Shown here piece after piece: positions 1-64,000 of a stretch of 64,000 nt of DNA. The stretch is taken from the NCBI RefSeq assembly GCF_015207035.1, contig NZ_JADEXQ010000011.1, forward strand, positions 1 to 64,000, read 5' to 3'. How positions within the stretch are numbered: position 1 is the first letter of the stretch; every line of letters begins with the position of its first letter. The translations under genes and the position numbers were made by a program. The notes under the pieces were generated by a model that saw nothing but the letters and a program-made list of their open reading frames with translations, did no database searches and was not told the origin of the DNA. Source of the stretch: Romeriopsis navalis LEGE 11480 (lineage in GTDB: Bacteria > Cyanobacteriota > Cyanobacteriia > Leptolyngbyales > Leptolyngbyaceae).

Positions 1-285
1 ACGCATCATACAGGTGGGTCGTTGGAGTCATCAGTTTCGGGTTATTGGTGTAGGAACTTTTAGCCTAAACCAGACTCCAATGCCCGTCTAAATTGCCTTG
101 CAGACTCCAATACTTTCGTCAGTCAATCAGGCCAAATGCCAAAATGCTCCGCACTGCGTCCTAATCGCCGAATGCTATTGCCGTCATATCCTCGATCGAC
201 CAACCGACTCACCCACGAAACCAGAAAGGACGCAACCCCTAGAGATCGCGCCCTCCCAGGCAATCAAATCAAGCAGACTCATTCA
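1..285. other. Left-edge spacer, no confident gene
   Basis: No gene can be supported here. On the plus strand one frame is open from the window edge to a TAA at 89-91, giving about 30 residues that could be the tail of a gene starting outside the window. A second frame is also open to about base 53, so the choice is not secure. The rest, up to the ndhD stop codon, shows no promoter, hairpin or RNA that I recognise. Confidence 0.3.
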
Positions 286-1887
286 CTACCGCAAAATCGG
301 TGCCGTCTGAGCTTCCATTTCAACTGGATTCAACATCGCCACCGGCGGCTGCTTCGCCCGATTTGCGATCAACGTCGGCACCGCATCACGCAAGCGCGCT
401 GTTAACTGCACTGTCTTCGCATCATAAATCTGGGTCAAAAGCTTCGGATAGAAACCAATGCCAATGATCGGCACGAGCAAACAAGCAATGATGAAGATCT
501 CACGCGGTTCGGCGTCAATCAATTGCTGCTCTTCCACCAGCTCTTGGTTCTCCGGCCCGTAGAAGATTTCACGCAACATCGACAGCAGATAAACCGGGGT
601 CAGAATCACACCGATCGCCGCCAAAATCACGATCACCACCTTAAACGGCGTCGCATAGGCATCACTCGTCGCAAACCCAACAAACACCATCAGCTCGGCC
701 ACAAAGCCGCTCATCCCCGGCAATGCCAAGGAAGCCATCGAACAAACCGTAAACATCGAGAAGATCTTTGGCATCTTCTGGGCCACACCGCCCATCTCAC
801 TCAGGATCAAGGTGTGTGTCCGATCGTAGGTCGCGCCTACCAAGAAGAACAGGCTCGCCCCGATCAAACCGTGGGACACCATTTGCAGCACTGCGCCGCT
901 CATCCCCAAGTCGGTAAACGAAGCAATCCCGATCAGCACAAAGCCCATATGGGAAATCGAAGAATAGGCAATCTTCCGCTTCAGGTTCCGCTGGGCAAAC
1001 GACGTGAGCGCCGCATAGATGATATTCACCACACCCAACACAATCAGGATCGGTGCAATCTGGGCATGGGCCCCCGGCAACATTTCCGCATTCATCCGAA
1101 TAAACGCATAGCCGCCCATCTTCAGCAGAATCCCCGCCAGCAACATATGCACAGGCGCAGTCGCCTCACCGTGGGCATCCGGCAACCAAGTATGGAACGG
1201 AATCACCGGCAACTTCACCGCATAGGCAATAAAGAACGCCACATAAATCCAAATCTGGAACGTTTGGGTGTAATTCTTCAGACCCAGCGCATGCATGTCA
1301 AACGTCACATCGCCGCCGTAGAACGCCAACGCCAACGCCGCCACGAGGATAAACAGCGATCCCCCAGCGGTATAGAGAATAAACTTCGTCGCCGCATACA
1401 GGCGCTTCTTACCGCCCCAAATCGATAGGAGTAAGTAGACCGGAATCAGCTCCAGCTCCCAGGCGAGGAAGAACACCAACATGTCCTGCACCGCAAACAC
1501 CGCAATCTGGGCGCCGTACATCGACAGCAGCAGAAAGAAGAATAGCTTCGGTTTAAAAGTCACTGGCCAAGATGCCAACACCGCCAGGGTCGTAATGAAC
1601 CCCGTCAGAATAATCAGCGGCATCGACAGACCATCGGCACCAACAGACCAATTCAGATCCAACTGCGGCACCCAACTGTAGCGCTCCATCAGTTGCATTT
1701 CGGAACTGGAAAAATCGTATTCCTTGTAAAAGGCGGTAATAATCAGTAGAAAGTCAACGACAGCGACGATCAAGGAGTACCAGCGAACCGTCTTACCGTC
1801 TTTGTCGGGAATGATTGGAAGGGCTAACGCCGCCACGATCGGGAGGAGAATAATCGTCGTCAGCCAAGGGAAACTAGCAGTTAGCAT
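286..1887 (-). CDS. ndhD: NAD(P)H-quinone oxidoreductase subunit 4 (NdhD)
   Basis: Membrane proton-pumping subunit of the cyanobacterial NDH-1 complex (MrpD/NuoM family), which carries electrons from reduced ferredoxin to plastoquinone in cyclic electron flow and respiration. The 533-residue product is almost all hydrophobic helices. It has the family's conserved glutamate E144 in a WELELIP stretch and lysine K225 before [13 protein letters not shown], both expected in the proton channel. The ATG at 1887 is preferred because the 15 extra upstream residues are polar and the family begins with a hydrophobic helix. Other NDH-1 genes are not adjacent, but ndhO lies about 6 kb away on the same strand. 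The sequence does not decide between the respiratory (D1/D2) and CO2-uptake (D3/D4) types, though it looks closer to D1/D2. Confidence 0.95.
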
Positions 1888-2415
1888 AGCGTTGCTCCGC
1901 CTGGATGTAGAAAAGGGGTGGGATTGACTCAAGGCAGATCAGGGCGCGATCGCCCCTAACGCTCAGGCAGTCATAAATAATGGTGGTAAAAATTTTCCGT
2001 CGTTCAAATCATGTAGTGGGTAAAGCTGCTATGGGTCAAACTGCCAACAGCAAGCATGCTCACAACAACTCTTCAAAAAACAACTGCGTCAATCGCAACG
2101 TGATCATGCAGCTAGGGAACCGATGCCGCACTTACGACCACCTCCGTATCACAGTCATTTCTCAATAAAGCGTCGTAGAACGTTACCGAAATTCTAAACA
2201 ACCCCAATTGAACATCTCGGGAAATTGATGCACTTCTTTAGATTTGCGCCGCGATCCCCGCATGACCCGCCACAAAACTTCATTTTTCCCGGCGTAAGTA
2301 CCATGACTTGCCGTAACAATTCGCAATCTTCGACGCAATGTCTTTTGACGTGCACCGAGGCCAATCCGCACAATTGCGATTGCCCAGTGATTTACCTCTA
2401 GAGACCGAGAACACC
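1888..2415. other. Divergent spacer between ndhD and petJ
   Basis: This 528-base spacer should hold both promoters. It contains one HIP1-like octamer near 1950. I searched by eye for a TACA-type inverted repeat like the binding site of the copper-responsive petJ repressor of other cyanobacteria and saw no convincing one. Short open frames here lack ribosome sites and family resemblance. Confidence 0.5.
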
Positions 2416-2757
2416 ATGCTGAAAAAAATTACCGCCGCCCTCGTTGCGATGATTGGCACAATCGCCTTTCTCACGAGCTCACCCGCCTATGCGGCTGACG
2501 CAGATGCCGGTAAGCAAATCTTTAGCGCCAACTGCGCCGCCTGTCATGCCGGTGGACGCAATGCCGTCAACCCAGCAAAGACTTTACAAAAGGGTGACCT
2601 CGAGCAATACGGGATGTTTGATGCCACCGCCATCATCACTCAAGTAACCAACGGCAAAGGCGCAATGCCAGCCTTCAGCAGTAAACTCGACGCCACACAA
2701 ATTGAAAACGTGGCCGCCTACGTTTTGGCTCAAGCCGAGAATGGCTGGGCCAAGTAA
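2416..2757 (+). CDS. petJ: Cytochrome c6 (PetJ)
   Basis: Small soluble c-type cytochrome of the thylakoid lumen that carries electrons from cytochrome b6f to photosystem I or to the terminal oxidase, as an alternative to plastocyanin. The 113-residue precursor has a typical Sec signal peptide (residues 1-26, ending AYA) and a mature part of about 87 residues. Haem attachment is C40-A-A-C43-H44 and the axial methionine is M84 in a GAMPAF motif; both are typical of cytochrome c6. The ATG at 2416 is chosen because the signal peptide starts there; the longer frame adds 26 polar residues. A terminator follows directly. In other cyanobacteria petJ is controlled by copper, but no operator was recognised here. 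Confidence 0.96.
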
Positions 2758-2798
2758 ACCCCACGGCGCAATTGGCCGCACTTAATTGCCTTTCCTCG

Positions 2799-2831
2799 GG
2801 AAGCCACAAACCAACGTTGGGCTTCCTTTTT
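2799..2831 (+). terminator. Rho-independent terminator after petJ
   Basis: A 7-bp perfect stem (2799-2805 with 2820-2826) is followed directly by a run of five T residues. It lies about 40 bases after the petJ stop codon and separates petJ from the next gene. Confidence 0.8.
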
Positions 2832-2858
2832 GTCATTTAACTGAGAACAAATCGACTG

Positions 2859-3407
2859 ATGAAACGACGCTCAAACCAATTTATCAACATCACATTGCCG
2901 ATCGTCGGTGCCGCCCTGCTCAGCTTTGTTGCCCCGACGATCGCCCACGATCACAACCACCCCAAACTGGTGGCAAAACCCACGAGCGGGAAAATGCCTC
3001 ACGCCCAGCCAGATCATTCAAAGCTGACCAAACCGAAAATGCCTGACGCGAAAATGCGAGGGCACCATCACCACAAAAAAATCGCGATCCCCGCCGGACA
3101 ACTAGTGCCCAAAGTCAGCCTGAAAATTGAGCCTGATGCCATCAAAGGCTGGAATATGCAGATCACGCTCGAGAACTTCGAATTCACACCCGATCGGATC
3201 AACCAAGAAAGTCAAACGACCAACGGCCACGCCCATTTAATGCTCAACGGTCGCAAAATTGCACGGCTCTATGGCACGCGCTATCACATCCCCAAACTGC
3301 CCCAAGGCAAGAACATCCTCGCGGTTGTACTCAATACCAACCAGCACGAAGAATTGACCTACCAAGGCAAACCGATCGCTGGCACCGTCATCATTGAGGT
3401 TCCATAA
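2859..3407 (+). CDS. Exported histidine-rich protein of unknown function
   Basis: The 182-residue product starts with a Sec signal peptide (residues 1-29, ending in IAH or close by), so it should act in the periplasm or lumen. Residues 29-75 are rich in His, Lys, Met and Pro, with HDHNH and a GHHHH cluster, which suggests metal binding. The rest (about 80-182) is predicted to be a beta-rich domain with NGHAHL, LNGRKIARLYG and a GTVIIEV end, resembling small cupredoxin- or Ig-like periplasmic domains seen in bacterial proteins of unknown role. It lies about 100 bases after petJ but behind a terminator, so it probably has its own promoter. A copper or other metal-handling role is inference from composition and neighbour only. 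Confidence 0.75.
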   Translation: MKRRSNQFINITLPIVGAALLSFVAPTIAHDHNHPKLVAKPTSGKMPHAQPDHSKLTKPKMPDAKMRGHHHHKKIAIPAGQLVPKVSLKIEPDAIKGWNMQITLENFEFTPDRINQESQTTNGHAHLMLNGRKIARLYGTRYHIPKLPQGKNILAVVLNTNQHEELTYQGKPIAGTVIIEVP

Positions 3408-3408
3408 A

Positions 3409-3438
3409 GTTTGCGAGCCCGCCGCCGTCCTCGCAAAC
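3409..3438 (+). terminator. Stem-loop after the His-rich gene
   Basis: A 9-bp perfect inverted repeat (3409-3417 with 3430-3438) with a 12-base loop begins one base after the stop codon at 3405-3407. No T tract follows, so it may be a weak terminator or an RNA-stabilising hairpin. Confidence 0.4.
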
Positions 3439-3576
3439 CCCGACCAACCCAGCCATACCAGTGAAACGACCCATCTGACCAAAAAAAACCGCTAAATCAT
3501 TCAAGCCAAGTGGTGAAGTGATCCCAATTAATGCGAGGATGTAACAATAGGTAAAAAAACTTATTAACGTTCTTTC

Positions 3577-3582
3577 AGGAGG
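3577..3582 (+). promoter_or_regulatory. Strong ribosome binding site that sets the pgk GTG start
   Basis: A perfect AGGAGG lies nine bases before the GTG at 3592. It supports the GTG as the start of pgk, since no in-frame ATG lies nearby. Confidence 0.8.
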
Positions 3583-3591
3583 CTAACTCTA

Positions 3592-4794
3592 GTGGCTAAG
3601 AAGACGATCGACAGTCTGAGTGCGGCGGACATTCAAGGTAAGAAGGTATTCATCCGGGCTGACTTCAACGTACCCGTGGATGGGGATCGCAAGATTACTG
3701 ATGATACTCGCATCCGGGCCGCACTGCCGACGATCCAAGCACTGACTGCAAAAGGTGCAAAGGTAATCTTGGCCAGCCACTTCGGTCGTCCTAAAGGTGT
3801 TGATGACGCGCTCCGCTTGGATCCCGTTGCGGCACGCTTGTCGGAGCTGCTCGGGAAGCCCGTTGTTAAAGCCAACGACTGCATTGGCGACGAAGTTGCC
3901 ACCAAAGCCTCCAGCCTCAACGATGGCGATGTGATGTTGCTAGAGAACGTCCGCTTCTACTCCGAAGAAACCAGCAACGATCCTGAGTTCGCGAAAAAGC
4001 TCGCTTCGGTTGCGGATTTATTCGTTAACGATGCGTTCGGTACAGCTCACCGGGCACACGCTTCCACCGAAGGTGTGACGAAGTATCTCTCCCCGTCGGT
4101 TGCCGGTTTGCTCGTTGAGAAGGAGCTCAAGTTCCTGCAAGACGCGATCGAAAATCCCAAGAAGCCCCTCGCGGCGATCGTGGGTGGCTCCAAAGTCTCC
4201 AGCAAAATCGGCGTCATCGAAACCTTGCTCGACAAAGTGGACAAACTGTTTATCGGCGGCGGCATGGTCTTCACGTTCTACAAAGCCCGTGGCTTGAACG
4301 TCGGTTCCTCCTTGGTTGAGGAAGACAAGTTGGAATTGGCCAAGATGCTCGAAGCCAAGGCCAAAGAAAAAGGCGTTGATTTGCTCTTGCCGACTGACGT
4401 CGTCGTTGCCGACAAGTTCTCCGCTGAAGCCAACACCCAAATCGTCAGCGCGGAAGCAATCCCCGATGGTTGGATGGGCTTAGACATTGGTCCTGATTCA
4501 ATCAAAACGTTCCAAGCGGCTTTGGCCGATTGCAAGAGCGTCATCTGGAACGGTCCCATGGGCGTATTCGAGATCGACAAGTTTGCCAAAGGCACCGAAG
4601 CGGTTGCCCATAGCTTGGCTGAGTTGACCCCCAAGGGTTGCACCACGATTATTGGTGGTGGTGACTCCGTGGCTGCGGTTGAGAAAGTGGGTCTGGCCGA
4701 TCAAATGAGCCATATCTCCACCGGTGGTGGTGCCAGCCTTGAGCTGCTCGAAGGCAAAGTATTGCCGGGTATCGCTGCGTTGAACGAAGCGTAA
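3592..4794 (+). CDS. pgk: Phosphoglycerate kinase
   Basis: Transfers a phosphate between 1,3-bisphosphoglycerate and ADP in glycolysis, and runs the reverse way in the Calvin cycle. The 400-residue length is typical. The N-terminal half carries the substrate-binding RADFNVP (about residues 22-28) and SHFGRPKG (about 62-69) motifs, and the C-terminal half has the nucleotide-binding [11 protein letters not shown] and [12 protein letters not shown] motifs. Translation starts at GTG behind a perfect AGGAGG. The gene is monocistronic: it stands alone between an upstream spacer and a strong terminator. Confidence 0.97.
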
Positions 4795-4837
4795 ATCCAA
4801 CCCCAACGAGAAAATCAAATATTGGTTGGATAACTGG

Positions 4838-4876
4838 ATCAGGCAAGCCACGTTGGCTTGCCTGATTTTTCTTTTT
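4838..4876 (+). terminator. Rho-independent terminator after pgk
   Basis: A 13-bp perfect stem (4838-4850 with 4854-4866) with a three-base loop is followed by a T-rich run. It is the strongest intrinsic terminator in the window. Confidence 0.93.
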
Positions 4877-5152
4877 TGGGTGATACATTCATGACATTTA
4901 GCAGTGTTAAGTAAACTCAAACGCCGACAGGCAAACAAATTAGCGCTGAACTACCGATTATCAAACACTTCCGCATCCCATATAAGGAAGAATGGCTCCT
5001 CTAGATTTGAAACATTTATTTGCATAACTTTACAATACGCAATATATTGGGATCTGTGCGGTGAGCGCGACGAGCGTTAGTCACCACACAAACAGAACTC
5101 CCATGAATGAATTTGTTGCGTCGCGACTCTAAGTATTAACGAGGTTTGAACC

Positions 5153-6112
5153 ATGCCATTTACACTTGATGCCGCTCGGAGTATCTTCCCTGGCACATTG
5201 TCAGCCGATGTTGTCCCAGCCACAATCGCTCGCTTCAATCAGCTCAGCAATGAAGATCAACTCGCGCTAATTTGGTTTGCCTACCGGGAAATGGGCAAGA
5301 GCATCACAATCGCCGCTCCCGGCGCTGCCCGCATGCAGTTTGCCGAACTGACGCTCGAGAAAATCAAAGGCATGACTGCCAACGAGCAAACTCAGGTCAT
5401 GTGCGACCTGGCGGAGCATAACGATACGGAGATCAGTCGCACCTATGCGGCTTGGTCCGCCAACATCAAGTTGGGCTTTTGGTATCGCCTCGGCGAATGG
5501 ATGGACGAAGGACTAGTTGCACCAATTCCTCCGGCTTACGTCCTCTCCGCCAATGCGGTTGCCGTATTCCAGGCAATTCGTGACCTCGAGCCCGGTCAGC
5601 AGATTACCGTCTTGCGGAATTCCGTTGTCGATATGGGTTATGACCCAACAAAGCTCGAAGGTGTAGAGCGCGTTGCCGAACCGATCGTCACACCGATGGC
5701 CGAAGCCAAACGTGAAAAGGTGACGATCGAAGGCATCGATAACGAGACAGTCTTGAGCTACATGGACAACATGAATGCCAATGACTTTGAAGCCTTGATC
5801 AAGCTATTTACTGCAGATGGCGCACTCCAGCCTCCATTCCAGCGGCCGATCGTCGGTTCTGAAGCCGTATTGCGCTTCTTCCGTGAAGATTGCCAAAATC
5901 TGAAGCTCATGCCGAAGCAAGGTGTGATTGAACCAGCGGATGAAGGCTTCACTCAGATTAAGGTCACTGGTAAAGTTCAGACGCCTTGGTTTGGTGCCGG
6001 TGTCGGGATGAACATGGCTTGGCGCTTCTTGCTCACGCCCGATAACAAAATCTTCTTCGTCGCCATTGACCTCTTGGCTTCACCGAAGGAGCTCCTAAAC
6101 CTCGCACGATAA
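5153..6112 (+). CDS. ocp: Orange carotenoid protein (OCP)
   Basis: Blue-green-light-activated photoprotective protein that binds a ketocarotenoid, attaches to the phycobilisome and releases excess energy as heat. The 319-residue product has both domains: an all-helical N-terminal carotenoid domain (about 1-165) and an NTF2-like C-terminal domain (about 195-319). Key residues of the well-studied Synechocystis protein are present: W41, Y44, N104, W110 and the interdomain R155, with Y203 and W290 matching the carotenoid keto-group ligands Y201 and W288. The linker is about 166-195. Together with frp two genes downstream this points to the FRP-dependent OCP1 type. A long upstream spacer (4877-5152) probably holds a light-stress promoter, but no motif was assigned. 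Confidence 0.97.
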   Translation: MPFTLDAARSIFPGTLSADVVPATIARFNQLSNEDQLALIWFAYREMGKSITIAAPGAARMQFAELTLEKIKGMTANEQTQVMCDLAEHNDTEISRTYAAWSANIKLGFWYRLGEWMDEGLVAPIPPAYVLSANAVAVFQAIRDLEPGQQITVLRNSVVDMGYDPTKLEGVERVAEPIVTPMAEAKREKVTIEGIDNETVLSYMDNMNANDFEALIKLFTADGALQPPFQRPIVGSEAVLRFFREDCQNLKLMPKQGVIEPADEGFTQIKVTGKVQTPWFGAGVGMNMAWRFLLTPDNKIFFVAIDLLASPKELLNLAR

Positions 6113-6186
6113 CCCATAGCTCGTACATCGTGACGATCGATGCTCTGAGTTTATTCCAATTGATCGCCACGAAGCTGACAATCCAG

Positions 6187-6212
6187 GCGCTCTCGAATTG
6201 AGGGCGCTTTTT
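6187..6212 (+). terminator. Rho-independent terminator after ocp
   Basis: An 8-bp stem with one G-T wobble (6187-6194 with 6200-6207) and a five-base loop is followed by five T residues. It lies about 75 bases after the ocp stop and would partly uncouple crtW from ocp. Confidence 0.85.
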
Positions 6213-6259
6213 AATTGTTGACCTTCGAACCGGCAGTTTACGCATTGAGCCAATTACCG

Positions 6260-7042
6260 ATGGACATCGTTGATTCAACCACAACTAATTCCTCACCGGT
6301 ACCCCATCCGCTCACCGGTCAATGGTCTCTGAGTATCACGATCGCCATCCTAATGAGCTGGGTGAGCACCCTCAGCCTCTTATTAGTGGTGCCAATTCAC
6401 GACATTCCACTGATTGGGCTGATCATCGCCATATTCGGGCGCGCATTTTTGCACACCGGACTATTTATTTTGGCCCATGACGCAATGCACCAAAATTTAC
6501 TCCCACGCCATCGGCAACTCAATCACAGAATTGGCCAGTTTTGTGTTGGACTTTATGCTTTTCTCAGCTACCGCAAATGCCGCATGAATCACGGCAAACA
6601 TCATCAAATCCCGGCTCAGGTCGGCGATCCAGATTTTCATGATGGGATTCATCCGCACCCGGTTTGGTGGTATTTCAAATTTTTGCGCGGTTACCTTTCA
6701 CTGACCAGTTTCAGTCTGTTTACCGGTGCCTGGATCGGCATTTTCTGGGTCGGTGATACAGCGTTGCACATTGCACCGCTCAATATTTTGCTGTTCTGGC
6801 TATTGCCATTAATCCTTAGCTCAACTCAACTATTTATTTTTGGCACCTACTTACCCCATCGTCACGGCACAACGGCTCTACCCGCCAATCCGCTAACGCA
6901 ACCAACTCAGCTTCTCTGGTCATTATTAAGTTGTTACCATTTTGGCCAATATCATTGGGAGCACCATCGATATCCGCAAACACCCTGGTATCAACTACCT
7001 CAAGCCGGCTCTAACCCCATAAATCAACCCTTAACAACGTAA
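6260..7042 (+). CDS. crtW: CrtW-type beta-carotene ketolase
   Basis: Membrane di-iron oxygenase of the fatty acid desaturase superfamily that adds 4-keto groups to beta-ionone rings, giving echinenone or canthaxanthin. The 261-residue protein has the three histidine clusters in order: HDAMH (73-77), HGKHH (111-115) and HWEHH (232-236), plus the FGTYLPHR stretch (194-201) typical of CrtW. Several hydrophobic helices lie between them. The ATG at 6260 gives a normal family length; the TTG at 6215 adds 15 residues without support. It sits between ocp and frp, so its likely task is to supply the ketocarotenoid that OCP binds. A hydroxylase is unlikely given the CrtW-like motifs, but product range cannot be told. 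Confidence 0.9.
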   Translation: MDIVDSTTTNSSPVPHPLTGQWSLSITIAILMSWVSTLSLLLVVPIHDIPLIGLIIAIFGRAFLHTGLFILAHDAMHQNLLPRHRQLNHRIGQFCVGLYAFLSYRKCRMNHGKHHQIPAQVGDPDFHDGIHPHPVWWYFKFLRGYLSLTSFSLFTGAWIGIFWVGDTALHIAPLNILLFWLLPLILSSTQLFIFGTYLPHRHGTTALPANPLTQPTQLLWSLLSCYHFGQYHWEHHRYPQTPWYQLPQAGSNPINQPLTT

Positions 7043-7141
7043 ACATTATGAGAGGACTATAGAATTATCAGACAAAACTTATTATGATTTTAACCAATCC
7101 TAAGAATCACGCCGAAATCAACCTATCCACCGAACGAAACG

Positions 7142-7468
7142 ATGCAAGTGACTGATATTGAATGGTCTGAGACAGAACAAGCGGTCGCAAGCGCAGCGTT
7201 TGATAAAGCCTATAATCGCGAAATCCAGGCGTTAGTTGCCGATATTCGCAGCAAAGTCAATGACCTCAATGCGGTTGAGGATCTCTGGCAGCTCCACGAC
7301 CTCCTCAGCATTCGACGCCATTCCCTGGATGGCAAATACGATAGTCGCACATCCGCATTGCTGTTCGTCTTTGCCCAATTGCTCCAAGAAGAATTGCTGA
7401 GTCTTGACGACTTAGCCGGGCTGAGCCCCGCTAAATTGAAAAAAATCTCGGCTCTCACACGCATGTAA
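7142..7468 (+). CDS. frp: Fluorescence recovery protein (FRP)
   Basis: Dimeric helical protein that binds the C-terminal domain of active red OCP, detaches it from the phycobilisome and speeds its return to the orange form. The 108-residue length fits the 109-residue Synechocystis protein. The conserved block DLWQLHDLLS..RRH..DGKYD is present, with W49, H52, D53 and R59 matching the functional W50, H53, D54 and R60, and FVFAQLLQE follows. It starts 99 bases after crtW in the same direction and ends before a strong hairpin, so ocp, crtW and frp form one photoprotection locus. Confidence 0.95.
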   Translation: MQVTDIEWSETEQAVASAAFDKAYNREIQALVADIRSKVNDLNAVEDLWQLHDLLSIRRHSLDGKYDSRTSALLFVFAQLLQEELLSLDDLAGLSPAKLKKISALTRM

Positions 7469-7487
7469 AAGGCAACGATATTCCGCC

Positions 7488-7527
7488 AAATAAGGGGTCG
7501 AGGATAAAATTCCTCGACCCCTTATTT
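7488..7527. terminator. Bidirectional terminator between frp and ndhO
   Basis: A long perfect inverted repeat (7488-7504 with 7511-7527, 17 bp) has A-rich and T-rich outer ends, so it can stop transcription from frp on the plus strand and from ndhO on the minus strand. Confidence 0.88.
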
Positions 7528-7572
7528 GATGGTTGCGAATTTGGTGGGTCAGATCGGCACGATCGTTGATCG

Positions 7573-7791
7573 CTAAGCCGCAAAATTCTCTAACTGATCA
7601 ACCCGCAGCCAAATATTCGGGGTTGGCGTCGCACCAAATTTCACAAAGGCATGATCACCGCGAACTTCCAGGATTTCACCCGGCGTATCAAATAAATAAT
7701 GCGGCAATCGCTGGTCGCTGGCCTGCACTTCCACACTATTCTCGAGCTTTTCGCGAACCACCCGCACCATTGCGCCTTTCTTAACAGCCAT
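7573..7791 (-). CDS. ndhO: NAD(P)H-quinone oxidoreductase subunit O (NdhO)
   Basis: Small cyanobacterial and chloroplast-specific subunit at the NDH-1 hydrophilic arm. In other species it affects cyclic electron flow and complex stability. The 72-residue product matches the family over its whole length: MAVKKG start, [25 protein letters not shown], and [10 protein letters not shown] near the end. It converges on frp across a shared terminator. It reads as a single-gene unit. Confidence 0.93.
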
Positions 7792-7952
7792 AAACTTGCC
7801 TCAAACAGCGATCTCAACTTCGATTCTACCGAGGAATATGCCCAAATCAACAGATGTCTGACCGACATCACCGATACGCCACCACAATCACAAAAAATGA
7901 CAGCCCCTTGGGAGGGCTGCCAAATCAAAAACAAATCTGCTAGCCAGCCATA

Positions 7953-8378
7953 TTAGGAATTAGCGGTCTCAGCCAAGCGATCCTTAAGCTGCTCCAACGC
8001 CGAGGCCCAACGTGGATCAGGCTGAAATGCTGCAATATCAACATGGGCAACTTTATTCCCCTGGCCCTTGCCACCACCTTTACCTTTCGCGCCACCCTTA
8101 CCTTTGGCCGCTGGCGCATCGTCCGCCTTCTCACGCGGCAACGCCTTCTCAATTTTCAATGTAATCTCATTCACTTCCTGGCCATTGAATTTCTCAATGA
8201 ACTGGTCCGCTTCCTCGTCCGTCTTCACGGTGACAAATCCAAAACCACGACATTGATTCGTCTTACGATCGGTGATGAGTTTGATCGAGACCGTACTACC
8301 GGCAGCTGCAAATGCCGCTTCTAAAGCCTGACGATCAACGTCCTCGGGCAGATTACCAACGTAAAGGCGAATAGACAT
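7953..8378 (-). CDS. RRM-type RNA-binding protein (Rbp family)
   Basis: Small RNA-binding protein of the cyanobacterial Rbp group, some of which respond to cold or guide photosystem mRNAs to thylakoids. One RRM domain (about 1-80) carries RNP2 LYVGNL (5-10) and RNP1 RGFGFVTV (44-51). A low-complexity Gly/Lys/Ala tail (about 90-108) follows, then a conserved-looking C-terminal segment with FQPDPRW and a short helix. A GGAGG ribosome site lies just upstream on the minus strand. Long spacers are usual before cold-regulated members, and 724 bases lie upstream here, but regulation is inference. Confidence 0.92.
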   Translation of the reverse strand: MSIRLYVGNLPEDVDRQALEAAFAAAGSTVSIKLITDRKTNQCRGFGFVTVKTDEEADQFIEKFNGQEVNEITLKIEKALPREKADDAPAAKGKGGAKGKGGGKGQGNKVAHVDIAAFQPDPRWASALEQLKDRLAETANS

Positions 8379-9102
8379 GGGGAGAAACCTCCAGACGTAG
8401 AGTGTTGCGAGTTTACTAAATGAGGAACTGTGGGAGCACAGATTAGTTATTGGGCTAAACGCATATTTAATGCTTCAATCAGCGCGACATGTGCGCTGTC
8501 CGAACTCAGCCTGGGTAGACCAATTTCAAACCCTCGCATCGTCTTGCAACCAACTATCAACACAGAGAACGCCACTACAAAACTCTAATGAAAAGTGTTT
8601 ATCGTAAAGCCAGGACTGTGAATTGGCAGACTACACGCTCGGGAATTGTCCCCGGGTAAATTCTGTCAAACCACTTTGTATGTGCTGTTGGCTGAGAATC
8701 AGCGGGTCGGGACATATTACCGCAATACTTCAATTGCGCCAGAAATATTCCCAGAATTTGTGCCACTCATAAAGGTATCACGCTGCACTAACCTGCACTA
8801 GGGTAAAGCCGAGATTTGTTGGAAAAATCCGCACCCCCTTGGCAATCCATGATCCCCAAGTCATCTGGATGGACGATCGTCAATAAAAAACCAGCCACCG
8901 GAGCGACTGGTCAAGCTTGCTGTGTTGGGAGGAGAAAACTGATACCGATAACGACGGCTAACTCAGAAAAACTTCTTAGCGTGGAAGATCACTAACTGAG
9001 CCAATATCGCGGTTGGAACACCAGACTCCTGTAAAGAAATGTAACAGATCCGATTGGGACATGCAACTCTTTGCATTAGCGCTGATCAAGATTCCTCAGA
9101 AT
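8379..9102. other. Long spacer between rbp and the M48-like gene
   Basis: This 724-base stretch lies upstream of the minus-strand rbp gene and downstream of the minus-strand M48-like gene. The only clear element is a minus-strand hairpin with a T run at 8885-8910. No open frame with a family signature or RNA gene was recognised. A long rbp leader or a small RNA are possible. Confidence 0.5.
8885..8910 (-). terminator. Minus-strand terminator-like hairpin
   Basis: Read on the minus strand, an imperfect stem (8910-8905 with 8896-8891, one G-T wobble) ends in six T residues. It lies about 190 bases after the stop of the M48-like gene and could end that transcript or a separate small RNA. Confidence 0.55.
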
Positions 9103-11379
9103 TTAACGTCGGGTCGCCTGGGCACGCTCAATCACCGCGATCAAATCCTCGAGCCCACCCAGCCAGATAATCCCCACAACAACGGCCAGAATCCCGACGA
9201 TCGTCACCCACACCTGATGGCCCCCGCGACGCGTTTTGCCATATTGATTGCGGAGCAGTTCCGCATCCACCCAAGGCGTCGCACCGTGGCGGAACCAACC
9301 GATCACACTAATTGCTTGGCCCCATAAGTCCGTGGCGCGGTTCTCGGCCCAGAGCAGATTGGTCAACCAACCGAGATAAGAAGCATAGTGTAGCCGCACT
9401 AAAACCGACTGGCTCTGCAGCAACAGATCTTGCCCCAGCCAATTTGCAACCCCCTTACGCCCGATTAATTGCCCCGTCAACGCCGTTGGTGCGGCTCGGT
9501 GCGGTAAAGCCAAAGGATCTTGGACGATCGCCGTCAGATCTTCCACCGGCTCCGGTGGCCGCCGCTGCCAACTCTGGGGCAAATCTGGGAAGTAGCGATT
9601 AAATCGGATCAACGTCCCTAGTCCAAAGCCAATCAGGGGAAACGCATACATCGGTCGAAAATCGCTGCCCAGCCAAGCCAACTGCTGGAATCCCAACCAG
9701 AAACTGATCCAAGCTACCCCCCAGAGCAACAGAGCAAGACCGTAACCAATCACCGCACTCCAAAATGGCAAACCCGCCACAAACAACTGTTGCCGTGTGG
9801 AACTCACACGCAATTCCTGCTGCGCCGCATACTGCTGCATATCCAATACCGGCGGCAACTGCCATTGCTGCGCATATTGCATCAATCGCACTAACCGCTC
9901 ACCGAGCAAAGCATGACTGTTGTTAAACGTTAGATAATGCCGCTGCGAACTGCTCCAATCCCAGGCCAAGGCCTGCTCGATCGGCATCACCGTGAACAGA
10001 CTCCCCAGGGTCATTGCCTGTCGGTAACCCACGGGCATCACCAGTTCAAACCCTTCCAGCAAAAAGTCCGTATGCCGTTGGGTTTGAATATCCTGACTCA
10101 GGCCATAGGCGATTTTGAGTAAGGCCCGCGCTTGACCATTCGGATTACCAGTCCAATTTGCAGCCGCAAAATCCGCCAATCGCGATCGCTGACGCGTAAA
10201 CCACAATCCCGTCCAACGCAATGCTTTGAAGGTAATGTAAGCAGCCGACGACACCAGCGCCAGCAGATACACTCCGACCAATGGCAGGATTTCGAGCACC
10301 CGATTCGATTGTTTAGTCGACCAAGCCGCTAAATAATCAGCCAGTTGGGCCGTCATCACATAAATCAAATAGGGCACCTGCAACAACGCCAGGATCCAGG
10401 ACATCAAGCCGACATTTAGCGGATGAATGTAGCGCAGTTCCCCACTACAAACCGCCGCAATTTCGTCATCACTCAGCTGATCGAGTAACCCTTGACTCAG
10501 AACCATACGCGCCGTCTTCGGGCCGGTGCCATAGGTAAAGGCGATGGGCGCGGGATTGGGCAAAATTTCAAACTGCGGCAACGGACAATTCGCTTTTTGG
10601 CAGTAGCTTTGCACCCGTCGCTGCGCCTCCGGACTCACCTGGGCGAGACGGGCGATCGAGAACGGTTGCACCTGATAAAAACGCTGCAACACCAGGCGGA
10701 GAAAGTACGGCGCACCGAAGAAGGTCAGCGCCGCCAGGACTAACACATCTAACCCCTGCGCTAACCCCAGCAACGCACCGGGCAAAGGAATTAGCTCATT
10801 CGTCCACACCATCAACGGATGGAATATCCCCGGCACAGGAAACTGATAGCTAGGAATACCGGTACTCCAGCGCAAGACGCCTGTGGCAAATCGCATCCAA
10901 AAATAAGACGCCGTAAACCACAGCGCATGCAACCCCAAGGGTAACAACGGCACGGCTAAAAACGTGGCTAACTGTGACAGCTGAAACCGCCCGACATCTG
11001 GTGACTTTAACCCTTGCCATCGCGGTGCCCGATCGTGCTCACCCACACTTCCAGCCTGGAACCACGGGGGCAAATTCACCGAATGCGGACGCGCCACGGC
11101 TTGGGGCACAGCTACATTATTCGAGCTTGCCGCCGCCGGCGAGGCTGGCTGACCAGCGCGCACAGCGCGATCCGAGGATGCCGTGCGATGTTCAACTGGC
11201 ATCGAGCCACCCGGCCCCACCGGACCGGGTTTCGATCGGCGGCGACGGGCGGCTTTCTGCGGATCGAGCGGCCGAAATCCTGACTCAGACGATACGGGTT
11301 GGCCCCCCTCAGCCGGTGGCTGAGCACCCGGTAGGGGATCATGATCGGAAGGCATGGCCAAATCACCCAAAGACAGCAT
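9103..11379 (-). CDS. M48-like membrane protein with degenerate HExxH motif
   Basis: Large (758-residue) membrane protein whose middle resembles the M48/HtpX peptidase family. A Pro/Ala-rich polar N-terminus (about 1-110) precedes hydrophobic helices, then a soluble M48-like part with PNPAPIAFTYGTGP and VLSQGLLDQLSDDEIAAV, which is the usual lead-in to the zinc motif. Where HELGH is expected the sequence has G313-E314-L315-R316-Y317: both zinc-binding histidines are lost while the glutamate remains. Further helices follow. Protease activity by the normal mechanism is therefore unlikely. It follows prfC by a short gap on the same strand, probably one operon. The frame is open to a TTG at 11418; ATG codons at 11379 or 11355 are more likely starts. 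Confidence 0.75.
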   Translation of the reverse strand: MLSLGDLAMPSDHDPLPGAQPPAEGGQPVSSESGFRPLDPQKAARRRRSKPGPVGPGGSMPVEHRTASSDRAVRAGQPASPAAASSNNVAVPQAVARPHSVNLPPWFQAGSVGEHDRAPRWQGLKSPDVGRFQLSQLATFLAVPLLPLGLHALWFTASYFWMRFATGVLRWSTGIPSYQFPVPGIFHPLMVWTNELIPLPGALLGLAQGLDVLVLAALTFFGAPYFLRLVLQRFYQVQPFSIARLAQVSPEAQRRVQSYCQKANCPLPQFEILPNPAPIAFTYGTGPKTARMVLSQGLLDQLSDDEIAAVCSGELRYIHPLNVGLMSWILALLQVPYLIYVMTAQLADYLAAWSTKQSNRVLEILPLVGVYLLALVSSAAYITFKALRWTGLWFTRQRSRLADFAAANWTGNPNGQARALLKIAYGLSQDIQTQRHTDFLLEGFELVMPVGYRQAMTLGSLFTVMPIEQALAWDWSSSQRHYLTFNNSHALLGERLVRLMQYAQQWQLPPVLDMQQYAAQQELRVSSTRQQLFVAGLPFWSAVIGYGLALLLWGVAWISFWLGFQQLAWLGSDFRPMYAFPLIGFGLGTLIRFNRYFPDLPQSWQRRPPEPVEDLTAIVQDPLALPHRAAPTALTGQLIGRKGVANWLGQDLLLQSQSVLVRLHYASYLGWLTNLLWAENRATDLWGQAISVIGWFRHGATPWVDAELLRNQYGKTRRGGHQVWVTIVGILAVVVGIIWLGGLEDLIAVIERAQATRR

Positions 11380-11435
11380 CTTCAGGATACCCGGGGGAAT
11401 TGAGAATGTTGCGGACAACTTGCGAATCCGACGGT

Positions 11436-13055
11436 CTACTTCTCAATGCCCGTCGTTAAGGGGGCGATCGCGCTCAATTCCAATTCCGGATGATCCCCTT
11501 GCAACTGCTGGAAATTCCAGATGTTCTTAAATAGCAACACCGGCCGCCCCCACATATCCTTAACCACCACCGTATTGAAGATCCGCCCCACTTTATCCAA
11601 GGCTTCCCAACCGCCATCCACCCAGCGGGCCACCGTATAAGGTAGCCAGTCCAACTGCGTTTCAACACCATACTCATTTTGCAGCCGGAATTGCACCACT
11701 TCCATCTGCAGCTGCCCCACCGCCGCCAAAATTGGGTCACGCTTGGCTTCATCCGCCGAGTACATAATCTGCACCGCACCTTCTTCTTGAAGTTCGGAGA
11801 CACCTTTATTGAACTGCTTAAACTTCGATGGATTTGGATTGCGCAAAAACGCGAACAATTCGGGGGAAAAACAAGGGATTCCCTCATATTCCAGCTTCGA
11901 GCCCAGATAAATCGTGTCGCCGATCGCGAACATCCCGGGATTATTCAAACCAATCACATCCCCCGGATAGGCAATATCAATCACCTCGCGGTCTTGGGCA
12001 AATAGCTTTTGGGGACGCGACAGCCGCACTGTTTTCCCGGTACGGGCATGACTCACCGCCATATCCTTCTCAAATTTGCCGGAACAAACCCGGACAAAGG
12101 CGACCCGATCGCGGTGGCGGGGATCCATATTTGCCTGAAGCTTGAATACAAAGCCCGAGAACTCCGGATGGGTCGGCGCAATTTCCCCTTGGGAGCTGTT
12201 ATGGGGCGTCGGCTTCAAGCCGTAGTCCAAGAACGAATTTAAAAACAGTTCCACCCCAAAATTGGTCATCGCACTGCCGAAGAACATGGGTGTCATTTTG
12301 CCCGCATGTACCGCTTCCAGATCAAGCGCTGGGCACACACCTTCGACCAGTTCTAACTCTTCGCAGAATTCCGCATAGAGATCCGGTTCCAGCAACGCCT
12401 CTAAACGCGGATCATCAACATCAATAATGTTGTCCTTAGCCGCTTTACTGCCGTGGATACTGCGCTCAAACAGGTGAACCTGGCGGGTTGCCCGATCGAA
12501 TACGCCTTTAAATCGATCGCCCCCGCCAATCGGATAATTCACTAGATAGACTTGTAACCCAAGTTCTTGCTCAATTTCATCCATCAAGTCCAATGGCGAT
12601 CGACAAGGCCGATCCATCTTGTTAGCAAAGGTGAAAATTGGTAACCCACGCAATTTACACACTTCAAACAGCTTACGGGTCTGAGGCTCCAGACCTTTCG
12701 CCGCATCAATCAGCATCACCGCGTTATCCGCCGCCGCTAAGGTGCGATAGGTATCTTCACTAAAGTCCTGGTGTCCCGGCGTGTCCAGGAGATTGATCAT
12801 GAAGTCTTTGTAGCTGAATTGCAGCACCGTCGAGGTAATGGAAATCCCCCGCTGCTTCTCCATTTCCATCCAGTCCGAGGTGGCATTACGTTGATCGCGC
12901 CGCGCCTTGACTGAACCCGCCTCATGAATTGCGCCTCCATACAACAACAGCTTTTCCGTTAGCGTTGTCTTACCGGCATCCGGGTGAGAGATGATCGCAA
13001 AATTGCGGCGGCATTCCACCGCATCGATCAATTCCGCTAAAAGTTCTGTAGTCAT
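11436..13055 (-). CDS. prfC: Peptide chain release factor 3
   Basis: Translational GTPase that removes RF1 or RF2 from the ribosome after peptide release. The 539-residue length is typical. The G domain shows G1 SHPDAGKT (23-30), the switch region with [10 protein letters not shown]3 DTPGHQDF and G4 NKMDRP in order, followed by EF-Tu-like domain II and the RF3 C-terminal domain. The N-terminal [19 protein letters not shown] is closer to RF3 than to EF-G. It stands first on the minus strand before the M48-like membrane gene. Confidence 0.95.
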
Positions 13056-13677
13056 TTAATCCTATAGGGCATTCCAGCCAACAACCGCAGCACCCGCATT
13101 CAGCCAAACTTCGCAATTGCGAAGCCAGCGCCGGGGCGCAATCTATCTTAGCGAGAAACGACCACCACCTCACATCCAGCCCCGCGGGTTCAACCAAATC
13201 CAACAAACAAACCATAGAACACCACAGCAACGATTTAAAAACGTGTAAAAGCAACATGAAGACTGCATGAAATTACGCAGATTTCCGCGAGAGCCTCCGG
13301 ATTCAGTCTCCAGTCGCTGATCATGTGGGTAAGGTGATCGCTCAAACCAACATCAGTTAACTTATCAAGCCGATGAGCCGAGCTCATCGCACAGAATCCC
13401 AATCGTCCAAGCTGGTACTAAAAATCGACTCGCTTACCCCGGCAGTCAACGCATTAGCAACAGTTTCTAAGGGCTAGGGAAATGCCATCAACACCGATGA
13501 GTCGATCAACGCACGGGGTCTAACCCTCTGTGCTGATCGTGACATTTGGAATCACTGATCATGCGGCTTAGGTCTGGTCATCATCACACCGTCACAAATC
13601 CATCTGAAGTTACAGCCTGTGCTCTGCAACTTTCCTGAGAATCGATTTTCACATCGGACGTTTCGTCCATTACCGAC
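13056..13677. other. Divergent spacer between prfC and the FG-GAP protease gene
   Basis: This 622-base spacer should hold the promoters of two divergent genes. An 8-bp perfect hairpin with a three-base loop (13371-13389) has no T run and is too small to classify. No gene or RNA was recognised. Confidence 0.5.
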
Positions 13678-15810
13678 ATGCATGATGATTTGAGCCTTGA
13701 GCACGGCCAAACAAACACCGCTGCTCAAGCCTTATCAACCACTCAAGCCATTTGGCACAACTCACTGACTGGCGACAATATCTGGAGCCGGATGACTCAG
13801 AGTGGCCAGGTGATTGAATCAGAAGCCCTGATGCGCACCGATCTCAGTTGGAAAATTGCGGCCACGGGCGACTTCAATCAGGATGGCGAACTGGATATAT
13901 TGTGGCGGCATGATGGTGGCAGCTTATTCTGGTGGCTCTTGAAATCAGGCAAACGGATTGATTCAGTCGAACTCACTTCCGTCCAGGATCAAAATTGGCA
14001 GGTTGTCGGCACGGGCGATAGCAATCGCGATGGACAGCTCGATATTTTATGGCGGCATGAGGCAAGTGGCACCAACTCCTGGTGGATCATGCCTGAGACG
14101 CAACAGCGCAACGGTGGAAAGTTGGCCCCGGCCGCAAAACAGAAGATTCAATCCGTTAACGATCGTAACTGGATTGCCGCTGGCACGGGTGATGTGAATC
14201 AAGATGGACACACTGACGTCCTGTGGTATTACCGCCCCACAGGGCTAAGCCTCTGGTGGCAAATGCAACAAGGCAGCATTACCGGAGTGAGTGTTTTAAA
14301 TGACGCGATCGCCGCGAATGAAACGATCACTGCTGTCGCTGATGTCAACGGCGACGGTGCCTTAGATCTGGTTACCCAGAATGTGACACTTGGCACATCT
14401 GACCTTTGGCTGATGCAAAAGCCGCAAACAGATGGAAAGATTAATACCATTAGTCGTTCAGTAATTACGCCACGCTTCCCATCTGGGCAAGCTGCTGGGT
14501 GGCAGATCGCAGGGGTCATCGACATGGATGCGGGCAATTCTTTAACCAGTGCCACCTTTGAACCAAGTGGCATTTTTAGCCGATCGCAGACGATCGGGGG
14601 CGTCAACGACCCAGCCGATCTCTATCTGTTTGGACTTGGCACTGCGGGAATTTTATCCGCTAGCTTGTCGGGCCTCAGCGCTGACGCCGACGTCCGCCTC
14701 ATCCAAGATGGCAATGCCAATGGTCAAATTGATGCCGGTGAAATCTTAGCCTGGCAATGGGAACGGGGGGCGGCGGATGAGCTGATTGAGGTCTTTCTCC
14801 AACCCGGTGGCTATTTCTTAGAAGTCCGCAGCTACGATAATCAACTCACCAACTATCAGCTTAGTACCGGATTTACGGCAACCGCCCAAGCCGAACCCAA
14901 GCTCGATATTCAAATCAACTTTGCGCCCACCAGTGAACCCCTCGATATCGCAACGACGACTGCGATTGAGTCCGCGGCTGTGTTCTGGGAAAGGACACTG
15001 ATGGGGGGCGGCTCCCTTGTCCCAGGCGGCGTATTGCCAATCGAGATTACAGCAGAAGACTTAAATTTGCGGGATGGCTCACCGGACACCGTGACCCTCG
15101 CCTTTGCCGGCCCCAATATTGTGAGCGATGGACAAACGCTGTTTATTCAGAGTGGCAACGCCACGATTAATCGCCGCCGGCTCGGCACGATCGATGCCGA
15201 TAGTCTACGCAATCTATTTATTCATGAGTTCTCCCACGTTTTAGGTTTTGGTACGATCTGGGAGCCCCTGAACTTCCGTCTGGGCGATGGCACCATCCGC
15301 CAAATTGGGATTCGGGGAGACGCCACCAGCTTGATCGATCCAGCCCTGAGTCTCTATCGCGCCGATTCCTATGCCGGATGGGCTTATGGTGAGCTCCTAC
15401 GTGACGCCGGATTCACAACTGAGACAATTCCCACAGCTGTCCCGATCGAAGCGGAATTTTTCGCACATTGGGCTGAGTCAGTTTTTCAAACTGAAGCCCT
15501 CACGCCGATCGCCAGCACCGGATTACAGCCCATTAGCAACTTGACCTTAGCGGCATTTCGCGATCTCGGCTGGAATGTCAACTTTGGCGCAGCTGAGGCT
15601 TATCAGCTACCCGACCCGGAGGATCAACCACCGGTCAATATCGACTTTAGCAACCTCGACTGGCAAAACGCACCAAGCCGCCTTGATGGCAGCGCTCAAG
15701 TTCTGCCACAAGCCAAGCCGCATCAACATCCAAGAGGTTGTGGGTGTAGCCACCATTTAATGACCGATCGGCACAAGTTAGCCGCCATCGCAACTCACAC
15801 ATTGGTTTAA
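13678..15810 (+). CDS. FG-GAP repeat, PPC and leishmanolysin-like metallopeptidase protein
   Basis: A 710-residue multidomain protein, probably extracellular. Residues about 20-235 hold four FG-GAP/VCBS-type repeats with calcium-loop motifs such as NQDGELDILW, NRDGQLDILW, NQDGHTDVLW and NGDGALDLV. A PPC-like beta domain (about 290-400) contains an EF-hand-like DGNANGQIDAGE loop. The last third resembles bacterial leishmanolysin-like peptidases: H516-E517-F-S-H520-V-L-G-F-G, and a third probable zinc ligand H597 in HWAESVF. The following TEALTP replaces the usual ELMTP, so the Met-turn methionine appears to be leucine. No classical signal peptide is seen at this start. The tail has a CGC-HH cluster. 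Substrate is unknown. Confidence 0.8.
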   Translation: MHDDLSLEHGQTNTAAQALSTTQAIWHNSLTGDNIWSRMTQSGQVIESEALMRTDLSWKIAATGDFNQDGELDILWRHDGGSLFWWLLKSGKRIDSVELTSVQDQNWQVVGTGDSNRDGQLDILWRHEASGTNSWWIMPETQQRNGGKLAPAAKQKIQSVNDRNWIAAGTGDVNQDGHTDVLWYYRPTGLSLWWQMQQGSITGVSVLNDAIAANETITAVADVNGDGALDLVTQNVTLGTSDLWLMQKPQTDGKINTISRSVITPRFPSGQAAGWQIAGVIDMDAGNSLTSATFEPSGIFSRSQTIGGVNDPADLYLFGLGTAGILSASLSGLSADADVRLIQDGNANGQIDAGEILAWQWERGAADELIEVFLQPGGYFLEVRSYDNQLTNYQLSTGFTATAQAEPKLDIQINFAPTSEPLDIATTTAIESAAVFWERTLMGGGSLVPGGVLPIEITAEDLNLRDGSPDTVTLAFAGPNIVSDGQTLFIQSGNATINRRRLGTIDADSLRNLFIHEFSHVLGFGTIWEPLNFRLGDGTIRQIGIRGDATSLIDPALSLYRADSYAGWAYGELLRDAGFTTETIPTAVPIEAEFFAHWAESVFQTEALTPIASTGLQPISNLTLAAFRDLGWNVNFGAAEAYQLPDPEDQPPVNIDFSNLDWQNAPSRLDGSAQVLPQAKPHQHPRGCGCSHHLMTDRHKLAAIATHTLV

Positions 15811-16369
15811 CTCAACCCAATCACGGCTCAGTCACTGATGACCAGGCACAGGTACGGTAGCCAGTCCCAGGAGCGGCCTACCCAGAGTTGCGGATGACTA
15901 AAAAGCCGCTTTAAAATAAAATTGCCCTGCAACTTGAGCAGTTGCGGGGCACAGGGGACAGTTGAACGCTGTAGTTACTATCTCGAAATTCATGTGCTTT
16001 TTCTGGGGGCGATGGGACGGTTCTTAGACTGTCCTCCTGCATCGCCATAACGGTCATCTCTCGCTATGGTCGTCCGTGGTATACCGCAATACATATCAGC
16101 TAGAACGACGACCAATTAAGTGTTAGCCCCGATCAGTACCGGATTACATCGCCGCCATCAACGGTTAATCGGATCGCAAATGGTCTTTTCACTGTAAACT
16201 TTCGCAGTAGGCGGAGGCGGTACCTGCGCAGAGCGTCCCTGACCGACGAAGTTTCAGTCGTGGGCCAGCACTAGTGGCAGTCACATCTGCATCACTGTTA
16301 CCGAATTGCACCAGCAGTTTGATACGCCTGCATTGATTCGGTTGAGATTTAACTTTTAGAAGCGCTGTT
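15811..16369. other. Structured spacer before the MBOAT gene
   Basis: This 559-base spacer has no convincing protein gene but several inverted repeats: 15923-15951 (12-bp arms), 16008-16046 (7-bp outer stem with an imperfect inner stem) and a CCATA/TATGG pair near 16046-16070. It did not match tmRNA, RNase P RNA, SRP RNA or 6S RNA by eye. It may contain an unassigned small RNA or just a leader for the MBOAT gene. Confidence 0.45.
15923..15951 (-). terminator. Minus-strand terminator-like hairpin in the spacer
   Basis: Twelve-base arms (15923-15934 with 15940-15951, one G-T pair) surround a five-base loop. On the minus strand a T-rich tract follows; on the plus strand none does. It therefore looks like the end of a minus-strand transcript, although no gene lies upstream on that strand within the spacer. 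Confidence 0.5.
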
Positions 16370-17860
16370 ATGGATTTTCGTTCCCCGATTTATGCTCTGT
16401 TTTTATTGAGTGTTGTAGCAGTTTTCTGGTGCCTCTCACAACAAAAACTGCGGATCTGGGCTTTGCTGCTGGCCAGCGTGATTTTTTATGCCTCGCTCCA
16501 AATTCAGTATGTGCCACTTCTGCTAGTGGCTACTTGGATTAATTTTCAACTCGGACGGGCGATCGGTGCACCGCCCGATTGGCGGATTGAAGATTGGAAT
16601 TATGCCCAACAGGATTGGAGTAAACGTCGGATTAAACTGCTGTGGATTGGCATTGGCTTAAATCTGATGTTGCTCATCAGTTTCAAATACATGCCGTTCC
16701 TCCTATCTTCAATCGGCGGCATGTTCAATATCCCGTTGATGCCTGGGGAGGCCAACTGGAAGTGGCTCAGCTCCTTAGCCCCATTTGGCTTGAGCTTTTT
16801 TTGTTTTGAATCGATCGCCTACTTAGTTGATGTCCACCGGGGTGCCCCGGCGGCACAAAGTTTAGCGAAGTTTGGCGCCTACAAATTATTCTTTCCCAAG
16901 CTCATCTCCGGGCCAATTACCCGGTATCACCTATTTGCGGGACAGTTCCAAAAGCTCAAGCCACCGCAGATTGACCAGATCGCCGAAGGCCTATGGCTGA
17001 TTGCCCGCGGAGCAGTGAAAAAAGGGGTATTTGCCGATCGGATCGGTGACTACGTCAATCTCAGTTTTGATAGTCTGGCCCGCGCTGGCACCGGTGATGT
17101 CTGGTTAACCGTGATTGCCTACGGATTTCAGATCTACCTCGACTTCAGTGGCTACGTTGATTTGGCCCGGGGTAGTGCCATGCTGCTCGGTTTCAACCTG
17201 CCCCAAAACTTTGATTTGCCATACTTCACCACCAGCCTCGCCGAGTTCTGGCGACGTTGGCATATGACCCTCGGCGATTGGCTGCGCAACTATTTATATT
17301 TTCCCTTGGGGGGTTCGCGACAAGGCTTGCCGCGCACTTGCGCGAATTTAGTTACCGTGATGCTGTTGGCCGGGCTCTGGCATGGCGCCGCCTGGGGATT
17401 CGTCGTCTGGGGCGGCATCCACGGACTCGGCTTAGCGATTCACCGCTTAGTCGATACCGTATCGCAAAAATCAATCGGTCTAATGAAATTCTGGGCCAGT
17501 TTGCCGGGTATCTTACTCGGCTGGATATGCACACAATTGACCGTATTTTTGAGTTGGATCTTTTTCCGATTACCCAACCTCAGCGACGCGGGGCTAGCAT
17601 TTCAGAAGCTATGGGGAGTCCCCACAGACCCACAGTTCCTCCAGAAAATCTATGTCGAGGAACTGAAGGTTTATCCCAATCACATCGCCGGGATGTTGGC
17701 TATCCTAGCCGTGGCAATGGGCACTTCATACTTATTTCGGCGAGGCTTGAAGCTCCAGCTAAACTGGTTCTTGCGATTACTCTTAGTCCCCGTCTGTTTA
17801 TATGCCGTGTGGATTTTTGCACCGGATGGTGCCGCCCGCTATATCTACTTCGATTTTTAG
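16370..17860 (+). CDS. MBOAT family O-acyltransferase
   Basis: Polytopic membrane enzyme of the AlgI/DltB-like MBOAT family, which usually O-acetylates exported polysaccharides or cell-wall polymers. The 496-residue protein has about ten hydrophobic helices, the core block YLDFSGYVDLARG, FWRRWHMTLGDWLRNYLYFPLGG, and the catalytic region LWHGAAWGFVVWGGIHG with H338 and H351 as the conserved histidines. It begins with ATG and lies upstream of a cupin gene and murJ on the same strand, which suggests an envelope role. No AlgJ/AlgX-like partner is next to it, so the acceptor is unknown. Confidence 0.9.
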   Translation: MDFRSPIYALFLLSVVAVFWCLSQQKLRIWALLLASVIFYASLQIQYVPLLLVATWINFQLGRAIGAPPDWRIEDWNYAQQDWSKRRIKLLWIGIGLNLMLLISFKYMPFLLSSIGGMFNIPLMPGEANWKWLSSLAPFGLSFFCFESIAYLVDVHRGAPAAQSLAKFGAYKLFFPKLISGPITRYHLFAGQFQKLKPPQIDQIAEGLWLIARGAVKKGVFADRIGDYVNLSFDSLARAGTGDVWLTVIAYGFQIYLDFSGYVDLARGSAMLLGFNLPQNFDLPYFTTSLAEFWRRWHMTLGDWLRNYLYFPLGGSRQGLPRTCANLVTVMLLAGLWHGAAWGFVVWGGIHGLGLAIHRLVDTVSQKSIGLMKFWASLPGILLGWICTQLTVFLSWIFFRLPNLSDAGLAFQKLWGVPTDPQFLQKIYVEELKVYPNHIAGMLAILAVAMGTSYLFRRGLKLQLNWFLRLLLVPVCLYAVWIFAPDGAARYIYFDF

Positions 17861-17952
17861 ATCGACCACGAGGGCAAAGTTGATCAAGCCAACGATCCAA
17901 TCATCAAATCAGCCTGTAGGATCGAACCAAACACATTTCATTTGATCGATCT

Positions 17953-18324
17953 ATGGCTGACACACCGCTCGAACCCATTCCCCCAAATGTGCCGCAAGTA
18001 CGGAAATGGGGCACCTTCACCTTGCTCGAAGAAAGCGCAAATTATCGCATTAATCGGATTGAGATCCAGCCAGGCGCCGTCATCGGCTGGCAAATGCACT
18101 ACCATCGCAGCGAGCATTGGATCGTCGTTTCTGGCACGGCCAAAGTCATTTGTGGTGACGCTGAAAAGATGTTGCAGCAAAAACAATCCACCTATGTTCC
18201 CACCTCGACGCCCCATAAAGTGGAGAATCCTGGGGTGATTCCACTCGTGATGATCGAAGTGCAAAACGGCGAATATTTAGGGCCAGAAGATATTATTCGG
18301 TTTGAGCGTGATCCACGCGAGTAA
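17953..18324 (+). CDS. Cupin protein, mannose-6-phosphate isomerase type II-like
   Basis: A 123-residue single-domain cupin resembling the C-terminal isomerase domain of bifunctional mannose-1-phosphate guanylyltransferases. Metal-ligand positions are visible: H49, H51 and nearby E54/H55 in MHYHRSEHW, and H88 in TPHKVENPG. Residues 60-70 hold the GTAKV strand typical of this cupin. Such stand-alone domains may interconvert mannose and fructose 6-phosphates for GDP-mannose supply, but activity is not proven by sequence. It lies 92 bases after the MBOAT gene and 73 before murJ, probably one transcription unit for envelope sugars. Confidence 0.85.
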   Translation: MADTPLEPIPPNVPQVRKWGTFTLLEESANYRINRIEIQPGAVIGWQMHYHRSEHWIVVSGTAKVICGDAEKMLQQKQSTYVPTSTPHKVENPGVIPLVMIEVQNGEYLGPEDIIRFERDPRE

Positions 18325-18397
18325 GTTTACCAGCGGAGTTAGTTTTCGCGCATCGAATGGTTAAATAGAGCTGACCCGCTCAACTATCCGATCGCCC

Positions 18398-20020
18398 GTG
18401 TCTACACCCACTCCGCCCAAAAAGAAATCGATCGCCAACATCGCCGGCATTGTCGCGATCGCTACGTTAGTCAGTAAGGTTTTTGGCCTGGGGCGACAAG
18501 TCGTCCTTGCATCGGTGTTTGGGGTCGGCACTGCCTACGGCGCATTTCAATACGCCAGCATTATTCCCAGTTTTTTCCTCATTCTGCTCGGCGGTATTAA
18601 CGGCCCATTTCATAGTGCGATGGTGAGCGTTTTATCCAAACGCGATCGCAAAGATGCGGCGCCGATTATGGAATCTGTCTCGACGCTGATTGGATTAATT
18701 CTCTGTGTCGTGGCGATCGGCGTGTTCATTTTTGCCCCGCAACTGATTTCCGTGGTGGCCCCAGGCTTAGCGACCAAAGCTCCCGAAGTGCGGGAAATCG
18801 CAATTCAGCAACTGCGGATTATGTCACCAGTCGCCTGGTTTGCAGGGATGATTGGCATCGGCTTTGGCGCACTAAATGCGGCGGATTCCTATTGGCTACC
18901 GTCTGTTAGTCCGCTGCTCTCGAGTGTGACGATCGTCGGTTCCGTCGGTGCCTTGGCCCTGATGTATGGCAAAGACCTATTAAAACCCGAGTTCGCCACC
19001 CTCGGCGGCGTTGTCTTAGCAGGCGCCTTTCTCACTGGCACGATTTTGCAATGGATGGCGCAAATGATTGCCCAGCGGCAACAGGGCTTAGGGTCGCTCA
19101 AGTTTCGATTTGAGCCCAAGCAGGAAGCCATTCAAGATGTAATGAAGGTAATGGGCCCGGCGCTGTTTGCCTCAGGCATGTTGCAGATTAATGTCTATAC
19201 CGACATGTTTTTCACATCGTTTCTCCCGAAACCCGAGCAAGCAGTCTCCGCTCTGGATTACGCCAACCTCCTGGCCCAAACGCCCTTGGGCATTTTATCC
19301 AATATGATTTTGATTCCCTTCTTACCCGTCTTTTCCCGCCTGACGGACCCCGAGAATTGGGATGAACTCCGATCACGGGTGCGTCAAGGTGTGCTGATTA
19401 CCGCCGTCGCAATGCTACCTTTAGGGGCCGTAATGTTAGCCCTATCGCAACCGATCGTCCGCTTGGTATATGAACGTGGCGTATTCAACCCCGAAGCTTC
19501 AGCGCTGGTAGCATCCGTCCTTGCCGCTTATGCCTTTGGCATGTTTGTCTATCTCAGCCGCGATATTTTAGTCCGAGTATTTTATGCATTAGGCGATGGG
19601 AATACCCCATTTCGCATTAGCATTGTCAATATCTTTTTCAATGCGCTGTTTGACTATATTCTAGTTGAGCGATTTGGTGTTCCAGGAATTGTACTCGCCA
19701 CAGTTGGCGTAAATATTGTTTCAATGCTTGCCTTAGTCTATTTCTTAGATAAACGCCTGGATGGTGTCGGCTGGCAAGGTTGGTTTTTGCCGATCGTCGG
19801 CCTTGCCGGTGCGAGCTTTGCCGGTGGCTCAGTCAGTTGGTGGGTATCACAACAGATTGCCGCGCAACTCGCGGTCGAGAATTTCTTCAGCTTTGCCGTT
19901 CAACTGGCGATCGCGGGCAGTTCCGGCCTATTGGTCTTCTTAATCATCGCGATGCAGCTCCGAATTCCGGAAGTGAAGCTGTTTCTCGATCGGATTATTG
20001 GGCGATTTAAAAAGGCATAA
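18398..20020 (+). CDS. murJ: Probable lipid II flippase MurJ (MviN family)
   Basis: Membrane transporter of the MOP superfamily that flips the peptidoglycan precursor lipid II across the inner membrane. The 540-residue protein has about 14 hydrophobic helices. Family landmarks include SKVFGLGRQVVLASVFG near the N-terminus, GPFHSAMVSVLSK in the first loop region, and RLVYERGVFNPEAS with RVFYALGDGNTPFRIS in the second half. The start is a GTG at 18398, followed by a short basic segment before the first helix. It closes the MBOAT-cupin-murJ series. Confidence 0.93.
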   Translation: MSTPTPPKKKSIANIAGIVAIATLVSKVFGLGRQVVLASVFGVGTAYGAFQYASIIPSFFLILLGGINGPFHSAMVSVLSKRDRKDAAPIMESVSTLIGLILCVVAIGVFIFAPQLISVVAPGLATKAPEVREIAIQQLRIMSPVAWFAGMIGIGFGALNAADSYWLPSVSPLLSSVTIVGSVGALALMYGKDLLKPEFATLGGVVLAGAFLTGTILQWMAQMIAQRQQGLGSLKFRFEPKQEAIQDVMKVMGPALFASGMLQINVYTDMFFTSFLPKPEQAVSALDYANLLAQTPLGILSNMILIPFLPVFSRLTDPENWDELRSRVRQGVLITAVAMLPLGAVMLALSQPIVRLVYERGVFNPEASALVASVLAAYAFGMFVYLSRDILVRVFYALGDGNTPFRISIVNIFFNALFDYILVERFGVPGIVLATVGVNIVSMLALVYFLDKRLDGVGWQGWFLPIVGLAGASFAGGSVSWWVSQQIAAQLAVENFFSFAVQLAIAGSSGLLVFLIIAMQLRIPEVKLFLDRIIGRFKKA

Positions 20021-20053
20021 GCCCCAAGTCCAGACAAGTCATGCATGGCACAC

Positions 20054-20947
20054 TTACTCATTCGAGCGAATCACAAATTCTTGCCATTTCGCCGCTTGGG
20101 CTTTTTTCAGCATGTAGGCGGAGACGCCCAAAACAATACTAAATAGCCCCATAAAGATGCGGCTTTTGCTATCACTTGAGGCAATTTCCTGTTCCGTCCC
20201 CGGCAAGATCTTCAATCGATCGCCCAACGGATCAACAATCCGACCGCCGTCTGGGGTTGCTTCGATCGCCGCAATCATCACCACCGATTGACCGTCGGGG
20301 AAAAACTTACGGGTCAACTTCGCCGCAACACCTCGCTGGGAAGATTCGGCTGCCGCCGCTTTCAACTCCGGACTCAATGGATAGATTTCCTCAGCATATT
20401 CAATCGCAACTGGCTTCGAGAACCGGACATTCTCACCGGCATAACGCACTCGCGCACTCGCACGGCGATCTTCCTGCATCGGAATTTGGGAAAGATCAAA
20501 GGCAACCGGCAACCGGGTCGTCCCATCGGTGAAAAATACTTCCGATGCGGTCTGATCCCATTCCAGTAGCGTTTCACTGATTAACTCATCGCGCACACCC
20601 GACTCAGCTTTCAACCGAATCCGCCCGCGAAGCACCCGCTGATCCGGGGCATCCGGCATTGTCACTGGCGATGTTGCCTGTAAAAATCCCTGTAATTTCA
20701 CCGCATCCGTGCGCGTACCAGCGGCCTGTGATTGAGCATATTGCGCCGCGGCGGCGATCGACATCACCGGCAGATCTTCTGTGCCCCGTAGCCGATTAGC
20801 CGAACCCGTGATCGCCAAAATTGCTGTTCCAATACTGAAAAAGCTCGTCGCTACCGTACCCATAATCAATAACTGATAATGGTTGTAGTCCCGCCGACTG
20901 ACATTACGGGGACGTTCAATATTCCAAAAGTTATAACGCGCTTTCAT
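20054..20947 (-). CDS. Two-TM membrane protein, possibly GIDE-like
   Basis: A 297-residue protein I do not firmly recognise. One hydrophobic helix lies at about 27-48 and a second at about 263-281, with a beta-rich soluble domain of some 210 residues between them and a short C-terminal tail. This topology, and segments such as LQGFLQA and LLEWDQTA, resemble the GIDE domain family of cyanobacteria and of mitochondrial MULAN-type proteins, but no RING finger is present and the match is weak. It converges on murJ with a 33-base gap. A membrane scaffold or stress role would be a guess. Confidence 0.55.
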   Translation of the reverse strand: MKARYNFWNIERPRNVSRRDYNHYQLLIMGTVATSFFSIGTAILAITGSANRLRGTEDLPVMSIAAAAQYAQSQAAGTRTDAVKLQGFLQATSPVTMPDAPDQRVLRGRIRLKAESGVRDELISETLLEWDQTASEVFFTDGTTRLPVAFDLSQIPMQEDRRASARVRYAGENVRFSKPVAIEYAEEIYPLSPELKAAAAESSQRGVAAKLTRKFFPDGQSVVMIAAIEATPDGGRIVDPLGDRLKILPGTEQEIASSDSKSRIFMGLFSIVLGVSAYMLKKAQAAKWQEFVIRSNE

Positions 20948-21408
20948 GAGGTTCAGGTGACGGATGATACATCTATCTTACTCAAGCCACCACATCCAGG
21001 GCGTTAAATAAATTGAATTAAGGAACTCATCACCACATCTCGGGCCGTATCGCTCACTATGATTGCGTCTGCATCTTACCCGTTACATCAACGCGAAAGA
21101 CACCAATTGCCCCCATTGTTCCAATGCCAAATCTTGATTTTGCCGTCTTCACTAGCTTTAAGCTTCCCTTGAAGAGACAACTGTAGCCCCGGCCGACAGT
21201 CCAACACCTCAGTTGCCTACCCGCCAATTCCGCAGCCTCATTCAAAACCCGGATCAGCCTCAATCGGATTCAGCAACAGGACGGCAATCATCAATCGTCG
21301 CAGTCGGCATAGCATCTTGCCGTCCGATCAACCAGTCGATGAGTTAATCAACCGTCAACAGCAGCATTTGCGGGTAATTGACAAACAGAAGACATCAATC
21401 ACCAAATC
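20948..21408. other. Spacer upstream of the two-TM gene
   Basis: A 461-base spacer between two minus-strand genes. No gene, RNA, clear terminator or repeat was seen. Confidence 0.5.
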
Positions 21409-22359
21409 TTATCGGGCCGAGAGCTTGTAGCGTGATCGCTTCATTGTGTACATAGCCTCATCGGCTTTGGCAAACGCATCCGCCAGCGTAAATTGGCGAT
21501 CACGCACCGCGACCCCAATCGAGGTTCCCACACCGGCCGCAATTAAGCCACGCATCAGGCGCCGCTTCAACACATCCGCCGCCAACTCATCACATTCAAC
21601 GCCCAGCACCGCAAACTCATCACCGCCAATGCGAGCAGCCACATCCGATTCGCGCAGAACGTTTTGAATCGTATGCCCCGCTAATTGAATCAAGGCATCG
21701 CCTTGCTGATGACCTTGTTCATCATTCACTTGCTTTAGACCGTCGAGATCCAAAATCAACACACAGGCCGAATGCCCATAGCGCCGACAGCGAATTTCCT
21801 CCGCACTGACGAGTTTTTCCCAGCCTCGCCGGTTATACAGGCCCGTCAAAGGATCAATCAACGCTTCTGACTCCGCTCGCTCCTTATGGCGATCGGCTTC
21901 AGCTAGACGTAATTCTAAATGCAACACACTCGACAATAGCTGAGCGCAGAGTTCCACCATCGGCAATTCGGCATGCAACGTATGCTGGTGCGATTCTGGA
22001 TGCACAGCGCACAACGTGCCAAACAAAGACCCATCGGGACAAGTCAACGGCGCACCAATATAAGCGGAAATTTGCAGCGTCTGATTAATCGGGGCCGACG
22101 TATAAGCTTCAACGTCATCCGAACAAGGGGCAATCCGCGGTCCCTGACCTTGAACCATTTGGGAACATAAGGAATCGGCCCATCGCAACACCGCACTTTT
22201 TTGCACACCATAGCCATTATCTTTGGCCTGCAGGACGATCCAGTCATCGCCCTCGGTGCGCGTCACCATCCATAGGTCAAAGCCTAAACGCTGATGTAAA
22301 AATTCTAAAGTTGCTTGGGCCGCACTCTCAAAATCAGAAAAGGGCTGAAGATCAAGCAT
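21409..22359 (-). CDS. GAF-GGDEF diguanylate cyclase
   Basis: Makes the second messenger cyclic di-GMP from two GTP. The 316-residue protein has an N-terminal GAF-like sensor (about 1-150) with LQISAYIGAPL and GTLCAVH, a short coiled linker, and a GGDEF domain (about 165-316) that begins DPLTGLYNRRGW. The active site GGDEF is intact at 245-249. The allosteric I-site RESD (236-239) stands five residues before it, so product inhibition is expected. The GAF shows no phytochrome-type cysteine that I can place with confidence. The ATG at 22359 is preferred; the longer frame adds 55 residues of unrelated sequence. Confidence 0.92.
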   Translation of the reverse strand: MLDLQPFSDFESAAQATLEFLHQRLGFDLWMVTRTEGDDWIVLQAKDNGYGVQKSAVLRWADSLCSQMVQGQGPRIAPCSDDVEAYTSAPINQTLQISAYIGAPLTCPDGSLFGTLCAVHPESHQHTLHAELPMVELCAQLLSSVLHLELRLAEADRHKERAESEALIDPLTGLYNRRGWEKLVSAEEIRCRRYGHSACVLILDLDGLKQVNDEQGHQQGDALIQLAGHTIQNVLRESDVAARIGGDEFAVLGVECDELAADVLKRRLMRGLIAAGVGTSIGVAVRDRQFTLADAFAKADEAMYTMKRSRYKLSAR

Positions 22360-22591
22360 AGTAGTGATGATATGTAGGTAGAGCAGACAGGTGAAACACC
22401 AACTTGTTATAGTTTGCCCATATTCATCAGATATGGTGCCCAAAATCATCAAATTGGTCAATAATACGATGCTAGTGGTGCGATTTGGGAAAACTACGTA
22501 CGCGAAACCAATGGCAAAATCCAATCATATTGATTGATTCGCCGAGAAACTCATGGGAAAGTGGAAAAACAGTAAAATCCTGGGTTGAATT

Positions 22592-23737
22592 ATGCGCGGG
22601 TCAAAGTATTGGCAAAAGCTGTGGTTATGGTTGACGATCGCCATGATCACAGCAGGTATCGTCAGCAGCAGTCTTCAACCCAGCAACGCGGCATCCAAGC
22701 AGCCGAATCAAATCGAAATTGTCGCCGAACTGCCCAAAGGATCGGAAGTGGGCAATATTGCCATCACCCGTGATGGTCGGATTTTCTGTAGTATTCATCG
22801 TTTTTTTGGCAGTGCTAGCCGGGCGATCGAGGTTTTACCAGGTAATCGCACTCGCCTTTATCCCAATCGTGACTGGGGCAAAGCCCCAACCGCAGCAGGG
22901 GAAGACTGGGCCGGGTTAAATAACACCTTGGGCATTCAAGCCGATGGCAATGGTATTTTGTGGTTTTTAGATAACCCCGATCGCAATTTCCCCACGGGTC
23001 GCTTAATTGGTTGGGATACTCAACGTGAAACATTACACCGCGTCATTTACCTACCACCGCCTTTGATCACGGAAAATGCTTTTCTCAATGATTTGGCGAT
23101 CGACGCGAAACACAACGCCATCTATATTGCCGATACTGCCGGCGGTCAAGATGCCGCGCTAATTGTCGTGGATTTAGCGACCGGATTATCGCGGCGAGTC
23201 TTACAGAGAGACCAAAGCGTGATACCAGAAGATATTGATATGGTGATCGATGGCCGAAACATCAAACTCGGCCCAGACCCGGCTCGGGTTGGGGTCAATC
23301 CGATTACGATCGATCCAAGTTATGAGTGGGTTTACTACGGCCCGATGAGCGGTAGCTCACTCTATCGCATTCGCACAAAAGATTTACGCAACACATCCAT
23401 CATGAATGACAATCTAGCCAAGCGCGTTGAGCGTTATGGTGATCGACCCATTAGCGATGGTATAACCATTGACGGTGATGGCAACGTTTACATTACGGAT
23501 ATTACTCACAACGCGATCGGGGTCACGGACAAAACGGGGAAATATCGCATTTTATATCAGAACGACAAACTCCTGTCTTGGCCAGATGGATTTGCGGTTG
23601 GCCCCGATGGCTACATCTACGCCGCCGTCAACCAATTGCACAAAGCACCACCGCTCAATGATGGCAAAGATGATTCTACTGCCCCGTATCACGTGATTCG
23701 CTTTCCGGCAGTGGCTCCCAGCACCATTGGCCGGTAG
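22592..23737 (+). CDS. Exported yellow/major royal jelly-like beta-propeller protein
   Basis: A 381-residue secreted protein with a Sec signal peptide (about 1-33, ending SNAAS) and a six-bladed propeller-like body. Segments such as LNDLAIDAKHNAIYIADT, PEDIDMVIDG and SDGITIDGDGNVYITDI match bacterial members of the major royal jelly/yellow family, a relative of SMP-30 lactonases. The family's bacterial function is mostly unknown; ligand binding or lactone hydrolysis are possible. It faces the transketolase-like gene in a convergent arrangement. Confidence 0.85.
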   Translation: MRGSKYWQKLWLWLTIAMITAGIVSSSLQPSNAASKQPNQIEIVAELPKGSEVGNIAITRDGRIFCSIHRFFGSASRAIEVLPGNRTRLYPNRDWGKAPTAAGEDWAGLNNTLGIQADGNGILWFLDNPDRNFPTGRLIGWDTQRETLHRVIYLPPPLITENAFLNDLAIDAKHNAIYIADTAGGQDAALIVVDLATGLSRRVLQRDQSVIPEDIDMVIDGRNIKLGPDPARVGVNPITIDPSYEWVYYGPMSGSSLYRIRTKDLRNTSIMNDNLAKRVERYGDRPISDGITIDGDGNVYITDITHNAIGVTDKTGKYRILYQNDKLLSWPDGFAVGPDGYIYAAVNQLHKAPPLNDGKDDSTAPYHVIRFPAVAPSTIGR

Positions 23738-23768
23738 GTCTCCAGAATCTGGACATAACAGCATCAAC

Positions 23769-23798
23769 GGTGACACCACTTAAGGTGACACCGCTTAA
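23769..23798. repeat. Two-copy 15-bp tandem repeat
   Basis: The unit ggtgacaccRcttaa occurs twice in a row (23769-23783 and 23784-23798) with one base different. It lies in the convergent spacer after the propeller gene and has no assigned role. Confidence 0.7.
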
Positions 23799-23926
23799 TA
23801 AGTTGATCATCGGTGCAAGACAATCACATGGGCAAAACTCGTCCCGCGGTGACAAAAGCTCCGGGTTCCGCTTGCCGTCGCTTAATCCCCCAATCCATCT
23901 ACGTCAGCGGAAAGAGACAGCATGAC

Positions 23927-23957
23927 AAAAAGGCAGCTTGCCCAAAGACAAGCTGCC
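23927..23957 (-). terminator. Rho-independent terminator of the transketolase-like gene
   Basis: On the minus strand a 9-bp perfect stem (23957-23949 with 23940-23932) with an eight-base loop ends in five T residues. It lies about 50 bases after the gene's stop codon. Confidence 0.88.
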
Positions 23958-24004
23958 TCAACAGCTAACACACAACACAACTGTTCAAAATTGCCGGGAA
24001 ACGT

Positions 24005-25915
24005 CTATCCCTTCAATTCCTTCACTTTCTTCATGATGCTAGCGGGGTCCAGACCTTGGTGCGGGAACTGCTCCCACAGACCACCACCACCTTCTTCATG
24101 GGTCGCTAAGGAAGCAAACTTCGGCGCCAAACCGCGCTCCAAAAGCCAAGTCCCCATGCGACTACCTAAACCAGTCCGGCGGTTGAAGTCCTCAACCACA
24201 ACCACCATTGGCGTCGAACCAATCTTTTTCAGGGTGTCTTCATCGACCACGTTCAAGGTGCCTTTGTTGATCAAGCCAACATCGATGCCTTCCGCGCGCA
24301 ACCGATCGACCGCATCCAATGCCCGATAAAGTGCGGCACCAAAGGCCACAACGTAACCCGCGCTACCTTCACGCACCACGTCATCCTTACCGGCGGTGAA
24401 TGTGTAGCCATCACCAAACATTTCCTTACCATCGGCATCCAAGATCATCGGCACCTTGGAACGAGTGGAGAAGATAAACCGCAAGCCAGGATCGTGGAAT
24501 ACCGATTTAACACAAGCCCGCATTTGATTGGCATCGGCAGGGAAGTAGATATTCGTCGGATAGCCATCATCCAGACCATTGTCCGCGAACATGTTGTTCA
24601 TACCGAAGTGGCAGGTGTTATCCGCCATATCGTCAATCCCCGCATGGGAGAAGTGGCACAGCAAGTTGGAATAGTTCAACCGAGCCATGGTGATCTCGGA
24701 AATACACATTTCCAAGAAGGCACTAAAGGTGGCAAATACGCCTTGCTTACCTTTCTCCATGCCGAAACCAGCGGCCGCCGACAAGTTACCGCGCTCTTGG
24801 ATACCACCGCTGATGAACACTTCGGGGTGGGCATTACGGATTTGCGCTAAACCACAGGAACCTTCGAGGTCACTGTCCACGACCAAAACATTATTTTTAC
24901 GATCGGCTTCACTCATCGAACCCAATACTTCCACCATCGCTTCGCCAAAGACGTTGCGGTTGGAACCCATCTTATCCGAGGAACCGAGATACTCGTAGTC
25001 GTTGCTGGGCTTCGGAATATTCTTCAGAATATCCGATGCAGCCTGATGGCCCTTGGCTTCGAGGTAGGTAATCGCCGCTGGCACGGAAATCACGTCATGA
25101 CCGTGATTGGAACCTTCTAAGCCCTCAATTCCCGGACACATGGGGCGCTTGGCAATAATCGCGATCGGCCCTGGTGTATTGATCGACTCACAAATGCAAG
25201 CGTAGAGAGCGTCGATATCTTCACCGTCACACTCCAAGACCTTGAGACCGTGGCCTTCAAGGGTCTGCTTGACGCTGTAACCACCGAGGTACTTGGACGG
25301 ATTACCGGCGATCGTCACATCATTATCGTCGATGATCAGCTTTACATTAATGTGCTGCGCCACGGCTAAACGGGCGGCTTCTGCGTCGTTACCTTCCTGC
25401 TGGGAACCATCAGAACCGAGACAGAAAACTGTCTTGCCAGGGTTCGCCATCGCCACGCCGTTGACGTAGGGCCACATATGGCCGAGACGACCAGAGCTGA
25501 ACTTCACACCCGGAGTCAAACCGAGTTCGGGGTGCCCCGGCAGCTTGGAGCCTGCCGCACGGTAGTTCATCAGGTGCTCAGCGGGCATGTGGCCGTCAAG
25601 GACGGACATGAGATACTGCGTCCCCACCCGGTGACCCGCTTCATCAAAGAAAGTCGGGACAAAGTTATCCGGATGACTCTTGAACAGTGCATCAAGGATC
25701 ATTACTTCCGGCACGGTATCGAAGGGACCACCAGTATGGCCACCCACGCCGCGCGCCGCACCCGTTGCGGTAAAGAAGACTAAAGCATCACGGGAGAGCT
25801 GAATATTCGCTTTCAGCGCCGCCCGTTGCTCATCCGTTAGCTTCGGGACCGATGGGTCAAGGGAAACCTTTTTGTAAGCACTCAGATCAATCGGGAAAGC
25901 AGTTGCAGCACTCAT
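24005..25915 (-). CDS. Divergent transketolase-like thiamine diphosphate enzyme
   Basis: A 636-residue protein with the three-domain plan of transketolases. The N-terminal domain has the ThDP/magnesium motif LGSDGSQQEGN with a later DDNDVT. The Pyr domain carries the conserved glutamate in IQERGNLSAAAGFG, and the C-terminal domain ends normally. It departs from housekeeping transketolase at substrate positions: the usual SGHPG block reads VGGHTGGPFDT, and the DGPTHQP block reads DDMADNTCHFGMNN. It is therefore unlikely to be the Calvin-cycle TktA; a different ketol donor or acceptor is probable. It is a single gene with its own terminator. Confidence 0.8.
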   Translation of the reverse strand: MSAATAFPIDLSAYKKVSLDPSVPKLTDEQRAALKANIQLSRDALVFFTATGAARGVGGHTGGPFDTVPEVMILDALFKSHPDNFVPTFFDEAGHRVGTQYLMSVLDGHMPAEHLMNYRAAGSKLPGHPELGLTPGVKFSSGRLGHMWPYVNGVAMANPGKTVFCLGSDGSQQEGNDAEAARLAVAQHINVKLIIDDNDVTIAGNPSKYLGGYSVKQTLEGHGLKVLECDGEDIDALYACICESINTPGPIAIIAKRPMCPGIEGLEGSNHGHDVISVPAAITYLEAKGHQAASDILKNIPKPSNDYEYLGSSDKMGSNRNVFGEAMVEVLGSMSEADRKNNVLVVDSDLEGSCGLAQIRNAHPEVFISGGIQERGNLSAAAGFGMEKGKQGVFATFSAFLEMCISEITMARLNYSNLLCHFSHAGIDDMADNTCHFGMNNMFADNGLDDGYPTNIYFPADANQMRACVKSVFHDPGLRFIFSTRSKVPMILDADGKEMFGDGYTFTAGKDDVVREGSAGYVVAFGAALYRALDAVDRLRAEGIDVGLINKGTLNVVDEDTLKKIGSTPMVVVVEDFNRRTGLGSRMGTWLLERGLAPKFASLATHEEGGGGLWEQFPHQGLDPASIMKKVKELKG

Positions 25916-26113
25916 ACGCAGTTCCTAAAACTAAGTCACGTCTATTGCCCACAGTACAGTTTTGTTGGTACCGAATGAACCTTAATCTTTAAAATTTCCT
26001 GAGTAACATCACACGGCTGTAACAGATCGACCAACCCAAAGCATTACAGCACAAGGCTTATACAATATTATCGGCGACATCCGTTGAATTCATGACTGAA
26101 CCGGTTGGCCTGT

Positions 26114-26809
26114 ATGTTGGAATACATGATCATCGAGACCCTCACCCCACAACAGCAGGCCCAGGCCAGGATTTATCAACAAAAGTGGCAGATGATGGCC
26201 TACGAGACCACCTCTATTACGGCCACGACCGCACAGCAAACCCTGATCGACTTGGCCCAAATCCTCAAAATTCCCACGCCCCAGCAGACTTGTGTGCTGG
26301 ATAGTCCATTTGCACTATTTCGCCAAACACCGGCAGATTTAGCCCAGCACCAACAAATCATGACCGCGATCGGTAGCTTAGTCGATCGACTCTCCAGCCA
26401 AGTCAAACGGCAGATGGCCGTCGGGCCTTGGGTACAGCTCTGGCAAAGTTTAGCAATTCAAACCCTTGATCCGATCGAGGACGCTCTGTGGCTTCAGATT
26501 CAAGATGATGCCGAAAAACAAGAACAACTAATTGCCAGTGTCAAGCTAGAGGGCAAACGGCATTTCATCGCGCGACTCGACTTCTGCATTAACGAATTAG
26601 GCTGTGCATGCGATCGGGCAACTTGGTCAGCAGTGGAATGCTGGGCCAAGGACTGTGGATTTTTGCGCTGGGTGGGCGATCGATATGAAGTGAGTGATCG
26701 GCCCCAAATTCTCGTATTTGGCGATCATGGCCAATTGCATGGGATCGAGGAACCAGCGATCGTTTACCGGGATGGGTCAAAGGTATATAGCAACGGCCAA
26801 TGGAGTTAG
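26114..26809 (+). CDS. DUF6745-like protein, probably truncated by an IS end
   Basis: Product of about 232 residues resembling the DUF6745 group that is common in cyanobacteria and some other bacteria, of unknown function. It starts with an LTPQQQAQARIYQQKW helix, followed by VLDSPFALFR, a Trp-rich middle, a KDCGFLRW segment and the LHGIEEPAIVYRDGSKVYSNG end motif. In relatives I recall, the chain continues beyond this motif. Here the last codons and the TAG stop (26807-26809) fall inside the IS630 terminal repeat at 26803-26814, so the natural C-terminus was probably lost. Start choice is uncertain: TTG 26105, ATG 26114 or ATG 26126. Confidence 0.65.
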   Translation: MLEYMIIETLTPQQQAQARIYQQKWQMMAYETTSITATTAQQTLIDLAQILKIPTPQQTCVLDSPFALFRQTPADLAQHQQIMTAIGSLVDRLSSQVKRQMAVGPWVQLWQSLAIQTLDPIEDALWLQIQDDAEKQEQLIASVKLEGKRHFIARLDFCINELGCACDRATWSAVECWAKDCGFLRWVGDRYEVSDRPQILVFGDHGQLHGIEEPAIVYRDGSKVYSNGQWS

Positions 26810-26814
26810 GACGC
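26803..26814 (+). repeat. Left terminal repeat of the IS630-family remnant
   Basis: GAGTTAGGACGC lies 37 bases before the transposase ATG. The same 12 bases occur at 29437-29448 next to the C-terminal half of the transposase. In an intact element the two ends would face each other as inverted repeats; here both read the same way on the plus strand. Confidence 0.75.
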
Positions 26815-26851
26815 AGAATGAGAGATATCGTTATAAGTCTCTAACTTCGAG

Positions 26852-27397
26852 ATGGCCAAAGCCTACAGTTACGATTTTCGCTGCAACGTGGTGGAGGCGC
26901 TCGAACTCGACGGTCGAAAGAAATCCGAAGTGGCTGAGTTGTGCAATATGAGCCGCAGTACCATCAACCTCTGGCTCAAGCTCAAAACTGAGATGGGAGA
27001 CTTGCATGAGCGGCCCCAGAATCCATCGAATCCGAGTCGAAAGTTAACGGATTTGGATAAGTTGCGTGAGTTTGTGCGAGCCAATGGAGACAAGACGCAG
27101 CCGCAGATGGCAGAGCTTTGGAAAGAGGATCTCAGCGCTCGTACAATTTCACAAGGGCTGAGGAAAATTGGCTTTACGCGAAAAAAGACCTACGGCTACC
27201 AAGAACGCGACGAGGAAAAGCGACGGGCCTTCCTGATGCGTTTGGCAACCCTCAATCCAGAGCTGATTGTCTACATGGATGAGTCTGGAATGGACCATCG
27301 AGACAATTATGGATATGGCTACTGCGAAGAAGGGGAGCGTGTTGGACAACAAGATAGAAGTAATAGTGGGTCCGTTCAACATAGCAACGGCCTCTAG
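26852..27397 (+). pseudogene. IS630-family transposase, N-terminal part only
   Basis: The first about 165 residues match IS630-type transposases: a helix-turn-helix (MSRSTINLWLKL, about 31-42), a second winged-helix region with the LREFVRANGDKTQPQMAELW block, RKIGFTRKKTYGYQERDE, and the first catalytic aspartate in VYMDESGMDHR. Similarity stops near 27345; the last residues up to the TAG are unrelated, and the part with the second aspartate and glutamate is missing. The frame has no stop before the break, so truncation was by rearrangement and not by point mutation. Confidence 0.85.
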
Positions 27398-27546
27398 ACG
27401 GTGAGGGAAGGGTTCTAGCCTCGGCTTGCCTAGACGGTATTGCCCCTTAGGGGCGGATATCTGATGTTAGGGCGTGGATTTAGGGGATGTGGTAGAGGAT
27501 GTGGATGTCGAGGATTGGGGTAGAGAAATGTGTTGAGGGAATGTGC

Positions 27547-29271
27547 TTAGGGCAGCAGTTCCCAGAGCTGGCTCACGCGTCCTTGATAGCGCAGCTTGGC
27601 AGTGCCACCGGACCACTCTGCGAGCTGGGCTGTCCAGTCCTTGGAGCTGTAGCTGTTGAGCAGGAAGCGATCGCTAAATTGGGCGGCGATCTCGTCCGAG
27701 ATTTCGGGGATATTCAGCTCACCCCGGCCTTCACTATCCTGTTGACAGTTAGTACAGTATGGCTCCAAGAGAACGCCGGTTTCGGTCTTGAGATGGTAGG
27801 TCTGGGAAATGGCGAATGGAACGGGACCATTGTTGATGAGCAGGGGGCGATCGCTGCGATTGATAATTTCTGCCACGGCCACATTGTCGATATTGAAAGA
27901 TTTTGTCCACCAAACATCGGCCTGGCTATAGGCTCCAAAGGAGAGAATGCCAGCGCCCAACAGGACGCCCGTGGCCAACGTCCAAGCCTTGCTTTTAGCT
28001 TGCTGACCCATCATGGCGATCTTGCTGCCCAGCAGATAAGCAACGGTGATTTGAACGCTGAGATAAAACGGAAGCAAATAACGCGGCATAATCGTTCGCC
28101 TGCCCCCCAGGAGCAAGTCTGGTAAAAACAGCGGTAAGGCTGTAGTGCCCATCAGGGCCAGAATGAAAAGCGTGCTGGCAGTGGGGGCTTTGCGGCTGAG
28201 ATGGTAAACGCCATAGAAGAGCAGCAGGGCAAAGGCGAGGTAGGCCGGAATCAGCCGCTGGCTAAATCGCTCAAGGCCGGTATCGAAAAAGCTGAGGCTG
28301 AGATTGTGGAGCCAAATCTTGACCATACCGAGGCGGGTTGGGGCATATTCCCGGGTCCAGATGGTGAGGCGATCGGCATTTTGAAATTCGCGGAAGACAA
28401 CCCAGAGCCAGGGCGTGAAGGCCAAGAGAGCTATCGCACTGGCCGTGAAATAGCCCCATCGTCCACCTGGACGAGCCGAGGCTGAGTCAATGGGGGCCAC
28501 TGGGTCACTGGGCAAATAAACCCACCCAGCCCAACGGCCCAAGGCATAAAGACCATGCCCCAAGGCCACTAGACCAAAGAAGAGCTGAGTATAAAAGCCC
28601 AAAATCAGCAGCAGGCTGTAGAGTCCCCAGCTCAGGCTTGGCAGGCTCACAACTCTGCCAAGGGGCGATCGCGTCTGATTCGCATCAGATTGGCTGCATC
28701 GCATGGCCCAGAGGAAGACCGCACTGGAGCCTAACACCAGCGTCATCCAGAGGCTGTATTGCCTCGCCTCTTGGGCATAGGCCAAATGCAGCGGTGAAAT
28801 CGCCATCAGTGCCACTGCCATCCAGCTGACGGTCGGCATAGCAAACAGCTCCTGGCAGAGCCAATAGGCAAAGGGAAAACTCCCAAGGCTAATCACCACT
28901 GCAAGACCTCTCAAGCTGACTGGTGTCAGTCCAAAAACCTTGCCCCACTGGCGACCCAGTAAATAGTAAAGGGGCGGATGGTGAGGGTTCTCTTGGATGA
29001 GTCGTTCTATGGTGTCCTGGCTATTGCTGTCAGGCTTGAACTGCTGATAGGTCTGGAGGAAATCGGGCGAGACCGGCTCAGTGAGATCGGCAAAGTCTTG
29101 GACAATATCTAGCTCACTGTTGCCTGACACGCTGAGTAAGGTTGAGACTTCGTCATACCAATAAACTTTTTGGTCCAGATGGGTGAAGCGTAGGCCAATG
29201 CCAAAAATCAGTAGGGCAACAACGACAGGCATCAGCCAGCGAGGGCCACGATGGGGTTTGGCTGAGACCAT
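27547..29271 (-). CDS. GT39-type membrane glycosyltransferase (first copy)
   Basis: A 574-residue polytopic membrane protein of the ArnT/PMT-like GT-C superfamily, which moves sugars from lipid carriers to proteins, lipids or glycans. The acidic DE pair in the first outer loop is D40-E41 (VYWYDEVSTL), followed by PHHPPLYYLLGRQW and AQEARQYSLW, all typical of the group. About ten hydrophobic helices precede a soluble C-terminal part. It lies between two oppositely oriented parts of an IS630 transposase. A second gene of similar plan lies at 44224-45996. The glycan substrate is unknown. Confidence 0.88.
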   Translation of the reverse strand: MVSAKPHRGPRWLMPVVVALLIFGIGLRFTHLDQKVYWYDEVSTLLSVSGNSELDIVQDFADLTEPVSPDFLQTYQQFKPDSNSQDTIERLIQENPHHPPLYYLLGRQWGKVFGLTPVSLRGLAVVISLGSFPFAYWLCQELFAMPTVSWMAVALMAISPLHLAYAQEARQYSLWMTLVLGSSAVFLWAMRCSQSDANQTRSPLGRVVSLPSLSWGLYSLLLILGFYTQLFFGLVALGHGLYALGRWAGWVYLPSDPVAPIDSASARPGGRWGYFTASAIALLAFTPWLWVVFREFQNADRLTIWTREYAPTRLGMVKIWLHNLSLSFFDTGLERFSQRLIPAYLAFALLLFYGVYHLSRKAPTASTLFILALMGTTALPLFLPDLLLGGRRTIMPRYLLPFYLSVQITVAYLLGSKIAMMGQQAKSKAWTLATGVLLGAGILSFGAYSQADVWWTKSFNIDNVAVAEIINRSDRPLLINNGPVPFAISQTYHLKTETGVLLEPYCTNCQQDSEGRGELNIPEISDEIAAQFSDRFLLNSYSSKDWTAQLAEWSGGTAKLRYQGRVSQLWELLP

Positions 29272-29436
29272 GAAAGCGTTACCTAGATTGTGATGAGGGT
29301 ATAACTAGAAGAAGACCATGTTTTGAGCATCAACCAGAAAAGCAATGTTGTACGACGATGAAACCCGCTGGTGTTTGAAGCGATGTTTGGGCTGTGTCAC
29401 TATTGCATAGCCAGCGCCTGCATAGCCGCTCCACAA

Positions 29437-29448
29437 GAGTTAGGACGC
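29437..29448 (+). repeat. Right terminal repeat of the IS630-family remnant
   Basis: Second copy of GAGTTAGGACGC, overlapping the stop codon of the C-terminal transposase part on the minus strand. Its direct orientation relative to the copy at 26803 shows that this half was flipped or came from another copy. Confidence 0.75.
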
Positions 29449-29685
29449 TTTGAGAACGGCTTCGATGGCTTCGCGAAGCGTGTCATGTTGGTCAATTTCC
29501 TGGCGCATACGACTCTTTAACCAAGACCAGGATTTTTCAATCTTGTTGAGGTCAGGGGAATCAGGAGGCAGATAGAGCAACTCGCAGCCTGCGGTTTGTA
29601 TCAACTCTTCGATGCGGCCTCCTTTGTGGAAGCTAGCATTGTTCATAATGATATGTCGATCGGGCACTTTCACGAAATTCGATCC
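29440..29685 (-). pseudogene. IS630-family transposase, C-terminal part only
   Basis: About 77 residues match the end of an IS630 transposase: IIMNNASFHKGGRIEELI, then LLYLPPDSPDLNKIEKSWSWLKS with the catalytic glutamate, and a normal LREAIEAVLKAS end. The second catalytic aspartate, normally in DNASFH, is replaced by Asn here. No N-terminal part precedes it on the minus strand; similarity fades near 29685, beside an 11-bp direct repeat. It complements the plus-strand N-terminal part at 26852 with a short missing middle. Confidence 0.82.
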
Positions 29686-29703
29686 GACTGAAAAATTCGA
29701 TCC
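29675..29703. repeat. 11-bp direct repeat at the IS breakpoint
   Basis: AAATTCGATCC occurs at 29675-29685 and again at 29693-29703. It lies where transposase similarity ends and may mark the rearrangement junction. Confidence 0.6.
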
Positions 29704-29793
29704 AGCGGCATTAAAGGCTCATTTCCAGCGGTTCACAATCAACTGCTGCTGCAATGCGCGGCTTACTGGTCAGAATTTAGCTTCAGCAAGAGC

Positions 29794-30306
29794 TTAGCTC
29801 CGGCAAGCACGAACAGGCAGCACTGCTTCAAATTGGGCGATCGCCTTCTCACTCCACGCCAACAATGGCTTCCAACCTGCTGGCAAACAGACATCCCAGA
29901 AATTGAACTGGCAAGACTGCATATGATTGCCCACAAGCAGCGAGTATTGCGCCCCATCCCGCCCACCAATATCGACATCCGAGGGGAAAGGCTGCAACGA
30001 TAATTGCGCCAACTCAATTAGCAGCTGATTCACAGGGTCAGCATCAATCAAACAATCACAGCCACAGATATCCGGCTCCGAATTGACTAAACCAGATAAC
30101 ACAAGTTCTGCATGTTTATTCCAGATCAACCGTCGCAGCCAACAGGATTGCCCCACCTGAAACACTGACCAAGAAGCCGCTGCGCTAAAAGTTGGTGAGC
30201 GCCACAGCAATATCTTACGCTGACTTAGAGGCCGATCGACTAAGCCAGGATACTGCTCCGGCGACATCAGTCGGGCCTTTTCCAAAACACCATACTCTGC
30301 ACTCAT
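29794..30306 (-). CDS. Hypothetical soluble protein
   Basis: I do not recognise this 170-residue product. It has no signal peptide or membrane helix, is rich in Trp and Cys, and holds a CGCDCLID segment and a PFPSDVDIGGRDGAQY stretch. The frame is open to a TTG at 30342, but the ATG at 30306 is the more likely start. It lies on the same strand as the DOPA-dioxygenase-like gene upstream, 51 bases apart, and next to the IS scar. Coding status rests on frame length and a protein-like composition. Confidence 0.5.
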   Translation of the reverse strand: MSAEYGVLEKARLMSPEQYPGLVDRPLSQRKILLWRSPTFSAAASWSVFQVGQSCWLRRLIWNKHAELVLSGLVNSEPDICGCDCLIDADPVNQLLIELAQLSLQPFPSDVDIGGRDGAQYSLLVGNHMQSCQFNFWDVCLPAGWKPLLAWSEKAIAQFEAVLPVRACRS

Positions 30307-30357
30307 ACCATTTAACTCAAACAATATTTCACTGGCATACAACGCTTAGAACCCAGC

Positions 30358-30732
30358 CTATGCGATTTCACGCGGCTGAAAAATACTCAGCTTTAACGCC
30401 TGCGCTGCCCCTAACCAACTCGCATGGTCCGTATGGTCCGCCAAGTCATCTCCCGTTAGCCCGTGCACCAAAACATTCAAGCTACCGCGCTGCGCATCCA
30501 ACCACGGAATCAACTGGTCAAATTCCGCCGCCTCAAACGCCAACTGACAACTCCAACAGGGATGTGGCCCCACCGGTTTACGATGCACCCGCCCCACTTC
30601 TACCTCAAACTGCTCACCGGCCATACGGCAAATGTCAGCCGCTCGTTCCACCGTTTGTTGGTCGAAATAGACATGCGCATGATAACGATCGTAGATATTT
30701 TGCGGCGTCATTTGTATTGCAATTAGCGACAT
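30358..30732 (-). CDS. DOPA 4,5-dioxygenase-like protein
   Basis: Small protein of the DOPA_dioxygen family, named after fungal extradiol-type enzymes that open the DOPA ring; bacterial members have little proven function. Family marks are YHAHVYFD near the N-terminus, GRVHRKPVGPHP in the middle, then PWLDAQRG, VLVHGLTGDDLADHTDHASWLG. The histidines in these motifs are the likely metal ligands. The ATG at 30732 lies six bases after the GNAT stop, while a GTG at 30756 would overlap that gene; an ATG at 30711 is also possible. The two genes form an operon. Confidence 0.85.
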   Translation of the reverse strand: MSLIAIQMTPQNIYDRYHAHVYFDQQTVERAADICRMAGEQFEVEVGRVHRKPVGPHPCWSCQLAFEAAEFDQLIPWLDAQRGSLNVLVHGLTGDDLADHTDHASWLGAAQALKLSIFQPREIA

Positions 30733-30737
30733 CTCCT

Positions 30738-31253
30738 CTAGGATAACGCTAACCACATATGCTCTTGATCAAAGTAATCACCATCCACTCGCACGGCCCG
30801 AGGGACAACGCCTGCCGACTGAAATCCAAATGAAACATACAATGCCCGCGCCGCACTGCCATTCAGATTCACCGTCAGATACAACTGTTCAATTCCATTC
30901 AGATGCCGCGCCGACAAAATCAGGTAAGTCATCAGCTTTTTGGCAATGCCTTTTCCTTGATGCTCGATCGGCACATACACAAACAGCACCTCCGCCTGGT
31001 GGGACTGCTTGGGGGCCGATCGCCGAATCGCCATCGCCGTCCCCACCAACTTATCCGCCTCATCGAATGCCCCGAGCAAACAGCCATTTAAGCGATCGAA
31101 GCGTTGCAGTCCTCGGGCAACTGCCCGATCGCGGCGTTTTTCCAGTTGGGCAATATCCGCGTCAAACGATGATGGGTGCTCACGCAGACCCCGCTTAACC
31201 AAATGATTGTATGCCTTAGCATATTCCGGTGTGATCGTCGCGATCCGAACCAT
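30738..31253 (-). CDS. GNAT family N-acetyltransferase
   Basis: Acetyl-CoA-dependent acetyltransferase fold of 171 residues. Motif A for CoA binding is present as VYVPIEHQGKGIAKKLM (about 93-109), followed by a beta-bulge region LYLTVNLNGSAARALYVSFGF (about 125-145) that is typical of the C-terminal half. An N-terminal helical part reads YNHLVKRGLREHPSSF, common in GNAT proteins that act on small molecules or amino termini. The substrate cannot be told. It is the first gene of a two-gene unit with the DOPA-dioxygenase-like gene. Confidence 0.88.
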   Translation of the reverse strand: MVRIATITPEYAKAYNHLVKRGLREHPSSFDADIAQLEKRRDRAVARGLQRFDRLNGCLLGAFDEADKLVGTAMAIRRSAPKQSHQAEVLFVYVPIEHQGKGIAKKLMTYLILSARHLNGIEQLYLTVNLNGSAARALYVSFGFQSAGVVPRAVRVDGDYFDQEHMWLALS

Positions 31254-31384
31254 GGTTAGCTGAAATATTTTCCCTTTCCACAGTACAAGGCTATGTCACC
31301 GAGGGCATCAGCACACAATCTGGGCAAAACAGAAAGTGACTGGGCACAATAACCGTATTCTTCACTATTCGATCAACAATTAAG

Positions 31385-32359
31385 ATGTCACGTAAAACCT
31401 GCGCCATCGGCTTGTTAAGCCTCATCAGCCTGAACCTCATCACAGGTTGTGACAACCAAGTTGCTGATACCAAATACAGTATTGAAGACTTTAGACCTGC
31501 CAATTGGCCACGAACATGCCAGCAAATAAAGCAGGTGCTTGAGAAATCGCCTGGCGATCGAATAATTTACCAAAACCGCCCACAAAATCACAACATTCAA
31601 TCCAGTTGGGAATTCAATTGGTTGGGCGAAAGGCTCCCCATTCCGGCATTGCAGTACCAGCACGTGGCCGTCAGCAGCAGCCAAAAAGTTAATGGTGATA
31701 GCGACAAAAATGCCTATAGCGTCAAGTTATCCGGCGAACTTAAAGGCAAAACAGTCCTTGTATCGATTGAGCGTGGAAACGTCCTAACCCAACCAATGGA
31801 CGATGTTTTTTCGGCCGTCGTGGATGGGGTCAAGCCTTCCGAGGAAGGGAAAACACTGACCAAACAATTCTTTGGTGGCCCGGTCACAATGGTTCATCTA
31901 ATGAGCCAATCCTACAATTACCAATCGAGCGATTTCACATGCAATCGCAGTCAATGGGAAAAAGAGGTACCAATCGCTATCAGGCTCGGGGGAAAATCCA
32001 GCAGAAATGACACAAATGACAACGACATCGCCGCCTATAAGTTAGACCAAGGACTGGTCAGCCTCAGTAACAGGAACAACAACGAACGCTGGCGGAGTCT
32101 ATGGGAAGATAAAAATATGTACAACTCTGTCATACTAGAACTCCCCACAGGACACAACTACGGCAAAATCGGCCTGGGCGTCAAACAATCTAACTGGAAG
32201 AGTGCACCCGACTCACCCAAGTGGTTAAACACTTTGGCAACTGCCCTCAAACACCCCAAACCCAGCAACTGGGAAGCACTCGCCCAAGACTTCGAAGCCG
32301 CAAAGCTATCCGAGGAAAGTATCGCATCGGCTAAACGCATGGCAGTCAAGGCGCAGTAG
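31385..32359 (+). CDS. Putative lipoprotein of unknown function
   Basis: A 324-residue protein with a lipoprotein signal peptide: a basic start, a hydrophobic stretch, and the lipobox LITGC with the lipidated cysteine near residue 22. The mature part is hydrophilic and has no domain I recognise; segments around 75-110 and 180-200 look like beta strands. It stands alone, divergent from the GNAT gene and convergent with the Spy-like gene. Its base composition is more AT-rich than most neighbours. Confidence 0.6.
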   Translation: MSRKTCAIGLLSLISLNLITGCDNQVADTKYSIEDFRPANWPRTCQQIKQVLEKSPGDRIIYQNRPQNHNIQSSWEFNWLGERLPIPALQYQHVAVSSSQKVNGDSDKNAYSVKLSGELKGKTVLVSIERGNVLTQPMDDVFSAVVDGVKPSEEGKTLTKQFFGGPVTMVHLMSQSYNYQSSDFTCNRSQWEKEVPIAIRLGGKSSRNDTNDNDIAAYKLDQGLVSLSNRNNNERWRSLWEDKNMYNSVILELPTGHNYGKIGLGVKQSNWKSAPDSPKWLNTLATALKHPKPSNWEALAQDFEAAKLSEESIASAKRMAVKAQ

Positions 32360-32430
32360 AATCCATTCGTGCCTGCCAGTTCAGACCTTGAGCCAGGAGG
32401 CGATTATCCCCCTGGCTTGCCGTCAGATCA

Positions 32431-32865
32431 TTAACGATTACGCACGTTACGCAGTCGAGTCCGAACTTTTTGACGGATAACTTTTCGCTGCTCGGTCGTC
32501 AGCAAGCCTTTCAACTCACTCCGGGAAGACTGCATAATACCGCGAATTTCCTGGCGCTGTTCCGGGGTCAGATTCATCGCTGCAAGGTTTTGGCGAATTT
32601 CCTGGGCCGCACCAAAAGCCGCTTGAGCATAGGGCTTTTGCTCCGGCGTCAGGACTGCTTCAATCTCGCCACGAGTCGATTGACGCACGGTATTGATTTG
32701 CTGTAACTGTGCCGGAGTCAAATCCAAGTCAGAAATCAGCATTTTCATCATCGGCAACTGCGCACCCGGTTGCGCTTGGGCGATCGAGGGCAGACTGATG
32801 GCCGTCGCCACACCCCCCGTCATCAATGCCACACCCGCAAAAATCGCCGCAAATTGCTTTTTCAT
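32431..32865 (-). CDS. Spy/CpxP-like periplasmic protein with LTxxQ motifs
   Basis: Small exported helical protein of the Spy/CpxP group, which in enterobacteria acts as an ATP-independent chaperone and envelope-stress feedback factor. The 144-residue precursor has a Sec signal peptide (about 1-32, ending AQAQ). Four LTxxQ-type motifs follow: LTPAQ, LTPEQ, LTPEQ and LTTEQ, each within a charged helix, and the tail is strongly basic. It is transcribed away from a NarL-type histidine kinase and regulator pair, which may control it; that is inference from position. Confidence 0.85.
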   Translation of the reverse strand: MKKQFAAIFAGVALMTGGVATAISLPSIAQAQPGAQLPMMKMLISDLDLTPAQLQQINTVRQSTRGEIEAVLTPEQKPYAQAAFGAAQEIRQNLAAMNLTPEQRQEIRGIMQSSRSELKGLLTTEQRKVIRQKVRTRLRNVRNR

Positions 32866-33128
32866 GATTTTGTCCTCTTAAGAATAAACATTGGAACATT
32901 TGCTTGAATCCCCTGCGATGTAGTCGCTGTGAGGATTTTCTCCAACTGTGCCTATCCTAGGAAATCGCTCCGGGGTGAGGCAGGAGGCAATCGTCCTAAA
33001 CAGTTCGGGACTAAAGTCACATGCGGATTGGGAAACCACGTTGGTAAACTGCGCATAGCGTTGGGATATGCATCGGGTTTAGATCCCGGATGGGGATACA
33101 CATCGACTTGGGATAAGTTACCGGGATT

Positions 33129-34331
33129 ATGACTGTACACAATCGACTGCAAGATCCGTCACTCCGCTTCCTGCTATGGCTGGAATGGCTACTGCTGGGT
33201 CTAAGCGCCTTGGGCGAATTTTCCCAACGGATACAGCTCTTTCCCGATCGCGCACCACTCCTATCATTTCTATGCATCGGCTTGCTCGGAATACTCGGTA
33301 GACATTTACCCAGTCAGTTACGCCAAAAAATTGGTTATATCGCCATCAATCTCACCCTCGTCCTGATCGCTTCCGTCATTGGTCAGATTCAGTTCTTCTT
33401 TGTGCTCTGCATTGTGTTGATGCTGCGGAGTTGTTTACTATTTGAGCGGACCGGCCGGTGGCTGATGATCGCGGCGCTGATCAGCTTTTTTATTACCGTC
33501 CAAACCTACCGCTGGCAGACGATCGGCAATCACCAAATCCTCCAGAACTTGAAGCAAGTGCGGCCAATTCTCGCTGGTTCGATCGTGCTATTTTCCCTTA
33601 CTCTGATCTTTCTACATCTATTGATGAACGCCCTCTTAGCCGAACGACACAGCCGCCAACAATTAGCCACGGCGAATGCACAATTACGTGACTACGCAAT
33701 GCAAGTCGAACAGGTCGCCACCCTCCAAGAACGCACTAGGGTAGCGCGCGAAATCCACGATGCGATCGGGCATTCTCTCACCGCACTACATCTAAATCTC
33801 AACGCCGCCGCCGGACTCTGGTCCGCCGAGCCGCAGCAAGCTAAAACACTGCTCGATGAAGCCACGGCACTCAGTCAAGTCGCCCTGAAGGAGATTCGGA
33901 CATCCATCGCGGCCCTTCGCAGCGATCCATTGCAGGGTAAAGCCTTAACCAACTTGATTCAGAACCTGATCACCCAGCTCGAACAAACCACCAGCATTAC
34001 CGCTAATGTCAACATTAACCTTCCCCCTAACCTGCCAGAGGCCCAGAAAACGACAACTTATCGGATTACCCAAGAAGCAATCACGAATATCATCAAACAT
34101 GCTGAGGCCACAGTGGTGGACATTCAATTGCAGAGCGATCGACAGCATCTACAACTCTTGATTCAAGACAATGGTCAAGGTTTCGATCAGCAGGAAAACA
34201 CCAGTGGATTTGGGTTACGCGGCATGAACGAACGCATCCTCGCCCTCGGGGGCAACCTCACAATTGACAGTACGATCGGTAACGGCTGCCGGATTCAGAT
34301 GCAATTACCGCTATCGCAAGCCCAAATATGA
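33129..34331 (+). CDS. NarL-type membrane sensor histidine kinase
   Basis: Two-component sensor of 400 residues. About five hydrophobic helices (15-170) form the sensor, with almost no outer loop, so it may sense the membrane itself, as DesK does. A coiled segment leads to the HisKA_3 domain with phospho-acceptor H210 in REIHDAIGHSLTA, and a HATPase domain with DNGQGF and FGLRGMNERI near the C-terminus. The response regulator gene follows after 13 bases. The divergent Spy-like gene upstream is a possible target. Confidence 0.92.
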   Translation: MTVHNRLQDPSLRFLLWLEWLLLGLSALGEFSQRIQLFPDRAPLLSFLCIGLLGILGRHLPSQLRQKIGYIAINLTLVLIASVIGQIQFFFVLCIVLMLRSCLLFERTGRWLMIAALISFFITVQTYRWQTIGNHQILQNLKQVRPILAGSIVLFSLTLIFLHLLMNALLAERHSRQQLATANAQLRDYAMQVEQVATLQERTRVAREIHDAIGHSLTALHLNLNAAAGLWSAEPQQAKTLLDEATALSQVALKEIRTSIAALRSDPLQGKALTNLIQNLITQLEQTTSITANVNINLPPNLPEAQKTTTYRITQEAITNIIKHAEATVVDIQLQSDRQHLQLLIQDNGQGFDQQENTSGFGLRGMNERILALGGNLTIDSTIGNGCRIQMQLPLSQAQI

Positions 34332-34350
34332 CACAAACCCAAATATGACA
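34321..34350. repeat. 13-bp direct repeat at the kinase-regulator junction
   Basis: CCCAAATATGACA occurs at 34321-34333 and 34338-34350. The first copy holds the kinase stop codon and the second holds the regulator ATG, so the short intergenic link seems to have arisen by a small duplication. Confidence 0.75.
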
Positions 34351-34980
34351 ATTCGAATTTTGCTGGTGGATGATCAAGAATTAGTCCGACAGGGACTGCG
34401 ATTTATGCTGAAACCCGTGTCTGATTTCGCGGTGGTAGGAGAAGCCGATCATGGCAAATCTGCGCTGACGCAAATCCCATTGCTTAAACCAGATGTGGTG
34501 CTAATGGATATTCGGATGCCGATTATGGATGGCGTCGCCGCGACCAAACAGATCCGGCAACAGTTTCCTGAAATCAAGGTCTTGGTGCTGACCACCTTTG
34601 ACGATGATGAATACGTTTCTCGGGCAATTCACTATGGTGCATCGGGTTATTTGCTCAAGGACACGCCCATCGCCGAACTGACCCAAACGATCCAAGCCGT
34701 CCATCGGGGTTATTTGCAACTCGGTCCCGGCTTAGCCGCAAAACTCAATGTCCAAGCCAAACCCATATCACCACCAGGATGGACAGAATTAACTGAGCGA
34801 GAACAGGAAATTGCCACGCTCATCGCCCAAGGCAAAAACAATCGCGAAATCAGTGAAACGCTGTTTCTGGCAGAAAAAACCGTCAAAAACTATGTCACAA
34901 AAGTGCTGAGCCAATTGGGGGTACGCGATCGCACCCAAGCCGCGCTCATCGTTCAACAGTGGATTAATCCAGCGAAATGA
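34345..34980 (+). CDS. NarL/LuxR-type response regulator
   Basis: DNA-binding partner of the kinase just upstream. The 211-residue protein has a receiver domain (about 1-120) with acidic pair D9-D10, phospho-acceptor D55 in VLMDIRMP, and a conserved lysine in LLKDTP. A LuxR-type helix-turn-helix follows (about 145-208) with LTEREQEIATLIAQGKNNREI and VKNYVTKVLSQLGVRDRT. The ATG at 34345 gives the standard receiver start; the longer frame overlaps the kinase. Confidence 0.93.
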   Translation: MTIRILLVDDQELVRQGLRFMLKPVSDFAVVGEADHGKSALTQIPLLKPDVVLMDIRMPIMDGVAATKQIRQQFPEIKVLVLTTFDDDEYVSRAIHYGASGYLLKDTPIAELTQTIQAVHRGYLQLGPGLAAKLNVQAKPISPPGWTELTEREQEIATLIAQGKNNREISETLFLAEKTVKNYVTKVLSQLGVRDRTQAALIVQQWINPAK

Positions 34981-34993
34981 CATCCCAGCAACT

Positions 34994-36010
34994 CTAGTCT
35001 TTAGAATTAGGGAATAGGTTCTGGAAATCTTCTCGGTTACGTAAATCGTTCAAATTGGGATCACTTAGAGCTGCTTTGTTATTCGAATAACCTGTATCAA
35101 CTGCTCTTTTAAGTAAAAGCATTGCTTCATCATCTTTCCGGAGATATGCAAACCTACAACCAGCAGCATATAGCGCTTTAGCAGAAGCATCTCGACGTAT
35201 CTGACTGAGCTTATTGTGATAAATAGGCATCCCAAACGCCCACGAGGAATAGCCTCCTATCAACAAAATAAATATAATAATCTCAAAGGGTTTATGAGGA
35301 TTAGCAGCCCAATCAGCCAAAAGAGAATCTTCCAATTGACGCACGGTTCTTACATCGCTAGAGTGCCCAGAAACACTGAACTCTAGTTTATTGAATAAAC
35401 TAGAGTAATTATCTGCATACAAAACCAGCTTGAGATCAGATTTTGCAGGAAGGGTAGGCAATTTTGATAGCACAATTGAATCGTTTGAATGACCTTTTTC
35501 AATTTGACTGATTAGCTGAAGACGAGCATCAGGGCTTAGGAAAGTACCTTCTGCATCTGCAGACCAAAGTGCATAAACATTATCTAATCGGAGCTTTGCA
35601 TCTGATACAGGCTTGTTAGATTGATTTTCCAGCTCCACTATATATTTTTTAAAACCTTTATTGTAATAGAAATCTAACTTCTTAGCTATTGGGCTAATTA
35701 AAGGTTTTAAAGCATCACCCACTAGAGCATCCTTCCTTGTCTCCCGATTTGAAATTCCTTTAGTTTTATAAAGCAACTCTGCATCTCTATTGGCCGCAGG
35801 TATTTTCTTGAACCACTCGGCAATATCGGGAGGAAGCGTATTTTCCACAACTTGAACACGCACGATCACATCGGGCACAAGCATCGATGGAATTTTAGAA
35901 AAACCTGATATCAGTGTAGGGATGAATGCAAGTACTATGGCGACACCAATTCCGCTAAATACCCACTCGCGATTTTCTGAAATTACGGAACTTGCTTTTC
36001 TCATTTGCAT
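34994..36010 (-). CDS. AT-rich two-TM protein with TPR-like end
   Basis: A 338-residue protein I do not fully recognise. One hydrophobic helix lies near residues 17-38 and a second near 241-262. The outer part between them looks beta-rich, and the C-terminal about 60 residues, with AKALYAAGCRFAYLRKDDEAMLLLKRAVD, resemble a TPR end-of-group repeat. The gene is clearly richer in A and T and uses codons unlike its neighbours, which suggests recent transfer. It stands alone, convergent with the response regulator. Confidence 0.6.
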   Translation of the reverse strand: MQMRKASSVISENREWVFSGIGVAIVLAFIPTLISGFSKIPSMLVPDVIVRVQVVENTLPPDIAEWFKKIPAANRDAELLYKTKGISNRETRKDALVGDALKPLISPIAKKLDFYYNKGFKKYIVELENQSNKPVSDAKLRLDNVYALWSADAEGTFLSPDARLQLISQIEKGHSNDSIVLSKLPTLPAKSDLKLVLYADNYSSLFNKLEFSVSGHSSDVRTVRQLEDSLLADWAANPHKPFEIIIFILLIGGYSSWAFGMPIYHNKLSQIRRDASAKALYAAGCRFAYLRKDDEAMLLLKRAVDTGYSNNKAALSDPNLNDLRNREDFQNLFPNSKD

Positions 36011-36151
36011 CGAATCGAACGGGAACCCGGAAATTTATATTCATCTAACAACATAAGTCATACCGTTGATTACTATACTAATCTCCTAATTAATTGTGAA
36101 TAGTCAAAATCCAACGTATTTCCATATCTTCCAGCCTGACACATTGGCACA

Positions 36152-36715
36152 TCAACGCCGTTTGACTTGCAACCAACTGAATATTTGCTCCGCCGTTAAG
36201 CTCAAGTCAATCCCTTCAAGCATCGGCAACAGTCGATCGCCCCGAAAAACTTCTGTCTCACGCTGCGACTGAAACACAAACACCGCATAATCATCCGGAT
36301 CAAGCATCCACCCCAACCGACAACCATGCTTCAAACAATGCAAGATATTGTCAATCACGCGGGTGGCTTTTTGATCTGGAGACAAGATTTCAATCGTCCA
36401 ATCCGGGGCAAGGGTGAAATGATCTTCCGGCTCACCCAAGTCATTCACTGGAATGCGCTCCCAAACAACCACTGCAACATCTGGTACCGTTGAGCGACCA
36501 CCAAACGTACAACGCAACTCTGGCAATGCCGTGTAATCCTCAGTCGCCGCGTCCACTGCAGTCAGCAGACGCTTTTGCAGCATTGAATGTCGGGTTTTCG
36601 GCATGGGCTTTTGCTGTAGCACCCCATCAACGTACTCCCACGCTGGCGACTCCTCTACATACGGTAAATGTAAGAAGTCCGCTAATGTCAGATTTTTTAC
36701 GGGAGCCGCAGTCAT
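36152..36715 (-). CDS. Uma2 family endonuclease (first copy)
   Basis: PD-(D/E)xK-fold protein of the Uma2/DUF820 family, which is greatly expanded in cyanobacteria and is of unclear role, perhaps linked to mobile DNA. The product of about 187 residues shows the usual order: YVDGVLQQKPMPKTRHS, a central PDVAVVVWERIP strand, WTIEILSPDQKATRVIDNILHCLKHGCRLGWMLDP, and an LTAEQIFSWL end. A GTG start at 36742 is possible, but the ATG at 36715 gives the usual beginning. It stands alone before glmU on the same strand. Confidence 0.85.
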   Translation of the reverse strand: MTAAPVKNLTLADFLHLPYVEESPAWEYVDGVLQQKPMPKTRHSMLQKRLLTAVDAATEDYTALPELRCTFGGRSTVPDVAVVVWERIPVNDLGEPEDHFTLAPDWTIEILSPDQKATRVIDNILHCLKHGCRLGWMLDPDDYAVFVFQSQRETEVFRGDRLLPMLEGIDLSLTAEQIFSWLQVKRR

Positions 36716-36826
36716 AGATGAAGACCACAATATTTGCGACACTGGTTTGATGCCCTTCAGTATAACGAAATTTGCAGGCCCCGCAGGCCTTCAAGGGGGC
36801 CGTCACACTGAAAGGTCTGATTTAGC

Positions 36827-38194
36827 CTATCGCATCCACTTCGGCTTCCAACCCGCCTTCACCACCTGCTGCGGCCGCGCAATCGCCAAACAATCATCCG
36901 GCAAATCTTCCACGATCGTGGACCCCGCTGCCGTTGTCACCCCAGAGCCAATATTCAACGGAGCGACCAATGAGTTATTTGAACCGACGCGGGTCCCCTG
37001 ACCAATCACCGTCTTATGCTTATGCTTACCGTCATAATTCACCGTAATCGTCCCGGCCCCAATATTCGACTGATCACCGATCGTTGCATCACCGAGATAG
37101 CTGAGGTGCGACGCATTCGTCTTATAGCCCAACGTCGTATTCTTCAGCTCCACAAAGTTACCAATCCGGCAGGCTTCACCCACATTCGCATTCACGCGGA
37201 GATGGGAATAAGGACCAATATTTGTATTGTTCGCCACAACGCTATCGCGCACAATTGAGAACGCAACAGTCACATTTTCACCAATGCTACTGTTCTCAAC
37301 TAAACTACCCGGACCAATCCGACTGCCCGCGCCGATTTTGGTTTTGCCGCGCAAATGGGTCTGCGGCTCAATCGTCACATCTGCCGTCAGCTCAACCGTA
37401 TCTTCGATCGTCACACTGGCGGGGTCAATCATATTCACCCCTTGCCGCATCCAGTGATCCTTCACCCGCTTTTGGAGAATGCCATAGGCTTGAGACAGTT
37501 GTAGGCGATCGTTAATCCCTAGCGTCTCCTGGTAATCATCGCAGTCAAACACCGTCACGGGGCGCAGCATATTCACCGCATCCGTCAGATAGTACTCTTC
37601 CTGATCATTATCATTACTTAACTGCGGCAAGGCCTTTTGCAAGTCCTTCCACCGAAAACAATAAATCCCCGCATTCACCCGCGTATTTTCCCGCTGCTCC
37701 GGCGTACAGTCCCGGTGCTCAATAATCTCGGTCAGAAAGCCATTCTCATCACAAAACACCCGGCCATACCCTGTCGGATCAGGCAAATGGGCCGTCAGAA
37801 TCGTCGCGGCTTGCCCTTTCTCGCGGTGTACTTTCAATAGCTGCTGTAAGGTTTCTGGACGCAGTAGCGGCGCATCCCCATTCAGCACCAAGAAATCGCC
37901 ATCAAAGTCTTCGAGGTGCGGCAAGACCTGCTGCACCGCATGGCCCGTCCCCAGTTGTTCAACTTGCTCGACAAATTCTAAATTGGCGACATGGGCTAAG
38001 GCTTCACGCACCGTTTCACGGCGATACCCAACGATCGCCAACCGCCGCGTCGGCTGCAACGTTTCCGCGACTTCTAACACCCGTTCCACCAGTAGCTTGC
38101 CACCCAGGGGATGCAACACCTTCGGCAAATCCGACTTCATGCGTGTGCCTTTACCCGCCGCCAAAACTGCTACCGCTACCATGGTTTTATCCAT
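36827..38194 (-). CDS. glmU: Bifunctional GlmU (UDP-GlcNAc synthesis)
   Basis: Acetylates glucosamine 1-phosphate and then attaches UMP, giving UDP-GlcNAc for peptidoglycan and outer-membrane lipids. The 455-residue length is typical. The N-terminal pyrophosphorylase domain has [20 protein letters not shown] (about 11-30) and GTGHAVQQ; the C-terminal half is a left-handed beta helix with hexapeptide repeats and the acetyl-transfer region [19 protein letters not shown] and GSNNSLVAP. It appears monocistronic. Confidence 0.96.
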
Positions 38195-38293
38195 AAAATC
38201 TCCACTAGGGAGTATACCGTGGGGCGCGGGTCAGTCTCAGTCGTTTCCAAATTGGCGCCGGCCAAAAATCACCATATACCTCGACTCAAGTGC

Positions 38294-39364
38294 CTAACCC
38301 ACACCTTGAGAATGGGATGAACTCTGAGATTGACTAACTTGTGATGGCGGCTTCAAATAGCGATCGAACCAAACGGTACTCGCTGGCTGTTGCTTCAGCT
38401 CCACGGCATAGATATACGCTTTAAATTGCTTAAATAACGCGGGATTCCGCCATCCCTTGTCAACCTCTTTTTGCATCATTTCGAGCGCATGCTCCGGGGT
38501 CATGCCGTCCTTATAGGGCCGCTCACTGACCAGTGCATCATAAATATCAATTAACTGAAATATTTGGGCTAAGTAAGGAATTTCATCACCTTGCAGCTGA
38601 TCCGGATAACCCGATCCATCCCAGCGCTCATGATGATGACGAATAATTGGCACAACCCCCTGCATCGTCCGCAGGGGCTTACAAATATTCTCACCAATCA
38701 AGGTATGCTGCTTCATCAGCTCAAACTCTGCCGGTGTAAACCGCCCTGGCTTCAGCAAGATTGCATCGGCAATACCAACTTTACCAATGTCATGCAGGTA
38801 GCCACCCCACATCAAATCCTGGACCTCTGATCGTGACAACCCAAGGTATTCCCCAAAACTCTTACCCCGCTGCACTAAGCGTTCACAATGATCGCCGGTA
38901 TTGGGATCACGGCTCTCGACTGTTTTCGCGATCGAAAACAATACTTTCTCAGCGTGATCGAGATCCTGGTTCAACCGCTTCTGACGCACCAAGGACTTCA
39001 CCCGCGCCGACAGCTCCACACGATCGAAAGGTTTGGTCAGAAAATCATCCCCGCCCGCCTCAATCCCCTGAATCCGGGCCGACTTCTCCTCCAGCGAGGT
39101 CATAAAAATCACGGGCATCAACCGCGTATTCTCATCCTGCTTGAGGCGGCGGCACACCTCATAGCCATCAATTCCTGGCATCAATACATCGAGTAACACG
39201 AGGTCTGGCTGATGCTGATGCACGATATCGATTGCGCTATAACCGTTATCCGCCTCCAAAACTTCATAGCCTTCGCAGATCAATACATCCACCGCCATCG
39301 CTCGGCTGGACCCCGTATCATCCACAATCAGAACCTTTGCCTGCTCTTGTTCTAAGGTACTCAC
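38294..39364 (-). CDS. Response regulator with HD-GYP domain
   Basis: Probable cyclic di-GMP phosphodiesterase controlled by a receiver domain (RpfG-like). The 356-residue protein starts with a receiver (about 8-125; D15-D16 pair, phospho-acceptor D59, lysine in FLTKPF). The HD-GYP domain follows, with HDIGK at 191-195, further histidines in HHERWDG, and G-Y-P at 252-254, so its metal site looks complete. The frame is open to a TTG at 39391, but the GTG at 39364 is the likelier start. No kinase is next to it. Confidence 0.9.
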   Translation of the reverse strand: MSTLEQEQAKVLIVDDTGSSRAMAVDVLICEGYEVLEADNGYSAIDIVHQHQPDLVLLDVLMPGIDGYEVCRRLKQDENTRLMPVIFMTSLEEKSARIQGIEAGGDDFLTKPFDRVELSARVKSLVRQKRLNQDLDHAEKVLFSIAKTVESRDPNTGDHCERLVQRGKSFGEYLGLSRSEVQDLMWGGYLHDIGKVGIADAILLKPGRFTPAEFELMKQHTLIGENICKPLRTMQGVVPIIRHHHERWDGSGYPDQLQGDEIPYLAQIFQLIDIYDALVSERPYKDGMTPEHALEMMQKEVDKGWRNPALFKQFKAYIYAVELKQQPASTVWFDRYLKPPSQVSQSQSSSHSQGVG

Positions 39365-39758
39365 AGTAAACAATGCCCACTCTAACAACAACCACGCTGT
39401 TCAACTCGGCAAGTGACTCGCCAGTTAACTCGATGCAATTTACTCAATTCAATCTGCGACTGATAAACCATCATCAGGAGGAAACGCGTTCAGTTGATTC
39501 ATCGCTAGAAAATATGAATCACGACACCACCCAATTCACTCTTTCTAGTATGTAGAACACAAAACCGCGATCCAACAGGTGATCTACGGATTCATCTTGG
39601 GCAATTTATTAAGAAATCATAATGAGGCCAACTTAAGCGCCTCGCGTCCACCCTCAATCCATGACATGGTGTCTTTTCGACTGCTTTACGGTTCAGGCCC
39701 TACCAGTTAAAACACTCGACTCACAGCACTTATAGCCAATTGCGATGCGCGGCAATGA
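39365..39758. other. Spacer between helicase and HD-GYP genes
   Basis: A 394-base spacer downstream of the HD-GYP promoter region and after the helicase stop. It is AT-rich, with no gene, RNA or strong hairpin that I can support. Confidence 0.5.
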
Positions 39759-42428
39759 CTAGCCGACTGTTTCGTTAATCGGGAATCGATCGATCAACTG
39801 CATCGCCCGCACCGCATTATCTTTTAGCTCCCTGGGCGCATGTGGTACATGCGGAATCTGCGATAGGAAATCCAACGTTCGGCGGAGAATTCGTACGACA
39901 TCTCCCTCGTCCAGGCTGGTATTTTCACAGAGTTCTAACCATTCTGTGCCTAAGGCCCATTGTTCAACTAAACCAATCAAATCTAATTCAAACCACACCG
40001 GCAACATAATCTCGCGCCGCCGCTGCTGTTGAAATACCTGGCGTCGAATCCCACGGACCCCCTCCAACGCCTCCAACGTATTCTCGGAAATGCCGTAACG
40101 CGTCCAGGTATCAGGGCGTGAGACCTCAACGACCAAGGCGGCACAGCAGGCCGCCAAATGGTGTGGCCCTAAGTGATCGAATTCGCCCGACATTAAAGCC
40201 AAGCCTAACCACAGCTCATTATCGCCGCGAATTGCCGCCGTCGCTTCGCCCAAGCGCGTGGGTTTGAAGTCTTCCAAACAACCAAAATGTTCCAAAATTT
40301 CAATTAATCCTAGAAATTCTTGCCAGCGCTGTTGGGATTGTTTCACCAGCTTGCCTTGGCGATCATCGAGTTCTTCTTCCAGGCGGACCAGCCGCCGCTG
40401 CTGCTTTTGGACTTTGCCACGATCGCCCCAAGTGTGCATCGGGTGCTCGTCCATTTGCGCCTGCACCGCCAGCATCCGTTGCATCTGGGCATGGACTTCC
40501 GGCGCCAGTTCTTCCAAGGCCGGCGCATCCGGGATCGTCTTGGCTACCGCCAAAGATAGCTCGTCGCCTTTCCGCGATTGCCCCGGCTTGGGCAGTAGAT
40601 CTAAAGGCGGTACGACGGTATCCGCTGCTTTGAGGCGGGGCAATTCGCCATGTAAGGCCACCACATCCGTCGTTGCCACCACATACCAGCGGTTGTTCTG
40701 GCCTAGACAGACCAGCAACGGAAACTTACCCGAACTCGTCGCTTTCATCACCAGCACGGCGGGCATTGGGTTAGCGGATTTGGCGGCAGGCGATCGCAAG
40801 GTTAAGAGCGATCCCGACACCGCAAATTCCAGGGACATCGCCGTCGTTTCTGCTTGGGTTTCGGCCGCTTGCTGCTGCAAAATCTTCAGCAGTCGCTTTT
40901 CTTCCCGCAACCGCTCACGGATTTTTTCATATTGCTCTAGTTGTTTGAAATCCACTTGCTCGAGGGCCGATCGTAAGCGATCGACTTCCGTTGCACAGCG
41001 CTGGATTTCCGTTTTTTGGGGCTTCAAATATAGGGTCGAGAGGTATTGCCCAAAACTGCGCTCAATCAGCGATCGCACTTCCTCCAGCGTGTGCATTTGC
41101 AGCAAATTCAGCACCATGCCATAGGTCGGCGTGAACTGGCTCACCAATGGATCAGCATTCGCCATCGCTAACCGCGCCGCCTCCCGTGCCCCCTCAAACG
41201 GCGTTTGCAGCGTCACTACATAACCCTGGGTATCCATCCCCCGTCGGCCAGCGCGACCCGACATTTGCAGAAATTCCGAAGCATTGAGTAGTCGATGCCC
41301 CGCATCGGTCCGCTTGGATAACGAAGCAATCACCGTTGTCCGGGCCGGCATATTAATCCCCGCCGCCAGCGTTTCCGTCGCAAATACAACTTTGACCAAT
41401 GCCTGCTGGAATAGCTCTTCCACAAACCCTTTCCACGCGGGTAAAATACCGGCATGGTGCGCGGCTAAACCCCGCCGCAGCGGTTCCACAAATTCCGCCC
41501 GCACTGCCTCCGGATGTCGCTGAGTAAAATCAGCAATATGCCGATCGATCGCCTCCCGCTCCACCGCAGAAACCAGCGAAGTCGCCCCAAATCCCTCTAA
41601 CGCCTTGTTACAGTTACGGCGGCTAAAAATAAAATAAATTGCCGGGAGCATATTTTTCTCCCGCAGCTTCGTCACAATAAACGGGATCGTTGGTGCTTCT
41701 GCTCGCGGCATCCCCCGGCGATTGGCTCCACGGGGTCGATGCGTACCACCTTTAGGCTTCAGACGCGGATTCATCCGATCGCCCGTCTCATTCAGCAGCG
41801 GAAAAATCCCCTTGGGATGACCATAGTTAAAGGCCAAAGGCACGGGCCGAAAATCCGAATAAATCAGTTCAGTCGGGCCATGTACCGTGTCGATCCAATC
41901 CGTCAGCTGGTCACTGTTTTCCACCGTCGCCGATAGCGCCACCAGCTGCACCTCAGCCGGACAGTAAATAATTGACTCTTCCCAAACCGTCCCACGTTGG
42001 CGATCGTTCATATAGTGGCATTCATCTAGCACCACCGTATCAAGATCCACCAGCGATGTCCCAACTTCACCAATCGGAGTACCGTACAGCATATTGCGAA
42101 AGATTTCAGTCGTCATCACAATGACTGGGGCATCTCGATTGATCGAAATATCACCGGTCAATAGGCCCACCTGATCGGTGCCGAATTGCTGACGAAAATC
42201 GCGTAGCTTCTGATTTGAAAGTGCCTTCAAGGGTGTCGTGTAAAAAACCCGTTTCCCCCGGGCCAATGCCCGATGAATCGCATACTCACCAATTAACGTT
42301 TTACCTGATCCCGTAGGTGCACAGACAACCACAGATTTATCTGCATCTAGGGCTGCGATCGCCTGATATTGGAAATCATCTAGTTCAAATGGAAATATTG
42401 ATTTAGGGTCAAGCGAAAAAACAGCCAC
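39759..42428 (-). CDS. Ski2/Mtr4-like DEAD/DEAH-box RNA helicase (ISE2 type)
   Basis: ATP-driven RNA helicase of the Ski2-like group; the chloroplast relative ISE2 acts in organelle RNA processing. The 889-residue protein has motif I APTGSGKT (37-44), motif II DECH (135-138), SAT in motif III, and motif VI QMSGRAGRRG in the second RecA domain. A long insert with a coiled coil follows, then a C-terminal DSHCT domain (about 700-880). A strongly basic loop (KPKGGTHRPRGANRRG, about residues 224-239) lies between the RecA domains. Confidence 0.92.
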   Translation of the reverse strand: MAVFSLDPKSIFPFELDDFQYQAIAALDADKSVVVCAPTGSGKTLIGEYAIHRALARGKRVFYTTPLKALSNQKLRDFRQQFGTDQVGLLTGDISINRDAPVIVMTTEIFRNMLYGTPIGEVGTSLVDLDTVVLDECHYMNDRQRGTVWEESIIYCPAEVQLVALSATVENSDQLTDWIDTVHGPTELIYSDFRPVPLAFNYGHPKGIFPLLNETGDRMNPRLKPKGGTHRPRGANRRGMPRAEAPTIPFIVTKLREKNMLPAIYFIFSRRNCNKALEGFGATSLVSAVEREAIDRHIADFTQRHPEAVRAEFVEPLRRGLAAHHAGILPAWKGFVEELFQQALVKVVFATETLAAGINMPARTTVIASLSKRTDAGHRLLNASEFLQMSGRAGRRGMDTQGYVVTLQTPFEGAREAARLAMANADPLVSQFTPTYGMVLNLLQMHTLEEVRSLIERSFGQYLSTLYLKPQKTEIQRCATEVDRLRSALEQVDFKQLEQYEKIRERLREEKRLLKILQQQAAETQAETTAMSLEFAVSGSLLTLRSPAAKSANPMPAVLVMKATSSGKFPLLVCLGQNNRWYVVATTDVVALHGELPRLKAADTVVPPLDLLPKPGQSRKGDELSLAVAKTIPDAPALEELAPEVHAQMQRMLAVQAQMDEHPMHTWGDRGKVQKQQRRLVRLEEELDDRQGKLVKQSQQRWQEFLGLIEILEHFGCLEDFKPTRLGEATAAIRGDNELWLGLALMSGEFDHLGPHHLAACCAALVVEVSRPDTWTRYGISENTLEALEGVRGIRRQVFQQQRRREIMLPVWFELDLIGLVEQWALGTEWLELCENTSLDEGDVVRILRRTLDFLSQIPHVPHAPRELKDNAVRAMQLIDRFPINETVG

Positions 42429-42815
42429 ACTTACACGGAAAGTATATGAATACTCTTGATCTTAGAGGCTATGACCGCAAAATAATTGGGAAATCTTGAG
42501 CTCGCACGGCAAAGTTTACTCGCAATTACAAAAGTCATTAGTTCCTCATAATCAGTCATTTCACCTAGAACTTAGATAATACGGATAGGGATTGCCTAAT
42601 TTATCGAAAGAACATGAAATATCCAATAACCTCAGTAATTCCGCTTAATTCGGTTATTTTCTAAGTAAATTGGATCCAGTTTTATGCGTTACAAGCTCCA
42701 TGATCCGGATGATTCAGAATAATTTGTCTTATACTCTTATTCCATTCTGGATCAAGCGCTGTATAGTAAATCGCTAACCGAGTTTGATTGTTGTGTCGTG
42801 ACTCGATCGAGATTA
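42429..42815. other. AT-rich divergent spacer upstream of dnaA
   Basis: A 387-base AT-rich spacer between the helicase gene and dnaA. I looked for TTTTCCACA or TTATCCACA boxes and found none, so it does not look like the origin; it should hold two promoters. Confidence 0.55.
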
Positions 42816-44177
42816 ATGCCAAAACTCACGATCGATAGCCTTTGGTCTGAAGCATTGGAGCGCATGAAGCTACAGCTCAGTCGTCCTACGTTTGAAACGT
42901 GGATTCAAAGTGCTGTTCCAGCAGAATTAGAGAATAATTGTTTAACCCTGCGCACTCCTAATCCGTTTTCAAGGAATTGGATACAAAAATACTATATTAA
43001 TACGATTGTTTCAGCGCTTGAGGAGGTTGCAGGTTATCCGATCGATCTGCAATTAATCGTTGATCAAGATGAGCAGGATAGTTCCAGCAAACAGGTCGTT
43101 AGCAAGATTCATCGGAAAGAATTAACGCCACCGGTGTTGGTGCATACACCCCAGCAACGATCGATTCTTAATCCGCGCTATGTCTTTTCTCGGTTAGTGG
43201 TTGGTCCGAATAATCGGATGGCCCATGCTGCTTCACTCGCGGTGGCGGAATCACCGGGTCAAGAATTTAATCCGCTGTTTTTATGCGGTGGCGTTGGCCT
43301 TGGAAAAACCCATTTAATGCAAGCGATTGGTCATTACCGCCTTGAGATTGACCCAACCGCCAAGGTTTATTACGTTTCAACTGAGCGCTTTACCAATGAC
43401 TTGATCACGGCAATTCAGAAAGATGATATGCCAAGCTTTCGGGATCTGTATCGGGCGGCGGATGTGTTGTTAGTGGATGATATTCAGTTTATTGAAGGAA
43501 AGGAATATACCCAAGAAGAGTTCTTCCATACCTTTAATGCACTCTATGAAGCGGGTAAACAAGTGGTCTTGGCCAGCGATCGCCAACCGCATCAAATCCC
43601 GCGTTTGCAAGATCGGCTCTGTTCGCGTTTTTCGATGGGCTTGATCGCGGATATTCAGCCACCGGATTTTGAAACTCGGATGGCGGTATTACAGAAAAAA
43701 GCCGAATACGAGGATATGGCGCTACCCCGAGATGTGCTGGAATATATTGCGTCGAATTACACCAATAATATTCGGGAGTTAGAAGGTGCATTAAATCGTG
43801 CTGTGGCCTACATCTCAATTTCCGGCCTGCCAATGACGATTGAAAATATCACGCCAGTCCTGAATCCTGTGATGGAGAAGGTTGAAATTACACCGCAGGA
43901 CATTATTCAGGTGGTATCGCAGCATTTCAACGTCGCAGTTGAAGATATGAAAAGTAGTTCGCGGCGGCGTGAAATTAGTACCGCTCGTCAAATCGGCATG
44001 TATTTGATTCGGCAGCATACCGATTTGAGTCTGCCGAAAATTGGCGACGTATTTGGCGGCAAAGACCATACGACGGTACTGTACAGTTGTGACAAGATCG
44101 AAAAAAATAAAGCGGTTAATGCTGAACTGGCTCGCACAATTCAGCAATTAGGTGAGCAAATCACGGGTCGTCGCTAA
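42816..44177 (+). CDS. dnaA: Chromosomal replication initiator DnaA
   Basis: Binds DnaA boxes and opens the origin. The protein of about 453 residues has domain I (about 1-90, [22 protein letters not shown]), a short linker, the AAA+ domain with Walker [10 protein letters not shown] (158-166) and Walker B LLVDDIQF (218-225), and the domain IV helix-turn-helix with the signature [21 protein letters not shown] at 42798 could add six residues; the ATG at 42816 fits other cyanobacterial N-termini better. It is not next to dnaN but about 10.7 kb away. Confidence 0.95.
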
Positions 44178-44223
44178 ACTCGGTTTAACTTGCTCAGCCA
44201 CACGATTTGTATGAGGATTTGCC

Positions 44224-45996
44224 GTGGTAAGGGTTGCGCGTCAGGCGTTGGCGCTGCTGTTTTGGATGGGGTTAGCGACTTATCTCTACGGTAGTACCTT
44301 AACCCTAAAGCCCTTGTGGAGCGATGAGTTCGCTACGATTGTGTTTAGTTTGGGCCGTAGTTTTCAAGCAATTCCGATTAACCAAATACTGGATTCGTCG
44401 GATTTATTGGCCCCGCTTCAGACGGCCCCATCGACGAGTTGGGCAACGGTGTTACATCGACTATTGACGGAAGATACCCATCCACCGGTATTTTTTTGGC
44501 TGAATTATGAGTGGATTCATGTGGGCAGCCGCTGGCTGCCCGATTGGTTTGCCCATGCGTCTGGTGCGCCTTCGGTTTGGGCTGTGCGATCGCTCTCGGC
44601 TTTCTGTGGTGTTTTGTGTGTGCCGGCGATGTTTGGTTTGGCTTGGGTCACGACGCGATCGTCTGCCGTGGCCCAGTTAGCCGCTGGATTAATGGCGGTC
44701 TCGCCGTTTGGCTTGTATTTGGCCCAAGAAGCGCGGCACTATAGCCTGGCAACGCTGTGGGTGATTCTGGCCTTGACCAGTTGGATGACGGTTGTGCGAT
44801 CGTGGCAGCAGCGATTATTCCCGTCATGGTGGGTGAGCTTTGCCTGGATTGGCATTAACGCCCTTGGCCTGGCCACACATTACTTTTTCAGTTTGATTTT
44901 TTTAGCGCAAGCAATGGTTTTACTGTTGCTTTTGGGGGTGGATTTCAGCACGCGTTGGCAGCGTTGGCCGGCTGGGGCGGGTTGGGGATTTTGGTCGCGT
45001 GTGGGGCTGGTCGCGATCGCCACAGCGATAAATCTGTTGGTTTGGTTGGCTGTCTGGCAAAGCATTTCTCGCAGTGAATTAATTCAGTGGGTCTATACCG
45101 GGGCCCAAACGGGTTGGCAAGCCTGGCTGAATCCCCTGTTGAATTTATTGGTTGGCGGCATCACCATGACTGTTTTGTTGCCGATTCAATCTGTGCCACC
45201 GGGGATGGGGCGACTGGCCGGGGCGCTAACGATCGTTTGTGCATTGCTGATAATTTGGGGAGTGATTCGTGGTTTGAGGCAACAGTGGCAGGCGCGACAG
45301 CAGCGTTTATTGCTGTGGGCTACGCTGGCGAGTTTGGCGGGGGCGCTAGTGGGGTTGTTGTACCTGGATTATGGTTTGGGCGCGGATGTCACCCGGGGAT
45401 TTCGATTTAACTTCCTCTATTTACCGAGTCTGCTGTTGTTGGTCGCTTGGGGCCTGGGAATGGACCGGCGTGAGGTCCGTCAGCGTTGGCGGTGGGGGTA
45501 TGCGGTGTTATTGCTGGGGTTACTCGGTTCTCTGACGGTTGGTCATAATTGGGGCTATCAAAAAGTGCATCGGCCGGAGTTGATTGCGTCAGCGATCGTT
45601 CAGCTCGAACAAACAATCGCCGATGAGACTGCGCCCCAGACAGAATCATCAACCGCACCAATTTTAATTGCAGCACCCTATCGAACCCATGCCCAAACCA
45701 CCCGCTTGATGAGTTTGGCTTGGGACTTACAACAACGCCAACAACCGGCGCGCTTTTACCTTGATCAGCAGCAATGTCAGCCAACGGACCCGATCGCCTG
45801 TCGCCAGTTAACCGCATTCGCGCAGCAGCAAATTCCAGCGCAGATGGCCTATCCTTTTCGGTTGTGGTTAATTAATTACAATTCGCTCGATAACTTGTCG
45901 CCGATCGGCTGTGATCGAGATTTGCAAGTGGGTGTGCAGCAGGTCGATGGTTTTACGGCCCAGCCCTATCGTTGCGAAAAGCCCCCGCAGACTTAA
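44224..45996 (+). CDS. GT39-type membrane glycosyltransferase (second copy)
   Basis: A 590-residue polytopic protein of the same GT-C type as the gene at 27547-29271. The acidic pair is D34-E35 in LWSDEFATI, followed by DTHPPVFFWLNYEW and AQEARHYSLATLW. About eleven helices precede a soluble C-terminal part with several cysteines. The start is GTG at 44224, 46 bases after dnaA in the same direction, so the two genes may be cotranscribed. The sugar donor and acceptor are unknown. Confidence 0.88.
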   Translation: MVRVARQALALLFWMGLATYLYGSTLTLKPLWSDEFATIVFSLGRSFQAIPINQILDSSDLLAPLQTAPSTSWATVLHRLLTEDTHPPVFFWLNYEWIHVGSRWLPDWFAHASGAPSVWAVRSLSAFCGVLCVPAMFGLAWVTTRSSAVAQLAAGLMAVSPFGLYLAQEARHYSLATLWVILALTSWMTVVRSWQQRLFPSWWVSFAWIGINALGLATHYFFSLIFLAQAMVLLLLLGVDFSTRWQRWPAGAGWGFWSRVGLVAIATAINLLVWLAVWQSISRSELIQWVYTGAQTGWQAWLNPLLNLLVGGITMTVLLPIQSVPPGMGRLAGALTIVCALLIIWGVIRGLRQQWQARQQRLLLWATLASLAGALVGLLYLDYGLGADVTRGFRFNFLYLPSLLLLVAWGLGMDRREVRQRWRWGYAVLLLGLLGSLTVGHNWGYQKVHRPELIASAIVQLEQTIADETAPQTESSTAPILIAAPYRTHAQTTRLMSLAWDLQQRQQPARFYLDQQQCQPTDPIACRQLTAFAQQQIPAQMAYPFRLWLINYNSLDNLSPIGCDRDLQVGVQQVDGFTAQPYRCEKPPQT

Positions 45997-46012
45997 CTGC
46001 GAGGGCTTGTTT
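45981..46012 (+). terminator. Terminator after the second GT39 gene
   Basis: A stem of ten positions with one mismatch (45981-45990 with 45997-46006) and a six-base loop overlaps the GT39 stop codon and is followed by a short T-rich stretch. Confidence 0.75.
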
Positions 46013-46068
46013 GGCGTATCTTCAATTGTCTGGATCAACCAGTTGACGCAAGTAAACGACTTGCCGAA

Positions 46069-49000
46069 TTAAACGAGGGCACCAAGGGTTTGTAGTAACT
46101 CTTGCTCGTTATAGGGCTTCGAGAAGTAAGCGGTGGCGCCCAGGTTCATGGCCAGTTTCCGGTGTTTCTCACTACTCCGTGAGGTGAGCATGGCGATCGG
46201 CAGTTCGCGGAACTCCGATCGGGTTTTAATTTCGCTCAGGACGCCATAACCATCTAAGCGTGGCATCTCAACGTCACAAATCACTGCTTGGACGCGTAAG
46301 CCACCGAGCAGTTGATCAACTGCTTCTTGACCATCCCGGGCTTGCTCCACCAAATATCCGGCTTTTTCGAGTGATAGGGCCAGATAACGTCGTGCATGAA
46401 TTGAATCATCAACCACGAGCACTGTGACATTGTCATCGGCGGATGATGCCGTTGGGCTGTCATCCATTCCAGCATCTCGATCAGCGCTGTCGGGACTTGC
46501 GGTTTCATCACTTGGACGTGTGGTGATTGATTCATGCAAGTCAAGGACGGCCATTGGATCGAGGAGTGGTACAACTCGACCATCACCCAGGGTGGTGACA
46601 CCACTGAAACCCTCGGGCAGTGCTAACGGACTGGCAACCGGCCGAATCGCAACTTCCTGCTCGGCCCAGAACCGTTTGACCTGCAAGCCATAGGCTTGGG
46701 TCCCACTGCCAACGACGACAACCAGCGGGTGGTTGATCATCGGGTTACCGGACATTTCGGTTTGCTTCGTCCCAGGGGCAAAATTCCAATGCTGCTCCGG
46801 ATTATGCAGCGGAATTGTGCTGTCTTGCCAGACGATCGATGCGCCATCGGCTTCGGACTGGATATCGATGCTGGCCAGCGGTAAAATTTCCTTCACCACA
46901 TCCAACGGAATCGCAAAGGTAAAGCCACTGGTTTCCAATAGCATCACGCGGAAGATCGAGAGTGACAACGGAATACTGATGGTAAACGTTGACCCTTTGC
47001 CGAGTTCGGTCGTAACGCTAATATCACCTTGAACTTTTTTCAAGTTGGACTTCACCACGTCCATCCCGACGCCGCGACCCGACAGCTCCGTTACCTTATC
47101 CGCGGTACTAAATCCGGCATCGAAAATCATATCCAGCAGTTTCTGTTCGGAGAACTCCTGAATCTGGGCTTCGGGAATGCCGTATTGCCGAATTTTGTTG
47201 CGGATTTTATCGAGATTAATCCCGCCGCCATCATCACTCATGGTGACGATCGCCCGGTTACCCCGTTGGGAGGCCCGAATGGTAATCGTTCCTTCACTGG
47301 GTTTGCCGTTGGCCTCGCGAACTTCCGGTGTCTCGATACCGTGGTCAAAGGCATTGCGCAGGAGGTGATTAATTGGGTCAGTCAGAATATCAAGGGCGTA
47401 ACGCTCAAACAGCGTATTTTCTCCCTCGATCGCCAGCTTCACCTGTTTGCCGTATTTCACAGCATAGTCGCGCATGACCCGTGGGAAGCGTCCCACGATG
47501 TCTTCAAACGGCCGCATCTGAGTCCGCGTAATTCGAGTTTGTAGATTACGACTCGTCAAGTTGAGGCTGTTGTTTGCCTGCTGCATTTCTTGGTTAGTCA
47601 GGTTGATATCCCCGATCACCTCTTGCAGTTTGACGATCGTTTCCATCTGCTCCTGGGCCAACAGATGCAATTCCGAATATTGGTCCATTTCCAAGGCGTC
47701 AAATCCGGAATCCGAGGATTGACTCGGGCTCGGCAGGCCCATTCCGACTGGGACACTGGCCCCATTTGCCGCTGGGACTAAGTCTTCCATGGAAGCTTGG
47801 TCATACCAACGCCGCAGTTCGAGGTTAAAGCCTTCGAGATCGTCCATGCGCTGTCGCAATAGGCCCATCAGATCCTGAAACTGCTCTAAACGCAAGTTGA
47901 TCGAGTTACGATCAAGAATCAAGGCGCTAAACAAGCTATTGATCTGTCGTAGTTGCTCAACGGGCACACGAATATTGGCATCCGATGCCGTTTTCGCGGC
48001 GGCGGGTCGCTGGGTTTTGGCAGGAGTTGGCAGTTTGACCGGAGTTGGCGGTTTGACAGCGGGTGCCGTTGGCGCGGCGGGTGCCGGAATTGCCTCAGGT
48101 TCCGGGATATCCGGTAGGCTAATGTTGGACATCGCCGTTTGGAGCTGCGCTAGATCCGTCAGATCAAAGCTGGCAGTCGTGACGTCCGGTGCGTCATCGA
48201 CCGGTGCGATGTTTGAGTCGCTGGTCGCGTCGGGCGTTGTAGCGGCGTCCTCGATCGATGCATCGCTAGCGGCGGCATCGGGTTCAACGGCTGGTATTGC
48301 CGGTGCCATCGCACTCAAGTCGATGCCTTCGAGCGCGGTTAAACTTGCTTGGAGGCTGGAGAGGTCGTTCGCATCAATTTCCGGTACGACTGCCGGTGCT
48401 GCCGGCTCATCCGTAGGCGCGGCAAGTTCATCCGTCGCGATCGCCGCAGTATTGGCAATGGACCATTCCAATGCCGTTGGCAACTGTTCGACACGACCCA
48501 GCTCGACTAACGCACTGGTGCGTTGCCACAGCTCCAGTGCCTCATCGGCGATGTGATTAATTTGGCTGAGGTTGGCGGTGCTGGCTTCCGCTTGAATCGA
48601 GCCGCAGAGGGCCACAAACGGGTCAACTTCACCAATCAAACCAAACTCCATCATTTTGGTGCTGGCTTGAATCAGACTTTGGCGTAGCTCTTCGCCGCTG
48701 AGTGTGGGACGTAATGCCTCAAACTCCGTCAATGCGCCATCCACACCACTGGTAAACATGACAGTTGTAATGTCAATGTCTTCGTTGGCGGCGAGCAGGG
48801 TATTTTCGTCGGCTTCGGTCACACTGCCGAGGCGATCGCGCAGTTGATCAAAGATCGGCGTCGCCCGCTCGTTCATCCAAGCATCATCCACCGGAATTTC
48901 TTCATAGTGGCAATGCTTTACCGCCCGTAGACAGTCGATGCCCTGTAGCAGCAATGTTTCGAGGCCCGTATCGATTTCAATTTGCCGCGCTCGCAGAATT

Positions 49001-49218
49001 TTAAAGGAATCCTCCAAGTGGTGGGCCACTTGGCTGAGCGGCATGAAACCCATCATCCCCGCACTACCTTTAATCGAGTGGGCGGCCCGCAATGCGGCAT
49101 CCAACTGTTGCGGGCGATCCTCGGCCGTGGCGAGATTCAGCAGAATTGTTTCTAACTGCTCAAAGTATTCTTCGGCTTCTTCTAAAAAATTCAGCCGTAC
49201 CTGTTGTTCTGTGTCCAT
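46069..49218 (-). CDS. Hybrid CheA-type kinase of the pilus chemosensory system
   Basis: Histidine kinase of 1049 residues that takes signals from the MCP through CheW. Order: Hpt domain with phospho-acceptor H47 (AAHSIKGSAGMMG), a second helical part to about 250, a low-complexity Ala/Asp/Pro linker (about 260-410), dimerisation region, HATPase with HLLRNAFDHGIE and DDGGGI, a CheW-like domain (about 740-890), and a C-terminal receiver (about 930-1049) with D982 in ICDVEMPRLDG. This matches PilL/ChpA-type and Synechocystis tax-locus kinases. It is the last gene of a five-gene minus-strand operon. Confidence 0.92.
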   Translation of the reverse strand: MDTEQQVRLNFLEEAEEYFEQLETILLNLATAEDRPQQLDAALRAAHSIKGSAGMMGFMPLSQVAHHLEDSFKILRARQIEIDTGLETLLLQGIDCLRAVKHCHYEEIPVDDAWMNERATPIFDQLRDRLGSVTEADENTLLAANEDIDITTVMFTSGVDGALTEFEALRPTLSGEELRQSLIQASTKMMEFGLIGEVDPFVALCGSIQAEASTANLSQINHIADEALELWQRTSALVELGRVEQLPTALEWSIANTAAIATDELAAPTDEPAAPAVVPEIDANDLSSLQASLTALEGIDLSAMAPAIPAVEPDAAASDASIEDAATTPDATSDSNIAPVDDAPDVTTASFDLTDLAQLQTAMSNISLPDIPEPEAIPAPAAPTAPAVKPPTPVKLPTPAKTQRPAAAKTASDANIRVPVEQLRQINSLFSALILDRNSINLRLEQFQDLMGLLRQRMDDLEGFNLELRRWYDQASMEDLVPAANGASVPVGMGLPSPSQSSDSGFDALEMDQYSELHLLAQEQMETIVKLQEVIGDINLTNQEMQQANNSLNLTSRNLQTRITRTQMRPFEDIVGRFPRVMRDYAVKYGKQVKLAIEGENTLFERYALDILTDPINHLLRNAFDHGIETPEVREANGKPSEGTITIRASQRGNRAIVTMSDDGGGINLDKIRNKIRQYGIPEAQIQEFSEQKLLDMIFDAGFSTADKVTELSGRGVGMDVVKSNLKKVQGDISVTTELGKGSTFTISIPLSLSIFRVMLLETSGFTFAIPLDVVKEILPLASIDIQSEADGASIVWQDSTIPLHNPEQHWNFAPGTKQTEMSGNPMINHPLVVVVGSGTQAYGLQVKRFWAEQEVAIRPVASPLALPEGFSGVTTLGDGRVVPLLDPMAVLDLHESITTRPSDETASPDSADRDAGMDDSPTASSADDNVTVLVVDDSIHARRYLALSLEKAGYLVEQARDGQEAVDQLLGGLRVQAVICDVEMPRLDGYGVLSEIKTRSEFRELPIAMLTSRSSEKHRKLAMNLGATAYFSKPYNEQELLQTLGALV

Positions 49219-49287
49219 GATTGCTTACCTAGGCCCAAACGTACGACGTGCAAAATAACGACATGCAAGAAAACATGCTGGCGCATC

Positions 49288-51810
49288 TTAAACCGCGGCT
49301 TGTGTACCCTCCTCTACGGCTGCTGCCTGGACATCAATACTCGGGGCAGCATCAGCCAAATCAGCGGTGTCGGCCACCTTAAACTGGGCCACTGACTCTT
49401 GCAGTGAACGGGCAATTTCGGCTGTATCTTGAATTGCTTGGGCCATTTGCTCCGAGGCTTTGGCGCGTTGCTCCGACTCAACCGTGGCGGATTTCACCTG
49501 GTTGGTTACAACGTCTGCCGCCGCAGTCTGTGCCGTGGTGGACTCGGAAATCGATCGCATCAGTTGGTTAATTTGGGCCGACTTTTGCAGTACCTGAGTC
49601 AGGCGCTGTTTCGTACTTTCAACCAACTGGGTACTATCAACCACCTGTGCTGTACCGGTTTCAATCGCGCCGACTACCTCCTGCGTTTCGGCCTGAATTG
49701 CCGATACAATTTGGGCAATCTCCTTGGTCGCGGATGCTGACTGCTCTGCCAGGGCTCCGACCTGCTCCGCAACCGCCGTAAAGCCTTGACCCAATTCACC
49801 GGCGCGGGCTGCTTCCACACTGGCGTTTACGGCCAAGAGGTTGGTCTTCAGGGCAATCTCGTCAATCAAGCTCACCGTCTGAGAAATCTTCTGGGCCGAT
49901 TCACCCAATCGTTTGATTTTCTTCGCCGTTTCGCCGACCGTCGATCGGAGGTTCAGGATACTGTCTACCGTCTTATCCATGTACTCACTACCGTCTTGTA
50001 CCGATGCGTAAGTTTCATCGGTGAGCTTCGACGCTTGGTCCGCGTTGTTGGCAACGGTTTGAATCGACATGGATACTTCTTCCACCGACTGCATGGTTTG
50101 ACGCAGACTGTTGGCCTCGGCAATTGCCTGGGTGGCCAAGCTGCGAATTCCCTCAGCGTTGACATCCAGTGACATACCTACTTGTCCCGAGGAGGTCTTC
50201 ACCTGCATTGCGGTGTTCCGCAAGTTTTCAATAATCGAGTTGAACAAGTCAGCCACAATCCCCACGTCTGTGGCTGAGAGCTGGGCCCGAACGGTGAGGT
50301 CACCTTCACTGGCATCGCTCACATCGTCCATCAACTGCATGATGTCGCCTTCCAGTTCATCCCGTTGACGACCTTGCTCGGCGGCGAGCTTCTCTTGCTT
50401 TCCAAGTAGACCTTGCACTTCATCCAGTAGACGGTTGAAGGCGGTGGCCAGGGTGCGTGTCTCCACCGTACCTTGGCCGTCAACTCGCAAGTCCAGTTTA
50501 CCCTCGGCCACTTCTTCCGCAGTTTTGGTCAATTCAACCAACGGTTGAGCCAAGTTACGGGCCAATAGCAATACAAAGAAGGAACCCAGGATACTCAAAA
50601 TCAGTGAACTACCGATAAATACGTTCAGGGATTCTTGACCAGCCGCGTTAACGATACGTGCTTCTTCCGAACTCACAGCGACGAGGTCAGTCCCGCGAAC
50701 GGCCGTGAGACTGTAGTAGCGATCGCCCAGTTTGATTAAGACACCGTTAATCCGATACTTTGTATCCCGATGGCCCTTGTCCTGCCGGTTCTTCACCTGC
50801 TTGACCTGGGCTTCTGCTTGCCCAGAACCGCCAAGCGCGGTGATATCGAGATCGCCGACGAGCTCAAATCCACCGATCCGGCTCAAGTTTTGTTTAAATG
50901 CTTCAAGTCCATCGTAGTCAAAGCCGCCGAGATTCGCCTTGACGACCTGTTGGGAGATTTGTTGAATTTTCTTCCCGCCGAGCAATTGCTGTTTAGCTTT
51001 AGTTTCGGTTTTGAGCTTCTCTTTGGTAATGGTGGTAACGACGTTACCGCTCTTGCTATCGATTAGCTGAATTTGCTCACCATCAACCATCTCTTTCTGA
51101 ACGAACCGTGCCAGTTCTTTCTGGAAAAAGTCGGTTTTGATCGCCATCTTCACGACACCCAAGGATTCTAAGCCAGCGGGGTCGTAAATCTTGCGCGCCG
51201 TTGCCACAACGCTTTGTTGGGCTGATTCATCAAATTCTGGTTCGTCGATAAATGAACCATTGCTATTTGCGGCCTGCCACCACTTTTCATCACTTTGCAC
51301 AAAGTCGGATGTGGGTTCACCGGCGGCAAGGGTAAAACCATTGCGATCGGTAATAAAGATTTCTGCCAGACCATCGGTGCGTAGTAAGCGCTTGAGGTAA
51401 GTATTGATCTCAGGGTTGGTTTCGAGCTGATGCAGGCCATCAAACCGTTTCTCAAGCGCCTCTAGGTTCTCGGGTTTACTCAAGTTAAGCTTGTTCAGGC
51501 CCTGACTGGCGACCGTTTCTTTAGACTTAGCAAATAATGCGAGAATTTCGGGGCTTTGGCGAACGACCTCGATAATATCCTGCTTGCCTTTGAAGATCGA
51601 TTCGGTGGCCAGACTAATATCGATCCCGTCCTTTCGGACTCGCTTTAGTTCTGCTTCACGACCGCGATTACGTGAGATGGTATAGCCGAGTCCACCCGCA
51701 ACGAGCAGTGGCACGAGTACCAGTGGCAGAACGCTGAGCAATAACCGACGCGGTAGGGTTTGCTTAGTGTCAGCGATGATGTTGGGTTTGACGGAGCTTG
51801 CTTTGATCAT
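49288..51810 (-). CDS. Methyl-accepting chemotaxis protein (PilJ-like)
   Basis: Membrane signal receptor of 840 residues for twitching or phototaxis-type motility. An N-terminal helix (about 25-48), a large outer sensor domain of cache type (about 50-395), a second helix (about 397-420), a HAMP domain, another HAMP-like segment near 500-535, and a long cytoplasmic coiled coil follow. The conserved hairpin tip reads [21 protein letters not shown] with [16 protein letters not shown] after it. No CheR or CheB gene is seen nearby, so adaptation may be absent or encoded elsewhere. Confidence 0.93.
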
Positions 51811-51931
51811 TGGTGTGTACCGGTTCCCAGAACTAAAGTAAGGACAGAAGTAAATCGATTTGTTGTGTTTTTATGCTCAATGGTGGGTCGCGTAGACTAA
51901 GCGCTGACCCGTCATTGATTTCCGGTTGCGA

Positions 51932-52486
51932 TCAGCCAATATTGGCCAATGCCTCAGGATTCAGAATTAAAAGTGTTTCATTATCTTGAGTGACTTGCCC
52001 CGATAAAAAAGGCTGCAAATGTGAGTCGACATTGGCCTCGATCGGTGCAATATCCTCAGCGGCGAAGCGAATTGAACCCTTAATTTGGTTCACAGTTAAA
52101 CCTAGAAATAAATCTGAGTCACTGTCGCTCTCGGAACCGCCCGCATTCGGTGTGATGCGAATAACAATGGTTTCGTAGCGGTAGGCCCGTTCGACATCCG
52201 TCGTCAGACCCAATAGTTTTGCGAGGGAGGATAGCCATAGGACTTGTCCTCGAATTCGCATCAGGCCCAACACATGGTTCGGCATATTGGGCATTGGTGT
52301 AATGTCTTGGGGCGTCAACAACTGGGTTTCTTCAACGCAGTCGAGGGGTAGCACCATGGCCGTATCAGCCGAAACTTGCAATCGTAAAAAGGCGTTGCCA
52401 GTCCGTTCATCTACTTCAAACAACTGTGGCAGTAGTGTCTGTAAACGATCGGCTGGCTTAGCGGTTTGAGGGACAGGGACTTGCAT
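51932..52486 (-). CDS. CheW-like coupling protein
   Basis: Links the MCP to the CheA kinase. The 184-residue protein is a single CheW domain: FLRLQVSADTAMVLPLDCVEETQLL, then the strand MPNHVLGLMRIRGQVLWLSSLAKLLGL typical of CheW, and a later LFLGLTVNQIKGSIRF. It lies between the CheY and MCP genes on the same strand, with gaps of 25 and 121 bases. Confidence 0.93.
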   Translation of the reverse strand: MQVPVPQTAKPADRLQTLLPQLFEVDERTGNAFLRLQVSADTAMVLPLDCVEETQLLTPQDITPMPNMPNHVLGLMRIRGQVLWLSSLAKLLGLTTDVERAYRYETIVIRITPNAGGSESDSDSDLFLGLTVNQIKGSIRFAAEDIAPIEANVDSHLQPFLSGQVTQDNETLLILNPEALANIG

Positions 52487-52511
52487 AATTAAATATGAGT
52501 GGCGATGACGC

Positions 52512-52877
52512 TTATACCGAAACCGACTGAACGGCGCTAACCAGTTCTTCCTGCGAACAAGGCTTGATCACGTAAGCATCAACGCCTTGCTTCTTCGCCC
52601 AAGTTTGGTCAACTTGGCGATCTTTGGTGGTACAAGCGACGATCGGAATTGCCGATGTTGTGGCATCTTTTTTCAAGAGGCGGCAGAGTTCCAAGCCGGT
52701 AATCTGTGGCATGACCAAGTCAGTCACAATAATGTCAGGCAGGCTAGCTTTGGCTTGTTCAAATGCCTCTTCGCCATTCTCAGCAGTCGATACAACATAT
52801 CCCGCTGATTGTAAGTAATTGCTAATCAATTGCAATTCGGATTTCATATCATCAACGATCAAAACTTTCTTAGCCAT
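52512..52877 (-). CDS. CheY-like response regulator (PilH/PixH-like)
   Basis: Single receiver domain of 121 residues with no output domain. The acidic pair D9-D10 in LIVDDMKSE, phospho-acceptor D53 in IIVTDLVMPQ, threonine in VACTTKD, and K in VIKPCS are all present. It is second in the chemosensory operon, after the PatA-like regulator. Such proteins probably act on pilus motors or compete for phosphate from the kinase. Confidence 0.93.
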   Translation of the reverse strand: MAKKVLIVDDMKSELQLISNYLQSAGYVVSTAENGEEAFEQAKASLPDIIVTDLVMPQITGLELCRLLKKDATTSAIPIVACTTKDRQVDQTWAKKQGVDAYVIKPCSQEELVSAVQSVSV

Positions 52878-53012
52878 GGGTTGCTACCTGCGATTGGGGA
52901 AAATTTAGGACGGTAAATCAATCAGCAATTTAATGTTAACCATTTGCCTATTGGGACATCTCCGCTAATGCACAGATTAAATAGTGGACAACATTAAAAA
53001 GATTAAGTGGAA

Positions 53013-54206
53013 CTACGTAGCGTAAGCCGCTGGCTGAGTTAAGTATTGATTAACTAAGTTCAGCAACTCTTCTTTGGAAAACGGTTTTGTGAGGTAGTCG
53101 GTGGCTCCTGCCGCTTTGGCTTTTTCTTTATCTAAGACACCGGTATTGCCGCTGACCATGACGATCGGCACATTGGTGAAAACCGAACTGCGCTTCAGAA
53201 TTTGGCAGAGACGGTTGCCGTCAATTCCTGGCATCGAGACGTCCATCAAAATCAAATCGGGCTTCATATCAAATAGCGCCGAAAGTGATGCCATGGGATT
53301 TTCCACCGTGGCGATTTCAAAGTTCTCAGTGCCGAGATAGCGCTGAATGGTGTCGAGTACCGTCGGACTATCGTCGATGCAGACGACCTTATATCGCGGT
53401 TGGTTGGAATTACCGAATCCGGCACTTGCACTCATGCTGTTCGCCGCCATGGCTGGTGCAGCATGGGGGCTCGGAATGGTTGGGAGCTGATGATATGGTG
53501 CGCGTGCCCCTTCTAGCCGCAGCACGCCCGCATTGATATAGGGGTGCAATACTTGGCTGAGTTTTAAGACATCTTGCTTCAACAAGAACGCGAGCTGACG
53601 AATGCTGATGCCTTGCATCAACCGCGCCATCATTTCCAAGGTTTGGGTTGGCAGAACGCCTTGAGCGACGGGCTGGGTCAATTTGCCCATGTCATCACAG
53701 CGAGGGCATTGGTAGGGGCTCGAAATGATTGGCTGGAGGCTCTTCCAGGTATCAACTCGCTGTTCGAGGTGATAGACAAAACTATTAATGTCAATACTGC
53801 TAGTTTGTAAACTGGCCGGCGCGATCGCCTGTTCTTGCCATTGCGCATTGCCGTCTTTGGTCCACAGGAGACTTTCGAGCGCGTCTTCGGCGATCGCCCG
53901 CAGTAATTGTTGAACTTGACCTTGGCCCAGAATTTGTCGCTCAATCATTTGGGCGACCGCATCACGCAGGCTGAGTTCAGCATTTTCCTGGAGCAGGCTG
54001 CGGAATGCCGGCACCGCGGACTCAAATCCAAGTTCTTGAATGAACTGTTCTAAAATTTCAGTCGATTGTAGGGAGTTGCAGGCGTAATGCAGCTGCGCAC
54101 CAGTCAAACCGATATGCCAGGTCACACCATTGCGGTTAATTTCGAGTTCACCGCTCGGTCGATGCACCGATTCTTTGAGAAGTTGAACAATATCACATGG
54201 ATTCAT
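53013..54206 (-). CDS. PatA-like response regulator (PilG/PixG-like)
   Basis: First gene of the operon. The 397-residue protein has an N-terminal PATAN/DUF4388-type domain (about 1-100, with SGELEINRNGVTWHIGL), a helical middle with CPRC, and a C-terminal receiver domain (about 270-395) with acidic pair in CIDDSPT, phospho-acceptor D322 in LILMDVSMPGIDG and lysine in YLTKPF. This order is the mark of cyanobacterial PatA-type regulators such as PixG and TaxP1, which set pilus-based movement. The upstream region runs into the putative origin. Confidence 0.92.
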   Translation of the reverse strand: MNPCDIVQLLKESVHRPSGELEINRNGVTWHIGLTGAQLHYACNSLQSTEILEQFIQELGFESAVPAFRSLLQENAELSLRDAVAQMIERQILGQGQVQQLLRAIAEDALESLLWTKDGNAQWQEQAIAPASLQTSSIDINSFVYHLEQRVDTWKSLQPIISSPYQCPRCDDMGKLTQPVAQGVLPTQTLEMMARLMQGISIRQLAFLLKQDVLKLSQVLHPYINAGVLRLEGARAPYHQLPTIPSPHAAPAMAANSMSASAGFGNSNQPRYKVVCIDDSPTVLDTIQRYLGTENFEIATVENPMASLSALFDMKPDLILMDVSMPGIDGNRLCQILKRSSVFTNVPIVMVSGNTGVLDKEKAKAAGATDYLTKPFSKEELLNLVNQYLTQPAAYAT

Positions 54207-54887
54207 TATGCAGTCTCATCCTTAACGCAGAAGGCTACTCATTGATATTGTTAGCCTTATGACAACGGACCCCCTAGCGAACTTGGTGAGGTCATGTGCA
54301 TCCACGGCATGTCACTCAAAGATTGAATTGACAATTGTGATACTGATGCTTGGCTAACATTGCAGGTGGAACGGCAATGGGTATTACCCTCCCAATTCCC
54401 CTGAACTTACATTTCCCCGCCGCAAAGCCGGACTAACAGATTGGCGCTGAATTTCAATATTCAATGACAAAGACTTAACAACTTATGACGATTGGCAGCA
54501 TGATGCCAGACACCTGTGGAAAACTTTTAAAGATGGGTGAAAAAATGCTTGACTCAGAAAGTTAATCGGCTCAAATCCCCTTGATTACGATGTTGTTGAA
54601 AAAAGCACCCTGTGGAAAACGTGGAGGCTCCGCGAATTCCACAGCCATGGAAGTGCAGGTTTTCCGATCATTCTCCGAGTTTTCCACAGTTTCAACAGGT
54701 TTAGCGTGGCCGAAATTGGGTGACCCCTATATATGGTGGAGAAGTCCTAGAAGATCGAGCCAAGGGGTGTTAACATGGGCCGCAAGATTCGCAATTTTGT
54801 TTGACTGTTGGACAGTGGCGATCGTGCGTTATTGCTACGTCAGCTTTTCCTCCCCAAACTTTCCATATTTCTCCCAGCGTGACCGCC
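54207..54887. other. Putative replication origin region (oriC) upstream of dnaN
   Basis: This 681-base spacer holds three perfect copies of TTTTCCACA, the DnaA box form used by several cyanobacteria: 54515-54523 (minus), 54611-54619 (minus) and 54680-54688 (plus). Weaker copies are at 54635-54643 (AATTCCACA) and 54660-54668. They cluster within about 175 bases beside dnaN, as in other cyanobacterial origins. Flanking genes are transcribed away on both sides. No clear 13-mer AT unwinding block was assigned. Confidence 0.7.
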
Positions 54888-56048
54888 ATGAAATTGATCT
54901 GTAGCCAGAGTAATCTCAATGCCAACCTGTCCCTGGTGAGCCGGGCAGTATCGTCGCGTCCGACTCATCCGGTATTGGCAAATGTCTTATTAAATGCCGA
55001 TGAGGAGAGCCAGACGGTAAAGCTCTGTGCGTTTGATCTGAGTTTGGGGATTCAGACGAGCTTTCCAGCGCAGGTGAAGACGGGTGGCGTATTGACGTTG
55101 CCAGCGAAATTGTTGAGTGATATTATTTCGCGCTTGCCAGACGGTGAAATCATTTTGGATGATGGTGGTGATGCCGAGGAACCAGAGGCCGGACTAATTA
55201 CGACGATCACATCATCATCCACATCATCATCTGGGCGCTATCAGGTGCGGGGATTAGGTGCAGAGGACTTTCCGGAGTTGCCGACGATCGAAGCCGGTGA
55301 CAGTGTGCAGCTACCAGCGGAAGCCTTAATTGATGGTTTGAAGAGTTCGCTCTTTTCGGCCAGTTCGGATGAGACGAAGCAAGTGCTGACGGGTGTGCAT
55401 CTCAATGTGCAGGCCGAGGGTTTGGAGTTTGCGGCAACGGATGGTCACCGTTTGGCAGTGGTGCAAACGGTGAACGAAGAGGGCACAGCGGCCCAGGAAG
55501 ATTTGGCGGTGACAGTACCGGCGAAGGCATTGCAAGAGCTGATTAAGATGTTGGAGCGCAGCAGTAATACATCCGTCGCGGTGAAGTTTGACCCGGCTCA
55601 AGCGGTGTTTGAGTGGGGCGATCAGCGATTGACCAGTCGATTGCTGGAGGCGCAGTACCCGAATTATCAGCAGCTTTTGCCGAAGCAGTTTAGCCATCAG
55701 ATGACCATCGATCGTCGCTTGTTCCTCGGGGCCTTGGAGCGAATTTCGGTGTTAGCGGACCAGCGCAATAACATTGTGAAGCTGAGTCTCGATCCGAGTG
55801 CCGGTACGGTGCAAGTGTCGGTGGATGCGCAGGATGTGGGGAGTGGTCAGGAGACCGTTGCCGCGCAGATTTCCGGTGATGCGATGGATGTTGCGTTTAA
55901 TGTGCGCTACTTGATCGAGGGCTTGAAGGTGGTGACTTCTACGGAGATTCAGTTGCAGTTGAATACACCGACCAGCCCAGCAGTTTTGGTGCCACTAGGT
56001 AGTCTGAAGATGCAGTACTTAGTGATGCCGGTGCAAATTAGATCCTGA
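54888..56048 (+). CDS. dnaN: DNA polymerase III beta sliding clamp
   Basis: Ring-shaped clamp that tethers polymerase to DNA. The 386-residue protein has the three clamp domains, with MKLICSQSNLNANLSLVSRAV start, HPVLANVLL in domain 1, a central FAATDGHRLA block, and the normal C-terminal end VLVPLGSLKMQYLVMPVQI, where clamp-binding peptides dock. The ATG at 54888 gives the family start; the longer frame adds 29 unrelated residues. It is preceded by the DnaA-box cluster. Confidence 0.96.
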   Translation: MKLICSQSNLNANLSLVSRAVSSRPTHPVLANVLLNADEESQTVKLCAFDLSLGIQTSFPAQVKTGGVLTLPAKLLSDIISRLPDGEIILDDGGDAEEPEAGLITTITSSSTSSSGRYQVRGLGAEDFPELPTIEAGDSVQLPAEALIDGLKSSLFSASSDETKQVLTGVHLNVQAEGLEFAATDGHRLAVVQTVNEEGTAAQEDLAVTVPAKALQELIKMLERSSNTSVAVKFDPAQAVFEWGDQRLTSRLLEAQYPNYQQLLPKQFSHQMTIDRRLFLGALERISVLADQRNNIVKLSLDPSAGTVQVSVDAQDVGSGQETVAAQISGDAMDVAFNVRYLIEGLKVVTSTEIQLQLNTPTSPAVLVPLGSLKMQYLVMPVQIRS

Positions 56049-56104
56049 TCTTTCTCCAATAGGATATTTAGGGCAACCGGCATGAATTTTATGTTAGCTA
56101 GATA

Positions 56105-57103
56105 ATGCGTTTTTCTGATGATGATATAGAGTTCGATGCACTCTCTGCCATTCGGTTTGAGGAACTTTGTTATGACTTGCTTTCACAACAGAAATTCCAT
56201 CGATTACGTTGGAACCAAGGAGGTGCAGATAATGGACGAGATATTGAGGCATTGCTTCGCATCGGAAATTCCTTAGTTGGTTCTTACGAGGAAAAGTGGT
56301 TTTTTGAGTGTAAAAGATGGTCAAGAGGTCTTCCTGTCGATGAAATTTCATCTAAGTTCGACTGGGCTGAAGTGGAAAAAGCACAACATTTAGTTCTGTT
56401 AACTAATTCGTATCTTACGAGACAGGCACGTGACTGGGTCGAGAAAAAATTGTCGAAATGTTCTTTTCGTTTCCATGAGATTGATGGCAAGAAACTAAAG
56501 CAGATACTGCTTTTGCGCGAACATCAGAATCTTATCGAGAAATATTTTCTGAGCCAAGCTGAAAAAATATTTCTGCAGGAATTTCAACGTTGGAGAGACT
56601 ATGGATTTTTCCCAAGCAGTGATAACTTTCAATTTTTTTTCGAGAACCTTAATCTAGAAAAGTTGACAGTTGATGAGATCGCATTTTTATGGATTGTGTT
56701 TGCTTATGGTGTAGAAAATAATGGACAACTAAAAGTTGCTAGGGCGCGAGAAGAGCTTTACATCATTTTAAAGACGCTAACGCTCCGTCAATTTAGCGTG
56801 ACTACTCAAGATTCTCCTTTAGTGGATCGAGAATGGCAAATTCGACTTCAGAGTCATACTGAGTCTTTTCTTGATGCCAGCATGGCAGTTGTTCCAACGT
56901 CTATGAAAGTACTGTTTAGTCTGAATAGGGGGGATTTTAGTCAAGAACCAGAAATATTCTACTTCTGCCGTCGATTTTCGGAGCATAGTGGGATTGAAGT
57001 TTTACTATCGCGTGACCCAATTATTAAGACCAGTGTTCAGTTGTTGAATGTGAATCCGCTACTGCGTGCTGATAATCTTCTCAAAGATCTGGGTGAGGCA
57101 TAG
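56105..57103 (+). CDS. Mrr-like restriction endonuclease-fold protein
   Basis: A 332-residue protein whose first about 130 residues look like an Mrr_cat PD-(D/E)xK nuclease: FEELCYDLL helix, GGADNGRDIEA with D46, then WFFECKRW with E68-x-K70 and a VLLTNSYLT strand. The remaining about 200 residues are helical and not recognised; they could be a sensor or partner domain. The gene is AT-rich compared with dnaN and starts 56 bases after it. A defence role against foreign or modified DNA is inference. No methyltransferase is nearby, as would suit a type IV-like enzyme. Confidence 0.72.
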   Translation: MRFSDDDIEFDALSAIRFEELCYDLLSQQKFHRLRWNQGGADNGRDIEALLRIGNSLVGSYEEKWFFECKRWSRGLPVDEISSKFDWAEVEKAQHLVLLTNSYLTRQARDWVEKKLSKCSFRFHEIDGKKLKQILLLREHQNLIEKYFLSQAEKIFLQEFQRWRDYGFFPSSDNFQFFFENLNLEKLTVDEIAFLWIVFAYGVENNGQLKVARAREELYIILKTLTLRQFSVTTQDSPLVDREWQIRLQSHTESFLDASMAVVPTSMKVLFSLNRGDFSQEPEIFYFCRRFSEHSGIEVLLSRDPIIKTSVQLLNVNPLLRADNLLKDLGEA

Positions 57104-57115
57104 AAGGCTACAAAT

Positions 57116-57733
57116 ATGTCGCAAGATTGTCAGAAAAAGCCTTGGACCTTTGAGTCATTTCTCGCCCAACATGGTGACGACGATCGCTACGAACTGATTG
57201 ATGGGCAGCTATTTGATTTGGAACCGACTGGGCCTCATGAGGAAGTTGCCGCGTTTGTCGCTCGGAAAATCAATGTTCAGATTGACATATTAGACCTACC
57301 GTTTTTTATTCCACAGCGCTGTCTGATTAAGCCGCAATCTGACTTAACGGGTTTTCGGCCCGATCTGGTTGTGTTGGATCGGACCGAATTAGTCAATGAA
57401 CTCCGCTGGCATCGCGAACCGGTAATCACGTCGGGCCGCAGCATTCAATTTGTCGTCGAAGTTGTCAGGAGCAACTGGCAAAATGATTATGCGCGGAAGA
57501 TTGAAGACTATGCAGCATTAGGCATCGCTGAATATTGGATTGTTGATTATGCCGCGCTCGTTGGAATACGCTTCATTGGTAAACCCAAGCAGCCGACTCT
57601 GACAATCTGTAAGTTGGTTGACGATCGCTACGAAGAAGTCCAACTCCGTGGCAGCGAGCAAATTACCTCACCCATATTTCCAGGACTCAACTTAACAGCA
57701 GAGCAGGTTTTACAATCGGCAACGGTTATCTAA
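57116..57733 (+). CDS. Uma2 family endonuclease (second copy)
   Basis: A 205-residue PD-(D/E)xK-fold protein of the Uma2/DUF820 family: DDRYELIDGQLFDLEPTG, then FRPDLVVLDR, FVVEVVRSNWQNDYARKIEDYAALGIAEYWIVDY, and an LTAEQVLQSA end. It starts 12 bases after the Mrr-like gene, so the two are probably cotranscribed. The first Uma2 copy in the window (36152-36715) is not closely similar by eye. Confidence 0.87.
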   Translation: MSQDCQKKPWTFESFLAQHGDDDRYELIDGQLFDLEPTGPHEEVAAFVARKINVQIDILDLPFFIPQRCLIKPQSDLTGFRPDLVVLDRTELVNELRWHREPVITSGRSIQFVVEVVRSNWQNDYARKIEDYAALGIAEYWIVDYAALVGIRFIGKPKQPTLTICKLVDDRYEEVQLRGSEQITSPIFPGLNLTAEQVLQSATVI

Positions 57734-57736
57734 AAA

Positions 57737-58333
57737 CTACGCCTGCGCCCAAGTGATATATGGAAGTTTTGCGGCCGTCGCGCGCGTGGCTGATTCCTGG
57801 GCTACAAGTTGACCCGTTGCATCCCACTTGCCCGTGACAAACATCTGCCGGGGGCCATCACCCATGGCGATCGTCCCCACAAAGTCGCCGCAATTCACCT
57901 GCATATGCTCCAGATCAACTGACACAGATACCTGTGGATCAGCCGTGACCCGTTTTTGTAACGCTAGTGCAGTCTCGGAATCAACTTTCACGCAAGGCAC
58001 ACCCAGCGCCACACAGTTACCAAAGAAAATCTCCGCAAAGCTCTCACCCACAATTGCGGTGATGCCCCATTTGGCAATGGCCTGCGGTGCGTGCTCCCGG
58101 CTTGACCCACAACCAAAGTTGCGATTGACCACTAATACTTTTGCGCCTTGATACTGCGACTGATCAAACGGGTGGCTGCCACCCAGCTGTTGGCGATCGT
58201 CGGCAAATACATGCTCACCGAGACCATCAAATGTGACGCACTTGAGAAACCGCGCTGGAATAATCCGATCGGTATCAATATCATTACCAACCAAAGGTAC
58301 AGCCCGACCGGCTACGGTTTTAATCTCGCTCAC
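57737..58333 (-). CDS. leuD: 3-isopropylmalate dehydratase small subunit
   Basis: Small subunit of the leucine-pathway isomerase; it pairs with LeuC to convert 2- to 3-isopropylmalate. The 198-residue protein has the swivel-domain hallmarks: [14 protein letters not shown] near the start, [15 protein letters not shown] and [19 protein letters not shown]. It starts with GTG at 58333 behind a GAGGTGG ribosome site. leuC is not next to it. It converges on the Uma2 gene with a three-base gap. Confidence 0.95.
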
Positions 58334-58732
58334 TATCTGCCACCTCGCGTCATGGAGTAAATCTTACTGGGTTCTCCAGGACTTTCGAGTATAGCGAAAC
58401 GCCAGCCCCGACGGGAAGATTTTGCCTTGAGTTTTTTGTGACCCGGTTTTGAAGTGCGATGGCCGAGTGGTTGGGTTAGTCTGAAAATCCATGTGGGTTT
58501 AGCCGGTTGCCACCCAAAATTCTATGAAGCAAAAAAGACTACTAAGCTTTGCCGAACTAGCGACATGATGGGGAATCGAATCGCATAGTATATCCCTGGC
58601 AAAACCCAGCAGCCTTATATCCCGTGTCCTATACCAAATCGTTAAATTGGCATTTTATGTAGATCATCGTATCGGTCACGAAAAGCCGACTTTATTTTCT
58701 TTAGATTCTCTTAATAATTTCTGCATATTTCT
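58334..58732. other. Spacer upstream of leuD with a tRNA-Ser-like remnant
   Basis: A 399-base spacer between tlyA and leuD. From about 58457 to 58515 it holds ATGGCCGAGTGGTT, a CTGAAAATCC loop-like stretch and a GTGG/CCAC pair, in the order of a tRNA-Ser D arm, anticodon arm and variable arm. Stems do not pair properly and no T arm or acceptor stem is present, so it is at most a decayed relic. Confidence 0.35.
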
Positions 58733-59566
58733 TTAAGAGTCTGGCTCTATTGGCTTAGCCAGGGTTTGCTTCGCAGTATTTGCGAGTTCGCGCAAGTCGG
58801 CTAACGCTGGGGGCGGCGCGGGTGAATTTTGCTTCAGCCAGAGGAGATACTCGATATTACCAGCGGGTCCAACGAGGGATGACCAAGTGACGCCGCCGTA
58901 GTTCCAGCCTAAACCCTGGGCACTTTCGAGCACTTTAAGGATAGAATCCGCATGATCTTTCGGATCGCGTACGACGCCTTTCTTGCCAATGCGATCGCGC
59001 CCCACTTCAAACTGTGGCTTCACGAGCAACACCAGTTCACGCGGTTCTGCCAAAAGTTGCCACATGGCGGGTAGGACCTTGGTGAGCGATATGAACGAAA
59101 CGTCTGCGACGCCGAGATCTGGTGGAGTATATTCGGTGCCGTAGAGATCCTCCGGGGCTAGATTCCTCAGGTTTGTCCGCTCGCGTAAAATCACTCGATC
59201 GTCCTGCCGAATCTTCCAGGCCACTTGTCCGTAACCGACGTCAATCCCAAAAACCTGTTTTGCCCCATGTTGGAGCAGGCAATCCGTAAAGCCACCGGTG
59301 GAGATACCACCGTCCAAGCAAATCCGATCGCCAATCTCAATCGGAAACGTCTGCAATGCCTTCAATAACTTCTCCCCACCCCGTGAGACATAAGGCGGTT
59401 TCGCTTTGAGCTCGATCGTCGCTGCGATATCAATATTGGTGCCGGGTTTATCGATCACCTGTTGATTGACTTTGACTTCCCCGGCTTGGATACAGCGCTG
59501 AGCCTGCTGGCGCGATTCACACAGTTGGCGATCGACGAGGAGTTTGTCTAAACGTTGCTTCGGCAT
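58733..59566 (-). CDS. tlyA: TlyA family rRNA 2'-O-methyltransferase
   Basis: Probable S-adenosylmethionine-dependent methyltransferase for ribose positions in rRNA; some relatives are listed as hemolysins. The 277-residue protein has an S4 RNA-binding domain (about 1-65, RLDKLLVDRQLCESRQQAQRCI) and an FtsJ-like Rossmann domain (about 65-245) with YVSRGGEKLLKAL, the SAM motif STGGFTDCLLQHGA, DVSFISLTKVLP and LVKPQFEVGR. It lies 74 bases downstream of the universal stress gene on the same strand. Confidence 0.93.
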   Translation of the reverse strand: MPKQRLDKLLVDRQLCESRQQAQRCIQAGEVKVNQQVIDKPGTNIDIAATIELKAKPPYVSRGGEKLLKALQTFPIEIGDRICLDGGISTGGFTDCLLQHGAKQVFGIDVGYGQVAWKIRQDDRVILRERTNLRNLAPEDLYGTEYTPPDLGVADVSFISLTKVLPAMWQLLAEPRELVLLVKPQFEVGRDRIGKKGVVRDPKDHADSILKVLESAQGLGWNYGGVTWSSLVGPAGNIEYLLWLKQNSPAPPPALADLRELANTAKQTLAKPIEPDS

Positions 59567-59640
59567 AGAAAACGCAGCGAGAAATTAGCACCTAAATTTA
59601 AACCAGCATTCAAACCATATGGCGAACCCAAACCCTGGAA

Positions 59641-60504
59641 CTAACGGTAAACCAACACGGGAATGTGGCAACTACGCAGAATCTGGGCGGTCGTACTGCC
59701 AATCACTAAATGGCGAATGCGACTATGGCCATAGGCTCCCATCATCAGCAAGCTGATGTTGTGTTCTGTGCAGTAATGAGAAATGGCGATTTCCGGGTTG
59801 CCCTGAATCACGGCACAGGTCGCTTTGACTTCGACACGTTGCATGGAATTACGTGCTTCTTCCAGCTGTTGACTGGCGGTAGCGTCGCCACCATTTTTGG
59901 CCACAGTCACAATATGTACGGCTAGCCCTTGGAAAACCGGCGAGGTTTTGAGAAATTCCAGCATTTTCTTGGCGCTGGGACTGCCATCGTAGGCGACTAA
60001 AATCTGCTCGATCGGTTTAAACTGGCGCGATGTGACAATGCAGGGTTTGTGGCTCGATCGAATAATCCGCTCCAGATTTGCCCCCAAGTGCCCAGAAGCA
60101 AATTCCGCCGTTTCTCCCCGTTTCCCTAAGACAATCAGATCAGCAGCGGCCTCAAAGTGATGTAAACAATCCACGAGAAACCCCGTTTCATGAATCGTTT
60201 TGATCGTTTCGACGCCATGCTGAGTCAGCAATTTTTTCGCTTCTTGCAGGACGAGCTTGGCCCGCTGATGATCGAGTTTCGCCTTCTCATGTTCTAAGGA
60301 CACGAGTTCATTGAGTAAGGTTTCTGACGCCCCGAGACCAATACTCCCGCTCAAGTTTCGGGCTTCAGAGGCCGCTTGTCCCCTTGCATCACTGACGTGC
60401 AGTACGTCGATCGCCGCCGCTAAACGCTGTGCGAACCAGGCTCCATATTGATAGCTACTCTGGGAAAAAATTGAGCCATCGGTACATAGTAAAATTCGGT
60501 TCAT
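59641..60504 (-). CDS. Tandem universal stress protein
   Basis: A 287-residue protein made of two Usp domains (about 1-155 and 158-287). The second holds the ATP-binding pattern GAYGHSRIRHLVIGSTT; the first has a matching but longer region with LGKRGETAEFASGHLGANLERIIRSS. A long charged helix lies in the first domain (about 70-100). Located 85 bases after a SulP transporter gene on the same strand, it may be its cytoplasmic regulator, as USP-transporter pairs are common in bacteria. Confidence 0.92.
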   Translation of the reverse strand: MNRILLCTDGSIFSQSSYQYGAWFAQRLAAAIDVLHVSDARGQAASEARNLSGSIGLGASETLLNELVSLEHEKAKLDHQRAKLVLQEAKKLLTQHGVETIKTIHETGFLVDCLHHFEAAADLIVLGKRGETAEFASGHLGANLERIIRSSHKPCIVTSRQFKPIEQILVAYDGSPSAKKMLEFLKTSPVFQGLAVHIVTVAKNGGDATASQQLEEARNSMQRVEVKATCAVIQGNPEIAISHYCTEHNISLLMMGAYGHSRIRHLVIGSTTAQILRSCHIPVLVYR

Positions 60505-60589
60505 CGGCTGGATTGTGCTTGATAGGTGGCGGTCACTTGATTATGCGTTGGCACTGGAGCGGTGTGAATTTGAAGGCGATGGGCAAGTC

Positions 60590-62062
60590 TCAATCGGCAG
60601 CTTCATCCTGGATATCTGATGCTGTGGTGAGTTTTTCGACCAATGTGGCACTGGCATCGTTTAAGCCAATCAGCTCAACATCAGCACCACTCCGGCGAAA
60701 CTTGAGGACGATGCGATCGAGCATGGCCACGGCTCCCTGATCCCAAAGATGCGCCCGGTGTAAATCGATGGTGATGCGATCGACGACTTCATCGAAGTTG
60801 AACGAACTGAAGAATTCATCCTTCGAAACGAAGAAGATTTGACCCGTCACTTCGTAGATGCGATGGTTCCCATCGTCGCTGAGGTGGGTGCGAACCAGCA
60901 CTAACTCGGCAATTTTCCGGGAGAAGAAGATGGTACTCATGACGATACCAGTCACTACCCCTAAGGCAAAGTTTCGCGTGAAAATCGTCACAAACATGGT
61001 GGCCAACATCACCAGGGTTTCACTGCGGGGAATCCGCCGCATATCCCGGAACGATGACCAGCGGAAGGTGCCGATCGAGACCATAATCATAATTGCTACG
61101 AGGGCGGCCATCGGCATCTGCTTCACCCACGGTTGCAGGCCCAGAATCGCGAACAGCAAGAATACGCCAGCGCAGACGGCGGATAGTCGCCCCCGGCCGC
61201 CGGACTGTACGTTAATCACGGATTGTCCGATCATGCCGCAGCCCGCCATGCCGCCGAAGAAGGCGGTGACAATATTGGCTAGACCTTGGCCCTTGGCTTC
61301 TTGGTCTTTGTTACTGGGGGTATCGGTGAGTTCATCGACCAATGAGGCCGTCAAAAAGGAGGCTAGGAGGCCCACGATCGACATCGTGAAGGAGTAGGGC
61401 AGGATGATTTTGAGCGTGTCGAAGGTGAGCGGGACTTGGGGCAGGGCAAAGAATGGCGGTGTCGTCGGCAGTGCGCCCATGTCGCCAACGGTTGGCACTT
61501 CGAGCTTCAGGGCGATCGTCGCGATCGTGATCACGGCCAAGGTGACTAACGGTGACGGAATCACTTTGGTGAATCGCGGCAAGATATAAATAATGGCCAG
61601 CGATAGGGCCGTGAGAATGTAGACGGCGATCGGTTTGCCGGTCAGTTGGGGCAACTGGGCAATAAATATGAGCACCGCTAACGCATTGATATAGCCCAGC
61701 ATTACGGCACGGGGGACATAGCGCATATAGCGGCCGAGCTTGAAGATGCCGAAGACAAATTGCAGCAGTCCCGTGAGGAATGTGGCCGCGAGTAGATACT
61801 GCAAACCGTGATCCTTGACCAGATCAATCATCAGCAGGGCCATCGCGCCGGTAGCCGCCGAGATGGAACCCGGACGCCCGCCAAAGATTGCTGTCATGAT
61901 GGCGATGATGAACGAAGCATACAGGCCGACTTTTGGATCAACCCCCGCAATAATCGAAAACGAAATTGCTTCTGGAATCAGTGCTAATCCGACGACTGCG
62001 CCGGCCAAAATGTCCGCTTGGACATTGGAAAACCATTCCCGTTTAATACCCGTGAAATTCAA
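60590..62062 (-). CDS. SulP family anion transporter with STAS domain
   Basis: Membrane transporter of 490 residues for sulfate, bicarbonate or related anions. About ten to twelve helices with [25 protein letters not shown] and [15 protein letters not shown] near the N-terminus, [23 protein letters not shown] in the middle, and a C-terminal STAS domain (about 390-490, with [22 protein letters not shown]). It is closer to YchM-type SulP proteins than to BicA by eye. The start is a TTG at 62062 behind a GGAGG site; the only near ATG is out of frame. Confidence 0.9.
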
Positions 62063-62218
62063 ATTGCCTCCAGCATGGGGTGTGATGAGAAACTCAATCG
62101 CAGCATCACCGATCGTCGATCACAAAGGGGCGATCACCGCCGACGAAGTTTATCACGAAAGCGCTGTTTGACCGCGATCATGACCGGGTCGACAAGATAG
62201 TTAGATGGGTTTGCGGTG

Positions 62219-64000
62219 TTACTGGGTTGGAACTTCGAGCTTGCTCAACCGACTCCGGAGTGATTGATTCTCCTGTTTGAGCTGATCGAGTTCATCCCGA
62301 ATTTGTTTAATCGCCGGGGCCGTGCCGATATTCCCTTGAACTTCTCGAATGGCTTCTTCACACATGCGGCGAATCCGCCCATCGGCGGCTTGGTCCGTCA
62401 GTCCTTGGAGAATGCCAATTGCGGCTGCATCCGTCATGCTTTCCAGAGCGCGAATCACCGAAATCTGGGTAAAGAATTCGCGTTCACGAGTTAACTCTCG
62501 CAGTCGGTTCAGCACCTTGGTTAAACCCGGCTTTTCCTGGCCTGTGGAGACTGCGCCTAATGACCGAATCGCGGCGAGTCTCAGGGATGAAGCCACACCG
62601 AGTTGGGTATATTCCAAGAGCAAATCCAATGCCGCAGCGGATGTGTTCATTTGGCTCAACGCCCCGATCGCGCCGACCCGCACCACTTCATTCCAACCTT
62701 GGCGCGTTTCTAAGGCTTGCTTGGCGATCGCGATGACGGTCGATTCCGCTGGTGCGGTGGATAGACCCGCCGCTGCAAATGTGCCGAGTGCCCGTAGTGA
62801 TGCAGCTTCGACTAGATAACTGGCGTCGCTACCGGTAGCAATTGCTTCCACTGCGGCATAGCTCGCGGGAGTTTTAATCTGGGTTAAGGCATTGATTGTC
62901 GTGCGTCGGACGCGGGCTTCTGGGTCTTGTAACCCTGTCACTAAGACATCAAACACCTGATCGAGTTTGATCTGCGGTAGGAGTTGGGCGATTTCTAACC
63001 GGACACCCCAGAAGCGATCGTGCTTCAATGCGGCGGCTAAGGCTTTGAGGCTTTCGGTCCCGCCTTTCTTGGCGATTGCCTGGGCGGCATAAATGCGGGA
63101 AATGGGGTCGGTATCCTCGGTCAGCTGCGCCTTGAGTTCGGGTAGGGGATAGTCCAGGGTCACTGTTTTGAGAATGGCATTGCCCACATCGAAGCTGATA
63201 AATGTTGGCTTCTTGTCGAGTGGGAAGTAGAGCGTCTGCTCCTTTTCGTGAATTCTGACCGTGAATATGTGATCGTCATCCCCCAGGTCAAAGCCAATCA
63301 TCACCTTGAGGTCAAAGAGTTCCTCGTCGGTTACGGCTTGTGTTTGCCTCACTGTCAGCTTGGCTAACTGACTATCACTATCCCAGCTATAGCTAACTTT
63401 GTAGTCCGGATGACCACCGCGATAGACATACTGATCAAATAGCGCGGCCAAGTTGCGACCCGTGGCTTGCTCGATCGCCCGCAGTAAGTCAACCGTTTCA
63501 ACGGTTTGGTGGGCGTGATTGTTTAGGAATGTGGCAATCGCTTGTTGAAAGAGTGGCTCCCCTAGCTGTGCCCGCATCATGTGATAAATGCAGGCTCCTT
63601 TTTCGTAAATGTGACTGTCGTAAAGCTCGATCGCCTCACGATAGACATTGGTGACTAAAGGCCGCCGGTAACGATCGCTGTCTTCACTCAAATATTCGCG
63701 GGCTTGGCCCAGCAGATAATATGCCCCCAAGTCTTCACCATATTCATGGGTCAGCCATAGCACCTCGGCATAGGAGGCCATGCCCTCTTTCACCCAGGCA
63801 TGGGACCAATGTTTGATTACTGCCAGATCGCCAAACCATTGGTGTGCTAGTTCGTGGGCGACGAGGGTTTCGGTGCTGAGATTATCGATCGCTGCTTTTT
63901 CATCCAAGAGGCATCGATCGGTCAAAAGCGTTGTGGAAGTATTCTCCATTCCGCCGAAGATGTAATCACTAACGCAGACTTGGGCGTATTTGTCGTAGGC
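62219..64000 (-). CDS. M1 family aminopeptidase with HEAT-like C-terminus (5' end outside window)
   Basis: Zinc aminopeptidase; only the last about 593 residues are inside the window, since the frame stays open to the edge. The substrate motif GGMENTS is encoded at about 63935-63955, and the zinc motif HELAHQWFGD with a downstream glutamate in WVKEGMASYAEVLW follows, so the catalytic site is intact. The C-terminal half consists of HEAT-like repeats (about the last 300 residues) and ends in a short coiled coil. It is expected to be cytoplasmic and to trim peptides. Confidence 0.93.
   Translation of the reverse strand, partial: AYDKYAQVCVSDYIFGGMENTSTTLLTDRCLLDEKAAIDNLSTETLVAHELAHQWFGDLAVIKHWSHAWVKEGMASYAEVLWLTHEYGEDLGAYYLLGQAREYLSEDSDRYRRPLVTNVYREAIELYDSHIYEKGACIYHMMRAQLGEPLFQQAIATFLNNHAHQTVETVDLLRAIEQATGRNLAALFDQYVYRGGHPDYKVSYSWDSDSQLAKLTVRQTQAVTDEELFDLKVMIGFDLGDDDHIFTVRIHEKEQTLYFPLDKKPTFISFDVGNAILKTVTLDYPLPELKAQLTEDTDPISRIYAAQAIAKKGGTESLKALAAALKHDRFWGVRLEIAQLLPQIKLDQVFDVLVTGLQDPEARVRRTTINALTQIKTPASYAAVEAIATGSDASYLVEAASLRALGTFAAAGLSTAPAESTVIAIAKQALETRQGWNEVVRVGAIGALSQMNTSAAALDLLLEYTQLGVASSLRLAAIRSLGAVSTGQEKPGLTKVLNRLRELTREREFFTQISVIRALESMTDAAAIGILQGLTDQAADGRIRRMCEEAIREVQGNIGTAPAIKQIRDELDQLKQENQSLRSRLSKLEVPTQ

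Follow-up and report, generated by a model that had tools for sequence, protein, structure and literature searches.

A probable dnaN-side replication origin of Romeriopsis navalis LEGE 11480, set apart from dnaA and apparently lacking the DnaA-trio element of its sister origins

Introduction

A DnaA-dependent origin has been mapped near dnaN in Synechococcus elongatus (PMC7198777). TTTTCCACA is the cyanobacterial DnaA box, and binding of DnaA to an oriC beside dnaN has been demonstrated in Cyanothece (PMC4674748): in the oriC of the circular chromosome of Cyanothece ATCC 51142, three TTTTCCACA boxes are located where dnaN begins, and the DNA-binding domain of DnaA binds them in vitro. In the oriC of S. 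elongatus PCC 7942, 7 of the 11 repeats read TTTTCCACA, according to a report as cited by PMC4674748. The succession of DnaA box, spacer and DnaA-trios is the published arrangement of BUS, the basal unwinding system, S. elongatus being among those tested, and no trios were found in 15% of bacteria (PMC8287927). Although they retain dnaA, some cyanobacteria replicate independently of DnaA-oriC, and inferring origin activity from boxes is less safe in cyanobacteria than in any other group (PMC7198777).

The DNA analyzed here, referred to as the window, spans the first 64 kb of contig C11 (NZ_JADEXQ010000011.1; 97.7 kb) in the draft genome of R. navalis LEGE 11480 (6.47 Mb, 251 contigs). Its box cluster shares with the PCC 7942 oriC the position beside dnaN, the TTTTCCACA boxes and a genome with clear GC skew (PMC7198777; PMC4674748), whereas it holds three exact boxes, is 12 kb distant from the fitted skew switch and has a predicted activity. 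The cluster also matches the Cyanothece oriC in its three exact boxes, but has another neighbor gene and adds several degenerate boxes. Most likely, the locus represents the known origin type with two local departures, namely the separation from dnaA and a trio element that is lost or changed. The analysis fixes a likely origin for this draft genome.

Results and Discussion

Exact TTTTCCACA boxes were found at 54515-54523 (minus strand), 54611-54619 (minus) and 54680-54688 (plus), confirming the three that a sequence-only reading had placed just upstream of dnaN. The window holds a single stray copy elsewhere, at 35841, and shuffling gave an expectation of about 0.76 exact boxes per 64 kb. Counting over the whole genome yielded 54 exact boxes, among which the group at 54.5 kb is the tightest, with no second group as tight; a triplet this tight has a chance expectation of about 5e-5. 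The two near matches reported earlier proved an undercount, as the cluster and its immediate edges hold one box with 1 mismatch (TTTTCAACA, 54594-54602, minus) and four with 2 mismatches: TTTTTCACC (54536-54544, minus), AATTCCACA (54635-54643, plus), GTTTCAACA (54689-54697, plus) and TTCTCCACC (54735-54743, minus). The boxes face outward from the middle of the cluster, which is about 180-230 bp long.

The gene on the right, identified by family model, is dnaN, encoding the DNA polymerase III beta clamp (54888-56048, plus). Its likely start is the ATG at 54888 and not the TTG at 54801 of the called ORF, since the DnaN model starts at residue 30 of the ORF from TTG 54801. The gene on the left (53013-54206) is on the minus strand, and the flanking genes therefore diverge from the cluster as described before. 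Also borne out was the lack of boxes in the spacer between a helicase gene and dnaA (42429-42797), which holds none at up to 2 mismatches.

The initiator gene dnaA itself (42798-44177, plus; family model) is intact. Sequence comparison showed that its product retains the Walker motifs and the box-binding signature, together with two isoleucines aligned with the single-stranded DNA-binding motif of Bacillus subtilis DnaA; motifs for ATPase activity, single-stranded DNA binding and box binding are thus all present. The assignment of motif roles was taken in part from PMC8287927. A private change was observed in the QKDD stretch that follows the single-stranded DNA-binding motif, where the window DnaA has Q and 20 of 20 relatives compared have R, at the position of R194 in B. 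subtilis numbering. Nothing on this change beside the motif was found in PMC10721633.

The locus was compared with dnaN loci of public genomes (80) and of related genomes (a further 30). Among these loci, those of most cyanobacteria of the Leptolyngbya type carry 3-7 exact boxes upstream of dnaN, in a recurrent layout: counted from the first box, minus-strand boxes stand at 0 and 21-22, often with one more near 95, and plus-strand boxes near 113 and 124, and the array closes with a tandem pair at about 178 and 187. About six ancestral positions are kept in the window, three as exact boxes (offsets 0, 96 and 165) and three as degenerate boxes with 2 mismatches (offsets 21, 120 and 174), the 1-mismatch box lying outside the ancestral positions. 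The exact box at 165 and the degenerate one at 174 form the terminal tandem pair, which is displaced by about 12-14 bp relative to the relatives while its 9-bp step is unchanged. Since the frequency of boxes having at most 2 mismatches is 0.0016 per position per strand, degenerate boxes at both offset 21 and the tandem position are, by our own estimate, unlikely to have arisen by chance. In most relatives the boxes lie upstream of dnaN whether dnaA is adjacent or not, and dnaA loci separate from dnaN contain 0-2 exact boxes, the cluster remaining with dnaN. Because the layout recurs and the boxes stay with dnaN, the cluster is identified as homologous to the dnaN-side oriC already described (PMC4674748, PMC7198777). 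Sister origins (L007, L014, L019, L094, L100 and others) have in common a GTATTTATAC/GTATAAATAC palindrome that separates their minus-strand from their plus-strand boxes; it was not seen in the window.

The separation from dnaA is made by an inserted block of about 10 kb (44224-54206) that comprises one membrane-type ORF without clear family (44224-45996, plus) and a chemotaxis operon encoding CheA, MCP, CheW, CheY and PatA-like proteins (46069-54206, minus). This separation is unique to the window among the relatives examined. The loci of the nearest relatives (G009, G014, G023, G020 and G004) share with the window the left-hand homologs of the genes at 38294 and 39759 (minus), followed by dnaA, boxes and dnaN, but in them dnaA stands directly before the boxes. 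The best relatives of the PatA-like gene (50%) were confined to G033 and G009, in the latter on a different contig, and relatives of the 44224 ORF reached at most 43%. The chemotaxis operon has a skew close to zero, intermediate between the means of leading and lagging genes, which would fit recent acquisition or a switch of orientation without proving either. Short repeats flanking the block were sought and not found. The ancestral dnaA-oriC-dnaN order would accordingly have been broken in this lineage by some 10 kb placed just downstream of dnaA, and should this origin be active, its distance of 10 kb from dnaA would show that the two can part.

Strand asymmetry was sampled over about 1.2 Mb in 28 contigs including C11, with contigs unordered and ORFs called mechanically; one of the sampled stretches, L188, was masked. 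The third-position GC skew averaged +0.26 in leading genes (n = 266) and -0.18 in lagging genes (n = 258), and was strong in most of the 59 sampled stretches, with a few contigs weak or mixed. On C11 the skew is mostly negative until 42.4 kb and mostly positive from 42.8 kb. The gain of this origin-type (lagging-to-leading) switch was 84.9, compared with at most 20.8 on the 27 other sampled contigs. The strong skew and the switch on C11, by far the clearest among the 28 contigs, would favor one fixed origin here. The family members G013 and G022 have no consistent skew (L143-L182); both are complete-contig members of the same family, unlike the strongly skewed window genome (G000). The loci of G009 and G014 likewise look strongly skewed. 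Strong asymmetry here and none in G013 and G022 offers a natural test of whether dependence on DnaA-oriC tracks strand asymmetry within one family.

The skew minimum and best switch lie at 42.4-42.8 kb, 5' of dnaA and 12 kb from the boxes, and a switch there fits about 12.5 log units better than one at the boxes. A skew minimum elsewhere had been named beforehand as evidence against an origin beside dnaN; the minimum does lie 12 kb off, but the strongest origin-type switch is on the same contig. Among the nearest relatives, those that are strongly skewed have a leading dnaA (+0.38 to +0.55; L003-L005 and L203), as do L064 and L057, and in all of these the boxes lie 3' of the gene. As dnaA reads as leading in relatives whose boxes are 3' of it, the switch normally falls on the far side of dnaA, and the 12-kb offset does not refute the box site because dnaA is leading also where oriC directly follows. 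The offset is explained by the insertion between dnaA and the boxes, and relatives have it over a shorter range.

The second departure concerns the sequence that follows the tandem boxes. Sister origins end in TTTTCCACA-TTTTCCACA-GCCCC-TACTACTACT-GTTTAAAT or near variants. At the site where they have the GC spacer and the CTACTACTACT DnaA-trios (54698-54720, plus), the window reads GGTTTAGCGTGG... and has TTTTCCACAGTTTCAACAGGTTTAGCG, and a trio run looked for after the tandem boxes was not found. The locus shares with the BUS arrangement (PMC8287927) the tandem boxes 9 bp apart facing dnaN, the second of them degenerate, but unlike the sister origins it has no DnaA-trio run within reach of the boxes. 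Loci were scored for three or more trios of the 3'-GAT-5' type within 0-16 bp of a DnaA box. The best candidates in the window scored 5 and 4, which is the level of permissive chance hits, whereas sister origins scored 9-13. The pattern was passed by 14 of 14 sister loci and, with these included, by 50 of the 60 loci with at least two boxes outside the window's clade, compared with 3 of 16 within the clade (defined by a single-gene DnaN tree, support 99) and 3% of shuffled sequences. The three passing loci of the clade (L010, L012 and L092) have deviant sequence. These figures refer to the strict trio score, as a looser trio label yields false positives, for example L008. At the 54515 box, a trio run that faces left (ATC ATG CTG, spacer 10) was rejected as a candidate; it matches the permissive published pattern, hits to which are common by chance.

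The trio element of the sister origins appears to be lost or altered beyond recognition here. Tentatively, the clade may have lost the oriC DnaA-trio but retained the boxes together with an intact DnaA, several of its members also keeping strong asymmetry, in which case opening could proceed by another element or on the opposite side of the cluster. The least stable 50 bp near the cluster (54447-54496; z 2.5) lie left of the first box and form a weak candidate for the unwinding stretch, this stability minimum not being outstanding on the contig. The locus offers a natural test of whether an origin that lacks the trio element kept by sister lineages can be opened through its DnaA boxes.

Taken together, the cluster is quite probably the working oriC of the main chromosome, of the known cyanobacterial dnaN-side type. 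The earlier proposal of an oriC beside dnaN is upheld in part, by the neighboring gene, the boxes, the homologous layout and the switch on the contig; it is weakened by the minimum 12 kb off, the missing trio element and the fact that dnaN-side boxes are no proof of DnaA-dependent initiation. The reduction to three exact boxes and the weakness of the AT-rich minimum beside them also count against a working oriC. The boxes, their conserved layout, their uniqueness as a cluster in the genome and the skew switch on C11 are direct observations. Since cyanobacteria can retain boxes without DnaA-dependent initiation, activity at this site is inferred, and so are binding by DnaA, melting and the departure of forks. 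The product of the intact dnaA gene, 10.3 kb leftward, would bind the three exact TTTTCCACA boxes together with several degenerate ones and melt the adjacent DNA, the AT-richer stretch at 54447-54496 being one possible opening site, and two forks would depart in opposite directions.

The same partly degenerate array, with its trio element gone, could instead be a fossil whose boxes persist, perhaps because DnaA regulates dnaN or its neighbors through them, while replication starts elsewhere or at multiple sites, as in Synechocystis 6803 or Nostoc 7120. DnaA-independent replication is reported in dnaA-bearing cyanobacteria (PMC7198777), and skew is absent in the relatives G013 and G022; however, this genome differs from those two in its strong strand skew, and its clearest origin-type switch sits on C11, and we consider a fossil origin unlikely. 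Gene regulation by DnaA boxes is also known in bacteria (PMC7198777), but that the cluster is a chance grouping or a DnaA-controlled promoter region that was never an origin is scarcely credible: the chance expectation of about 5e-5 stands against it, and homology disfavors it, with dozens of dnaN loci sharing the layout.

The skew itself would place the working origin in the dnaA 5' spacer (42429-42797), acting through non-canonical sites: the best change point falls exactly there, 12.5 log units ahead of the boxes, and the spacer is 64% AT. Against this, the spacer holds neither a DnaA box at up to 2 mismatches nor a box-trio motif, and strongly skewed relatives have a leading dnaA with all boxes just 3' of it. 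As dnaA leads in these relatives although the boxes lie 3', skew cannot resolve the interval between dnaA and the boxes; moreover, two of the genes that drive the fit lie in or border the recent insert, which may carry skew from an earlier place. An origin in the spacer is rated quite improbable because no box is there, and the dnaN-side cluster is preferred.

Two further observations concern dnaN. It is directly followed by two nuclease-like genes (56105-57733) with Mrr_cat and Uma2 domains. A second, divergent dnaN (34-38% identity), in some cases with internal stops, is present in several relatives (G007:C41, G023:C15, G016:C176, G003:C8, G019:C104 and G018:C38).
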